Shown here one piece after another: positions 1 through 64,000 of a DNA stretch of 64,000 nucleotides. A program made the position numbers and the translations under genes. Source of the DNA: Entophlyctis helioformis (lineage: Eukaryota; Chytridiomycota; Chytridiomycetes; Chytridiales; Chytriomycetaceae); contig JAHLKH010000101.1 in the NCBI GenBank assembly GCA_025526915.1, positions 1 through 64,000 on the forward strand. Reading direction: 5' to 3'. Positions within the stretch are counted from its first letter, which is position 1. Each line of letters begins with the position of its first letter. The notes under the pieces are model-generated. The model ran no database searches and had not been told where the DNA came from. It worked only from the letters and a program-made list of their open reading frames with translations.

Positions 1-463
1 CGTGGCACTGAGCGTCTGTCGGAACACAGAGCTGGCAGAGTTGAGAGGGATGCCACGGCTGCCGGTTGGATGAGAGAGATCTTGAATGGCTGCACTGGCA
101 GAACGATCAGGCTGCAGCCAGGCAAGGAGTGATGGCGCAGTCGATGCAGTGTCGCAGAGGATGAGCAGCCTTGGCAGAAAGTGCGGGAGCCGCGTCCAAT
201 GGAATGCAGTTTGATACAAGGACCGCAGAAGCAGCAGCGGCAGTTGTTGTTGTTGTTGTTGCGATGACATTCATTGTGCTGACTGTTTGTTGAAGGGCAT
301 GAAAGGACAGACAAGCAAGATATCAGGGCAAGGACGGCTGGCTGGAGAGTGCCAGAGGGTGGCAGAAGCAGCGACAGGCTGCCATTGTGGCAAAAGAGAG
401 AGACTGGCCAAGGATCGATGCCTGCAAGTCAAGCAAAATGGCGAGAAGGGCAAAAGAGAAGCC
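1..463. other. No gene recognised; contains a GTT/TTG microsatellite
   Basis: I see no supported gene in this stretch. Open frames on both strands are short and show no recognisable domain. A perfect GTT-type triplet repeat lies at about 243-261. The tRNA-Lys gene follows directly. Confidence 0.5.
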
Positions 464-536
464 AGCCCGACGTGGGGGTCGAACCCACAACCTTAAGATT
501 AAGAGTCTTACGCTCTACCGATTGAGCTAGCCGGGC
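464..536 (-). tRNA. tRNA-Lys (anticodon CUU)
   Basis: Read on the minus strand, this 73-nt stretch folds as a full cloverleaf. The acceptor arm GCCCGGC pairs with GTCGGGC with one G-U pair. The D arm GCTC...GAGC is present. The anticodon stem TAAGA/TCTTA encloses the loop CTCTTAA, so the anticodon is CTT. The T arm contains GTTCGAC. No intron is visible. The discriminator base reads T from the genomic strand, which is unusual and lowers certainty about the last base. Confidence 0.93.
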
Positions 537-548
537 TTGTTCCTTCTG

Positions 549-556
549 TCACGTGA
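549..556. promoter_or_regulatory. TCACGTGA palindrome (E-box)
   Basis: A perfect 8-bp palindrome with a CACGTG core lies between the tRNA-Lys gene and the PPR gene, about 215 bp before the proposed start. The same octamer precedes eL18 (2987) and the YABBY-like gene (12639). CACGTG cores are bound by bHLH factors of the Cbf1/USF type; function here is inferred. Confidence 0.4.
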
Positions 557-768
557 TTTGCCCAGAAAGAACATATAGTATTCTATCAAAATGGCAAGCA
601 CACATGAAGCACATCCAGAGTGCAGCTGTGACTCCTGGAAAGGATCCTGCGAGGAGACTGCCCGAGCGTGCACAGCACTTGCATTGCATTGCTTCTCCCG
701 AGTTGCACAACACCTGTGCCGTCCATCCAACCACTTTCCGCACTTCACCCACAAACCACAACTTGGAG

Positions 769-2972
769 ATGCTGAGACGACAAACGCTGGTTCTGGCTCG
801 ACTGCTGGCGCTTCGCTCGCCGCCAACGCCTGCCATGCAGCGTCTCTCGCCCAGCAGCCGCATGGAAGCTGGAGCTGTCTGCGGCAGGATGCACCTGGTA
901 GCCTGCCTCACCACAGAAGCCCTGTCGCCAGCAGCACAGCCTGCACAGCAGCCTGCACCGGTTCAGCAGCATGCGACGATCTCCGCGGCCAACACTGCCA
1001 GCAGCAGCAGCAGCAGCAGCAGCAAGGCACGCAGGGACGAGAAGGAACTTCACAGCATGCTGCAGGTCTGCGCACGGGCCGAGGATGTCAAGTCAGCCAC
1101 TCAGCATCTGGCTGCATGGGGCCACTCTGCATGGACGTCGTCCACTCTGGCCGTTTTTCTGGAGCACCTTGTGGTCGAGCCGTCTGGCCAGCGGCTTGTG
1201 CGGCTTGTCAAGGACCTGATGGAGTCGCAGCAGCTCGAGGCACTGCATTGCTTCCTTCTGGCCGACAAGATCCAAGAGTCGCCGTATGGAGAGCGACTTG
1301 GACGCATGCTTGCCGAGCTTGTGGGAGGCATTGGCAGCAAGCTCGATCCTGCTGGTGCGCTTGCAATCATGTTCGCTGTAAGTGCAAGAGCCGCATCTGA
1401 TATGCGAATACTTTGACTGCTGACGATCGCTTTCACTGGCATGTGTGCCACGGTGGCACCATCTGTCGTTCAGAGCGGCCTGGTGAAGCCAGAGCAGGTG
1501 CAGCAGGCCATTGAGGCACTTCGCAACGCAGAGTCTGCAACTGTGCTGGCACTCTATGCACTTTCCAGACGGCAGATGGCGAGCAAGGCCGACGTGGCTG
1601 CCGGATATGAAGAGCTGCAGACATTGCTCAGGACAGCCGACTGGTCCCGGCCTGTTTTCTGGCAGACGCGCGCGGTAGTAGGTGCATCACGGACGGTTCT
1701 GATGGCAGCAGCGCGACTTGGTGATCCGGCTATGCTGGATTCGCCTGCAAGGTGGCTGCGGAGGGTGCTGCCAACAAACCTGCGGACGATCCTGTCACCG
1801 ACCTTTGACCAGGCGCTGCTCAAGTCTGTCGAGGTGGCGTTGGTGCACCGTGATGGCCGCCATCCAAATGCGATCACCGACGCATCACAGCAGCCTGCTT
1901 TCGACAGCTCGCATCTGAGCGTTGAGCAGGAGCACCGTCGCATTCAGCGGTGGCTTTCACAAGCAAACGCTCTGGTGACCGATATTGTTGACGGACGGAT
2001 CGAGGCAGAGTCGGAGACGATGGACAGCGTCATCTCGTACTTGTCGGCGACGCAACTGCATCAGTCTGGCGAGTTTGCAACGGTGCGGTTCATCACGGAC
2101 GTTTTTGTGGCGTTTGAGCGTCGCGGATACATGGCGGAGATGCAGGCGTACAATAGAGTTCTCCAGTGCATCGCCAATCCCAGTGGTCGGCGTCTGGCAT
2201 GCGGTCGTCGCGCGGCACCGCAGCGTGGGAGGTGATGCAGCGGATGGTCAGTTCTGGCGTCGTGCCAGATGGAACGTCGTACGGAGCCGTGTTTGATGCG
2301 ATTGCGCTGAGCGGCGGCGCGACAGACACGTACTCGTTTGCCGGGCAAGTCGAGCAGCAGATGATTTCGCAGGGCATCCAGTATGACCTTCAATTGGTGA
2401 AGCGCGCAATCAAGGCATTCATCACCTCCTGGCGCATCGAGCTTGCGACCCAGCGACTCGCGGACATGCGGCACGACGGATTCGTGCCGTCTGCCGATCT
2501 ATACACACTGTTCTTTTCGACGATAGGGTCTGCATCTCTGTCGGACAACGCGACGCATCTGCAAAGTCAGTTCGGCCAGCGCACTCAGCTGGTTGACCAG
2601 CCAGACGGGACACAGCACCGCAGACGGCGATTCCGGCGAGAGAATGCATACAGCTGCGCTCTGTTTGCACTCAAGGACCTGCGATGGACCATGAAGCGCG
2701 ATGGCGTTGTTGGCGGCCCAGACACGTACGCCGGCCTCCTGCAATGCAGCGTTGTGGCGCAGGATGTCTTGACTGCGATCCAGCTGTGTGAGGAAATGGT
2801 GGCACTGGCCGTTCCACCCACGAGCGCCGCGTTGGGGGCCATCGAGGCGATTGGCGAGTACGGCGACGACGTGGCGCAGCGGACGCTCCGTGATCTGCTT
2901 GCCAAGATGCGGCCGCGCTCGACTGAAGCGACAGCCGCACCGTCGTCGGCCGCTGTGGCGAGTTTGGAATGA
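769..2972 (+). CDS. PPR-like mitochondrial protein, unnamed
   Basis: Proposed exons are 769-1377, 1474-2182 and 2224-2972. Intron 1 (1378-1473) has a GTAAGT donor and keeps phase 0. The second break, 2183-2223, would be a 41-bp GT-AG intron that restores the frame exactly, but it is so short that a one-base indel is an equal explanation. The start at 769 was chosen because MLRRQTLVLARLLALR looks like an amphipathic mitochondrial presequence. The body is made of helical pairs in the style of pentatricopeptide repeats, with motifs such as 'AYNRVLQCIA' and 'GTSYGAVFDAIALSG'. Such proteins usually bind organellar RNA for processing or translation. I cannot assign a specific family member. The product is about 685 residues. 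Confidence 0.6.
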
Positions 2973-2986
2973 AAAAGTGAACTCGA

Positions 2987-2994
2987 TCACGTGA
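2987..2994. promoter_or_regulatory. TCACGTGA palindrome upstream of eL18
   Basis: Second perfect copy of the octamer, 75 bp before the eL18 start codon and 15 bp after the PPR gene stop. The 96-bp space between the two genes must hold both the PPR 3' end and the eL18 promoter, so this is a strong candidate promoter element. Confidence 0.45.
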
Positions 2995-3068
2995 CTTGTT
3001 CGTAGTGTTTCTGATAGTGTTTTGGCTTGGCTCAGCGCCCTACCTTTCCACCGCACGAACTAACCAAA

Positions 3069-4504
3069 ATGGTAGGCGTCTTGCCGCATGCCGCCACGTG
3101 TGACGGGCTTGAGCGAGCAGCGAGCAGCGAGCTGCGACCAGCCAGCAGCACCGGTCGGGCAGCACCGGTTCAACACCAGCGACGTCGAGCACGACGGGAT
3201 GGACAGTCCCCAGCCCATCCACCTGTCCACTGGACGCCTTTCCCTCCTGCCCCCGTCGGCTGGATGGGATGGGATGGGATGGATGCGATGGGATGGGATG
3301 CGATTCCTGGTCGTGGCACATTGCGACTCGCAACTCGATTCAGGCAACACCGGCGGCAACAACCACACCGGCGACCAACTCACCGGCGACAGCAACAGCA
3401 GCGGCCGCCAACACTGTGACGGGTTCAGCCCCACGCCGCAGCCAGCCGCCACCCGTGAACTGCCGCCGCCAAACAGCATTCGACGACTGCAGCAGCAGCA
3501 GCAGCAACAATGCGGAATGCCGCCGAGTGGCTCTCTCAGCCGCAGTGCTCTGCATTCCTCAGCTGCGTGAACAGCACCACAGCGGCATCGACAGCGAGAG
3601 CGGCGTCTGCATCTGCTGGAACTTTGTCGCTGCTCGCTCAACGCCGACGTCCATTGCATGCTGCTCGTTCAAGCTGCCGTGCTTGCGATCGATGGTCTTG
3701 GTGCTGACAAGCGTGCGCTGCCTGTTTCCGACGGCATTCATGCCAATATAGGGTCGCGATCTCATCCAGAAGCACCACGTCAAGAAGGGCAACCGTACGG
3801 CCCCCAAGTCGCAGGCAAGTGGCCGCTGCATATGCGTAAAGCTTATCGCCAGCCGGCCTGCCTGCCGCAACGCCACTGACATTACATTTTCGATGCTTTT
3901 GCGCTCTTTAGGATGTCTACCTCAGCCTCCTCGTCAAGGTGTGTGCTCTCTCTCTCTCTCTTGCATGCATGCTTTGGCTTGAATCGTTCCCTGCTTGACG
4001 ACGAGCCGCTGACCACCGTGTGATGACCCGTCACAGCTGTACCGCTTCCTCGCTCGCCGCACGGACTCCAAGTTCAACAAGGTTGTCCTCAAGAGACTGT
4101 TTATGTCGCGTGTGAACCGCCCTCCCATCTCGGTTGCCCGTCTCAGCAAGTACCTTGCTGGCAAGGAGGGCAAGATCGCCGTCGTTGTTGGCACCGTCAC
4201 CGACGACATCCGTCTCCTCGAGGTCCCCAAGATGACCGTTGCCGCTCTCCGCGTCACCTCTGCCGCCCGTGCCCGCATCATCAAGGCCGGCGGTGAGATC
4301 CTCACTTTTGACCAGCTTGCCCTCCGGTCGCCCCTCGGCAAGGGCACCGTTCTCCTCCGTGGCCCCAAGAACTCGCGCGAGGCTGTCAAGCACTTTGGCA
4401 CCCCCGGCAAGCCCGGCTCCCACGCCAAGCCCTACGTCCGCTCCAAGGGCCGCAAGTTCGAGCGTGCTCGTGGTCGCCGTGCGTCGCGTGGTTACAAGAA
4501 CTAA
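3069..4504 (+). CDS. RPL18: 60S ribosomal protein eL18
   Basis: Exons are 3069-3071, 3752-3814, 3912-3938 and 4037-4504, giving 186 residues, the usual length for eukaryotic L18. The first coding exon is the ATG alone. It is followed by a 680-bp intron (GTAGGC...ATATAG), by far the longest in this gene. Intron 2 (3815-3911) starts with GCAAGT, a GC-AG intron. Exon 4 carries the highly conserved core, including '[20 protein letters not shown]', '[10 protein letters not shown]' and the basic tail. The protein is a component of the large ribosomal subunit. Codon use is strongly C-ending, typical of a highly expressed gene. A TCACGTGA element lies 75 bp upstream. Confidence 0.95.
3261..3301 (+). 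repeat. GATGG-type tandem repeat inside eL18 intron 1
   Basis: Direct tandem copies of GGGAT/GATGG-type pentamers lie within the long first intron of RPL18. CAG runs occur further along in the same intron (about 3489-3510). These are simple repeats; they have no coding role if the intron model is right. Confidence 0.7.
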
Positions 4505-4795
4505 GCATACGAGGCACTCTTGTAGTAGTGATGATGAATCTGGTGGCTGTTGTCGTTGCTGCCTCTGCCGGTACTTGTGTACGTATCGTCGTCGGGGTCT
4601 CGTCTTTGTTGCTCCCGCTTTCCCCTGTTCCTCGTCTGCCGGCATGATGGTGGCTCTGTGCAATGAAACCAAGTGCGGACCCGTTCTTTGCCATTGTGCC
4701 TTCTTTCACATCTGCCTCGCTGCCTCGCCGTCGCGTCTGTGCCGCGTCTGTGCACGCTCTTTGGTTGGTTCCCCCGCTGATCAGAAACAGTCGAC

Positions 4796-7301
4796 ATGTC
4801 ATCGCCCGCGACCGCCACCGCCGTCAAGACCTTTGCCAACCAGGACAAGCTGCCGCGCCTGCCTGTGCCGCCGCTGCCCGAGACGCTGCAGCGCTATCTG
4901 CGCACGACCCGGCCGCACTTTGCCACGCAGGCCGAGTACGAGGCGTACGCTGCCACGGTCGCCGACTTTGCCAAGGACGGCGCTCTTGGGCCGCAGCTGC
5001 AGGCCCGCCTCGAGGCGCACGCCAAGGCCCAGCCGTCATCGTGGCTCGAGGACTGGTGGCTGCGCTTGGCCTACCTGTCCTGGCGCGAGCCGCTGCTCAT
5101 CAACTCCAACTGGTTCCTGCTCACGGCGCCGCACCCAGACACCCCGCGTGCGCTCATGACCGACGGCGACCGCGCTCGGCCGGCCACGGGCCAGTTTACC
5201 GACTTCCAGCTGCTGCGCGCTGCCGGCTTTGTGTCCAACCTGGTCACCTTCAAGGACATGCTCGAGCGGTGCGTCCTGTGCATTGCGTGTCGCAGTCTCG
5301 TGCATTGTGCTGCTCGTGCAGCCAGGCCGCCTCTGGCACCGCCTGGCCTCTCTTGCTCTCGCCTGCCGGCTGCCGTTCAGCGCTGACCGTCGCCTTCACG
5401 TGCATGTCTCGTTCCGATTCCATTCTTGCTGGCTCACGTGCCGGATCGACATCGGGACAACATGTCGGCATGCTGGCCAATGTCGCCAGCGAGGTCATCA
5501 AGCCCGAAGCCACCCGTGCAGGCCCGCAGTGCATGAACCAGTACCGCAACATCTTTGGCATCTCGCGCATCCCCAAGCCCGATTGCGATGTCCTTGTGGG
5601 CGGATTCAAGTCGCCCAGCAAGCACATTATTGTGCTTGTGCGCGACCAGATCTATGCCGTCAATGTCTACGACCAGCAGACCGGCAAGCGCCTGGCCATC
5701 TCTGACATTCTCAGGTCTGTGTTCCAGCCGCTCGTCTTGGATCAGTAACGGCTCTGCTGGCAAGATCAATGCACAGACTGACAGTTTGCTCGGCATCAAG
5801 GCAACTGCGCTCGATTGTTGCAGAAGTCACGGCTGGAAAGGACATCCAGCCGCCAGTCTGCATCATGACGTCGGAGAACCGCAACAACTGGGCAAAGTCG
5901 CGGGCCCATCTCGAGTCGCTGGGCGGTGCCAACACAGAGACGTTCAAGTGGATCGACTCGGCGCTTTTTGCAGTCAGTCTCGACGACCGTGCCATTCCTT
6001 ACACGGTCGAGGATCAAGGCAGTGCGTTGATTTCTCTCGCAGTTGCTTGGAGCAGATGCGTCCTTTTGTATGCTGACCCGCCGGTGTTCCCTGCTTTACA
6101 GAGTTTGTGTTCCACAACTTTGACGGACGCAACCGCTGGTTCGATACCTGCATCACTGTTGCTGTTTCCAACGATGCGCGCATCGGCATCAACGGCGAGC
6201 ACTCGCCTTGCGATGCTCTTGTGCCTGCTCTGGCCGTCGACTTTGCTGCCAAAAAGTAAGTCATGGCAGGCTACTCGCTTTGCACCGTCCATTTCATGGG
6301 TAGCAGCAGAGATCTCACAACAGTTGGTGCCGTATCTGATCATCATGGCTCATAAGCGAGCCTGCCAAGGACTCGCCAGGAGCTATCCTGTCGGCTCCCA
6401 CTGCCAACAAGGCACGCCGTCTCACGTGGAACACGGACGCAAAGATTGGCAAGGCTATCGTGGATGCACAGGCTGCGGCCAGCAAGCTCATCGCCGACAG
6501 CGATCTGACCGTCATGCACTTTGCCGAGTACGGTGGCGATTTCATCAAGAAGAACGGTGAGGCTTGGTGTTTTGGCTGATGCCCGACTGCCCGCCGACTC
6601 ACACAGCCAACAGCCAAGGTCAGCCCGGATGCGTACATCCAGATGTGCCTGCAGCTCACCTACTACCGCATCCACGGCCAATTCGCGGCCGTGTACGAGA
6701 CGGCATCCACGCGCAAGTTCCTGCATGGCCGCACAGAGACGTGCAGATCGCTGTCGCTTGAAGCTCAGGCCTTTGCTCGCACCATGCAGGCCCCTAATGC
6801 CACGGTATGTACTGGCCAGCACTGAATGGAGGAGCTATCATGTGTGCTGACTTGCTCTGGCAATTGCATGTTCGTCGCTAGCCCGCCGAAAAGTACAAGG
6901 CACTCCAAACCGCCTGCAAGGCCCATGTGGACTACCTGGCTGTTGCCAGCGACGGACGCGGCGTCGATCGCCATCTCCTTGGCCTCCGTCTCGTCATGAA
7001 GGACGGCGAGTCATCGGACGTGTTCAAGCACCCCGTCTTTGCGCAGTCGAGCAAGTGGCAGCTGTCCACCAGCGCTCTCTTCCCGTCTGATCGCCTCTAT
7101 GGCACTGGCTTTGGCGCCGTGGTTGTGGACGGCTATGGCATGAACTACACCATTGGCGACAAGATCATCAAGATGGGCGTCGAGTCCAAGGTGTCGTGCA
7201 AGGAAACGTCAACGGCCAAGTTCAAGTCTACGTTTGAGCAGGTGCTCCGTGATGTGGCTGCCATGTGCGCCGATGTCAACTCGCCCCAGGCTAAGCTGTG
7301 A
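4796..7301 (+). CDS. CAT2: Carnitine O-acetyltransferase with peroxisomal AKL tail
   Basis: Seven exons: 4796-5268, 5490-5714, 5777-6021, 6102-6255, 6357-6556, 6614-6804 and 6882-7301, about 635 residues. The acceptor at 5777 could be about 24 nt later in the same frame. The enzyme transfers acetyl groups between CoA and carnitine. Visible family marks are 'PPLPETLQRYL' near the N terminus, 'GPQCMNQYRNIFGISRIP', 'NRWFDTCITV', the catalytic-His segment 'GEHSPCDALVP' and 'ALFPSDRLYGTGFG'. The C terminus ends in AKL, which fits the type 1 peroxisomal signal; yeast Cat2 ends the same way. No mitochondrial presequence is seen after the chosen ATG, and an in-frame stop lies 18 nt upstream, so a mitochondrial form would need an extra upstream exon. 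Confidence 0.93.
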
Positions 7302-7496
7302 TCTGTCCCAGACCTGCATTCATTTGCGTCATGGGCGACGATCGGCCAACCAATACATGAAGCCGTGTGTGTTTTGCATCCTTGTGCACACAAGTATGAT
7401 TGTTCATTCTGGTGATCGTGCCAGGCTGCCTGTGCAGGACGTTGGCCGAGGCGGGTCCAGACCAGGCCATGCAGGCATTGTGACGCAAGATATTGC

Positions 7497-9172
7497 CTAG
7501 TCGAGCGCGTCCAGCACATCCTGGTAGTCCTCAACAAGGCCCAGGTACGTCGAGTGGAGCTTGTCCAGCCGCTCGTCAAATTCCATGCCCTCAAGCACCT
7601 CGCGGTTCTGGCGGTAGATGCGTGCCTTGACAAACAGGCGATACTGTCGCATTGCGCGTGCATCCATGCGCTTTGCGCGGTCCAGCATGAGAATCTCTGC
7701 GCATCGGTCTGCCTGGCGCTGGAAACGCATTGTCTGTCAGGACATGCACGTATGCTGTGCGCCACCATGGATGCATCCCCACGGCAACAATAGACTCACC
7801 CGGCAGAGCTTGAACTGCTTCTGCATGGCAGAGATCTGCGACCGCGTGAGAGGCGCTGTGAGGCCAGCCAGCGCCTTTTCGCTGATCAGATGTTCCACGT
7901 CGCACCTGTCGCGCAGGTCTTGGAAGCCGTCGTTGGGGTCTTCAACCGTGATGTCAATAACGTCCTTGTCCGCCACGAACCGCTTGTACGCAGACGTGTA
8001 CAAACTGCGACCGTGTCCCTGTTTCTGGTACGGCGGCAGGATGATAAACTGGCTGTGGCAACGTCAGCAGTGCATGCTGGGCAAGCAGCACCACAGTCTG
8101 CCATGTGCATACCTGATGCGCATGCGTTTTTGGTCAGGGAAGTGGAAGAAGGGGTAGTAGGACATGTATCCGACAATTCTGTACACCTGCTTTCCGCTGG
8201 CGCCTGTCTCTTTTTTGAACCTGCACACGCAGCCGCATTGCCAGACTACCGTCAGTCACGCTGATCTGTAAGTGCCTGGCCATGCCCAGAACCCGTACAG
8301 GAGAAGGAACCGCCAGTAGAGGTCGTCTTCGTGGAGGAACGACGCGCCTTCGATGAACCACAGCAAGAACGTCTGGAGTCGGCGGTGGTAGTCCTTGAAC
8401 TTTGGCGTCTCAAAGGTGCACTCGTACAACTCGTAAATCTCGTCGTCGACAGAGTACTCGTGCACTTTCTGGCCCATGGGAGTAAACGTCTGTTCGTCGG
8501 CCTTGACACGCCCAAGGAACTCGTCGTAGTTGTTTGTGACGCCGGCTGTGGAGAGGACATGCCCGCTGGGTGTCAGTGGTTGAGTGCGCAGGCCAGGATC
8601 GATCGCAAGCGGACGCAACTCATTGCAAGCTTCTCAGAGATCATGCCGACAACGTCCTGGGGTTGCACGCCTGGTGCAATACGCTTGGACGGCCCCTCGC
8701 CTATCCGAGACGAGTAGGTGAAGCCCAGATAGGCGTACAGCGATCCAGAGGTGTAGTGCAGCTGGGGCAGCTCGTTGTCAGCGAGTGCCGGGTGTCGGAC
8801 AAGAGGGCACGACGGAAACCCGCAGCTCTGCATACCTTGATCTTGAGGTTCTTGAAGCCAAAGACTTGCTCTTCGTCACCAAAGACAGGGTAGGAGTAGA
8901 GCGGGTGGAACTCTGCATCGTGGCCGTCGCCTTGGTCAGCATCGGCGTCGGTGTGTGTCTCTGAGCCTGCCTTGACTGCCAGGCCATGTCCGGTTGTGTT
9001 GGTGGGGGCAGTCCGTTGCGTCAGCGTCGTTTGGTCCAGCCAGCCCAGCCGTGCAAACACAGCACTGGACAGACGGGCATGCTCACAGACAGACAGACGC
9101 ACCAAGACGGAGGCATATGGCGTCGTTTGAGCTGCTGAGCCATTCGGCGAGCGGGTTGTGAGACGCAAACAT
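7497..9172 (-). CDS. HAT1: Histone acetyltransferase type B catalytic subunit
   Basis: Exons on the minus strand are 9172-9103, 8975-8836, 8761-8620, 8545-8293, 8220-8113, 8052-7800 and 7733-7497, giving 400 residues (yeast about 374, human 419). HAT1 acetylates newly made histone H4 before deposition. The N terminus keeps 'LAEWLSSSNDAICLRL', then 'FHPLYSYPVFGDEEQ', 'GFKNLKIK' and 'YHRRLQTFLLWFIEGASF'. The GNAT acetyl-CoA loop reads QKQGHG. It is followed by 'DITVEDPND', whose Glu corresponds to the catalytic residue of the family. One donor (8292, GTTCTG) is weak but gives the only in-frame join. The gene converges with CAT2, with about 195 bp between stops. Confidence 0.93.
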
Positions 9173-9786
9173 GGCGCTTGCACGAGCAGGTCAAGTGCTG
9201 GCTGGTGGTGGTGGTGGTGGTGGTGGTGTCCGAGTTGCTCGAGAAGGTGCAACAAACAATTCCGCAGATCGTGTCCGAACGGTGCTCAGCCCAGCCCAGA
9301 CCTGCAACAGCGCTGCGGAGCCGCTCCAAACCCGTGCGGGCCTGACTGCAATGCCCGGGATCAACGGCTCTGTTGGAGCCGTCTGGCCAGTTCGCTCCTC
9401 CAACCACCTCCAGCCTGCCCTGCACACTTGGCACACATTCGTGCAGGACCCCACTTTCGCAGGTTTGCTCAGTGCCACGCCAGCCAAGTCGGCCGTGTCA
9501 GGATGGCGTGTCGGTCCAAAGGGCGGCAGGCCATGCGGCGGGCCACGGGGGCAAAGAACGCGGCAGGCCACGGCGGCCAACAGCCACCAAGGCTGCAAAT
9601 ATGCGACGATCGCGCCGCTTTCACAGCAACGGAAGCGCCACCCCTCGCAAAAACGCGTCTTCTGAAACACAGGGAGGTTCGCCAACGGCCGCTCGTTTGA
9701 AACGTCTGTGGTGGCACTCGCCGCGCGCCGCAAGTGTCGGGTGGCCCTGACGGCGCCGTCCGGGCAGCGCCGCCTGGGCAGCGCTG
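9173..9786. other. Intergenic region between HAT1 and the secreted-protein pair
   Basis: This divergent interval holds the HAT1 promoter and the upstream region of the first secreted-protein gene. It contains a (GGT)n run at about 9201-9227. No gene is supported: open frames here are composition artefacts without recognisable domains. Confidence 0.5.
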
Positions 9787-9793
9787 TATAAAA
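9787..9793 (+). promoter_or_regulatory. TATA box of secreted-protein gene 1
   Basis: TATAAAA lies 84 bp before the ATG. It sits in a block of about 60 bp (from about 9781) that is nearly identical to the promoter of the tandem paralogue at 11164-11230, so the core promoter was duplicated with the gene. Confidence 0.8.
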
Positions 9794-9870
9794 CGCGGCC
9801 GCCCCCCTGCGACGGTTCCCGCATCAAGCTCTCAGCTGTACATTCCCCTGTAACACTCCTCCAACTCAAG

Positions 9871-10707
9871 ATGATCTTCAACGCTGCCGTCCTCGCCCTC
9901 ACCGCCGTCGCCGTCGTCCCCGTCCAGGCCCGTTTCGGCCAGCAGAACCCTCCTGCTGAGGGTCTTGCCAACGCCGCCGTTGGCGGTGGCATCGCCGGCC
10001 AAATCCCCAGCGCTCTTCTCGGTGCTGCCGACCCCTGCCTCAAGCTCTCGCTCGCCGACACCATCGCTGCCGCCAAGCCCGGTGATGCTGCCGCCCTCAC
10101 CGCCGCCAAGGCGCTGGTGAACACCGAGAAGAACTTCAACCCGTTCACGCCTGGCGCGCTCCCGACGCTCTGTAACGACCCGGCGCTCCCCAAGACGCCC
10201 GAGCTCCGCGGCATCCTCGCTCTCGTGTCCGACCAGGACCTCCCCACCAAGTTTGGTGCCAACGGCGGTCTGACTGCGGCCCAGATCAACGCCATCGCCA
10301 CCAAGTCCCTGACCACGCCGATCGCCAACAACGCCGGCAAGTCGGTCGCCCAGCTGTTCGCTGATCAGGGCTTCAAGGACTTTGTCGGTGCCGACAAGCT
10401 CAAGGTTGCCGCTGGTGGCGCTGCTCCTCCTCCTGCTGCCGACAACAAGCCCACCGGCACTGGCGCTGCCAAGGCTGTCGTGACCACCACGGTCACCGTC
10501 ACTCGCGCGGCCTCTGCAACCGAGTGTGCTGCTGCCGGCAACAACGTCACTCCTCCCCCTCCCCCTCCTGCTGTTGGTGGCAACACTGGCGCCGGCGCCG
10601 GCGCGACTGGCGGCAACGCTGGAAACGGTGGCAAGTCGGGTCTCAGCGCAGGCGTCATTGCCCAGCTGAAGGACCTTCTTTCCCAGATGGTGAAGGTCCT
10701 TGGTTGA
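9871..10707 (+). CDS. Secreted Ala/Gly-rich protein, paralogue 1
   Basis: Single exon, 278 residues. Residues 1-20 form a clear signal peptide with a hydrophobic core and a likely cut after VQA. The mature part begins RFGQQNPPAEGL and has two cysteines in the shared domain (DPCLKLSL and PTLCNDPALP) and a compact helical region to about residue 180. After this the protein changes to a Thr/Val segment, a Pro run, a Gly/Asn-rich linker and a short amphipathic C-terminal helix (AQLKDLLSQMVKVL). I do not recognise the family. Strong C-ending codon use and a TATA promoter suggest high expression. A secreted or wall-associated structural role is inference. The shared domain is identical to that of the gene at 11248. 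Confidence 0.8.
   Translation: MIFNAAVLALTAVAVVPVQARFGQQNPPAEGLANAAVGGGIAGQIPSALLGAADPCLKLSLADTIAAAKPGDAAALTAAKALVNTEKNFNPFTPGALPTLCNDPALPKTPELRGILALVSDQDLPTKFGANGGLTAAQINAIATKSLTTPIANNAGKSVAQLFADQGFKDFVGADKLKVAAGGAAPPPAADNKPTGTGAAKAVVTTTVTVTRAASATECAAAGNNVTPPPPPPAVGGNTGAGAGATGGNAGNGGKSGLSAGVIAQLKDLLSQMVKVLG
9919..10421 (+). repeat. 503-bp segment identical to 11290-11792 (copy A)
   Basis: By eye I find no difference between this segment and 11290-11792 (offset 1371 bp), including third codon positions. The flanking signal-peptide codons and the 3' halves of the two genes differ strongly. Confidence 0.85.
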
Positions 10708-11169
10708 TCTTCTTGCCCAATGAATATACAGTTCGACTACTAGCTTTGTCATTACCATCCCTTGAAGGACTCCCCAACGTAACAGCAGAGACACCAGCCA
10801 ATAGACGCCGTCCAGCAGACGCTGTCCAATAGACAACATCGCACACAGAGAGGCGCACGCCCTCTGGCTTTCATCGTGGTGTTCCCTGCGAGCCACCACC
10901 TGAATGACGTCATGGGGAGCAGGCCAACCAATAGCCAAGTGGCGCCGTGTGTGATATCCATTAGAGCGAAGTAGTCCATTGTTCGGCGATTAATCGGCAC
11001 GCCGTCCGGCCACGTAGCCCTTGGCAGCCCTTCGCAGCCCTTTGCGCGTGGCGCACAGTGGCCCAGGCACGCGCTTGGCGCCACTGCTTTGTGTCTTTTG
11101 AAACAGGCTTGGTGGCGCGCTGTTTTTTGAGCCAATCAGCGAGACAAGGGCGCTGCCCGGACGGCGCTG
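10708..11169. promoter_or_regulatory. Intergenic/promoter region of paralogue 2 with CCAAT boxes
   Basis: No gene is seen. Several CCAAT motifs lie at about 10798, 10826 and 10928, and a CCAATCAGCG at about 11135, upstream of the TATA box at 11170. CCAAT sites are typical binding sites of the fungal HAP/NF-Y complex; use here is inferred. Confidence 0.5.
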
Positions 11170-11176
11170 TATAAAA
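11170..11176 (+). promoter_or_regulatory. TATA box of secreted-protein gene 2
   Basis: TATAAAA lies 78 bp before the ATG at 11248. It is set in the same GCGCTG-TATA-AAACGCGGCC context as the first gene, followed by a matching leader (CCTGCGACGGTTCCCGCATC). Confidence 0.8.
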
Positions 11177-11247
11177 CGCGGCCGTCCCCCCTGCGACGGT
11201 TCCCGCATCAAGCTCTCTGTTGTACATCCCCTTGAACATAACCAACA

Positions 11248-12413
11248 ATGATCGTTGCCATTCTCGTCGCCGCTCTCGCCATCGCCGCTCCCGTCCAGGC
11301 CCGTTTCGGCCAGCAGAACCCTCCTGCTGAGGGTCTTGCCAACGCCGCCGTTGGCGGTGGCATCGCCGGCCAAATCCCCAGCGCTCTTCTCGGTGCTGCC
11401 GACCCCTGCCTCAAGCTCTCGCTCGCCGACACCATCGCTGCCGCCAAGCCCGGTGATGCTGCCGCCCTCACCGCCGCCAAGGCGCTGGTGAACACCGAGA
11501 AGAACTTCAACCCGTTCACGCCTGGCGCGCTCCCGACGCTCTGTAACGACCCGGCGCTCCCCAAGACGCCCGAGCTCCGCGGCATCCTCGCTCTCGTGTC
11601 CGACCAGGACCTCCCCACCAAGTTTGGTGCCAACGGCGGTCTGACTGCGGCCCAGATCAACGCCATCGCCACCAAGTCCCTGACCACGCCGATCGCCAAC
11701 AACGCCGGCAAGTCGGTCGCCCAGCTGTTCGCTGATCAGGGCTTCAAGGACTTTGTCGGTGCCGACAAGCTCAAGGTTGCCGCTGGTGGCGCCGCTCCTC
11801 CTGCCGCTCCTCCTGCCGCTCCTCCTCCTGCTGCCAACGACGCCGCCAAGAAGGCCGCCGAGGAAGCCGCGAAGAAGGCCGAGGATGCCAAGAAGGCCGC
11901 GACTGGCGTTGATGCCAAGAAGGCCGAGGACGCCAAGAAGGCTGAGGAGGCCAAGAAGGCCGCGACTGGCGTTGATGCCAAAAAGGCCGAGGACGCCAAG
12001 AAGGCTGAGGAGGCCAAGAAGGCCGCGACTGGCGTTGATGCCAAAAAGGCCGAGGACGCCAAGAAGGCCGAGGATGCCAAGAAGGCCGAGGATGCCAAGA
12101 AGGGCGCGACTGGCGTTGATGCCAAGAAGGCCGAGGACGCCAAGAAGGCCGAGGACGCCAAGAAGGCTGAGGACGCGACGAAGGCTACGGAGAAGAAGGC
12201 CGAGGACGCGACGAAGGCTGCGGAGAAGAAGGCCGAGGACGCGACGAAGGCTGGAGGGCCGAGGAGAAGAAGGCCGAGAAGGAAGGCCGGGGGCATGGCC
12301 GGGGCAATGGCCGTGGCAAGGGCAAGGGCAAGGGCAAGAAGGGCAACCTGACTGGCAAGGACCTCAACGACCTCCGCAAGCTTATTGCTGCCCTTGACAA
12401 GATCGTTAACTGA
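11248..12413 (+). CDS. Secreted Lys/Ala/Glu-repeat protein, paralogue 2, with apparent frame break
   Basis: The frame opens with a different signal peptide (MIVAILVAALAIAAPVQA) and then runs through a domain identical to paralogue 1 (11290-11792). It then enters a PAAPPAAPP hinge and a highly charged region made of repeats of about 20 residues (AATGVDAKKAEDAKKAEEAK) that should form a long alpha-helix. In the reading frame as given the protein stops at 12351 after an odd Arg-rich tail. Changing frame by minus one near 12250 instead gives a Gly/Lys/Arg stretch (GRGHGRGNGRGKGKGKGKK) and an end 'LNDLRKLIAALDKIVN' that mirrors the C-terminal helix of paralogue 1. The intended stop is therefore probably the TGA at 12411-12413. 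The break may be a sequencing error, a recent mutation or a real variant tail. Function unknown. Confidence 0.7.
11290..11792 (+). repeat. 503-bp segment identical to 9919-10421 (copy B)
   Basis: Copy B of the shared mature domain. Sharp edges at codons for VQA on the left and the Pro hinge on the right suggest gene conversion or a very recent partial duplication. Confidence 0.85.
11865..12250 (+). repeat. Tandem repeats coding AKKAEDAKKAEEAKKAATGVD units
   Basis: Four or more imperfect 60-66-bp units repeat in phase, followed by shorter DATKAAEKKAE units. They encode the helical Lys/Ala/Glu region of paralogue 2. The frame break at about 12250 sits at the end of the array, where slippage or misassembly is likely. 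Confidence 0.8.
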
Positions 12414-12738
12414 ATGAACAACACTGTGTATCACTTGAATCTTGAACCAACTTGGCTGATGGGCGGAATGAATGCTTGACTGAGCTGGAGGCCTCTCCAG
12501 CGTGCCAACATGCACGAGTGTGCAAGGTTGAGGCACCAAGATCCTCGAGCCATCCAATCAGCGCTTGACTCTCACGCCAGCCAATCAGCGCCAGACTCTC
12601 AACTCAACTGGCCATCTCCGACTCACAACAAGCTCCTTTCACGTGACCAGAGTGCAGCACGCTGATTGGCTCCCCTATGTCAATAGCAAGAATTCCCCGA
12701 CAAGGTCCGGCAGCGCAACGTGGTGAGCGCCAGTCAAC
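12414..12738. promoter_or_regulatory. Promoter region with CCAAT boxes and TCACGTGA
   Basis: No gene is seen. The interval carries CCAATCAGCG twice (about 12554 and 12588), an inverted copy (GATTGGC, about 12663) and a TCACGTGA octamer at 12639-12646. It ends at the TATA box at 12739. Confidence 0.5.
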
Positions 12739-12744
12739 TATAAA
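12739..12744 (+). promoter_or_regulatory. TATA box of the YABBY/HMG-like gene
   Basis: TATAAA lies about 60 bp before a GTACGT donor at 12802 that opens a likely 5'-UTR intron (12802-12887), and 167 bp before the ATG. Confidence 0.7.
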
Positions 12745-12905
12745 GCGGCCCCGCTGCACCCCGCACACACTCGCCCCAAAGAAGCTTTCAGCCCGCACAA
12801 CAGTACGTCGCATTGACGCCTGCCCCCTCTTCGCCTGACGGCCGAGCCTGGCGCCCCGAGACTGACGCCTGCTGTTGGTGCTCTGCAGCCCACTCCATAT
12901 CCACA

Positions 12906-13151
12906 ATGGCCCGCGAAGCAGTTGCAAAGACAGCCACCAAGACCGCGGCAAGCGTTGCCAAGAAATCCGCTCCCAAGGCCTCTGCCGGCGGTGCCAAGCG
13001 CCCGCTGTCGCCGTACAACCAGTTCATGAAGGACGAGCTGCCCAAGGTCAAGGCCGCCCAGCCGACCCTGTCGCACCGCGATGCATTCAAGGCAGCAGCC
13101 GGCAACTGGAAGTCGTCTCCGCTCAACCCCGCCAACGCCAAGGCCAAGTAG
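12906..13151 (+). CDS. Small YABBY/HMG-box-like basic protein
   Basis: 81 residues. An Ala/Lys/Thr-rich basic N-terminal tail of about 30 residues is followed by 'KRPLSPYNQFMKDELPKVKA' and 'SHRDAFKAAAGNWKS'. This is the short HMG-like domain that resembles the C-terminal half of plant YABBY proteins and is also found in fungi and algae. The start at 12906 is preferred over an upstream in-frame ATG at 12813, because 12802-12887 looks like a 5'-UTR intron (GTACGT...CTGCAG). A DNA-binding chromatin role is inferred from the fold and the lysine-rich tail. The TATA plus CCAAT promoter suggests strong expression. Confidence 0.75.
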   Translation: MAREAVAKTATKTAASVAKKSAPKASAGGAKRPLSPYNQFMKDELPKVKAAQPTLSHRDAFKAAAGNWKSSPLNPANAKAK

Positions 13152-13348
13152 AGCACCGCGCTGGCTCTGCCCGCCCTGCCGTGCCCCGCCCCGCCTGCCT
13201 TATCTACGTCCCCTTCTTCCTCCTATTCTTTCTTGCTCTCGTTGCAGCGCCTTGCTTGACTGTAAATACAAGTGTGTCTTCAGACACTTCCCCCCCACCA
13301 TGCTTGCTGACTTGGCGTTCACACCGACTTGACCGACCACAACACGAC

Positions 13349-14744
13349 ATGCCGGTGAGCGAGATCTTGGACAGAGATTTGCTCAACCTGCTGCCAGCGT
13401 CAAACTGACGGTGCTCGGCTGGTGCTGCGGTGGCGGTGGCCCGCTCTGCCCTGCTGGTCTTGCGTCCGTGCCAAACACCTGCGCAGTTCCAAGTGCATAG
13501 AGTCATCAAGGATGGTGAGCGTTGCCTGTGCCGTCTGTCGTCTCGCCACCCTCCGTCTGGCTGACCGGCTGGCCGGCTTGCTGGCGACAACGTCAACCTG
13601 TCCGCAACAACAAACAGCCCACGAGGACGGCATCTGGGCAATAGCTTGTGGCAGACGAGGCAACAAGATAGTCACTGGCTCTGTCGACGACACCGTCAAA
13701 GTCTGGTAAGCGAGCCGGCGTCTGTCTCTTGGGGGTCACAGCGTCTCACTCCGTGTCTCACTCCGTGTCTCACGCACTCGCTCTCGCATTTGGCAGGAAT
13801 GCAGACACCATGACGCTGCAGCACACGCTTGAAGGCCACCAGCTTGGCGTCATTTCGGTCGACATTTCGCCCAGCGGCACATGTATGCTCGCCTGCCTGC
13901 CTGCCTGTGCCTTGCAGCATGGCGCCGTTGACAAGGCTGACCCAATGGCTGCGCGACGCATGCATGCGTGCATGCATGCAGATGCCGTGTCCACGTCGCT
14001 TGACAGCCAGGTGCGCATCTGGGATCTCATGTCGCACTCGCTCATCAAGGCGTTTGATGCTGGCCCAGTCGAGGCATGGTCGGTTGTGTTTTCGCCCGAC
14101 GGCCGCCAGATCTCTGCTGGCACGCACGCAGGCAACATCAACTGCTGGTCCGTCGAGACGGGCGAGAAAGACCGCACCCTCGAGACGCGTGGCAAGTTTG
14201 TCATGTCTCTTGCCTATGTGAGTCGCTTGTCACGCTTGTAGGGTCAGACCCGCCGCACGGTCTGCATCAGCCAGCAAGAGTGCTGACGCCATCGCGACAG
14301 AGTCCCAACGGCATGCTGCTGGCAAGCGGCGCCGAGAACGGATCGATCCACATCTTTGACGTGCCCACGGGCAAGCTCATCCACTCCCTGCCAGGCCACT
14401 CGATGGCTATCCGGTCCATGACCTTCTCGGCCGACTCCCAGCTGCTCATCACGGCGTCCGACGACCGCCGCATCAACATCTACGACGTCCACCACGCAAA
14501 CTGCCTTGCCACGCTTACCGGCCACCAGTCGTGGGTGCTGTCCGTGAGCTTTGCACCGGACGCGTCGCATTTCGCATCAGGGTCGAGCGACAAGCGCGTC
14601 AAGATCTGGGACATGAACTCGAGACAGTGCGTGCATACGTTTGATGCGCACACGGACCAGGTGTGGGGCGTTGCATACAACGAAGACTCGACGCGTCTGA
14701 TGAGTGTCTCGGATGACCGGTCCATGATCCTCTACAACGTCTGA
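13349..14744 (+). CDS. SKI8: WD40 protein SKI8/WDR61
   Basis: Exons are 13349-13354, 13487-13514, 13618-13705, 13797-13882, 13982-14217 and 14301-14744, giving 295 residues (human WDR61 has 305). The joins give '[12 protein letters not shown]', '[13 protein letters not shown]', '[16 protein letters not shown]', '[15 protein letters not shown]', '[14 protein letters not shown]' and '[13 protein letters not shown]', which track WDR61 blade by blade. The protein is a seven-blade propeller shared by the SKI complex (cytoplasmic 3'-5' mRNA decay with the exosome) and the PAF1 complex (transcription elongation). The first coding exon has only two codons (ATG CCG) before a GTGAGC donor. Confidence 0.9.
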
Positions 14745-14963
14745 ATTTTCCATGGGAGGCTCTCACGAGCAGTCTGGTGGCGGCGGTCAACATCAAGACA
14801 GCAGCACTGCTCATGTCCGCGTCTCGTAATGAATGGCAGGGCGGTATGGGTTGGACACTAGTTGCATTGGCTGGGCATCACAGAAACAAGAGATTTGGAA
14901 CGAGGGACGGCGAGAGAGAGAGAGAGATGGTGAGAGAGGGTGTGGGAAAACCATACAGGACGC

Positions 14964-17008
<2,045 letters not shown>

Positions 17009-18336
17009 TGTGATGGTTGAGGATGGTCAGAATGCGGGCGGCGATTGCAGATTGGTCGCCGGATTGTTTGCACCGCAGCCAGGTCACGTTATTGTGCGCG
17101 GGCTGGTCATGCGCGCAGGCAGCTGCTCACACGGCACACACCACACAGCACGGCACAGCGCAGCACGGCACAGCAAGCTCATGGCGAGCAGTGGGGCAGG
17201 GAGGGCCAGCGGCAAGAGTGGGCAGGGTAGGCACCGAGGCAGCAAGGCATGCAGGCATGCATGCACGAATGCGTGCCAGTGGGAGGCGAGCCGAACAGGC
17301 AGTCGTGCGTGCGTGTGGCAACGAGGAGACCACGGCTGGCAGTCCTACACGCACGCCCGGACGCATGCCTGCATATGGAGGGCGAGCAGAACAGGCAGAA
17401 CAGGCAGAACAGGCAGAACAGGCAGAGCAGGCAGAGCAGGCAGAGCAGGCAGACCAGCGCAACGCACCTGCGACCAGCGACGGGAGGGACGACGCCGACG
17501 ACGACGGGGACAAGTGTGCAACGACCTGGTTCAGACGGGCGGCCATCGGAGAGATAATTGGGGGGAACTGTAAACACGTGCGTCGACGTGGTTTTGGTGT
17601 CGCCGTGGCATGTGTCGTCCGTTGGCAGGGTTCTGCGCGAGCGTCTGCGTCGATTCCCTGCTGCTGGCCGTTTGGTCCCGGCGGTGCACTGTGCGGCTGC
17701 GGCTGCGGCTGCGGTTGCCGGTCGGATGGATGCCATTGCATGCCGCAGGATCAGATCCACTGGCATGCAATGCCTCAGGCGTTGCTTTGACCGATGCCAC
17801 AGCCGCCGATGCCATCCTGCCGTTGGCCACCATCGCGGGTTCGCCCATTTTCTGTGATCCAAGCCTGATCTGTGGTCTGTCCGCACCCGTCTCCGACCTC
17901 TGACGGCTGCAACGTTGCTGCGACAGAACCCCCTGTATGTGTGCATCTGCGCCGTATCTACACGCCAACGGCCCGTGCCCAACTCACACAGCGCTCTGCC
18001 CTCGCCACTCTGTCCTCGTGGCTGTTCTCCTGCGGTGCCGACCCCATCCTGGGCCATATGGCCGTCTGGCCATCTGTTCCCGCCTGCCCGTCTGTCCAGC
18101 AGCCAGCTTAATCCCGCGCACCACTGCCCTGTTGGCCACCGTGGCCACATCGTGCAAAGTCGATTGGCCCGCGACCAAACAAGCTTTCGCATCCGCGGTG
18201 AGCGTGAAATTGCAGAGGGTTTGCCAAGCAAGCTGCTGCTGACATAGACCACATACAGACACAGCCGTTCATCACGGCTCGGCAACCACCAGCACCCATC
18301 CCGCCCCGCCCCGCACCAACCAGCCTGCAGACTGCG
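17009..18336. other. Long divergent intergenic region, repeat-rich, no gene seen
   Basis: This 1.3-kb space separates the divergent starts of aspartate aminotransferase and the RRM protein. Open frames on both strands are repeat-driven and have no recognisable domain. Visible content is a 9-bp minisatellite (17383-17455), alternating GCATGC/TGCATG palindromic runs near 17249-17275, and GGCTGC repeats near 17692. Confidence 0.5.
17383..17455. repeat. 9-bp minisatellite (CAGAACAGG / CAGAGCAGG)
   Basis: About eight head-to-tail copies of a 9-bp unit, with a clean switch from the CAGAACAGG form to the CAGAGCAGG form along the array. Confidence 0.85.
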
Positions 18337-21332
18337 ATGGCCTCGGCAATCCCTCCATCGCTGCTGGCATCTGCAGCGGCATCTACAACGGCATCTGCAG
18401 CAGCATCTGCAGCACCATCCGCAACAGCCGCAGCCGCAGCCGAGCAGCCGACCGTCACTGCCGCCATGCCGTCATCGGCGCCAAGCAAAACTGACAGCGA
18501 CAATGGCAACAGCGCCTCACGTCGTGGTCGCCGCCCAAAGGGCAGGCCCCAGCGGCCCGACAGCAATCCCGCCACGGCCCCGTCCACCAACCAGCAGCAG
18601 CACCAGCAGCACCAGCAACACCAGCAGCACCAGCATCGTCAGCAGCATCGCCAGCAGCATGATCAGAAGCAGCGTCAAGCAACCTCGTCGCCAGCGCCGC
18701 CACGCTCCTCCTTGGCTGGCAGCGGCATTTCGACGCCAAGCGCCTCGTTTGACGGCGCTGCATCTGCCAGAACGGCTGCTCTTGCAACCGCACGACTGGC
18801 GGCTGCCGATGCGACGGCCGCCTCGCGCGGCGCTCCCCTCGCCCAGCCGCCAGCTGCCCCGTCGTCCGGCGCCGTGCCGCCAGCAGAGGGATCTTCCGCA
18901 GATGGAGCCACGCCCTCCGCCTCCTGGTTGACGCCGGCTTCCGTGCCGCCCGCCCCGAGCCGCCAATCGCCATCGCACTCGCTCAGCTACTCGGCAGTCG
19001 CCTCGGCGGGCACGGTGCACGCCTCTGTTGCCGGTCCCGTCGCCGGTCCCGTCGCCGCCTCGTCGTCTGCCGCTGCCTCGTCGACCACCGCCGGCCGTCC
19101 CGCACTGTCCCCTGGCCCGCCCCCATCTGGCAGCCTCGGTGCGTCCATCTCAGCGCAAGGTGATTACGCCACCAGCAATGACGTGTTGCACCAAGCCCAT
19201 CCTCCTTCCAGCAACGACCCGTCGCACGCCAACCACCACCGCCACCACCACCAGCAGCAGCACCACCCTTCACTGGCGACGCCCGCCCTGCCCATGCACC
19301 ATGGCGCTGACGATTCGACCCACACCACTGCTCTGGGCTCGCTCCTGAACATCGCTCCTGATCTGTCGTCGGCCCCATCCGTGAGTGCCACTGCAAGCTC
19401 GCTTCCCAGCGCTGCCACCAGCCCCACGCAGCCGCTTGGCGAGGCTGGCATCTACGGCCATGCCCCGCACGCGTATGCGGTGGCGCCACGGTCCAGTACC
19501 CCGCAGCTGCCGGTGCTCCAGTCGCAATCCCTCTCGTCTACGGTCACAGCAACCCCGTCGCGTCCATCTACTCGCCAGTGTCCCCTGTCGCTGCTGCTCC
19601 TTACGGATCTGCCGCCACGCCCTTTGCTGCACCGCCTGCTTACAGCCACCTGCCCAGCCGCAGCTTCACCAACACACCCGGCAAAGGGTTTACCAACAAT
19701 CGCTCTGTGCCCCAGCAGCCAGTGTGAGCACCACGTACACAAATGCATCTGCTCGTCGTCCGCCCCACAATGCCAACTCTGCCGCTCCCGGCGGCCTTGC
19801 TGTTGTAACGGGTGCTGCCACCGCACAGGACACCCGCCAGTCCATCCTCCGTCCGCCTCGCCACGCGTACAGATCGGGCGATCGCAGCTCCAACCCCCGT
19901 GGGCACCACTACCCGCAAGCAGTGCGGCCGGCGATCGCGCGTCCGAAGGCACGACCCCCAGCAACAACATCTACATCAAGAGCTTACCCCACGACCTGAC
20001 TGATGAGAAGCTGCTGGAGCTGTGCAGCGAGTAAGCGATTCTCCTTCTTCTGGCCCACAAGTTTATCCGCCGCCATGCTGGCTTGACAAACTGACTGTCC
20101 GCGACCCTGTTGCATGTCCGTTGTCACAATGCCAGGTTCGGCAAGATCCTGTCGTCCAAGGCCATCATCGACTCGGCAACAAACACATGCAAGGGATTCG
20201 GCTTTGTCATGTACGCAACCGCTGAAGAGACCGAAGCAGCCATGGCTGGCCTCAAAGCCAAGGGATTCCCCGTCTCATTCGCGCACACTTGCCCTCGTGT
20301 CCAGACCGAGGATCAGATCGCAAAGCTGTCCGACCCCGAGTCCACCAACGTGTACATTGCCAACCTGCCTCTTGACCTCGACGACCAAGGCCTGGTCAAC
20401 TTCTTCCCGGAATACCGAATCGAGTCGACCAAGATCCTTCTCAGCGCAGACGGCAAGCAGCGCGGCGTTGGCTTTGTTAAGCTGCACACCCGCGACGATG
20501 CCAAGGCGCTGATCAAACAGTACAATGGCTTCATCGTGCCTGGAACTGGACACAAGCTGCAGGTGCACTTTGCCGACACGCCCTCGCAAAAGAGGCTCCG
20601 CTTGAACGCACGGCGCCAATACGGCAACTCTGCGCCGCCCCCGCTTGGCATCGTGTCGCCGGCCACGTCGACCCACCAAGACTCGCTTGGCCCGTTGACT
20701 CCAAACGCCACCGGCGCTGCTGTCTCTCCGACATATCCGCCCAACCCCGCGCACGCCCAGCCACCGGTTTCTCACGACAGCCAGGACACCGAGCAGCACC
20801 TCGAGTCTCAGCACCAAGAACAGCATCCGTCGTGGGCACATACTACTACAACCAACAGTACTACACGTACCCCCCAGCATACGATGGGTCTGTCCAGCAT
20901 TACGATCACCAGCATCATCAGCGCCAGCCAGTGTACTACCCGCAAGCAGGCTACGGCCCTCAGCCATACCATCACGCGCAGATGGAGTTCACGCCGCACC
21001 CCCAGGTCATGACATACCATGCATACGGCATGCAGTACTTTGGCCAAGTCCCTCCAGGCATGTACTACAACCACGAAACTGGTCAGTACGAGTACAGCCA
21101 CGATCAAGCACACGATCAAGCACACGACCAAGCACACGACCAAGAGCACGACCAAGAGCACGACCAAGAGCACGATCACGATCACAATGAGCACAATGAG
21201 CACAACGACGACCAGCAGCAGTATGCAGGTGATGAAGATGACGACGAAATCACACTGACGACATCCACACCACCAGCCGAAACGACCAGCAAGGCCACGC
21301 ATTCCCTGTATGCTCCGTCTCTTGCCAACTGA
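18337..21332 (+). CDS. Two-RRM RNA-binding protein, RBMS/MSSP-like, with frame breaks
   Basis: Residues after the proposed ATG are Ala/Ser/Pro/Gln/His-rich for about 370 codons. RRM1 begins 'NNIYIKSLPHDLTDEKLLEL' and is split by an intron (20031-20135, GTAAGC donor) before 'FGKILSSKAIID' and the RNP1 'KGFGFVMY'. RRM2 has 'VYIANLPLDL' and 'RGVGFVKL'. This tandem matches the RBMS family, which bind A/U-rich single strands. The coding frame appears to step by minus one near 19480, near 19730 and near 19930, returning to the original frame, and once more near 20830 before a Tyr/Gln-rich tail and repeats of HDQAHDQ/HDQEHDQ (about 21100-21180). The breaks lie only in low-complexity parts; both RRMs are intact. 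They may be sequence errors or unrecognised short introns. Confidence 0.7.
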
Positions 21333-22730
21333 TCTTTGTCTGGCCCGTGTCGCCCTCTGCTTCTGTTCTTCTGTTCTTCTCTCTCTTCTCTCCCTCTCCC
21401 TCTCCCTTCCTCTCTGCCTCGAAGGCTCTCTGTCTGCCTCGAACCCGATGCCAACAATATGAACGGTCAAACGCGACTTGCCTTCTCTTGTCCGTGCCCT
21501 GATGGAAACGCTTGTCAGTGAAGCGACGACTGAGGCAAGCCGTTATGCCGTCTCATATCAGACTATCAAAACGCTGGTGGCGGCGACTGGCAGCCAGCAC
21601 ACTCTGGCCTCCCGCTCTCTCTTCAAGTTGTGCACTGCTCGCACTCTGCCGCATCCCACTGGCCAAACTCCTGTTCATCCTGCTCTGCTTCCGTTGGCGG
21701 CTGGCTGCAGCGTTCATGGCCTCGTCTTGCCTGCGGAGCGACTGCTGCGTCTTGGTGTTGTGGTTGCTTGGGTGCGGCCGTTCAAGGTGCTGCGGGGTTG
21801 CTAGCGGACAGCATCGGCGCTTGGCCTGGAGCTGGTTGCGTTTGTCTGTTGCGGCGCTTCCCTTGTTGTCTGCCTTGCTCGAACCGGGGGTTGGACGTTG
21901 GCGACCACATCTGCATTCGAGGCACCGACAACATGGCCGTGTCTGCTGGATCTCGGCGGCCAATGTCGGCTGCGTCTGTGGGTTGCGTGCGGGCAGCGGT
22001 CGGGCTGCTCGGCTCTGATGCTCCCTCTTTGAGCTGACTGGGCCGGCTGGCTTGCTGTCGCTCGTGCCGCCTCGGACGTCTCGTTGGCCTCTGATCCTCG
22101 GCGCTCGCTCTGTCTGCCTGGCTGTCTTTGGGACACGATGCTGGTCATCGACCTCCCTACCCCTCGGCGAGTCATCTGCATCCAGCAGGGAGCATTGCCG
22201 CATGGACTGCATACCGTGCTCCAAGTCTAGGCGACCGATCTGTCGTGCCCATTCTTTGCTGGCACTTGCTGCGACCTCTGCACGGAACGGACGCGATCTG
22301 ACTACCTGCGATGCCGCAGCTGTTGTGATGCCGGGCTTTCTGGGACCTGGAATCGCCTGCAGCTGCTCTTGGTTGCCCGAGCATGGTGGATCGCTGTACT
22401 CGTGGGATGCTGGCCGTGTGCGAGCTGGTGTGGCAACGAGCGATCTGGACGTGTGCTGCTTGTGCGACCCGCCATCATATGCAATTTTTGGAACCCTCCT
22501 GTGTGATGTTCACCCAACACACACACACACACACTCCCCCAAAGCAACGTGAAAAGATGTGGTTGGAACACCTGTATTTGGACCATTGTCCTGCAGGCTT
22601 GTAGAAATACTCTTCTTGTTCTTCTGGATCTTGGATAATGTTGTCACGGTTATGGATCTGGTGGCTGGAAACTTGACGGTTTTGGACTCGAGGGAAACGG
22701 GACTGACGATATGTGGGCCGAAAATGCCAT
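21333..22730. other. No gene recognised between convergent 3' ends
   Basis: The RRM gene and the CAP-Gly gene converge here. Open frames of up to about 220 codons exist on both strands but show no domain and no consistent coding pattern. A CT-rich tract lies at 21370-21420 and a (CA)n run at 22515-22533. Confidence 0.45.
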
Positions 22731-25700
22731 TTAGGCAGCAAGCTTTGGTGTGATTGCCGGCGCACTGGTCGTGGGCAGCGTATTGACGGCACCATTGCTT
22801 GCATTCATGACAGATCCGCGCGACTATCGGGCAACAGTCAGCGTCTGGCGCCATCTAGCCATCCAAGCATGCGCACAGTGCGGCCGCCGATGGCTTACCT
22901 TGACAAACGACCCGGTGTGCTTGATCACAATCACCTTGTCCATGCGCACAAAGATGCCGTGGTTCTCCTTGCATGTAAAGTACTTGCGGCCGTGCACAAT
23001 GCCGTCGTGCGTGCCCACTGTACGCAGCACGACAGTCCAAGAGCTTGTCAGCCAACTCTGCACGGCTTGAGCGCGTGCCGCACATATCGCAGCACATCTG
23101 GAGCCAAACTTACAGGGACGGTCAAGCTGGATGCCGCACCAGGTTCCGCTGTTGCCGGTTTCGAGAGGACCGACGTACTTGAGGATGCCCAGGCATCGCT
23201 CGTCGTTCATGACCACACACACGCGGTCGCCGACCTCGCCCTCGATCTTCTGGCCAGCACCACCGGCCGCATCGCCCGCCGCATGTTGCCCCGGACGGAA
23301 TCGTTGCGGGAGAGCAGACAGAGGCTTGCCTGCACTTGACGCGCTGTCGTAGAGCCCGGCCTCCTGGTTGGTCACCGGTGTCGTAGGCGTCATCGTGTTG
23401 GGGTACGATGTCGGGCCGGACGCCAGGTGGCTAGGGGGACGCTTGAACTGGCTCGACAGCGGCGATGGGGCTGTTGGCTTGTTGGCGCCAGGCGCTGCTG
23501 TCTGGTTGGGCAGAGCCGGCCAGAACGAGCCGGATGGCGATGCAATCGGCGACTGCGTCGAATTGGTCAGGATCGACTTGTTGTTGGACGGTCGTTGGGT
23601 AGGATCGCTCTGATCGCCAGACGGCTGCGATTCTGGGCGATCAAACCCGTGGCTGGCCGCACGTGGTCCGAGGATTGGCGCTTGCAGGTTGGTTGTGGCT
23701 GGACGCGTCGGAGGCACTGCCGGTCGTTTGCCAGACAGAAACGACACCAGTATCGTTGCGTTTGCGTCAGTGTCTGTTGCTTGCGGTCGCAGCAAAGCAC
23801 AATAAACGCCGGTCGACTTACAATGAGCCCAATGAGGCGTGCCGTGACCAGCGTCCCACCACCAGCGGTGTCCACTGTCAGGATGATTCCCAGTCGGCTC
23901 AGGCGGGTTCAATGCAAAGTAATCGGACGTACGTGGAGGCAGGTTGCCGATGATGCCGTACGGCGGCTTGCGAGCCGAGTTGGAGTATTCGGTGCGTGGC
24001 AGATACGGGAAGTATTTGATGTCAATCAGAGGATCGGCAAGCGAGTTTCGCTGGTACTTTAGGTGGCGGATCTGGCGCTTGAGCAGAGCGATCGTGATTT
24101 GGTAGTCCTGCAGACGTGCATGTGTGAGAGTCACGTCCTATTGGCATCGCCATGGTTGGCATCCGGATAGTTGTACCTTTTTCTGGCGTGCAAGCAGCAA
24201 GCGGACGTTCTTTTCGAGATTCTGCTGGTCCAGACGCTTCATCTCCTCAAGGTGCTGTTTCCAACGCCCCAGTCAGCATTGTGGCAGCCAATGGTCTTTG
24301 CATGGTCGCTGCAACATACCCGTTTGAGCTGCTTCTCGTGCTCCTTGAGCTGCTCGATTGAACTGTCGCGTCTCTCGATCTCGCTGTGCAGTCTGCGGAT
24401 CTCCTGGCGCAGATCAGCCAGCACGACAGTGTGGTTGACCTTGCCGTCTTCGCCAATGATGTTGCGACTCTTTGGCCGAGATGAAGGCTGGTCATCCATC
24501 GCACGCCGAGTAAGTGTCTTGCAGCACACGAATCGCTTGCCATTGCACTTACCAAGGTGGATGGAGCATCCGAGAGTCCCGACATGCGCGACTCTGGGCG
24601 TGAGGCTGGTGGGGCCTGCGCAGCCGCTGCACGTTTGGCAGCTGCGGGCATTGCCTTCTTTGTGTTGACTGGGGCCAGTGCAATCGGAGCAGAGGCTGGC
24701 GCTGGGCTTGTCTCAGCCGTCGCATTTGCGGCAGGGATCTTGGACAGGCTTGCGCGCAGCTCATTGGCCTCGGCATTGCCGCTCTTGCTCTCTCGCCCAC
24801 GCTCGCCGAGCTGGATGGTCTCGACTGCATCCCAGGCTGGTTTCGTGACGGATCGGCGCTTGCCTGCACTTCCCGAGAGACTGCTTCGGCGGTCGCTGAG
24901 CGTCGGGGATGCAGGGACGTGCTCTGGCGGCGGAGACACGATGCGCTTGGTCGAGTCGCGTCGCTCGACTGGCTCGGCGCTGAACGATACTTCGCGGTGC
25001 ACGCGTGGCGGAGGGAGCGAAGCAGCAGCCGTGTATCGTCGTCGTGCTTTTCAGAGTGGTCGCTCGACGGCTCTACAACCGCTGTTGGTTCAGGTGATGC
25101 AGCCGATGGCTGTGGAGCGGCCTCTTCAGACGGTGGCGCGACAGTTGCTGGACAGTTTGATGCACTCGGCGCGCGTTAGTATGCAGGATGTCAGCTGCTG
25201 CAGTCAAACCTTTACGCATGCACTCACGCTTGCTCTTGGAGGCGGATGCTGTCCGCATAGCCGTGTGGAAAGCCATCGACTCAATGTCCCCAAACTCGTC
25301 CATGGTCAATGACTCTGTTTTGCTCGACGCGCTCTTGAGATCGAATCCTTGCTCCTCGGCTGCAGTCGGGGGTTGTTTGGATGGCGCCGTCACAGACGCT
25401 GAAGCGGCCGCATGATCCATCTCGGTGGGGATCTGTTCGGCAGCGGCGACGGGATCCAGGGCTGTAGGCTCCTCAGTTGAAGCCGAAGCCGAAGCCGACG
25501 CCTCAGCCGCAGCAGGCGGAGGTGAACTAAAGTCGTCAAAGTCATCAAAGTTGTACTCGGGGGCAGCCTGTGCAGCTGGCTGCTCCGATGTAGCATCTTG
25601 AGCGACTGCTTCTTCGTGAGGCGCGGCTTGGTGCTCGCCTTCCGTCTCATGGTGCGCGTCTGCTTGCACTTCCTGTGCACGATTCTGGTGCTCAGCATGA

Positions 25701-28700
25701 TCATCGTGGGCATCGGCATGCACGCCTTCATGGTTGGCATCCGATGCTGGCGACTTCTCCTGCGCAGGTGCGTCCTCGAAGAAATCGTCATCTGCGTACG
25801 ACTTGGTCTCGACTGCAGGCGGCTCAGATGCCGTGCCGACAATTGCAGGCTCAACATGGTGCTCCTGAGCTTCGTCCTCGTGATGGGCTTGGTCGCCAGA
25901 AGTCTCGTCGTTGTGAGCCTCATCATGATCGACGTGACCCTTGTGATCTGCTCCAGCATCTGCCTCGATGTGCTCTGGCTTGGCAACCTGCTCAAATTCT
26001 TGTTCATAGGATGCTTCTTGGTGCTCATCGTGGTGCTCCTGAAGCGCTTGTTGGGGCTCCTCAAGCGCTTGTTGGGGCTCTTCGTGGTGCTCATCGACGA
26101 TCTCGTGGTGCTCTTCGTGGTGCTCATCGGCTTGGGCATCAGACGCGAATCCATCGTGCTGAGCCTCCACATGCGACTCAAGCGGCTGCTGGTCTGCATG
26201 TTGCTCAAACTCTTGATCATACTCTGCAGCCGCGCTCGCTTCCGCGGTTTCCTCTGCGTGAGAATCGGGATGTGCCTCGGCAGCATGCTGCTCAGACTGG
26301 GCATCATGGAGTGGTGCCTGATCGACCGACTCGGCGTGGGGCTCAAACTCCTGATCGTACGTTGCCTCGGCGTGGTCGTGGGCTGGTTGGTCGATACGAG
26401 CCTCGTCATGCGGCTCAATGTGCGGCTCTTCCTGGCCAGCATCGGTGAGAGGCTGCGCGTCTTGAGCAAGCTCGTCGTGATACGCCTGCTCTTGAACTGG
26501 CTCGTGCTCGTCATGGCCATGCTCAGATTGCGGCTGATCCACGTGCTCCTGAGCATCATGCGTCAGCTCCTGGTCATGATCAGCCTCCTGCTCCTGCTCT
26601 GGTGCCTCTGGCATGACTTGAGCGTGAATCACGGCCTCAGTGCCCTTGGAAATGGCAATCTTGTCGAGATACGATGGGCGGCGTATGCGTGGAGGGCGAT
26701 CTGGATCTTCGTCATCGTCCTTGTATGGCTCTTCATCGTCATCGGCTGCGTTGGGCTGGTGCGCATTGGGGCCCTGGTCTCTTGTCGCGCTGTAGCCGAC
26801 CGTTTGCAGAACCTCGTCCGTCAGATCAAGAGCCGTGAGCGTGACAAGTGATGGCAGTTTGGTGTGCTCAAAGCTTGCGAGTGGATCGTATTCCTCGGCG
26901 GCATCGCCCGCATTGTCTTCGTTTGGCTCCTGCTGCACATTCTCGTGCTGCTGGTCTGGCTCTGAAGCTTGGCCCGACTGTGGATCTTCCCGAGCTGCTT
27001 CAACTTCCGCAAAGTGAGCATGCTTGTGCGCATCCTCGCCAGTCTCGTGCCCCTCGAAAGCGTGGGCTTCTTCGTGCTGTGCCTCAAACTCTTGCTCATA
27101 GCCAGCGTCGCCGTGCTCGGGCTGCTGCTCGTGATCGTGCTCGTTATGATCGGCAGCCTCCTGGCGCCGTTCATGCTCGATATGGTCGAGGTACGTGCCA
27201 GGCTCGTACGTCGCTGAAGGATCGGAGCCCGAGACCTGGAATTCGGCCACAGCATCGTGGAGAACATCATGTGTAAGCGACAGGGCAACGTAGCTCAGTG
27301 CCGACGTTTCGTGGCCGTCATGGTCGCCTGATCTCTCGTCCACATCGTTCGTGGATCTGGCGTCCATACTGCCGCGGCTGCCAGCAGTGCTCAAATGACC
27401 GGCTGCACTTGCTCTTACATCATTGGCTGCGGCGTCAGAGTGGGAGTCTTGGGCCACGTCGTGGATCGAGCCTGCTTTTGAGCCTGCCTTTGAGCCGTGC
27501 AGGCTTGCCTTGGATGCTCTGGCGCTGCTGGATGCACGGTGCTCGCCTTCCTGTGGAGGCGGGGGCGATGTGCGATCGATGCCAGCCGCACTGTTGCGAA
27601 TGCTGCTGGCCGACCGACGGACGGCAGAGGCAGAGTCACGCGCCACGTTGGCCGTACTGTTTCTTGCGCTGTTGCGAGCACTGCCGGCTGCGCTTGCTCT
27701 GGAACTGGCCGGAACACTGGACTTTGCAATATTTGCTGTGCTTTGTCTGGCACTTTGTGGCGCACTCGCTTTGGCTCCTTCTTGGTGCGCGACGTTGGCG
27801 ACACTGCCGCGTGCACTGACTGGTGCACTCGCCTTGGCTACGCTGACCGTGCTGCTGCGAACGCTTGCTGGAGCACTGGCCTTGGCAATTTGAGCCGTGC
27901 TGGTGCGTGCACTTGCTGGGGCACTCGACTTGGCAAGGTTTGCTGCGCTGTTGCGCGCAAGAGGCTGTGACCCCACGAGACTGGCCTTGGACGCGGTCGC
28001 CTTCTTGAGGTTGTCTGAAGACTTCTTGAGCTGCGCAGATGAGCCGACCAGCGAGGAGCGCGATCCCGAGCCTTTGAGGTTGGGCACTGACTTGCGGGTC
28101 TCGGAGGTATGCTCCTGTTGCGGCTCTGGCTCGTGCGACGCGTCTGTGTGGGGCTCATGGTCGCTCGTGGCAGACTGATCGTGGTCATGCTGCTCAGATG
28201 GAGGATGATCCTCAGAGTGCGCGCCTTCAACGGCTGCGGGGCTGTCTGCAGGCTCGGCGTCAAGAGCATTGATAGAGTATCGCAGGTTGGATCCACTTTG
28301 ACGAAGGTTGCTTGCCGACTTGCGCATGTCGAGCTTGGATGCATGCGACGCACGAACACTTGCAGGTGCAGAGCCATTTGCCGCAGAATCGCCGTCGTGG
28401 TTTGGCGTCTCTGCGTCAGCAGCGTGCTCGGACTGAGCTGCAGGTTGATCTTCCTTTCCAAGTGCTTCCTGAGACCGAGACTTGGCGAGCTCAGCACGGG
28501 ATGCACGGACGCTTGCAGACGCGCTTCCAGGACGAGAGACGGGACGTGAAGCAGGACGAGAGACGGGACGCGAAGCAGGGCGTGACTGAGGGGTTTCGCC
28601 ACTGCCGCTGACAAGCTCAGCCTTGCTTCCAGGCTGCTTGTCTTCTACAAGCGCTGCATGGCTGTAGTGCACGCATACAAGGGGCATGTCAGATTCAGAT

Positions 28701-30291
28701 CCAGTACACGCGCAACAAGGCAGTGCAACGCAATGATTCCATACCTCTGTCGGATTGCTTCAGACGTCGACTGGTTGTTATCGCTAACGTGGCCAGGTTG
28801 GTCAGCCACGATATCGGCTGCATGTTCGTGAGACTCTTGCTCTTGGGCGTCATGAGGCTGGACAGCCTGAGCATCGTGATCGTGATCGTGCTCATAGTCA
28901 TCGGCGTAGTCATGCTGAGCATCGTGATCTGCAGCAGTAGCTGGGTCTGGCGCATGGCCATCAGCACCACCTAGCTGATCGCGAGAGCCGGCAAGCTTGG
29001 CAGCAGACTGTGCCTTGGCGAGTTGATCGCGAGAGCCAGCCAGCTTCTCCGAGGATTGCGCCTTGGCGAGTTGATCGCGAGAACCGACGAGCTTCTCCGA
29101 GGACTGTGCCTTGGCGAGTTGATCACGAGAACTGGTGAGCTTCTCCGAGGACTGTGCCTTGGCGAGTTGATCACGAGAACTGGTGAGCTTGGCAGCAGAC
29201 TGTGCCTTGGCGATTTGATCACGAGAACTGGTGAGCTTAGCGGCAGATTGTGTCTTGGCAAGTTGATCGCGAGAGCCAACGAGCTTCTCCGAGGACTGTG
29301 CCTTGGCAGCAGGAGCATGATCGGGCTCGTGCTCACGGTGCTCATCATCGTGATGGTGGTCCTCAAAGTCGTCACCGTATCCATGATCGTGATCATGGTC
29401 GTGGCCATGCTCGGCAACTCCGGCAGGGCCTGTCGAATGCTCGCCCGATGCGGGAATGTCCTTACTGCTTCCAGCACGGTCGAGGTTCTTTTGCGACCCG
29501 GCTTTCAGGCTCGCGACACTGGCGCGGTTGCTGGTGGTTGGCTTGGGAGCAGCTGAGTCGCCGACTGCCTTGCTGCCAGAGAGACTGGCTGTGGACTGTC
29601 TGGCGCTTGCTGTGCCTGCGTCACTGGCGGCTGCTGGGACGGGGGCGGGGGCGGGGGCAGAGGGGGCAGACGGGCCGTCGCGGATGCTTTGTCTCGATTG
29701 GCGCAGCTTGCTTGCCGACCCAGAGTGAGCGAGTTGGTCACGCGACGAGGCCAGTGGCTTGGGCGATGAGCTAGTGGCTTTGGCGTTTGTATCGCTGTCG
29801 GCGGTGTTTTGGACGCTGGCCGAACGGGCAAGGGCGGTCTGTGACTTTGCGACACCTGCAGACACCTTATCCTTGCCGCCGATGCTGGCCGTGCTGGCCG
29901 TCTTGTTAAGGGCGTTGACTGATCCGGCCTTGGCAGGAGCCGCAGGAGCAGCAGCAGTGGCGGCATTGCTCAGCTGATCCTTTGATCCAGCAGCGGCGAG
30001 AGCAGTCTTTGAGCCTCGCAGACTGGTGCGCGACGATCGCAGGTTGGGCTGCGACGCCTGGGAGGCCGGCGGAGGCACGGCCGGCGGGTGTGGCTTGGGA
30101 GCATCGCCCGTGTGCGAGTCCTCGGCCATGTTGTGCACCGAGGCTTGCTTTGTGGCTGGCGTGGCCAGATTGTCACGAGATCCTGATTTGGCTGGAGGGT
30201 TTGGAGCGTCGGACGAGGGCAGCAGCGGCAGTGACGGCTGCTTCTGAACACCGACGCCGATGCCGGCGACAGGCATCCCTTCGGCGCTCAT
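22731..30291 (-). CDS. Giant CAP-Gly protein with repeat-rich N-terminal region
   Basis: Minus-strand exons are 30291-28745, 28661-25228, 25147-24553, 24517-24320, 24254-24177, 24107-23822, 23716-23114, 23017-22899 and 22823-22731, about 2,317 residues. The N-terminal third is Ser/Ala-rich and contains seven 16-residue repeats (SRDQLAKAQSSEKL type). A block of AKASAPASAR repeats follows, then a very acidic His/Glu/Gln region with recurring YDQEFEQHA motifs. Exons 4-6 give coiled coil ('DLRQEIRRLHSEIERRDSS', 'IALLKRQIRHLKYQRNSL'). The C-terminal CAP-Gly domain reads 'VGDRVCVV', 'GIQLDRPLGTHDG' and 'KENHGIFVR'. CAP-Gly domains bind EEY-type tubulin or EB1 tails, so a microtubule-associated role is inferred. 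Exon 3 needs a one-base frame correction near 25040, or a weak cryptic intron. An alternative start lies at 30387. Confidence 0.72.
28973..29305 (-). repeat. Seven 48-bp coding repeats in the CAP-Gly gene
   Basis: Head-to-tail 48-bp units encode 16-residue repeats of the form S[SA][EA]KL[VTA][GS]SRDQLAKAQ. Units differ by a few substitutions but never in length, so the frame has been kept by selection or recent homogenisation. Confidence 0.85.
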
Positions 30292-30822
30292 GGATGCTGT
30301 AGTAAGGTGTGGTTGTAGCTGTGCGTAGACGAGTTTCGAGGCTGCTTTGCACTGTAGGTCGTCTCTCGCTGGGCAGTCTTGGAACACGCTCTATGGGCAC
30401 GATTAGTGTGTGGCTGCGGCTGGAAGGGCTTTGTTTACAAGGCTCTTGGCTATGTCTTTGCGCAGAGAGCACGCGAGTGTGTTAGCGGACAGCCGGGGCG
30501 TGTAGCATGCAGCATGCGACCGATCTCGGCAGCCCCAGTAAGCATGCCTGTCCAGCAGAGCCATGCGCAGCTGTATGGCAGCCCGCTGGCACATGCCTTG
30601 TGTGCAGGCACGTGTGCTGCCAGACGTACCTCTTCTCTGGGAAACTGGACAGTGATAGCAGCACGAGGGAAAGGCTCGGTCAGATCGGATATGCGAGAGC
30701 GATTGCACGCCATGGATCTGGCTATTGTTCTCCACCACCATCAGCCGTCGACTCACTCATCGCACATCGCACATCGCACATTTTGTTTGATTTTGGCTTG
30801 CTCCGAACCACAACAACGCGCC

Positions 30823-31620
30823 ATGCCGACGTTCGTCCCGTCTGTGCTGACCTCAACGTCTGGCTCGCTGGTGCAGGCACGGAAGCGTGTGCTGACCCAG
30901 TACAAGCAGTGGATTCGTGCGGTAAGGGCCCCTTACTTGCCCGGGACAGAGACCAGACCAGACAGACAAAGAGACAGACAAACTCTCTGGCAGCCACGCC
31001 TGCCTGCCCGCTTCAACGGACACTTGCTGACTGACACTTGCTCATCGTCTCTGGCTGCTCGGCTGCTCGGCTGCAACAACCTGGCCTGGCCTGGCCTGGC
31101 AACGGGCGGCGTGGTGTGGTCCTGGCGGCGGCGTGGTGGTGTGGTGTGCTGTGGTGTCGTGTGGCGGGACCGCCGTGCGTATTCTGGCATGGGCCGGTCT
31201 GCTGTGGCCTGGCCCGGCTTGCTCTGCTCAACTCTGCAACCGGACCGACAAATGCATCGACGCCAACTGCAACAACCCAACCCGCATGCTTGCCGACGGC
31301 GTGGCGCATATCAATGGAACCCATGCGGTGTGATATTCTGCAAACGCACCATGCAGGCGCCTGAGATCGTCGACATGTACAAGCTCGACATCACACCCAG
31401 AGCCGTGCGGTACCGCATCCGCCAGGAGTTTGAGAAGAACCGTTTCGTTCGCAACCTGTCCATCATTGATATCCTGCTCTTCAAGGGCCGCACCGAGTTC
31501 GAGGAGACGCTTAACTTCTGGAAGCAGAAGACGCACGTCATGCGTTTCTTCGCCAACGAGGCCGCCCACGAACGCAAGGCCGACGACTTCCTCGGAAAGT
31601 TCTACGAGGGCCGCCAGTAA
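30823..31620 (+). CDS. NDUFA6: Complex I subunit NDUFA6/B14-like LYR-family protein
   Basis: Two exons, 30823-30921 and 31357-31620, give 120 residues. The 435-bp intron (GTAAGG...ATGCAG) is phase 0. Features shared with NDUFA6 are 'QARKRVLTQYKQWIRA', 'YKLDITPRAVRYRIRQEFEK', 'IDILLFKGRTEFEETLNFWK' and 'KTHVMRFF', with 'DDFLGKFYEG' at the end. The protein is an accessory subunit of mitochondrial NADH:ubiquinone oxidoreductase that holds the acyl carrier protein. The diagnostic LYR tripeptide appears here as QYK. Presence of the gene implies a functional complex I, unlike in Saccharomyces. Confidence 0.9.
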   Translation: MPTFVPSVLTSTSGSLVQARKRVLTQYKQWIRAVRAPYLPGTETRPDRQRDRQTLWQPRLPARFNGHLLTDTCSSSLAARLLGCNNLAWPGLATGGVVWSWRRRGGVVCCGVVWRDRRAYSGMGRSAVAWPGLLCSTLQPDRQMHRRQLQQPNPHACRRRGAYQWNPCGVIFCKRTMQAPEIVDMYKLDITPRAVRYRIRQEFEKNRFVRNLSIIDILLFKGRTEFEETLNFWKQKTHVMRFFANEAAHERKADDFLGKFYEGRQ

Positions 31621-31808
31621 TGAATCGGTGGCTGATCTGTCCAGCAACGCCATTTCACATCACCCTCTTGCAATTCAGTGGCAGACCAGATCTCCCGACA
31701 GATCTAGAGATGGAGTGCGGCAGAGCCTGGATCAGTCTCGTCCAGGCGGGTTTTCGCCAGATCTTGAGAAACACATTTTTGGCACACACCGCGATGCACC
31801 ACGCCTGA

Positions 31809-34800
31809 ATGGCGAACGACGGCCTCCAGGATAAAGAACATCGACAACGCCAACAGAAGCAGCAACAGCAACACCAGCAACACCAGCAGCAACAGCAGTG
31901 CATACCCACCAGCCAAGCAACCTCTCAGTACGGGCGATTGGGCAGTGATCACCGCCCCTCGCACTCTCAGCCCTCACTATCTCCTCTCCTATCGACTCTT
32001 CGGCTGTTGCAGACACCGCAATCTCAGCACTCTTCTCCAGCACCGCAGCAGCAGCAGCAACCGGCCCATCGCACACTCAAGCGTCTGCACCTGCCCCGTC
32101 TGCCCGTCCCTGCTGCATCAGACGCTGGGCTGGCAGAAACCCTGAGCATTCGTCGCGCTCTCTCGTTCGATCTCCTTGGTGGACGCTCCAACAGCACCAG
32201 CCAGCCATCAGACACGCAATCACTACGCAGCGCTCTTCAGCGGCGCCATTCCGAGACAGTCAAGCATCACTCTAACCGTGACCTCGATCACGCACGTCCG
32301 TCTCCAGTCTCTCGCAGACCCAGCTTTCCTCTGCGCCTCGTTCCCGTGCAATCACCAACCTCGTCATCAGCGTCGCCGAGAACCATCAAGCCAACAAACT
32401 CTAACAGCACCGATCAGGATACCTCGGTGATCGAACAGCCCGCAACAGACGATCCAGACCGTACCGTCGCCGAATCGAGTGTCCAGCATCCATCAAACCT
32501 AAAATCGTGCTCGGCAACGCACGCTCTCGAGATCAGCTTTGAGTACATCACTGACGAACGCGTGCATAGAAAGACCGCGTCGACACGAAAGCCTTTGCCA
32601 AGGATCGGCGGACCGACCCTCGCGCCTGCGTCAATTTTCCCAGCCAGCAACAGCGCAATCTCGAGCACGAGTAGCTTGCTGCCACCGCCGCCGCTGCTGC
32701 CACTGTCGGCATTGCTCGTGTGCCCACCACATCTGCGACCGCTGTTGCCTGTCGGCCCTGTTTCGTCCTCTGTCCACCCAGCGTTCCTGCAGCGAGCGCT
32801 GATCCTTGCTGCCCGTGCTGCTCAGTCGCAAGAACACAAGCAGGAGCTAGCGACCGCGTTGCAGCCACACGGCACACGCCCCCACCAGACACACACGACC
32901 GCTTCGCCAGTCGCAGCAGTAGCGTGCTCCGACATTGACCTGCGGCCACGGTCTTGTGATCGCGAGAGCGCAACAACAGCATCGGGCAGTCGTCCGGGAT
33001 CGAGCGAGAGCACGGCAGCGAGCATGTCGTTTCCGAACCGGTATAGCCAGCGACCGTCGAATGCAGGCGTGGGAGTTGGTACGTCGATGCGGTCACCAGG
33101 GTCGATTGCCAATCAGGCTGCGTTGCTGGCATCAAGCAGTCTCGGACCGAGATCCATCTCTCGCATGTCGTACCGATCCGACCGGTCGGACTCGACACAT
33201 CTTGGTGGCGGCGGAGGCGGCGGTGCGCCGTCGTACATCAGCATCACATCATCGAGCCTGCTGGGAGCGCAAGACACGCTGTCGCCGTCGCCGGTGTTGG
33301 TGTGGTCGGGTCGCTCGACATGATGGCAGCAGGGATGAGAGTGGCAGAGGAAGCGGGATGAGCGGCGTGGCAAGCAAACGGGGATCGGTTGTTGCGACAC
33401 CCATGGCATCGAGCGGACAGACGCCGAGCAGCGGTCCAGGCATTGCGCGATTCATTCCTGCACATGTACGGCGTAAGCGGTTTGCAGAGGCTGTGGCGAC
33501 ACGCAGTGATACGTCGCATGGTAAGCGGCCCATTGCTGTCAACCGGGCGAGCGTGGCTACGGTTGCGGCTTCGAACGCCAAAGGACAGCTGATGGCGTCG
33601 CAGGGCACCTCTGTGCACAAAGCGGAGCTGCTGGAGGCGGCAATGCTCCTCCGAGTGCATCTGCCAATCCCAGTGCATATCGACAACATATCCGCCTGGC
33701 AGCGACGCATTCATTTCACGGGCCATCAATGCGCTGCAAGACTCCAACCATGATGCGCTGAGGCGCGGATCGCAGGTCAGTGGCCATCCATGTGTGCGCT
33801 TCATGCTTGATCGTGCAGCTCAACATTGGCTGGCATCAACTGTTAAGTCGGTTGGAATCCCCTCGCGGCCACAGTCGGCGAGCTTTGCTCCGGCACGCGG
33901 CTCAAAGATGCATATGGCAGCCATGGCCAAGCACGGTGCAGATCCAGCAGTCATCCAGCGTATCTACAGCTCATACGGCGCATCGCTTGGTCCAGATGAG
34001 TTTCGGGTGTCGCAGACCGCCATGGCGGCATCCAATGCAGCAAAAGTCGCAGCCGTTCAAGCAGCCGTCTCGGCCATGCACGGGCACGCGGCTGGCATCA
34101 CAAACTATGGTTGCATTGCACAGGCTATGACGCGCCACACGCCAAGTCGTCAGCACCAGCAGCAGCCGGCAACAACAGCGACGGCAACGACCGCAGTTTC
34201 AATGCCCACCGCACCAGGTGGCCAACCGACCACACGCAGCTCGGTCAACACACGTCGTGCATCAAGCGCATCAACCGTCCAGTCGCGGCACAAGTCGAAC
34301 CTGCTCACACGCACCAAACTCGAAGAGCTGTTCTTTACTGCCATGCGATCGTCGACGTCATCGACCTCCTCGTCACGACTGCCCAGCTATGTCGTCGAGT
34401 GGATCAAGACACAAACCACGCGCGAGCTGATGGTGCAGTCGGGTCTGGCCCCCACTGCGGCTGACGGCCAGCCGACCGAGGCTGCAGAAGCCGGGCCGTG
34501 TGTATCTTCGGGAGTTGAAGGCGACAGCGCAGCCAGTCGAACGAGAGCCGGCCAAGCACGGCTGGCACGCATGCGCCACTGCACAAGACCAAGTGGGAGC
34601 TCGACCGAGAGCGGCGACTCCGGGAGATTGATCGGCTCCGACGCCACCGCGGGTTCCAGACGTCAGGCTTAGATGGTGACGCTGAAAGCATCCCTGCATG
34701 CACCAACACGCAAGACGCGCCAGTGCTGAGCAGCGAGTCAGCGCCAGGCGACCACGGCGTGATCCGGAGGTTCAAGGCGGCCGCGGAGATGGGCGATGTC

Positions 34801-37038
34801 GATGGATGGCGGGTGGGCGATCTAGACATGGAGGGGCTGGCGCTCGCGGGCGAGGAGGACAGCATCGAGGATACTCGGATGGCGTGGATGCGCGCCATCA
34901 CGACCGCACCTGCACGGCTAGATGACAGTCTGGCGACATCGCTCATTGACCTGAACACGCAGCATGAACCGGATCAGGAGCAGAGAGATGGCCAAGGACT
35001 GGGGTCGCTCCTCCAGCCGCAGCAGCAACAGCAGCAACAGCAGGACGATGACGGGAGCGATGACGGCGCGTTTCTCATGATTCGCAATAACCGCGGTCCA
35101 GGTGCAGGTGTGCCTGTACGACCTGATAGTGCCAGCACAACAAGCTCGGCAACACGGAGCAGTACGCAGGTGTACAAAAGGTCGATGCCAGGCGTTGCTT
35201 GCCGCGGCCCTGGTGCGGTGCTGGTGTTGGTGTCGGTGCTGCTGGAATGCGGAATGTAACCATCACAGGAAAGCGATGGGCAGGCGATACCGCCGGTCCT
35301 GGCGTCAATCCTGGCATCAACACCAGATCGGGCATGCAAGGATCACGGCAGCCGATACAGTCGGGTCCGGTGCACAGCCATCTGTCTGTATCGGGCATGA
35401 ATGGACAGGCTGGCGGCCAGATGCGCTGATGGGCCAGTTCAGCGATATCGGGCCAGACGACGACGTGTTCGAGATGCCTGATCTCGAGATATCCTGGGAA
35501 GCCATCGAGCAGCCGTTCATTGGATCTGCGTCTGGCTCGTGGCACGCGGGTAGCAGCCAACATCCTTCATCCAAGCAGCTGCTCGCTAAGAACGCCCATC
35601 ACCAGCAGAGCACAATCAGCCAGCCTCACCAACTCGCCGCGTTGGCCAAACACACCGAATCTCAACACCACTGGACTCTCAGCATTGTGGATACAAGGGC
35701 GGCCATGACGCAGAGGATACTGCCAGTGATGGGGACGCGTCCGAAGACAGCTTCCTGGTTCCTGATACAGCAGACGAGAGTGGCGACATGGAGTCTGCAT
35801 CGTCGAGGCCAGCATCATCGTCCATCAACAGCAGGAGATTGCAGCAAGCCAAGAACGCAGGGGATCTCATCTCGCAGTCACAGTCCAGTCGCAGTCACAG
35901 CTCCATACAGGACACCCGACCGTGCCAAGCCTGTCGCCAACACGTGCGCGCCGAAGGTATGCAAGCCATGGTCCAGCACCAGCGGCATTGCTCGGTCGGA
36001 CGATTGGCAGAGCAAAGCCGAAACCGGCTGCCACTGGCGCCGGCCAACATCGGGAGCTTTGCCGCAGACGGGAATGGCGAGTGTCCAGACGCCAGAGGCT
36101 GATCCGAGTCGGCTATACAGAAAGAGCAGCCACAGCCACACACCACACTCACATCCATCACTGGCGACCGAGCCAACGTCTCGCACAAGCAGCCTACAGA
36201 AACCAGATCCCAAGTCAAAGAAGGGCAAGACAAGCAGCATTGGCGGTGGCGGCCAGAAGCAGCCGAAGCCGGCAGTCAAGACTGACGCGATCGGGTCAGC
36301 AGCACTGTCGGATGGCGCACAGTCTGGCCGTCCATCGTCGCGTCCATCAACAGCCAGCAAATCGCCCAAGAAGAAGACCAAGAAGAAGCGAGTCTCGGAC
36401 ACGAGCCGGCTGAGCTCACGCACGTCAGTCACTGCGCCTTCTCCCGCTATTCGGCCACCTCGCTTGCATCTGCATCAACATCGACATTGTCAGCTGCGGC
36501 GGCGTCAACATCTTTGCATTCAGGCAGACAGGCGGCCGATACGAGCAGGCCGCAGGTCTCGCGTCCAAGCACGGCGTCGTCTGTGTCCATACGGTCAGCA
36601 CTGAAGCAGCAGCCATCACTGTCATCATCTGCGCTCCACGCCCATCGCACGGCAGGCGGCTCGCAGCCCGCTGAATCCTTTGTATCGCGATCCGTCATCA
36701 TTGGTCCGAAGCGAGCCATGTCGCACGCCGGCATCGCACCAGCCGACACGACGGCCGCAGCGCACACGGACAGCAGTGCCGGCCAGCGGGTGCACCAGGG
36801 CATGAGCCAGGACGTGCACGCGGAGCAGCGGCCGCAGAGATTGTACCGGTCAATGGACCCTGCGTTGACGGGCAGCAGCTCGTCGATCGCTTCGTCGGCA
36901 CGGCTGTCGGTGGCTCTGCGCAAGACGGTCGGGCCGCAGCTGTCACCGCAAGCAGGGCCGCGCGGACGGACGGCCGTGCCGCAGAGTGGAGGTGCCGGAC
37001 ATGTCGGACAGCGTGGTCCGAATGCGGCCGATCGGTGA
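31809..37038 (+). CDS. Long Ser/Gln-rich low-complexity reading frame, broken into about nine segments
   Basis: A chain of coding-like segments runs from an ATG at 31809 to a TGA at 37036. Each has Ser/Thr/Ala/Gln-rich composition and overlaps the next in a different frame. Approximate segment edges are 33310, 33690, 34500, 35190, 35430, 35700, 35890 and 36450; most steps are minus one, three are plus one. Short stretches look structured: 'LTRTKLEELFFTAMR', 'LPSYVVEWIKTQTTRELM', 'KTKWELDRERRLREIDRLRR' (coiled coil) and 'DPKSKKGKTSSIGGGGQK'. No domain is recognised. Possible explanations are one disordered protein with indel errors in the sequence, unrecognised small introns, or a decaying gene. 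The last segment ends only 63 bp before the MCM2 ATG. Confidence 0.35.
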
Positions 37039-37101
37039 TCCAATGAAACGCAGATGGATTGTGGTTGGCGGCCGTTCGGACAACACAGCACAGACAACAC
37101 A

Positions 37102-40100
37102 ATGGTGAGCGAGGCGAGCCGATGAGGCGGGGAGAGTGACGAGAGAGAGCAGAGGATGGACAGAGAACGTCTGTGTGTGTCGAAGAGGCTTCTGTCTGCC
37201 TCTGCTGCTCTGCTGTTGGACAGTGCACCGCACAGCGACACAGCGACACAGCGACACAGCGACTGACACTTGGACGTTGCACTCTGCCTGATCTGCCGGT
37301 CGGACACTGCCGAGCAGCCAGACACCACCAACCCTGCCAACCAGGCCAGCCAACGCAAGCGAGGCAGAGACGGCGACGGCGACAACAGCGGAGCGAGCGG
37401 TGCCGGCGGTGCCTCGGGCTCGGGATACGCTGGCGGCTTTATGCCGACATCGCCGCTAGCGTCGTCGTTGCCGGCGTTTTCCGAGGCGGATGTCGACGAC
37501 CGACTCGAGGACGACGGCGGCGATGAGGTTGTGGGCGACTTCCTGGACGACGTCGACGAGGGCGACGACGAGGGCGAGGATCTCTTTGGCGACAACCTGA
37601 ACAAGTGAGTACCTGATGTGGCCTGCTGGACTGTGCTGAGCAGCGTTGGACAGCGTTGAGGTGAAGCAGAGACTGACGCTGGTATGCCTGGTTCGGACAC
37701 GGTGATGCAGCGACTACCGAGAGAACGTCCATCTGGACAACTACGACATCGAGTCGGTGGACGACGAGGACTATGAGGCCATGGACCGAGAGCAGCGGCT
37801 GGTGGCGGAAGCCAAGATGCGCAGCCGCGACCGTGCCGAGGCCCGGCTCTCTGGCCGTCTGCCGCAGGCGTTCCTTGACGATGGTGCGTCTCCAGCACTC
37901 GGCGTTTGTCCTGGACGGTGTGCGTTGGTGCCTGGATGTGCTGACACGATCCGGCCTGTTCGATGCGACGGATCTTGCTGCCTGCAGAAGAGGAAGAGGC
38001 GGAAGAGCCGATACGTGCCCGTCGCCGTCGCCGTGATGGACTGGACATGGACATGGATCTCGACGATGCGCAGATTGTGAGTCTGTCCCAGTCTGTTCCA
38101 TTGTGCTCTGCGATGCCGCGCATGCGATCGTCGGCTGACCCACGCATCCTTGCACAGCCTGCTCTGGATCCCGAGAGTCTGCGTGACGTCAAGGGCCCAC
38201 TGAACGAGTTTGTGATGATGGAGGGTCCGCGCAGGGCGATCAAGAAGGCATTCCATAGTTTCCTGACGTCCTATGTCAACGAGAAGGGCGAGTCCGTCTA
38301 CGGCGAGCGTCTCAAGGCCATGTGTGAAGGTGAGGCGGCCAGTATGCAGCTTGCAGCTTGCACCAGCCACGCACATGGGCTGACTTTGCTGTGTCGATCC
38401 GAATGGCAACCCGCCAGCCGAGGGCCAGAGTCTTGAGATTGACTTTAACCATCTGCACAACACGGATGCGACGCTCGCGTACTTTGTGGTCAACACGCCT
38501 GCCGAGCTGCTCAAGATCTTTGATGCGGTGGCAATGGAGGTGGTGCTCACGGGATTTGAGGACTATGACAAGATCTGCAGCGAGATCCACGTTCGCGTGG
38601 CCAACCTGCCCGTGGTCGAGACCCTGCGCGATCTGCGGTCAGTACTGTGCTTTGGGCGGATGTCTGTGTATGCCTGCTGGACGTCTCGAGGCTGACCCGC
38701 CATGGCTATGCGCTGCTGCTGGGGGTTTCCAGTCAATCGCATCTCAACACGCTGGTGCGTGTCAGCGGCGTCATCACGCGCCGCACAGGCGTGTTCCCGC
38801 AACTCAAGTACGTCAAGTACAACTGTCTCAAGTGCGATGCGCTCATTGGGCCGTACTTTCAAGACGCGCTTGCCGAGATCCGCGTCCGTCTCTGCCCCAA
38901 CTGCCAGGGCAAGAACTGCTTTGTCATCAACTCGGAGGAGACTGTGTACCGCAACTACCAGCGCATCACGCTGCAGGAGAGTCCCGGCACGGTGCCCGCC
39001 GGCCGTCTCCCGCGCCACCGTGAAGTGATCCTGCTGTGGGACCTCGTTGACTGCGCGCGGCCTGGCGAGATGGTCGACATCACGGGTGTCTACCGCAACA
39101 ACTTTGACGTGTCGCTCAACATGCGCAACGGATTCCCTGTGTTTGCGACTGTCATTGAGGCCAACCATGTGTTGCGACGAGAAGACGAGTTTGCCAGCTC
39201 GCGGCTGACCGAGACGGATCTGCGCGAGATTATGCGTCTCAAGGACGACAGTCGCATCCGCCAGCGCGTGAGTGCGACGGCCCGTTTGCCCCCTCGTTGG
39301 CCGCTTGTGTGGACTGACACTTTGCGTCATGCTCTGACATTGGCCCACCAGATCATCAAGAGCATCGCACCGTCCATTTACGGCCACGAAGACATCAAGA
39401 CCGCCATTGCACTTGCCATGTTTGGCGGCGTGTTCAAGAACCCGCAGGGCAAACACAGACTGCGTGGCGACATCAACGTCCTGCTGCTCGGCGATCCTGG
39501 TACGGCCAAGTCCCAGTTCCTCAAGTATGTCGAGAAGACGGCGCCGCGTGCAGTGTACACGACTGGCCAAGGCGCGTCAGCTGTTGGTCTGACGGCGGCC
39601 GTACACAAGGACACGGTGACGCGCGAGTGGACGCTTGAGGGCGGCGCGCTTGTCATGGCCGACAAGGGCGTGTGTCTGATTGACGAGTTTGACAAGATGA
39701 CTGACCAGGACCGGTGAGTCGTTGTGCGTGGGCCTGGCCGACTCTGGGCGATGCTTCCGACTGGCACGATGCTGACACGCGCTTTGCAGGACATCGATCC
39801 ACGAAGCCATGGAGCAGCAGTCCATCTCCATCTCCAAGGCCGGCATTATCGCGTCGCTGCAGGCACGCTGCGCCATCATTGCGGCAGCCAACCCCATCTT
39901 CGGCAAATACAACCCGCAGGTGCCGTTCTCGCAGAACGTTGAGCTCACGGAGCCCATTCTGTCGCGCTTTGACGTGCTGTGCGTTGTCAAGGACGTTGCG
40001 GACCCGCTTGTGGATGAGCAGCTTGCGCGGTTTGTTGTCAACAGCCACATCCGCAGCCATCCGCTGTCGGACAAGATGGCACACACGGCGCCAGAGGTGG

Positions 40101-40873
40101 ATGCCGATGTGAGTCTGACGTGCTTTGTGGCTGTTGTTCCTTGACGTGCACGGTCTGATGTCTCTTGACGGCATTGCGCAGATCATCCCGCAGGAACTGC
40201 TGCGCAAGTACATCATGTACGCGCGCGACCACGTGCGGCCCTCGCTGGTCAATGTGGACACACCCAAGCTCGAGAACCTGTACTCTGAGCTGCGCCGTGA
40301 ATCCATGGTGAGTTGCGCACGTGCGGGGTTTTGGATCACGGTGATGTGGCCCGTCTGGTGTTCTCACGCAGCACCGCTCTGATGTGATGCATTGCGTCTC
40401 TGTTGCGCTGTGCGGCGCTGCAGGCTGTGGGCGGCGGCATCCCCATCACGGTGCGCTACCTCGAGTCGATCATCCGCATGTCGGAGGCGTTTGCGCGCAT
40501 GCACCTGCGGTCCGAGGTGCGCCAAGACGACGTGGACCACGCCATTTCGGTCACGATCCGGTCGTTCCTGTCTGCGCAAAAGTTCTCGGTCAAGAAGTCG
40601 CTCTCCAAGGTGTTTGACAAGTACATCCGCAAGGACCGCGACACGTTTGAGCTGCTCAACCACCTGCTGTCGGACATGCAGCGCGAGCACATCCGCTTCA
40701 ACTACTACCGCCATGACGCCATGTCGACGCATGTGGAGATGGACGTGGAGGAGTTTGTGCAGCGCGCGCGCGAGCACCAGGTGTACGACCTTGTGCCGTT
40801 CTACGAGAGCCGGCTGTTCCAGACGTCGTTTACGCTCGACAGGCAACGCAAGAAGATTGTGTCCCGTGCGTGA
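37102..40873 (+). CDS. MCM2: DNA replication licensing factor MCM2
   Basis: Eleven exons: 37102-37104, 37318-37604, 37711-37883, 37988-38076, 38158-38329, 38418-38637, 38733-39267, 39352-39713, 39790-40108, 40182-40307 and 40424-40873, giving 911 residues with every junction in frame. MCM2 is one subunit of the MCM2-7 helicase. The acidic N terminus has '[20 protein letters not shown]', the family signature of MCM2. A zinc finger CLKC...CPNC follows. The AAA+ core has Walker [10 protein letters not shown], Walker B LIDEFDKM and the arginine finger LSRFD. The first coding exon is the ATG alone, as in eL18. Confidence 0.96.
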
Positions 40874-41164
40874 TCGCCCCCCATCTGTCGCTCTCCCTTG
40901 TCACCACCCTCTCCCTCTCTCTTTCTTTTCCTCTTTCCGCACTATCCGTCTGTTGATGTCTCTTGAACGATACTTGAATCTCTGCAGTGTTTCTAGCAGA
41001 CATGGGATGGCAGCAGGCTGAAGGGGAGGAGAAAGCAAAGGGACCGTTGCAAGACGACAAAGGATATGGAACGCGCTGCATTTGTGGATTGGTCATTGGG
41101 GGTGTGTGTCGCAGAGATGCCTGGGCATCAGCATCAACATGATCAAGGTGGGGCAGCAGAACGA

Positions 41165-42501
41165 TTACTGCTTGGCAGCAGCAACGACCGCCTCAAAGAG
41201 CTCGGCCTGGATTCTGGCGGTGATCTTGTCCTCCTCGGATCCGGTCGCGAGCTTCTTGTTGACCTCGCCCAGAGCGCGCTTTGCAGCCTGTTTCCATGCA
41301 TGCGTGCATCCATCCATCCATCCATCCATGATCGTGGTTGCGTTCAAGGTGAGTTGAGAGGGGTCTCGGGTGCGCCAATGGACACTCGTGAGCCGATGGT
41401 TACCTCAATGTCGAGCTCGGCAATGGGGTAGGCCTCGACGGCGTTGATGTTGAGGGTCGAGTCGGGGTTGACAATGGCAAAGCCGCCAGAGACTGTCGAG
41501 GCGCAAGCACGGACGGTCAGACACCACCACCACCACATGGACAGGCAGAGACAGGCAGGGCTGACAGAGACAGCGACGAGAGCACAGGAAACACACCAAA
41601 GAACTTCTCCGTCTTGTCGTTGCCAATGACCTCAATGACGCCGGGCTTGAGCTGGGCAATGGTGGGCACGTGGTTGGCAAGGATACCCATGGAGCCGTCG
41701 GTCGAGGCCAGGTTGACCTGCTTGACCTCGACGGCGCGGTGGATGGCCTGGCGGGGGGGCAGACGGGCGGCACAGGGTCAGTTTACGAGGTGATCTTGCA
41801 GCAGCATCAGCAGCAGGGCATGCACCAAGCCTGTGCAGCAGGTGGCTGGCCAGCGTTACCTGGTGGGGCACGGCAAAGTTGAGGACGAGCTTGGATCCGC
41901 CCTTGGCCTCTGTGGCGTAGGAGCGGCGGGCTGTTGACGTTTGGTGGTGGTGGCCGTGGTGGTGGTGTTCATGGGAGAGGCGGCGGCAGCAGCAGAAGGG
42001 CAGTCGGTCAGTCAGTCGGTCAGTCAGCCAGTCGGTCAGTCAGTCAGACGTTGGTGATTTTGGCAAGACCAGCGGCAGGCGTGGATCCCGTTGGCTGGCG
42101 CTGGCTGGTCGAGTGCGGCTCAGGGGTTGGTGTGCTGTCTGCCTGCCGTGGCCGTCCTGTCTGTGTGCCTTGGCCAGTCCAGTCCAGTCCAGTCCAGTCC
42201 AGCCTGCTCACTCGCTCGCTCGCTCGTCGAGCCAGCCAGCCCAGCCAGCCAGCCCAGAGACGATGACAAAACGGCCTCTGCTGCTGCTGCTGCTGCTGCT
42301 GTTGAAGCGAGAGCGCTGCTGCTTGGGGCTGCTGGCCGGTACGAGCGCTGCCCAGAAAGAACGGGACGGGGCGGGGCGGGACAGGGCACAACTACACCGA
42401 CACACCAGCACACCCACACACTCGCACACCCGCACACCCGCACACACTTGGCGAGACTCACCCAGCGAGGCCGAGGCAAGACGCAGGGATCTGAACATCA
42501 T
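41165..42501 (-). CDS. ATP16: Mitochondrial F1-ATP synthase subunit delta
   Basis: Minus-strand exons are 42501-42462, 41930-41860, 41747-41597, 41492-41404 and 41287-41165, giving 157 residues (yeast 160). The N-terminal MMFRSLRLASASLARRSYAT is a typical mitochondrial presequence. The mature protein shows 'LVLNFAVPHQ', 'VNLASTDGSMGILANHVPT', 'QLKPGVIEV' and 'VSGGFAIVNPDSTLNINAVE', matching the beta-sandwich domain of the delta (bacterial epsilon) subunit, then a C-terminal helical pair. It is part of the central stalk rotor. Its start codon lies 67 bp from that of ATP2 on the other strand. Confidence 0.93.
41306..41330. repeat. (CCAT)n microsatellite in ATP16 intron
   Basis: Five or so CATC/CCAT tetranucleotide copies lie just upstream (minus strand) of the last ATP16 exon. 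Similar tracts occur at 54839-54892 and 58061-58085. Confidence 0.8.
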
Positions 42502-42568
42502 CTTCGTTGAGCGGTGCGGAACAAACCAGAGGTGGGCCGCTGTGCCCGGGTTTCCCTCACTTCCAAAG
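42502..42568. promoter_or_regulatory. 67-bp bidirectional promoter between ATP16 and ATP2
   Basis: The ATG codons of F1 delta (minus) and F1 beta (plus) are separated by only 67 bp, so both 5' leaders and any shared regulatory sites must lie here or inside the first exons and introns. Both genes have a first exon of about 40 nt that ends after one base of a codon. I see no TATA box in the interval. Confidence 0.75.
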
Positions 42569-45211
<2,643 letters not shown>

Positions 45212-45781
45212 TCGCCCTCTGTCGTTCAATGCACACCCCCCCTTCCATTCACTCCCTGCCGCATTTTCCTGAATGACAGCGTCTCTCCATATCTCCCTTG
45301 TTGGTCTCTGTTGCTCAATCGTGTGGAGCGCGAGCTTGGTCTTGGCCAGAGTCGCTGTCTCTGCCCACATCCCTCTGTGCTCAGCTCTGTGCACCTTCGC
45401 CAGCGTCTTGCTCTCTGCCCGATGCTTGTCGTGATCGGCCAAATCTGTAGTCGATGCATTGATCTCTGCCCATCGTGCGCGTCTCGTCAACATCAGCCTT
45501 GCACACATCGCCTTTGCCGATGGCCACGTGTGTCCATGTGCACAGTGTCGCGTGATGGTCGGAGCGGATTTGTTGTCCGGGTGTCGTTCGCCACCATCCA
45601 ATACAGCCGCGTCACGAGACCAAGCGACTCCTGATCGTGCCCCGATGGTCTTGTACGGGCACAGGCAACTCAAAAGGTCGTCGCTCCCCCTTGCCCATCA
45701 TAATTGCATCAACCGGCTCGCCTCGACCAACCTCTCCTTGCCCAGATCCCGTCTCAAGAGCTCGTGTGCACCACCACCACC
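45212..45781. other. Intergenic region, no gene seen
   Basis: This stretch holds the ATP2 3' end and the promoter of the next gene. Short frames on either strand are not supported. A short CCACCACCACC run precedes the chosen ATG at 45782. Confidence 0.5.
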
Positions 45782-47386
45782 ATGACCTCGACAACATCCA
45801 GCAATGCAGCCGCACCCGTCTTCGCCGCTCGGCCTGCGCAGACTGGCGGCAATCTGTACAAAGCGTCCAATTCGCAGCCGTACTCGCCACTGTTCTCGCA
45901 GCAGACCAAGCGATACGTCGACCAGCAGCAGCAGCAGCAGCACCATCAACATCGCAATGCAGGGGCAGTCCCTCCCGTGTGGATTGCTCCCGACCGCTTG
46001 TATCACTCCCAGCCCGTTGCCTACCAGCAGCAGCAGCAGCAGCAGCAGCAGTTCCGCAACCAGCCCCCGCCGGCCGATCAGATGAACAATCAGCAGCTGC
46101 TCCACTTGACGCATCAAAATGCGTCGCTCCACAAGCAGATCCAGCACCAGGAGCAACTCAAACAGTTCAACTTTGGTGCACAGCAGCAGGCCCTGAAGGA
46201 GCAGCTGCTGCAGCTGCAGCTGCTTCGCCAGGCACAAACCGAACGCCAATCACTGCCGTTCATCGCCCCTCAGCACGCCTTGCCCGCGTCGACAGCCACC
46301 ACAACCTCGCCACTGTCGCCACCGCCTCCGTCAAAGACATCCGCCTCCCTCGAGACAGCCCACTTTGTCTTTGTCGTGCCGTACCTCGTCACCACAAGCC
46401 GCTTCCTCGAGTCCTACCCTCCCTTGCTCGCACGCATCGGCTCGCCCATCGTCTCGGAAAAGAGCTTCAGATCCACGCTCGTCCGCCTCAACTACCAGGT
46501 CGTCAGCAACATCCGCCCGTTCGCCACCATGTCCACCGACCGCGTGCTGCAGGCGTCGTACATGGGCCTCGCCCTCAGTCTCATGTTCGGCGGCACAGCC
46601 GTATACACAACCGGCGCGTCCATCGCAAATGCCAACCTCGTCGACTGGCTGTTCATCGGCACCGCCATGGTGTCGTTTGCCTTGTTCGTCGTGCTGCTCA
46701 TCGCTGGCCTGTTCCTCAAGCACCGGCGTGACTCGGCCCAGTCGTCGATCCTTGCTCTTCTTGACGAGGTCAACGGCTCGGCCACTGCCGCCACACTCAC
46801 CCGCAGAAAGTTTATGCGTCGCAAGAGTGGTGCTCGCGATCCCGCCCCCTCCAAGCCATTCAGCCGACCCGGCCCCAACGACTACTTCTCACCGCCGTCG
46901 CTCCAGGACTCGCGTCTTTACCCCGCTGCCAGCGCCGACCGATCCTCGTCTGGCCACGACTCCACGTCCTCCACAACACCTTTGCACTCGGTGTCCGCGC
47001 CTCCCCACTCCTACCAACCGTCTTCACCCTCATCCCCGACCTCGTCGCCCCTCGTCCCCTTGCAGACGATCGCGCCAGTGCAGGTCAAATGGACGCTCAA
47101 GGGCGACATTGGCAAGGCCGCCTGCGTCGTCGACAGAAAGGTCGACAAGCCCTTTACCAATACCGCCAGCGATCTAGAGGCCGGCACCTGGCACAACCGC
47201 AGGCTATTCTACCGCGTCACGGCGCCATCCACGTGGATCACCACCACCAACACCAGCGGCAACGGCAGCCAAAGCCGCCCAACGTCCGCCGCCGCCGAGT
47301 TTGACGCCGATGAGGCGTTCCTCGAGATCCACGTGTGGATGCAGCTCGATGCCGCCGAGCGGCTTCTCCCTGAACTGTTCGAGTGA
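45782..47386 (+). CDS. PolyQ-rich two-pass membrane protein, unknown
   Basis: Single exon, about 534 residues from the ATG at 45782; an in-frame ATG at 45704 would add 26. The N-terminal 180 residues are Gln/His-rich with two polyQ runs and a likely coiled coil (QQALKEQLLQLQLLRQAQ). Two hydrophobic segments follow close together, 'ASYMGLALSLMFGGTAVYTT' and 'LVDWLFIGTAMVSFALFVVL', separated by a short loop with ASIANAN. A Ser/Pro-rich linker follows. The last 100 residues look folded ('VKWTLKGDIGKAACVVDRKV', 'WHNRRLFYRVTAPSTW', 'AFLEIHVWMQLDAAERLL'). I do not recognise the family. The polyQ arm and C-terminal domain would lie on the same side of the membrane. Confidence 0.7.
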   Translation: MTSTTSSNAAAPVFAARPAQTGGNLYKASNSQPYSPLFSQQTKRYVDQQQQQQHHQHRNAGAVPPVWIAPDRLYHSQPVAYQQQQQQQQQFRNQPPPADQMNNQQLLHLTHQNASLHKQIQHQEQLKQFNFGAQQQALKEQLLQLQLLRQAQTERQSLPFIAPQHALPASTATTTSPLSPPPPSKTSASLETAHFVFVVPYLVTTSRFLESYPPLLARIGSPIVSEKSFRSTLVRLNYQVVSNIRPFATMSTDRVLQASYMGLALSLMFGGTAVYTTGASIANANLVDWLFIGTAMVSFALFVVLLIAGLFLKHRRDSAQSSILALLDEVNGSATAATLTRRKFMRRKSGARDPAPSKPFSRPGPNDYFSPPSLQDSRLYPAASADRSSSGHDSTSSTTPLHSVSAPPHSYQPSSPSSPTSSPLVPLQTIAPVQVKWTLKGDIGKAACVVDRKVDKPFTNTASDLEAGTWHNRRLFYRVTAPSTWITTTNTSGNGSQSRPTSAAAEFDADEAFLEIHVWMQLDAAERLLPELFE

Positions 47387-47624
47387 CCACCACGGCTGTG
47401 CATTATCCTGTTTGTTTTTGTCCCTTCTATACTTGAATACAGCCTGTGATATGTTGTACGCCTCATCGGCAATGGCAAAGACACAAGAGCGCCGGGAGAG
47501 GCAAGAAAAGAGAAGGTTTTTTTTAGGTGATGCCAAAGTTCATTCCAAGAAGATTCCCAGTCCCCAAGACACTAGATGCCATACCCTTTCGAGCTTTAGG
47601 CCGTGCGTAGATCCCTCAGTTATG

Positions 47625-49877
47625 TCATCCCCCTGGTCCGACACGTCCACGGTGATGTATCCATAAAGTACGCTGGAACACACCATGGGCCGCCTGAAGA
47701 AATGCGCACATTCGCGAGGCGAGTGGACGCACGTCTCCAGGTGCATTGACTTGTTGCCGGTCACCACAGAGCCAAGACTCTGTGATGTCCGCAACACCGG
47801 ATAGAACTCCTCCGCCGAGGAGCGTTATGTACACTTGGTCGATTCTTGTAGATACTCGGATGGTCCTAAACGTAGCCAGAAGATCGTCGTCATAGCCGAG
47901 AGCGGCGAGAGCGGCGGGATCGTTGGATTCGGGGAGTTTGTGTTCGATGGCTTCCGAGATCTGGGCAATGAATGGGGCGAGGTTGGCGTTGTCGCGTTGG
48001 ATGGCGAGGCCGGTGCAGCTGACGACAAAGTGAGCCCACTCGTGGGTGCCGTTCAGGCTCTGGTTGCAGAGGATGCAGCAGCCGTCGGTGAAGGGGTGGT
48101 TGGCGGCGAGGAGGTTGAGGCGGAGGGCGAACTTGAGCGTCCACAGGCCGTCGATCCGGGCGAGCAGCAGAGTGCGGACGCCATCGGCAAGGTCGTAGCC
48201 GAAGCAAGGGGAGTTGGCGAAGCTGATGTCTGTGAACTGGCGGGCAAAGAAGGCGGTGGCAAGATCGGACTTGGGGGAGAGCAGACTGGTACGGGCAATA
48301 CGGAGGTTGGTGCGGTCGAGGATGGAGAAGGTGGGGAGGGGGTCGTTACGGGCAACAGGAGGAGCAAAGTCGGAGAGGTGGAGACGGTTGAACAGGAGGC
48401 GAGAAACACGAGTCCAGTAATGGCGACGGGCGGTGAATTCGGTGTTGTGGTGCTGGGAGAGGAGGGCGAGCGGGGTGCGGAGCGAGCGGGCCTTGCGGGA
48501 CAGACGGAGACGAGCATCGACGGCGCGGGCATCGACACTGAAGACGCTTGTTTCGATGAGCAGCGGGGCGACGGGAACCGAGCGAGGAGCCTTGCAGATC
48601 AGACGGACGCCGTTGTTGATGATGGTTTGCAGCGGGTTGAGGAGCGTGCGCTTGGAGCCGACAGCCTCGAGGCCGTAGCCGGCGACGCCGAGGGCCGATG
48701 CCTTGAAGACACGCAGCCGGACGTGGATGGGCAGCTTGGTGTTGGTGATGACCGGGTGCAGCGAGGCGACCGCGTTGCGGAGCGACTTGGCCTTGGCGTT
48801 GATCCACGGCTTGAACGTGAGCTTGTCGTCGATGGTGACGCCGAGGTAGACGTACTCGTGCTTGATCGGCACCTGGATGCCGTCAATGGTGAAGAGCGGG
48901 GCTGGAGGGGCAGGATGGGCAGGGAGGGGACGGCCACGGCACGGGCACGGGGAGGGCGAGGGCGAGGGGCATCGGGGTCGGGAGGGTCATCGGGGTCAAG
49001 AGGGTCATCAGGGCGATCATCATCAAAGGCAAAGCGGAGGATGGCGCACTTGGACACGCCAAAGGACATCTCCCATCTCTTGGCCCAGTCGACGACCAAG
49101 GTGAGGGCAGCGGTGAGAGCAGCGGGCGACTCGCACAGCAGGACAAGGTCGTCTGCAAAGAGCAAGCCGCGGATCATCTTGTTTCGGCCGTTGCCAGCTT
49201 GGTCGACGCCTGGGATGTGGATCTCGGGGACGCCGTCGAGGATGTCGTTGATGAAGAGGTTGAACAGGATCGGGCTGAGAGGGCAGCCTTGGCGGACGCC
49301 GCGCTCGACCGGGAAGGACTCTGAGAGCGACGCGCCCGCGCGAGCACGGGCTGTGGGGTTGGTGTAGAGAGCACGCAGGTAAGCAAGCATGCGCGGAGGG
49401 ATCTGCAGCCGTTCCAGCTTCCAGAGCAGGGCCTCGAAGGGCACAGTGTCAAACGCCTTGCGCAGGTCAACAAAGGCAGCATAGGTGGGCAGGCCCACTG
49501 CACGGCGACGCTGGATGATGTCGATGAGCGCACAGATCTGAGCGGGGCACTCCTCGCGGCGGCGGAAACCTGCTTGTTCGTGCACCAGCAGGTCGTTGGC
49601 TTCGACGAGATCGTTGAGGCGAGCAGCGACGATCTTGGACACGATCTTGAGGCCGTGTTGATCAGCGAGATGCCGCGGTGGTCATTGGGGTCGAGTGGGT
49701 CGCCCTTCTTGGGAATGGAGACGATGGTGGACGAGGTCCAGCGGTCGGGGATCTTTGCCTGCAGGAAGATGGCATTGCACACACGGAGCAAGGCGGCGGC
49801 AGCAGGATTGGGGGGAGGGTCAGCTGGTGGTGGTGGCTGCTGCAGGTACTCTTGGAGAGTCGGGAGAGGCTGGGGCG

Positions 49878-49928
<51 letters not shown>

Positions 49929-51414
49929 GAGGCGGCTCGTACAGCATGGTCTTGAAGAACGCTGCTGGCAGGCTGTCGTCGCCTGGCGCCTTGCGGGCCT
50001 GCATCTTGCGCAGAGTCGCGCTGATCTCGTCCCAGTCGAGCGGGGCATCAGCCTCCTCGGCGTGGCGTCTGACCACGCGGGACGGAGGCTGCAGGGTCGC
50101 ACCCAGCCGCTCCCAGTGGTCGCGGTTGAGGCTGTTGGATTGGGCAGCGCTGGCAAGGTCTCTGTAGTGGTCATGCCACACAGCGCAGATGTCGTCAGGC
50201 TCGTAGCTGATCAGATCGGTGCCTGACCGGCGGATGGGCGACGTGATGGCAGACGAGCGAGCGCCGCCCTTGGCCATGAAGCGGATCCTGGCCCAGGCCG
50301 CCCCCACGCGAGAGTCGGCAAACATCTCGGAGAGGTTAGCCGTGTGCTTGCGCCAGGCAGCAGTGTCGTCCTGCCTGGAGAGCGTCCTGGCTGCCCGCTT
50401 GGCATCGCGAAAGGCGTCGAGTGCCGTGGCGACGGCCGCAGGGTCAGCGTGGCGATCCTCGGCGAGCGCACGCCAGGTGTTGTAGGCGACATGGCGAGCT
50501 TGCAGGGCTCGGACGGTGGCCGGCCTGAGCTTGCGGTGGAAGGCAGGTGCGTTAGCTGGCTGGCGGACCTGAGTGTCGTCGGCGACTCTCTGGGCCGTCT
50601 CGACAAAGGCGTTGGTGAGCGTGTTGATGTCGGTGTCCTCGGGCAGATCCGCCAGGGGCTGCCAGTAGTTGTGCGTCGCGATGGCAACCTCGCGCGCCTT
50701 GCAGAGAGCTGGGTGGATGCGGGCGGGCGCCTCGGAACGGCAGAGGAGCAGCACGGAGGCGGGTGCGGATCGGCCAGTGGTCGGAGCAGTCGTGGTTCCT
50801 GTCCACACGGGTGCTGCAGAGCAGGGCAAGGGCAGCATCGTTAACCACAAAGTGATCAATGGAGGACCATCTGGCGCCTTGTCTGAAGCCATGGCGCGTG
50901 GCAGGGCTGCCAGAGAACTGCATGACGCGCAGCCCAGGCCCCAGCCTGCGATGCGGCGACGGAGCATCTGCTTGGTCGTGTTCCAGTCACCACCGATGAT
51001 GACTGGGCGGTCGTGCTGCATGGCGTGATTGAGGGCATCGCGGATGGCGTTGAACGTGGCGGGACGCTCAGAGTGACCGACGTAGACCGAGCCGACGAGC
51101 CAGACACAGCCAGGTGTCAGGTTGGGGGCACGAGCAAGGATGAGCGATCCGGGGACGCCTCTGACTTCCGAAGCAGCCAGATGCGAGGGGAAGCCGAGCG
51201 CGAGGCCGCGGATGTTGGGGCCGGTGGCGGGGTGGTGCAGCACGTGGTAACCAGGGACCGTGAAGGGAAACGCGCCCGTCACAAAGTTGGTTTCCTGTAG
51301 AGCAAAGATCATGGGGTTGACAGAGCGGAGGATGGAACGCAGCTCAGGCCTCTTCCCAAGGCCACCATTGATGTTCCAAGAGAAGATCAGGCGGGACGCG
51401 CCAGCGGCAGGCAT
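47625..51414 (-). pseudogene. LINE ORF2: AP endonuclease plus reverse transcriptase, frame-broken
   Basis: Proposed start 51414 (MPAAGASRLIFSWNINGG). The endonuclease shows 'IFALQETNF', 'GGDWNTT', then 'SIDHFVVNDAAL' and 'SDHWPI', the last two in a different frame (breaks near 50920 and 50700 that cancel). A polyQ run from a CTG repeat (49881-49930) separates it from the reverse transcriptase. That has 'IPKKGDPLDPNDHRGISLIN', motif A 'FVDLRKAFDTV' (about 49471), motif B 'RQGCPLSPILFNLF' and motif C 'LLFADDLVLL' (about 49150). Breaks near 49655 and 48905 precede 'HEYVYLGVTIDDKLTF' and the C-terminal CILCNQS...HEWAHFVVSC zinc motif. No RNase H domain is seen. Confidence 0.8.
49881..49930 (-). 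repeat. CAG/CTG triplet run coding polyQ in LINE ORF2
   Basis: About 16 CTG triplets (plus strand) encode a Gln run in the linker between endonuclease and reverse transcriptase. Confidence 0.9.
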
Positions 51415-51549
51415 CGCGGCACCAACCGCAGCAGCAGCAGGGGCAGCGCGAGGAGGAACAGCAAGGTGCACACGACGGAAACGACCAGCGCATGCGGGAA
51501 GAGGCTTGCCGCATGTACTTGAAGATCTCATCGAGGTGGAGGACGGGGC

Positions 51550-52122
51550 GTACGCGGTAGATGCTGCGGAATGGCTTGCAGTGGAACTTGACTTGGATGG
51601 CGTTTCCAGTGCGCAGACGCTCGGGGAGGATCTGGGCAAGGATGGCGTGGAAGTTGGCGACGGTCATGGGCGAGCAGTTGCTGACGATGATGGCGTACTC
51701 GGGAGCGTCGAGGGGAGGCGGTTGATGTGTTGGGGTGGTGCGGCTGGTGTTGCGGCTGGTGTTGCGGCGGGAGGTAGTGCGGTTGGTGGGGAGGGTGGTG
51801 AGGAGGAGGGGAGGGCGATGGGGACGGGTCGGGGAAGATCGGCGTAGGGGGCAGGTTGGCGGCGTCTATGGGGCTGGGTAGAGCCGAGTGCTGAGAGGCC
51901 GGTCCCTCACTCAGCACGTCGGACAGGTTATCAAGGTCGCTACTTAACATGACTGTGGGTCGACAGTCATGTCAGCGCACGGCGTGTTGTACATCTCGTC
52001 GAGCGAGTGCACATCATCATCCGAGTCAGCGGCAGCAGGAGCAGGGGCAGCAGGGGCAGCAGGGGCAGCAGGGGCAGCAGGGGCAGGAGCAGAAGCGGCG
52101 GGGGCCTCCACTCGAGGCATGC
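51550..52122 (-). pseudogene. LINE ORF1 region, broken
   Basis: From an ATG at 52122 (MPRVEAP) the frame gives an Ala/Pro run and 'DSDDDVHSLDEMYNTPCADM', and stops at 51944. A second frame opens at 51950 with an overlapping ATG/TAA and gives 'LSSDLDNLSDVLSEGP' and a Pro/His-rich stretch. A third frame, entered near 51720, gives 'APEYAIIVSNCSPMTVANFH' and 'KFHCKPFRSIYRVRPVLHL', which look structured. The pieces together resemble an ORF1 protein with disordered N-terminal half. No zinc knuckle is visible in it. Confidence 0.5.
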
Positions 52123-52425
52123 GCTGGCTGGCCACAAGAAGCAAAAAGGAGCAAAAATGTCGAGCGGAGTGGTGCATGCGGTGGGGTTCGAACCCACGCA
52201 GGCTTTCGCCTATAACGTCTTAAGCGTCACGCCTTAGACCACTCGGCCACACATGCGCAAAACCTCCAGTCGAAATTCCCGCACATTGTCTGTTTGAACG
52301 CTACCTCTGAAAACAGCCTCAGCGTGAGACACGTGAGACATGAGACATCTGCAACGAGCAGCACAGCTGGTGGTGGTTGTGCAAGAGCAGCCCAAGACTG
52401 CGAGGCAAAGAGGGACGTGAGACAG
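52115..52425 (-). repeat. tRNA-Leu cassette, copy 1 (311 bp, about 95 percent to 61678-61990)
   Basis: On the minus strand this block covers about 169 bp of upstream sequence (with TCTCATGTCTCACGTGTCTC), the tRNA-Leu gene and about 58 bp of downstream flank. It matches the block at 61678-61990 with a handful of substitutions and small indels. Similarity ends at GCGCATGCCT in both, where the LINE copies take over. Confidence 0.85.
52173..52256 (-). tRNA. tRNA-Leu (anticodon UAA), copy 1
   Basis: 84-nt tRNA with a long variable arm, as expected for leucine. The acceptor GCATGTG pairs with CGCATGC with one U-G pair. The anticodon stem TGACG/CGTTA encloses CTTAAGA, so the anticodon is TAA. The variable arm AGGCGAAAGCCT and the T loop GTTCGAACC are clear. 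A T5 run about 15-20 nt downstream is a plausible Pol III terminator. Confidence 0.95.
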
Positions 52426-52492
52426 ACGTGAGACAGATGTGCCAGTGACGATCCACAGTGCCACCGGCAGATCTTCGCCTTGAACTCGCACG

Positions 52493-54838
52493 ATGGATCC
52501 CCTGTCGGCATCCGCCTATGGTGGCGGCCACAGCAGCCACGACGCAGCAGCAGGAACAGGAACAGGCGCAGGCGCCCACGACCACGAGCACGGCGGCGAC
52601 CCGTGGGGCTCCAGCAGCTACGCCTCGGGGGCAGGCGGCGGCGGGTCCAGCTCAAGCAGCAGCGATGTGGACGACCACCCGCTGGCTTCCGGCGGCCATG
52701 GCCAGCTCGGCGCGACGGCCGCGGGCGGTGGCAGCGGTGGCAGCGGCGTAGGCATGTTTGGGCTTGCAGGCCACGGCCAGCAGCCTGGACTGCACCCTGG
52801 ACAGCCTCCAGCGCAGGGGCAGGCGCAGGCGCAGGGGCAGGCACACGCACCGGCCCTTGGACAGCCGCAGCACGAGTCGACGGTCACGTCGGCCGTGTTC
52901 TCGTTAGGCAGCTATCCTGACGCCGAGCAGCAGCTGGCCTCCCGCCCGCCCCGCGAAAAGGTACGTGCTGTGTGCCTGCCTGCTGCCTGCTGCCTGCTGC
53001 CCGCTGTGTGTGTGTATGTGTGTGTGTGTGTGCATGGCTCTGCGTATGCCTGCCTGCCGCCCAGCTGCACAGCTGCTCAACCCTGGCGGATGCAGACACG
53101 CTCGCATGCTTTCCACTTGCTCGCGCTGTGCAACCTCGGCTGCTTGGCTGACACGACCGCCTGCCCGACCGCCTGCCCGCCCTCCAACAGACCAACTTCT
53201 GCTGCGAGCTCGACAAAGTCTTTGCGAGCGTCTCGAGCCATGCGTTTGTGCCGCCGATCCGCGCAGACATTGACATGCGCGACCAGGCCAAGCCGGCCAT
53301 CACCATCGCCGATGCCACCAAGGCGCACGACATGTCCGGCAGCACGTACATTGCGTATGCGATCCGCACCGATCTCCCGCAGCAGGCCGTCGAGCTCGAA
53401 GCCAAGCACCGGTACTCGGAGTTTGAGGCTCTGCGCAAGCTGCTGACCAAGGCGTATCCGACGGTCGTTGTGCCGCCCATTCCCGAAAAACACTCGGTCG
53501 CTGCCTATGCCGCCAAGCCCGGCAAGGCCAAGGAAGATCCACGCATCATTCTGCACCGCAAGCGCATGCTGCAGACGTTTTTGAACCGTGTCGCTGCGCA
53601 CCCGGTGCTGAGGTCGGCACACATCTTTCATCGCTTTGTCAAGGGCGATGCGCCGTGGAGCGAGATCCTGAGCTCGTCTGGCCTGTCGCACTTGCTCAAG
53701 CGCAGCGACACGATTGTCAAGGTCAGCGACAAGAGCGTGCTCAAGAAGCCAGGTGGGTGTGATGGGCGGCGCCAGTGCATTGCAGATGGGGCATGTAGGA
53801 TGCCGATGCTAATGGCCGTGACCATGACGTGGCCTGACAGATGCCCACTTTATTGCTGCCGAGGACTATACTGCGCGGTTCATGGCGCAGATGCTCTACA
53901 TTGAACGCATCTACAAGCGCATTGCGAGCCACTACTCGGAAATGGCATCAACATACACGGATCTGGGCGGCAGCTACAACGGCTGGTCGCTCACCGAAAC
54001 GACGCTCTCCGAGGCCATCGAGCAGACGGGACAGGCGATCGACTCGACAGTGACAGCGACCAACACGCTGCACGCACAGCTCGAGGAGCGCTTTGGCGAG
54101 TCGCTGCACGAGTATGCGCAGTTTGGCAAGGCGATTGACAAGCTGCTGCGATGGCGCCACAAGAAACATGCCGAGTTTGAAGCCATCTCCGAAACGCTGA
54201 TCCAGAAGCAGGCACTGCTGCAGAAGCTTGAGCAGACCGAGCATGAGTCGCAGCGGCTGGCGGCAGCGCTCAACTCGGAGGGCATTCCTAGTGCCAGCCA
54301 GCCGTACGCTTATGCAGGCACTGGAGCCGCCGCAAGCAGCGGCGCATTGGCTGGATCTGACGGTACTGGAATAGGCGGCAGCGGGGCAGCGGGCGAGGCG
54401 TTTGGGCAGGGGATCAACTCGCCACCAGGTGCGACATCTCCACCATCCACGCAGCCCCCACAGGGCCAGGCCTATCCATCCGCCAGCGCCAAACTGCCAT
54501 ATGCCAACCCGCCGATCCCAGCCTCGAGGCCCGTTGGAATCTTTGCGACGCTCAACTCGCTCATGGACAACGACCCCGAGCTCACGCGCCGCAACAACAT
54601 CTCCAAGACCAAAGAAGCGATTGTGACGCTCGAGGACCAGCGCGAGACGACCCGGCAAGAGCTGCTTGCGGCCAATGCCGAGATCCAGCGCGACCTCGAC
54701 CGGTTCCAGCGACAAAAGATTGCCGACCTGCGAGACATGCTCGTGGGATACTCGCTCGCGCAGCGCGAGTACCACCGCAAGGCGCTAGCGGCGTGGCAGA
54801 TTGCACGCAGCGCAATCGACCGCATTCCTGCCGCCTGA
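52493..54838 (+). CDS. SNX41: PX-BAR sorting nexin, SNX41/ATG20-like
   Basis: Exons are 52493-52960, 53191-53752 and 53841-54838, giving 675 residues. The first 150 residues are Gly/Ser/His/Gln-rich. The PX domain starts near 'IADATKAHDMSGSTYIAYAI', with the phosphoinositide-binding 'RYSEFEALRKLL' and 'VVPPIPEKHS' motifs, and continues to 'HRKRMLQTFLNRVAAHPVL' and 'IFHRFVKGDAPW'. A BAR-like helical region follows ('DYTARFMAQMLYIERI', 'LHEYAQFGKAIDKLL'), interrupted by a Gly/Pro-rich loop of about 90 residues, a known feature of Snx41/Atg20 proteins. These act in endosome-to-Golgi recycling and selective autophagy. Fungal specificity of the subfamily supports the taxonomic call. Confidence 0.9.
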
Positions 54839-54892
54839 TCCATCCATCCATCCATTCAACCATCCATCGATTCAACCATCCATCCATCCAGC
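54839..54892. repeat. (CCAT)n microsatellite directly after the sorting nexin stop
   Basis: An imperfect CCAT tetranucleotide tract begins at the base after the stop codon, in the 3' UTR. A short CTTG run follows at about 54901. Confidence 0.85.
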
Positions 54893-55175
54893 CTTCCATT
54901 TGCTTGCTTGCTTGCTCTGTTCGTCTTGTTGCCCCCCTGTGTCTGCAGCCTGTCTGCGATTGCATCAGCAAATGAACGCTGCCTTGCTACGATTGCTGCC
55001 CATGGACAGCTGGGCCACAGGATTGTGGCGCGCTCTGTGACTCGCCCGGTTGTGTGGCGCGTCGTCCGATTGAAGCAAGGCCGCCATGGATGAATGTCCC
55101 TTCAACGGCTCGAGCCCCTCTTGTTTGCCGACTCGCACTTGCCCCCAGTGTACAGAAGCCAGCACAAACAGACGC

Positions 55176-56385
55176 ATGTCGCACACAGCAGCAGCAGCAA
55201 GGGCAGCAGCCGACTCGAGCGACGACTACGACTTTTGCACGGCATCGTCGCCCGTGCGGCCGCCGCTCGACCTCGACAGCTTGCTGTCCGTGTGGGAAGC
55301 GCAAGGTGCGTCGCTTGCCGTGTCGGGCTGTGCTCGCTCCCCTCGTGCTGCCCCGTGTGCACAGACGCAGCAACGATGACCAGCCTGGTGCATACGGTGG
55401 CACCGCTGCTCTGATCAGTTGGTGCTGCTCCGGCTACCATTGCTGCCATCGCTGCTATCGCTGCTGCGTCTGTGCCGACGTTGGCATGCCATCCACCTGC
55501 CAACACACTGACATGAACATCCTGCATTGTTCTTTAGCCGACACGCTCACCCACCAGGACGTTGCCCAGTTTCGCATGGACAACCGCAAACGCAATCTCC
55601 GAGCCATCGAGTCGCCCCGCGTGCAGTCGCCTGCCCTTGGCCCGGCTGTGGCAATCGCTGCGCTCGGCACCACACTTGCAGCATCGCACATGCCGCCCCT
55701 CTCATTGACGTCGGCGTCCAAGGCTGGCATCTCCATGCCAAACGGGCATCAACTCGCTTCATCCATGATGTTCGGCAGAGGATCGCCGACTTTGGCTCGG
55801 CCATCCAAACGACTCGCTCTTGGCGCGCTCGCATCTCCACCCTACTGGACCCAGTCGGCACCCCATTCGCCGTCTCATCATGCGCAGACTGGCGGCCATG
55901 TCCAAAGCTACCACGAGGGCATCATGGGCAGTGATGATGTGGACGCCAGTATGGACGACATTATCTGTGCACCGGCCGTGGCCCCCAACATCAGCAGCAG
56001 CAGTAGCAGCAGCAACATGTACCATACGAGCTACCCCCAACAGCAACACTTGTATCAAAGTCAGCATCAGCACTCATACAACAACCAAAACAGCCACAAT
56101 CACAACAGCCATAATACGGCATCGATGTCCATGTCTGTGCAACACCCGCCCACATTGCTCTATGCATCGACCTCCATGGCCGGCCACCACCCAGCAACCA
56201 TTGCCACATCGGCCGTGTACTTGGCGGGCGGTCTCATGCAGACCATGGAGTATCTGCCTCCGACGCCGCTGTCGTCTCAGCCGCCACCGCCACTGCCCAT
56301 GCCAGATGCCATCATGTCTGTAAAGTCGTACTGGGCAAACGAATCTGTACACGTGTATGACCACGACCTGCGCATGTTACCGTGA
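55176..56385 (+). CDS. Unknown Ser/His-rich protein, two exons
   Basis: Exons are 55176-55305 and 55538-56385 (GTGCGT donor, CTTTAG acceptor, phase 1), giving 325 residues; an in-frame ATG at 55086 would add 30. The N-terminal 65 residues carry the only conserved-looking part: an acidic 'SSDDYDFC', then 'LDLDSLLSVWEAQ' joined across the intron to 'ADTLTHQDVAQFRMDNRKRN'. The remainder is Ser/Pro/His/Asn-rich with poly-Ser, and a Pro-rich end. It could be a transcriptional or cell-cycle regulator with short linear motifs, but I recognise no family. Confidence 0.6.
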
Positions 56386-56571
56386 CCGCCAGATGCGAAT
56401 CTCGAATGAATTATTGCGTTTTTTTTTGTTGGCGAGCTTGCCTTGGCCGTTCAAACAACGCAAGGTCGTGCTTGCTGCCCCGCCTCTGGCCGACAGACAG
56501 ACAGACAGGCGGACAGACAGACAGAAGACTGACGATGATCCATGCACGACAGGCAGACAGGCACCCACACA

Positions 56572-57915
56572 ATGGCGCGGAAAACAAGAAGCAGCACCAA
56601 GGCGGCTGCAGAGGCGGCTGCTCAGGCATCGACGGCCGTTGCAACGGCAGCACCGACCATTGCAGCCAAGGCGTCCAAAAAGTCTGCTGCTGGCAAGGCG
56701 GCCAAGACGGCCAAGACGGCCAAGGCGACGTCGCCCGTCCCCGAGACGGTCCCAGCCGACACAGCCGACGCTGCAGATGCCAACGACGCTGCCACAGAAC
56801 AAGAGACGGCACCGGAGCCCAAGGTGGCCAAAAAGTACCTCAAGCACCGCAAGTTTGACGACGACGATGAGGAGGACGAGGATGAGGACGAGGATGCTGG
56901 CATGGCAGATGCAACTGGTGCTGCACAAGACAACGAAGAAGAAGAGGATGAGGACGACGATGAGGACGAGGACGACGAGGCTGCGCCTGAAGCCATCTCG
57001 ACCCGTGATACCAAGGCGGTGGCGATCGAGTCTCAGCGTGCCCGCGCCGACCGCGAGAAGCGGTAAGACGGATCGTGTCGATACCATGTGGCCGATCTCC
57101 TTATTAGCTGGCTGACACGCATGCGGTATGGGATGCCCACGACCACCACCCACGACCACCACCTACCAGTGAGCGGGAGTCGCTCAAGGAAAAGAGACGG
57201 AAACGTGACGAGGCTGGCAAGCAGCAGCAGCAGGAACGCCGCGCCAAGATCGCCGAGAAGGCGCGTCTCATGCCTGTCGAGGTCCTCGAGGCTGCGTCCA
57301 AGGCGTACGTTGTCTCTCCATCTGTCTGCACTGATTGTGGCGGCTGCGCTTGCTCGGGACTTACTCGTTTGCTCGTGTTTGATACTGCGGCGTGTGTGTG
57401 TGGGGATGGCAGCAAGGAAGAGGCTGATCGGCTCAAGGAGGCCAAGGCAAAGGCGCAGGTCAAGAACGTGCATCTGCGTGCAAAGTCCGAGGCGAGCAAG
57501 GCCAAGAAAAAGTCTGCGTTTGGACCCGAGGGCGGTGTGCGCGTTGGGTGCGTTTCTCTGTCTGATGCGGTCGGCATTGCTGGGCTTGGCACAACGCACA
57601 CGATCGTTGCTGACGACACGTGTGGTGTAGAAAAAAGATGCTTGTGGTGCCGCTCAACAAAAAGGCGACGGGCGGTCCGGGCGGCAAGATCGACCCTGCT
57701 GTTCTGGCGTTCAAGGAGAGCCAGCTGTTCCGCGCCAAGACCAAGCGCATTTCTGGTAGGGTTTTTGCCACGCCCGTGTCGCTTGTTCAGCTGATGCTCG
57801 GGGGGCGATGAACGTCATAACCAACACTGTGCTTGGCTGGACAGCTGTCACGGCCATGTCGTCTGCACGATCGAGCCGGAACAACGGCACGCCTGCACCC
57901 TTCTTTGCCAAGTAA
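56572..57915 (+). CDS. Nucleolar protein, probable UTP16/BUD21-like
   Basis: Exons are 56572-57062, 57170-57304, 57413-57547, 57631-57755 and 57845-57915, giving 318 residues with all phases matching. An Ala/Lys-rich start is followed by two acidic blocks (poly-Asp/Glu at about residues 103-148). A long basic helix comes next ('RESLKEKRRKRDEAGKQQQQ', 'KEEADRLKEAKAKAQ') and a conserved-looking C terminus ('KKMLVVPLNKK', 'LFRAKTKRIS', ending PAPFFAK). The layout (acidic tract, basic coiled coil, short Phe-containing tail) fits Bud21/Utp16, a component of the U3 snoRNP small-subunit processome, but the name is tentative. Confidence 0.6.
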
Positions 57916-58060
57916 GGGATCACGGCAAGGAACAGCACATCCGGCGATCCAGCCAATAAAGCCATGTTTGGTATTTATCCCACCCGCGACAGGAAATGAC
58001 GCACATGGCTGCGCGTCTCTTTATTGCTCTCCCGGCTTCCTCGGACAGCCAATGCGTCGA

Positions 58061-58085
58061 CCATCCTTCCATCCATCCATCCATT
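58061..58085. repeat. (CCAT)n microsatellite between UTP16-like and RPB4 genes
   Basis: A short CCAT tract in the convergent 3' intergenic space (57916-58263), where nothing else is seen. Confidence 0.8.
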
Positions 58086-58263
58086 CATCGATCCGGATCC
58101 ATCTGCCCGTCCAACGGCCAGCCCACGAGCCAACAATTAGAGCCATTTCAGACGCGCAAGGACAGCAACAAACAGTCTCGTAGTCGGCCGACGAGCAGTA
58201 AAACCGCCACACACTGCAGCCAGCGGCCAAAAACGGTTCCGATCCCGACACCACACGCCGCCA

Positions 58264-59106
58264 TCAGCCCTGGTACTTGCGCAGGTTCTGCAGATCGTTG
58301 AGGAGGTTCTGCAGCTCGTCATCCGTCCGGACCTCGCGCGCCAGACTGCCCACCACAGCGCGCATGTCAGCCATCAACAACACGCCAACAGCAGTAACAA
58401 CACACCAACACGGACACGCGATCGCCGGGCTGGTTGGCGCGACGCCAACACGCACCTTGGAATAAGGATCTTGGCTTCTTCGGCAGTCTCGCAGCACAGG
58501 TTGGCGAGCTGCGCCATCTCAAACTGGTGGAACTGCTCGTCGGGGAACAACCTGGACAGGCAGATCGATCGGCCAGTCAGTCAGTCCAGTCAGTCGAGCC
58601 AGTCGAACCAGTCGAGTCCAGACACAAAGAGACTCACGATCGGATCTCCTTGACCGTCTGCTTGTTGGTGAACCGAGAAAACTGCTGGCAGTAGTCAATC
58701 GTCTTTTGCATGACGCTGCCGTCGCCCACACCCCGCCACACGAGTTGAAGCGTCAGTCTGTGCCAGGTCTGCCCCTCGTCTCCAGCAGGCGGGGGCATCG
58801 GACTCACTCGGAGATGCTGCCGTCGCCCGACTCTTTGCGCTTGCGGTCCTTGGCGACTTCGAGCAGCACTCGCACCTCTGAGATGAGCAGGCACTGGACA
58901 TCCTGGAACTCTGTGGGCGATGCCGTTCAAGTTGTGTCGTCAGCGTCGTCGTCGGCGTCATCGGCGTCGTCGTTGTCTGCGTCGTCTTGGCTGGCATGCC
59001 CAGTTGTGGTGAGACAGCCAACTGGCCGGCACTTGCCTGTGCCAAACTTGACCTGGTTGGCGTCCTCCTCTTCCAGCGCCTGCCTCCGTCGTCGTGTGGT
59101 TGCCAT
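58264..59106 (-). CDS. RPB4: RNA polymerase II subunit RPB4
   Basis: Minus-strand exons are 59106-59037, 58910-58808, 58715-58638, 58551-58456 and 58345-58264, giving 142 residues, the same length as human RPB4. Conserved blocks are 'EEEDANQVKFGTEFQDVQCL', 'VMQKTIDYCQQFSRFTN', 'FHQFEMAQLANLC', 'TAEEAKILIPSL' and 'DDELQNLLNDLQNLRKYQG'. With RPB7 it forms the stalk of Pol II. Intron 1 (59036-58911) begins GCAAGT, a GC-AG intron. The yeast-type long insertion is absent. Confidence 0.95.
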
Positions 59107-59243
59107 GGCTCTCCGTCCGTCCTTCTGTCGGTCCGTCTGTCTGTCGGTCGGTCGCTGGGTGCTGCCTGTGGCCTCACGTCCTCAACGAGATTGCCAACAA
59201 CCAGACAAACTCAAGTGGCCCACGCCAGAGCGAGCCGACCGCC

Positions 59244-59405
59244 ATGAGCGTGTTTCCCAACTTCCGCCGCATCTTCCAGGACTCCCGGTCCGAGGCCGAG
59301 GAGAAGACCATCACCAACGAGGCCGTGTTCAAGCTGCTGTCGTTCCTGGCCGTCGCCGTCTGCATGGCCGCCGCCCGCCGTGCCTCGTTCCCGCACGCCG
59401 CATAG
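59244..59405 (+). CDS. Tiny single-pass membrane protein
   Basis: 53 residues. The N-terminal half (MSVFPNFRRIFQDSRSEAEE) is polar and amphipathic. Residues 28-44 (VFKLLSFLAVAVCMAA) form one hydrophobic helix, followed by a short basic tail. The size and layout resemble small tail-anchored subunits of the mitochondrial outer membrane (TOM5/TOM6 type), but no specific motif proves that. It is divergent from RPB4, 137 bp between starts. It could also be a chance frame. Confidence 0.45.
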   Translation: MSVFPNFRRIFQDSRSEAEEKTITNEAVFKLLSFLAVAVCMAAARRASFPHAA

Positions 59406-59656
59406 CATCGGCGCATAGCATCGCTGAACAGCATCGTCGCATCGAACAGCCGTCGCTTGGCACCATGGATCGCACATCTGCCACTCTCCTCTCGCAGACA
59501 GGCACCAGTGGGCAGACAGGCACTGGAAGGCACGCAGACCGGCAGGTAGACAGACTGACAGGCACTGGAAGGCACTAGCAGGCGATCCATAATAAACCTG
59601 GTTACCCACAAAGCGCAAATCTCGCTTCGAGGCCGCTGCTACTGCTGCCGCCGCCA

Positions 59657-61652
59657 ATGCCCGACCACAAGCCAGACTCGGTCGTCCAGAACTGGGCGCC
59701 TCCGCTGCCGCACCAGGCATCGTCGGGCTCGTCGCTGCTCCTTGGCTCGTCCACATTCTCGTCGTCCTCGGCGCCCGTGTCGGCGTCGGCCGCGAACGCT
59801 GCCCATGTCGGCCCGCACAGCAAGGAGCGCATCGCCTACCTGCACTGCAACGAAGTCGGCAACTTTCACTACGGGTGTGTCCATGCCTGCATCTCCGCTC
59901 CGTGCATCCATCCGCTCACCGGGCTCTTTGCTCTCCGGCTCACACGCTGCATGGCACCGCTGCCAGTGACGGCCACCCCATGAAGCCGGCTCGTCTGGCG
60001 CTCACCCACAACTTGGTCATCGGATACAACCTCCATAAGAAGATGCAGGTGTACTCGCCGCGACGTGCGACGGACGAAGACATGGCCGAATTCCACTCGG
60101 AGGACTACATCGAGTTCATCAAGCGGTACGCACTCTGCTGTCTCGCCCGCAGCTGCCCTCTGGACGCTACTGCCACTGCCGTGGCCGATCTGACCTGCTG
60201 TGCCATGCAACAGAGTCACGCCAGAGAACATCCACAACTTTACAAAGTTCCTGTCGCGCTTCAACATTGGTGTCGAAGACTGCCCGGTCTTTGACGGCCT
60301 CTACGACTTTTGCCGCATCACGTCCGGTGCATCCATCGAGGGTGCCCGCAAACTCAACTCGGGCGATGCAGACATTGCCATCAACTGGAGCGGCGGCCTC
60401 CATCACGCCAAAAAGTTTGAGGCGTCTGGGTTCTGCTACGTCAACGATATTGTGCTGGCGATCCTCGAGCTGCTGCGGTACCATCCGCGTGTTCTGTACA
60501 TTGACATTGACGTGCATCACGGCGATGGTGTCCAAGAAGCCTTTTACCACGTACGACCGCGCGGCTGTCTGATTGTCGTGTGTTGCCATTCAGTGATGCT
60601 GACCCCGCGTGCACCGCGTTGTGTCTTCTCTGGCATGCTCTGCCCTGTCCATCTCCTCCGCGCTGACACATGGCAATGACGGCTCCATGACGACTAGTCC
60701 AACCGCGTCATGACCGTCTCGTTCCACAGATATGACGGCCAGTTCTTCCCAGGCACAGGTAGCAAAGAAGAGACTGGTGCTCGCGATGGAAAGCACTATT
60801 CCATCAACGTGCCTCTGCACGAATTCATTGACGACGCATCCTACGCGTACATCTTCAAGCATGTCATGACCAACGTCATGGAGACATTCCGGCCATCGGT
60901 CATCATCCTGCAGTGCGGCGCCGACTCGCTCGCCAGCGACCGGCTGGGCTGCTTCAATCTGTCCATCAAGGGCCACGGCGAGTGCGTGCGGTTCATGAAG
61001 AGCTTCCGCGTGCCCATGCTCGTGCTAGGTGGCGGCGGCTACACGATCCGCAACGTCGCGCGCTGCTGGACGTACGAGACGGCGGTGCTCACTGACACGG
61101 CCCTCTCGAACGATCTGCCGTACAACGAGTACCTGTCCCACTACGGCCCCGACTTTAAGCTGCACCCGCCCATCATCGACAACCACTCGGAGAATGCAAA
61201 CTCGCTTGCGTATCTGGATGGCCTCCGCCAGAGCATTGCCGAGACGCTGCGGTATCTGGATGCCGCGCCGAGCGTGCACATGAGCGCCATCCCGCCGCCC
61301 ATTGCCACGTTTCTGGAATCCGAGCAGGCTGCGGTAAGCGACGCGCAGTGGGGCTCTGTGTGCATTCGCGCCGCCTTCTCACGCTTGTGCATCCCCCCTT
61401 CCCTCCCTCTTACAGGCCGACAAGGCAGAGGATCGGTTCCCGGACGAGCGCCGCGGTGCAGGCGGTCAGATGGAGCGGCCGACGCTGCACGACGGCGAGC
61501 ACGGCTACGACGACAAGGGCCACGGCCACGACCATGACCACGACACCCCGGCCGCTGGACGGACAGGGTCGGCAGGTGCAGTGCGTGGCAAGGGACAGCC
61601 GCAGTCCAAGGCAGGCGAAGAGGACATGGACGTGGAGGTCGAAGTCGCCTGA
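59657..61652 (+). CDS. HOS2: Class I histone deacetylase, HOS2/HDAC3-like
   Basis: Exons are 59657-59874, 59967-60125, 60214-60550, 60698-61333 and 61416-61652, giving 528 residues. The catalytic core is complete: 'NFHYGDGHPMKP', 'FHSEDYIEF', the active-site pair in 'GGLHHAKK', zinc ligands in '[11 protein letters not shown]', '[15 protein letters not shown]', '[14 protein letters not shown]' and the catalytic tyrosine in 'LVLGGGGYT'. '[18 protein letters not shown]' favours the HOS2/HDAC3 branch over RPD3. A Ser/Ala/Pro-rich N-terminal extension of about 55 residues and a His/Asp/Gly-rich tail ending [10 protein letters not shown] are lineage features. HOS2-type enzymes act in SET3/NCoR-like complexes on transcribed genes. 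Its stop lies only about 25 bp before the tRNA-Leu cassette. Confidence 0.94.
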
Positions 61653-61677
61653 GATGCATGTCTACTCGAATACAGCC

Positions 61678-61990
61678 TCTGTCCCACGTCCCTCTTTGCC
61701 TCGCAGCTTTGGGCAGCTCCTGCACAACCACCACCAGCTGTGCTGCTCGTCGCAGATGTCTCATGTCTCACGTGTCTCACCCTGAGGCAGTTTGCAGAGG
61801 TAGCGTTCAAACAGACAATGTGCGGGAATTTCGACTGGAGGTTTTGTGCATGTGTGGCCGAGTGGTCTAAGGCGTGACGCTTAAGACGTTATAGGCGAAA
61901 GCCTGCGTGGGTTCGAACCCCACCGCATGCACCACTCCGCTCGTCATTTTTGCCCTTTTTTTGCTCCTTGTGGCCAGCCAGCGCATGCCT
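61678..61990 (+). repeat. tRNA-Leu cassette, copy 2 (matches 52115-52425, inverted)
   Basis: Plus-strand copy of the block at 52115-52425. Similarity covers the upstream region, the tRNA and the downstream flank up to GCGCATGCCT. Confidence 0.85.
61848..61931 (+). tRNA. tRNA-Leu (anticodon UAA), copy 2
   Basis: Same 84-nt sequence as copy 1 at 52173-52256, by eye without any change, with anticodon TAA and a long variable arm. A run of eight Ts about 20-30 nt downstream may terminate Pol III transcription. Confidence 0.95.
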
Positions 61991-61998
61991 CATATGGA
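61984..61998 (+). repeat. Target-site duplication, left copy (CATGCCTCATATGGA)
   Basis: This 15-bp sequence is repeated exactly at 62794-62808 on the other side of the LINE fragment. Confidence 0.92.
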
Positions 61999-62793
61999 CC
62001 GCACCAAGCTCCGTATTGCCCGTACCAGCCTGCTTTCCCCCAAGTCCGATCTCGCCACCGCCTTCTTCGCCCGCCAGTTCACAGACATCAGCTTCGCCAA
62101 CTCCCCTTGCTTCGGCTACGACCTTGCCGATGGCGTCCGCACCCTGCTGCTCGCCCGGATCGACGGCCTGTGGACGCTCAAGTTCGCCCTCCGCCTCAAC
62201 CTCCTCGCCGCCAACCACCCCTTCACCGACGGCTGCTGCATCCTCTGCAACCAGAGCCTGAACGGCACCCACGAGTGGGCTCACTTTGTTGTCAGCTGCA
62301 CCGGCCTCGCCATCCAACGCGACGACGCCAATCTCGCCCCATTCATTGCCCAGATCTCGGAAGCCATCGAACACAAACTCCCCGAATCCAACGATCCCGC
62401 CGCTCTCGCCGCGCTCGGCTTCGACGACGATCTTCTGGCTACGTTTAGGACCATCCGAGTATCTACAAGAATCGACCAAGTGTACATAACGCTCCTCGGC
62501 GGAGGAGTTCTATCCGGTGTTGCGGACATTACAGAGTCTTGGCTCTGTGGTGACCAGCAACAAGTCAATGCACCTGGAGACGTGCGTCCACTCGCCTCGC
62601 AAATGTGCGCATTTCTTCAGGCGGCCCATGGTGTGTTCCAGCGAACTTTATGGATACATCACCATGGACGTGTCGGACCAGGGGGATGACATAACTGAGG
62701 GATCTACGCACGGCCTAAAGCTCGAAAGGGTATGGCATCTAGTGTCTTGGGGACTGGGAATCTTCTTGGAATGAACTTTGGCATCACCTAAAA
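61999..62793 (+). mobile_element. 5'-truncated LINE copy (3' 795 bp)
   Basis: The fragment matches the 3' end of the LINE at 47517-52114 on the opposite strand, starting inside the ORF2 C-terminal region ('RIARTSLLSPKSDLATAFFA') and including the zinc motif CILCNQS...HEWAHFVVSC. It ends CATCACCT followed by a short A run. It is framed by a perfect 15-bp target-site duplication, the mark of target-primed reverse transcription. Few differences from the long copy (for example N/D, Y/F, R/Q codons) indicate recent insertion. The C-terminal frame is still open. It lies 67 bp downstream of tRNA-Leu, same orientation. Confidence 0.92.
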
Positions 62794-62808
62794 CATGCCT
62801 CATATGGA
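62794..62808 (+). repeat. Target-site duplication, right copy (CATGCCTCATATGGA)
   Basis: Exact repeat of 61984-61998. Its last base is the A of the proposed AlkB-like ATG at 62808. Confidence 0.92.
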
Positions 62809-63330
62809 TGCCGCTGCTGGCTGCCTCTTGTTTTGCATCGCCCCTCTCTCTGTCCCGTTGCGCTGCACAGCTCGCTCGCTGTCTGGCTGCCAACTCGAGT
62901 GTGCTCTCTGGTCACACATGCAGCGCGCTGCAGAGCAGAAGGGATCCTGCGAGATTTGTTGTCTGCGAGCCAATGCCATGGCTGGTGTGGACGTGCCATC
63001 CTGGCGACACTCTCATGGCGCACCAGGACCGCAGCGAGATCGACATGGACAGCCTGCTCGTCAGTGTCTCTGTGGGGCTGGGCTGTGTGCTGCTGTTTGG
63101 ACGCGAGATGAGCGATGAGGTGCCTGTGGGACTGCTACTGCAGAGCGGCAATGTGCTCGTGATGGCTGGGCTTGTGTGACAGGCATTCCACGGCGTGCTG
63201 CTTGTGGTGGATAGGACAGCGCCTGCATATCTGGCTGACGACGCAGGAGCAGATGGCGATGAATGGGCCGAGTGCGGGCGGTTCATGGCACACACGCGGC
63301 TGCATGTGGATGTGCGGCAGGTGCTTCCCG
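62808..63330 (+). pseudogene. AlkB-like (ALKBH1-type) dioxygenase with in-frame TGA
   Basis: From an ATG at 62808 the frame reads to 'GDTLMAHQDRSEIDMDSLLV', 'CVLLFGREMSDEVP' and 'LLLQSGNVLVMAGLV', then hits TGA at 63177-63179. The same frame continues 'QAFHGVLLVVDRTAP' and 'TRLHVDVRQVLP'. Together these are the 2-oxoglutarate/Fe(II) core of AlkB homologues: HxD metal ligands (HQD), the second His (FHGV) and the C-terminal R...RQV that binds 2-oxoglutarate. The TGA stands where relatives usually have an Arg, so CGA to TGA is a likely origin. The protein would lose its third metal ligand. ALKBH1 relatives demethylate DNA/tRNA bases. A LINE fragment sits directly upstream of the ATG, probably in the promoter. 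Confidence 0.7.
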
Positions 63331-63488
63331 TGGCTGCTCAGTCTGCTGTCTGCTGCTCCGTTTGCCAGCCGTGCCACAACGACCGCGGTGCACTCGCACG
63401 CGTGCCTGCTGCAGCCAACGCGACTGATCTTGCCAAGATCACAGCGACAACAACCAACAACAACAGCAACACAAGCAGCCGCAGCAGC

Positions 63489-64000
63489 ATGAGCACACTC
63501 GGCAGCACGCCTGCGCAGAAAGCAACCACACGCAGCAGCATCCACGCCCTGCTTGCTGCTCGCCAGGCGGCTCCTCCATCGTCGTCTGTGCCTGCAGTCT
63601 TCCAGCGGGCTGTGGCCGACTCGCGGGCCATGCTCGCCGCCATGACGCTCTCGCAGGTGCTGCCTGCCCACACCGGCTGCGTCAACTCGCTCGCCTGGTC
63701 CGAGGACGGCAACCTGCTGCTGACTGGCTCGGACGACCTGCACCTCGCCATCTGGCGCTACGTCCCTGGCGGCAGCAACCCCGCCTTCAACCCGCCGCCA
63801 TCGACACACTCGCCCCATGGTGCGTCACCGTCAAGACCCTTGCGTCGAGCAGCCCGCGACAGCACTCTCCCGCCACAGACCACCGGCTGCCCGTCCAGGC
63901 TCGTGTCCAGGTTCCCCACCGGCCACAGCGCCAACATCTTCTCGGCCATGTTCATGCCGTCGACCGCCAACTCGGTCATCGCTTCAGCAGCAGGTGATGG
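63489..64000 (+). CDS. WD40 protein, WDTC1/DCAF-like, cut by window end
   Basis: Proposed ATG at 63489 gives MSTLGSTPAQKATTR, then WD repeats: 'LSQVLPAHTGCVNSLAWSED', 'LLLTGSDDLHLAIWRY' and 'FPTGHSANIFSAMFMPST', followed by 'SVIASAAGDG' at the window edge. 'GHSANIFSA' followed by a GAGD-like element is typical of WDTC1/DCAF substrate receptors of CUL4-DDB1 ubiquitin ligases. The frame is the same as that of the AlkB-like gene and no stop separates them after the TGA at 63177, so the true start could lie further upstream. The 3' end is outside the window. Confidence 0.72.
   Translation, partial: MSTLGSTPAQKATTRSSIHALLAARQAAPPSSSVPAVFQRAVADSRAMLAAMTLSQVLPAHTGCVNSLAWSEDGNLLLTGSDDLHLAIWRYVPGGSNPAFNPPPSTHSPHGASPSRPLRRAARDSTLPPQTTGCPSRLVSRFPTGHSANIFSAMFMPSTANSVIASAAGD

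Follow-up and report, generated by a model that had tools for sequence, protein, structure and literature searches.

The genome of the chytrid Entophlyctis helioformis very probably harbours a non-LTR retrotransposon (LINE) of the APE type that integrates by target-primed reverse transcription (TPRT) a short way behind small-RNA genes, most of which belong to RNA polymerase III (Pol III) classes, and in the same orientation as these genes. Two copies lie within the window, by which we mean the whole stretch of 64,000 nucleotides analysed here (contig JAHLKH010000101.1; G+C content, 61%), and further copies were sought throughout the assembly, which comprises 29.57 Mb in 482 contigs. The window features on which the argument draws are the following:

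463-537: tRNA-Lys (ARAGORN)
47517-52113, minus strand: long LINE copy with interrupted reading frames (self-BLAST, flank comparison, open reading frames)
47517-47524, minus strand: A-rich 3' tail of the long LINE, a T-run on the plus strand
49037-49651, minus strand: reverse transcriptase domain RVT_1 (PF00078), found by Pfam in residues 11-215 of the open reading frame 48599-49681 (E 3.6e-31)
50971-51381, minus strand: apurinic-type endonuclease domain Exo_endo_phos (PF03372), found by Pfam in residues 95-231 of the open reading frame 49174-51663 (E 4.9e-10)
52170-52256, minus strand: tRNA-Leu(TAA) targeted by the long LINE (ARAGORN)
61678-61991, plus strand: 313-bp tRNA block, outside the LINE, with an inverted duplicate at 52114-52426 (self-BLAST, 95%)
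61848-61934, plus strand: second tRNA-Leu(TAA), targeted by the truncated LINE (ARAGORN)
61984-61998, plus strand: target-site duplication of the truncated LINE, left copy
61997-62793, plus strand: 5'-truncated LINE copy (BLAST limits; its first two bases overlap the target-site duplication)
62794-62808, plus strand: target-site duplication of the truncated LINE, right copy

The 5' junction of the long copy, placed where the homology between both tRNA blocks ends, is situated 56 bp past the 3' end of its tRNA-Leu on the same strand, which bears out the original prediction of a LINE about 60 bp behind this gene in the same orientation. The span of 47517-52256 then given for the element holds as far as about 47517-52113, the remainder including the tRNA itself. 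A second LINE had also been placed correctly downstream of the other tRNA-Leu, with a spacing that measures 62 bp on the same strand rather than the 67 bp claimed. This truncated copy corresponds to positions 3814-4610 of the reference taken from 52130-47518 (97.9% identity), and in the self-comparison it appears as a 797-bp match, again of 97.9%, between 47521-48317 and 61997-62793. It is flanked by a perfect 15-bp target-site duplication; at the flanks of the long copy such a duplication was sought and no repeat of at least 11 bp was found. Pfam searches with the C-terminal and ORF1 pieces of the LINE gave no useful result. As the 313-bp tRNA block is duplicated at both loci, the two copies of the window are not decisive by themselves.

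Genomic copies were collected with a 24-mer from the LINE 3' end, allowing up to three mismatches, which yielded 70 matches in the genome and none for the reversed control. These matches group into 53 loci, and the 5' flank is readable at 49 of them. DNA searches with three LINE pieces, of which the best 40 of 111, 64 and 66 candidates were scored, provided 15 further loci (14 readable) with at least 90% identity and without the 3'-end 24-mer, and matches of 69-71% were kept apart as a sister family. The unreadable loci are C77, C105a and C453, where the LINE reaches the end of the contig, C142, where 148 bp remain, and C214b, again at a contig end. Distances were taken from the 3' end of the gene to the first LINE-derived base beyond it, a base that belongs at C26, C91a and C105b to a fragment separated by a later insertion.

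At 43 of the 49 readable 3'-end loci, the LINE follows a tRNA, SRP RNA, U6 or U1 gene (39, two, one and one loci, respectively) of the same strand, the gene ending 15-155 bp before it. Looser criteria raise the figure to 47 of 49 by adding two tRNA-His loci, with the LINE about 300 bp downstream, one unannotated hairpin RNA gene and one remnant, at C104, where tRNA-Glu stands 200 bp ahead of a bare 24-mer. Among the further loci, 9 of the 14 readable ones fit (seven tRNA, one U6 and one unannotated RNA gene). Gene and LINE share the strand in all 56 associated loci, which, duplicates and alleles being common, represent at least about 35 independent events (loci sharing gene and breakpoint were collapsed by eye). 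The distances between tRNA and LINE have a median of 94 bp (quartiles 76-116, range 37-155, n = 46), the two tRNA-His loci at about 300 bp being treated separately. The usual insertion point is found 60-130 bp past the tRNA 3' end. As many as 19 kinds of tRNA gene (18 labels together with tRNA-His) occur upstream of the LINE; where that label is Ala-AGC, another tRNA gene, with an anticodon left open by ARAGORN, lies nearer to the LINE. On the other hand, at seven of the 63 readable loci (C24, C11, C198, C66, C154a, C154b and C163) no RNA gene was recognised in the upstream sequence, read over 0.5-1.2 kb. Two of them, C24 and C11, are 97% copies of each other, C154a, C154b and C163 are related copies, and the fragment at C163 instead precedes a tRNA, by 248 bp.

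The distance and orientation of genomic copies had been proposed as a check on the targeting of tRNA genes, and most copies are indeed not far from such genes. The prediction thus extends to a sample in which the two window copies are a small part, and proved too narrow solely in its tRNA-only target, as SRP, U6 and U1 genes and an unannotated RNA gene serve as targets too. Chance would place roughly 0.07 of the 49 loci at most 155 bp behind a gene of the same strand; this figure uses 551 first-look tRNA candidates (63 scored) as a generous number of tRNA genes, and the 155-bp limit was chosen after the data had been seen. The reverse count points in the same direction: starting from the 63 scored tRNA genes (of the 551 candidates), eight have, on their own strand, a LINE start in the 200 bp that follow them, about 0.015 being expected. 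Within the same 200 bp of these 63 genes, no copy was found downstream on the opposite strand or upstream in either orientation (sister family excluded).

Besides tRNA genes, two U6, two SRP and one U1 loci were found among the candidates scored in whole-genome Rfam searches (47 of 1089, 26 of 804 and 41 of 432), and each of them (2/2, 2/2 and 1/1) carries a LINE on the same strand, 15-48 bp past the RNA. The two loci of the U6 pair are related, as are those of the SRP pair, and old insertions are partly shared within them; the U1 locus is a single case with 64.9 bits, below the Rfam cut-off of 69.5. An upstream element, TCCCACAACC, is common to the U6, SRP and U1 genes, and is separated from the RNA start by 56-58 bp in U6 and SRP and by 84 bp in U1. 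A U5 gene located through the same motif has a spacing of 87 bp, and no LINE is present in the 139 bp read downstream of it. In plants, Pol II and Pol III snRNA genes are told apart by the spacing of such promoter elements; if this rule applies here, U1 would be a Pol II-type target. None of three related 5S loci, read over 1.5 kb on each side, has a LINE; 5S genes also belong to the Pol III class, and use another promoter type.

An insertion that looked like an exception (C6) led to an unannotated family of predicted hairpin-RNA genes: at this locus and at its relative C452 the LINE has no Rfam gene upstream, yet the TCCCACAACC element is present. This motif followed by two purines has 71 matches in the genome versus 13 for the reversed pattern; leaving out eight known places and 14 matches ending in GG, 23 of the other 49 were read. 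Eleven of the first 20 belong to the same family as C6 and C452, and the last three lie outside it, as judged by eye. In this family, the upstream element is followed after exactly 56 bp by a hairpin, the loop of which varies, and then by a T-run; counted from where the hairpin starts, the first run of at least four T ends after 71-80 bp. The hairpin folds better than shuffled sequences in the four cases tested (z from -2.4 to -3.0), and covariation, seen in 1 of 32 pairs, supports it weakly. A genome search returned 32 matches, 29 of them nearly full-length (about 30 copies), and Rfam gave no match for the hairpin RNA in the stretches read. The LINE is inserted 101-110 bp past the hairpin T-run at C6, C452 and C133, that is, in 3 of the 13 copies with the downstream side read.

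Target-site duplications and an empty-site allele show that the LINE is inserted by TPRT. Direct repeats of at least 11 bp were detected at the junctions of 9 of the 31 loci with both flanks (mean for shuffled flanks, 0.34), giving target-site duplications of 12-15 bp; the remaining 22 loci have no repeat of that length, old and composite copies among them. C43 is the empty-site allele of the 744-bp insertion that C64 carries at a Gly-TCC tRNA gene with a 13-bp duplication. Variable 5' ends, A-tails, target-site duplications and an empty site, all features of TPRT, are found in this LINE family. Insertions are also stacked at one gene, and LINE arrays occur behind the SRP and U6 genes. Targeting of the LINE tail was considered as the cause of head-to-tail arrays and rejected: at Gly-TCC, the newer LINE copy lies between the tRNA and an older LINE copy, so that the gene, and not the tail of the older LINE, sets the site. 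As regards the short copies, the LINE starts at positions 4390-4411 in 11 of 12 chosen ones and elsewhere in others; a SINE head was discarded, as the 12 chosen copies have no common upstream sequence.

These observations may be accommodated by a LINE ribonucleoprotein that would be tethered by a protein at transcribed Pol III genes, and not guided by the target sequence. The polymerase itself would be one candidate tether, TFIIIB/TBP and a shared snRNA factor being others. Within this targeting model, we favour with moderate confidence Pol III or a factor at the end of the gene; the alternative, TFIIIB/TBP or such an snRNA factor, would more readily account for U1. Pol III transcription is presumably common to the tRNA, U6, SRP and hairpin-RNA genes, judging from their class and T-runs. 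The reference point for insertion would be the 3' end of the gene or its terminator, because the promoter layouts of tRNA, U6 and SRP genes differ and all of them are targeted past the T-run. External B boxes were rejected as the targeting signal, their consensus being present in none of 36 gene-LINE gaps.

A run of at least four T does occur in 34 of these 36 gaps (the exceptions are U1 and C6, and at C6 the T-run precedes the point measured from), a count that covers the gaps alone. This could suggest that the endonuclease reads the DNA itself, for instance Pol III terminator T-runs, with no protein involved. We nevertheless regard such a reading as decidedly unlikely: insertion points are scattered 5-147 bp from the first T-run, no obvious motif is common to the target-site duplications when inspected by eye, and the U1 gap has no T-run at all. 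Even less probable, and in our opinion very unlikely, would be random insertion followed by survival of copies solely beside small-RNA genes, with selection acting against copies elsewhere in a compact genome. The room next to tRNA genes has been argued to be a safe place in dictyostelids (PMC5006619), but survival would not be expected to produce the strict orientation of the associated loci, their narrow distance window or the repeated insertion at one gene, nor the finding that, in the 200 bp around each of the 63 tRNA genes, no copy lies upstream or on the opposite strand.

The original prediction also named a rival, by which the tRNA block belongs to the element or was copied along with it, one tRNA-Leu cassette then accompanying every copy. 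The block shared by both window loci agrees with it, as does the fact that several other loci are mutual duplicates or alleles. As a general explanation it is refuted by the diversity of the genes and by the empty-site allele, and we consider it scarcely credible: the upstream genes comprise 19 tRNA kinds along with SRP, U6, U1 and hairpin RNA, the LINE 5' ends vary among unrelated loci, the target-site duplications sit between gene and LINE, and the newer insertion is absent beside the tRNA of C43.

A partly resolved sister LINE, about 69% identical over the matched part, shows a weaker small-RNA-gene habit; its copies are outside the 63-locus counts and the chance count that starts from tRNA genes. 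Same-strand tRNA genes are near four of its copies (C154, 91 bp; C103, 124 bp; C34, 310 bp; C105, about 115-165 bp, inside a LINE remnant). Furthermore, C275 has a weak partial tRNA match (28.5 bits), and C11 is located upstream of tRNA-Cys on the opposite strand. Among the 63 scored tRNA genes, a sister copy is thus found downstream on the same strand at one (C154) and upstream on the opposite strand at another (C11). No gene was found in about 400 bp at C187, C229, a second place on C103, C104, C52 and C44, and the copies at C85, C284 and C15 reach further 5' than the stretch read.

The host and the LINE proteins have chytrid relatives. An HDAC3-like gene at 60698-61537 has its nearest named fungal relatives in Homolaphlyctis (76%; record label Hompol1, which we take to be Homolaphlyctis polyrhiza) and Batrachochytrium (74-75%), after setting aside the top-scoring row of the search, an unverified sturgeon-labelled record (50% over 61%). 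By this gene, we would place the host in or near the order Rhizophydiales. Among named sequences, the LINE reverse transcriptase comes closest to LINEs of B. salamandrivorans, with 57% across 61% of the query, and the word "tRNA" is absent from the main text of the paper describing that genome (PMC9926174). In a comparison with solved structures, the reverse transcriptase profile scores 141.6 bits with the LINE-1 ORF2 protein and 131.3 bits with R2, which does not firmly separate the two.

Among known systems, TRE3 of Dictyostelium discoideum is the one that the chytrid LINE resembles. Both are APE-type LINEs with an apurinic-type endonuclease and a reverse transcriptase (here PF03372 and PF00078), and TRE3 inserts 40-150 bp downstream of tRNA genes in the same orientation, a window comparable to that of the chytrid element; the dictyostelid TREs are elements of the L1 group. 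The broad window of TRE3 has been ascribed to internal and external B boxes (PMC5911963), whereas the chytrid gaps contain no external B box; the chytrid LINE is also found at SRP, U6, U1 and an unannotated RNA gene, and its host is not a dictyostelid. It works like TRE3, yet we would not file it as a TRE, given the differences in host and B-box features. For the SRP and U6 targets, a ruler set at the 3' end would be a better fit than one based on the B box. Other dictyostelid non-LTR elements, namely TRE5, NLTR-A and NLTR-B, also use tRNA genes, but on their upstream side (PMC5006619, PMC5911963), and Skipper-2, which inserts downstream of tRNA genes, is an LTR retrotransposon and not a LINE (PMC5911963). 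Utopia is tied to the U2 snRNA gene, and has been grouped with LINEs that possess a restriction-like endonuclease and integrate target-specifically (PMC4640811), in contrast to the apurinic-type endonuclease and varied targets seen here; R2, NeSL and Utopia combine such an endonuclease with a fixed target sequence, and the chytrid LINE shows neither. Regarding fungal LINEs, Ylli of Yarrowia is described with no identified target-site duplication (PMC5014426) and Zorro3 of Candida is located at poly(A) sites (PMC7175516). Table 1 of a review lists non-LTR elements at tRNA genes for dictyostelids only (PMC5911963). In agreement with the original remark that no standard fungal LINE was known to have this habit, literature searches limited to open-licence full texts listed none.

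On balance, we lean slightly towards the broader reading that a fungal LINE lineage evolved, independently of the dictyostelid TREs, recognition of the Pol III/snRNA machinery with a ruler at the 3' end and not at the B box, and thus marks genes for tRNA, SRP RNA, U6, U1 and a previously unrecognised hairpin family of about 30 copies, so that its insertions would naturally report which small-RNA genes, unknown ones included, are active. With a fungal case, tRNA-gene targeting would become a convergent habit, if common descent is excluded, and would offer a second system for asking which Pol III component a LINE grips. The downstream site common to tRNA, U6 and SRP genes argues against the B box as the sole ruler. 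LINE copies also point to small-RNA genes, as one unexplained insertion led to an unannotated family.

The sequence TCCCACAACC is a promoter element common to the U6, SRP RNA, U1 and U5 genes (stretches L038, L020, L031, L010, L046 and L116 of the host genome), and its distance to the RNA is 56–58 bp for U6 and SRP RNA, whereas it amounts to 84–87 bp for U1 and U5. Plant snRNA genes have a spacing rule for their promoter element, which this spacing resembles. TCCCACAACC also belongs to an unannotated small-RNA gene family, with 32 matches in a genome search (29 nearly full-length), in which the element is followed after 56 bp by a hairpin of 71–80 bp with a variable loop, and then by a T-run. 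Across the stretches read, this family had no Rfam match.

Members of the hairpin small-RNA family
C6:260323-260505 (contig C6, stretch L009), member
C452 (L042), member
L109, L110, L113, L118, L119, L121-L124, L126, L127, further stretches with members

A sister LINE family, ~69% identical to the LINE, is found at L073 (C154:48800-52300) and in other places; part of its copies likewise lie downstream of tRNA genes, and one, at L074, lies on the upstream side of tRNA-Cys and points the opposite way.

Within the window, the tRNA-Lys(CTT) gene at 463-537 has no adjoining copy of the LINE, unlike tRNA-Lys(CTT) genes on C31 and C154, where the LINE is present. A CAG/CTG repeat (49870-49930) within the LINE frame encodes a stretch of glutamines that separates the endonuclease from the reverse transcriptase. 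Positions 9767-10437 and 11150-11808 form a direct repeat of ~670 bp whose two copies share 93.6% identity; other tandem repeats occupy 11838-12282 and 28973-29307.

Truncated LINE copies also form head-to-tail arrays behind U6 and SRP genes, at L020 (C67:1-9999), with a repeated unit of ~1.36 kb, and at L010 (C19:84584-94583). Among 12 chosen short copies, 11 start inside the same 22-bp stretch (LINE positions 4390-4411), although they lie at different genes.

Short LINE copies starting at 4390-4411
L018, L015, L022, L061, L063, L064, L066, L069, L071, L059, L070

This clustering of 5' starts suggests that reverse transcription repeatedly stops there, or that the LINE has a short non-autonomous form.
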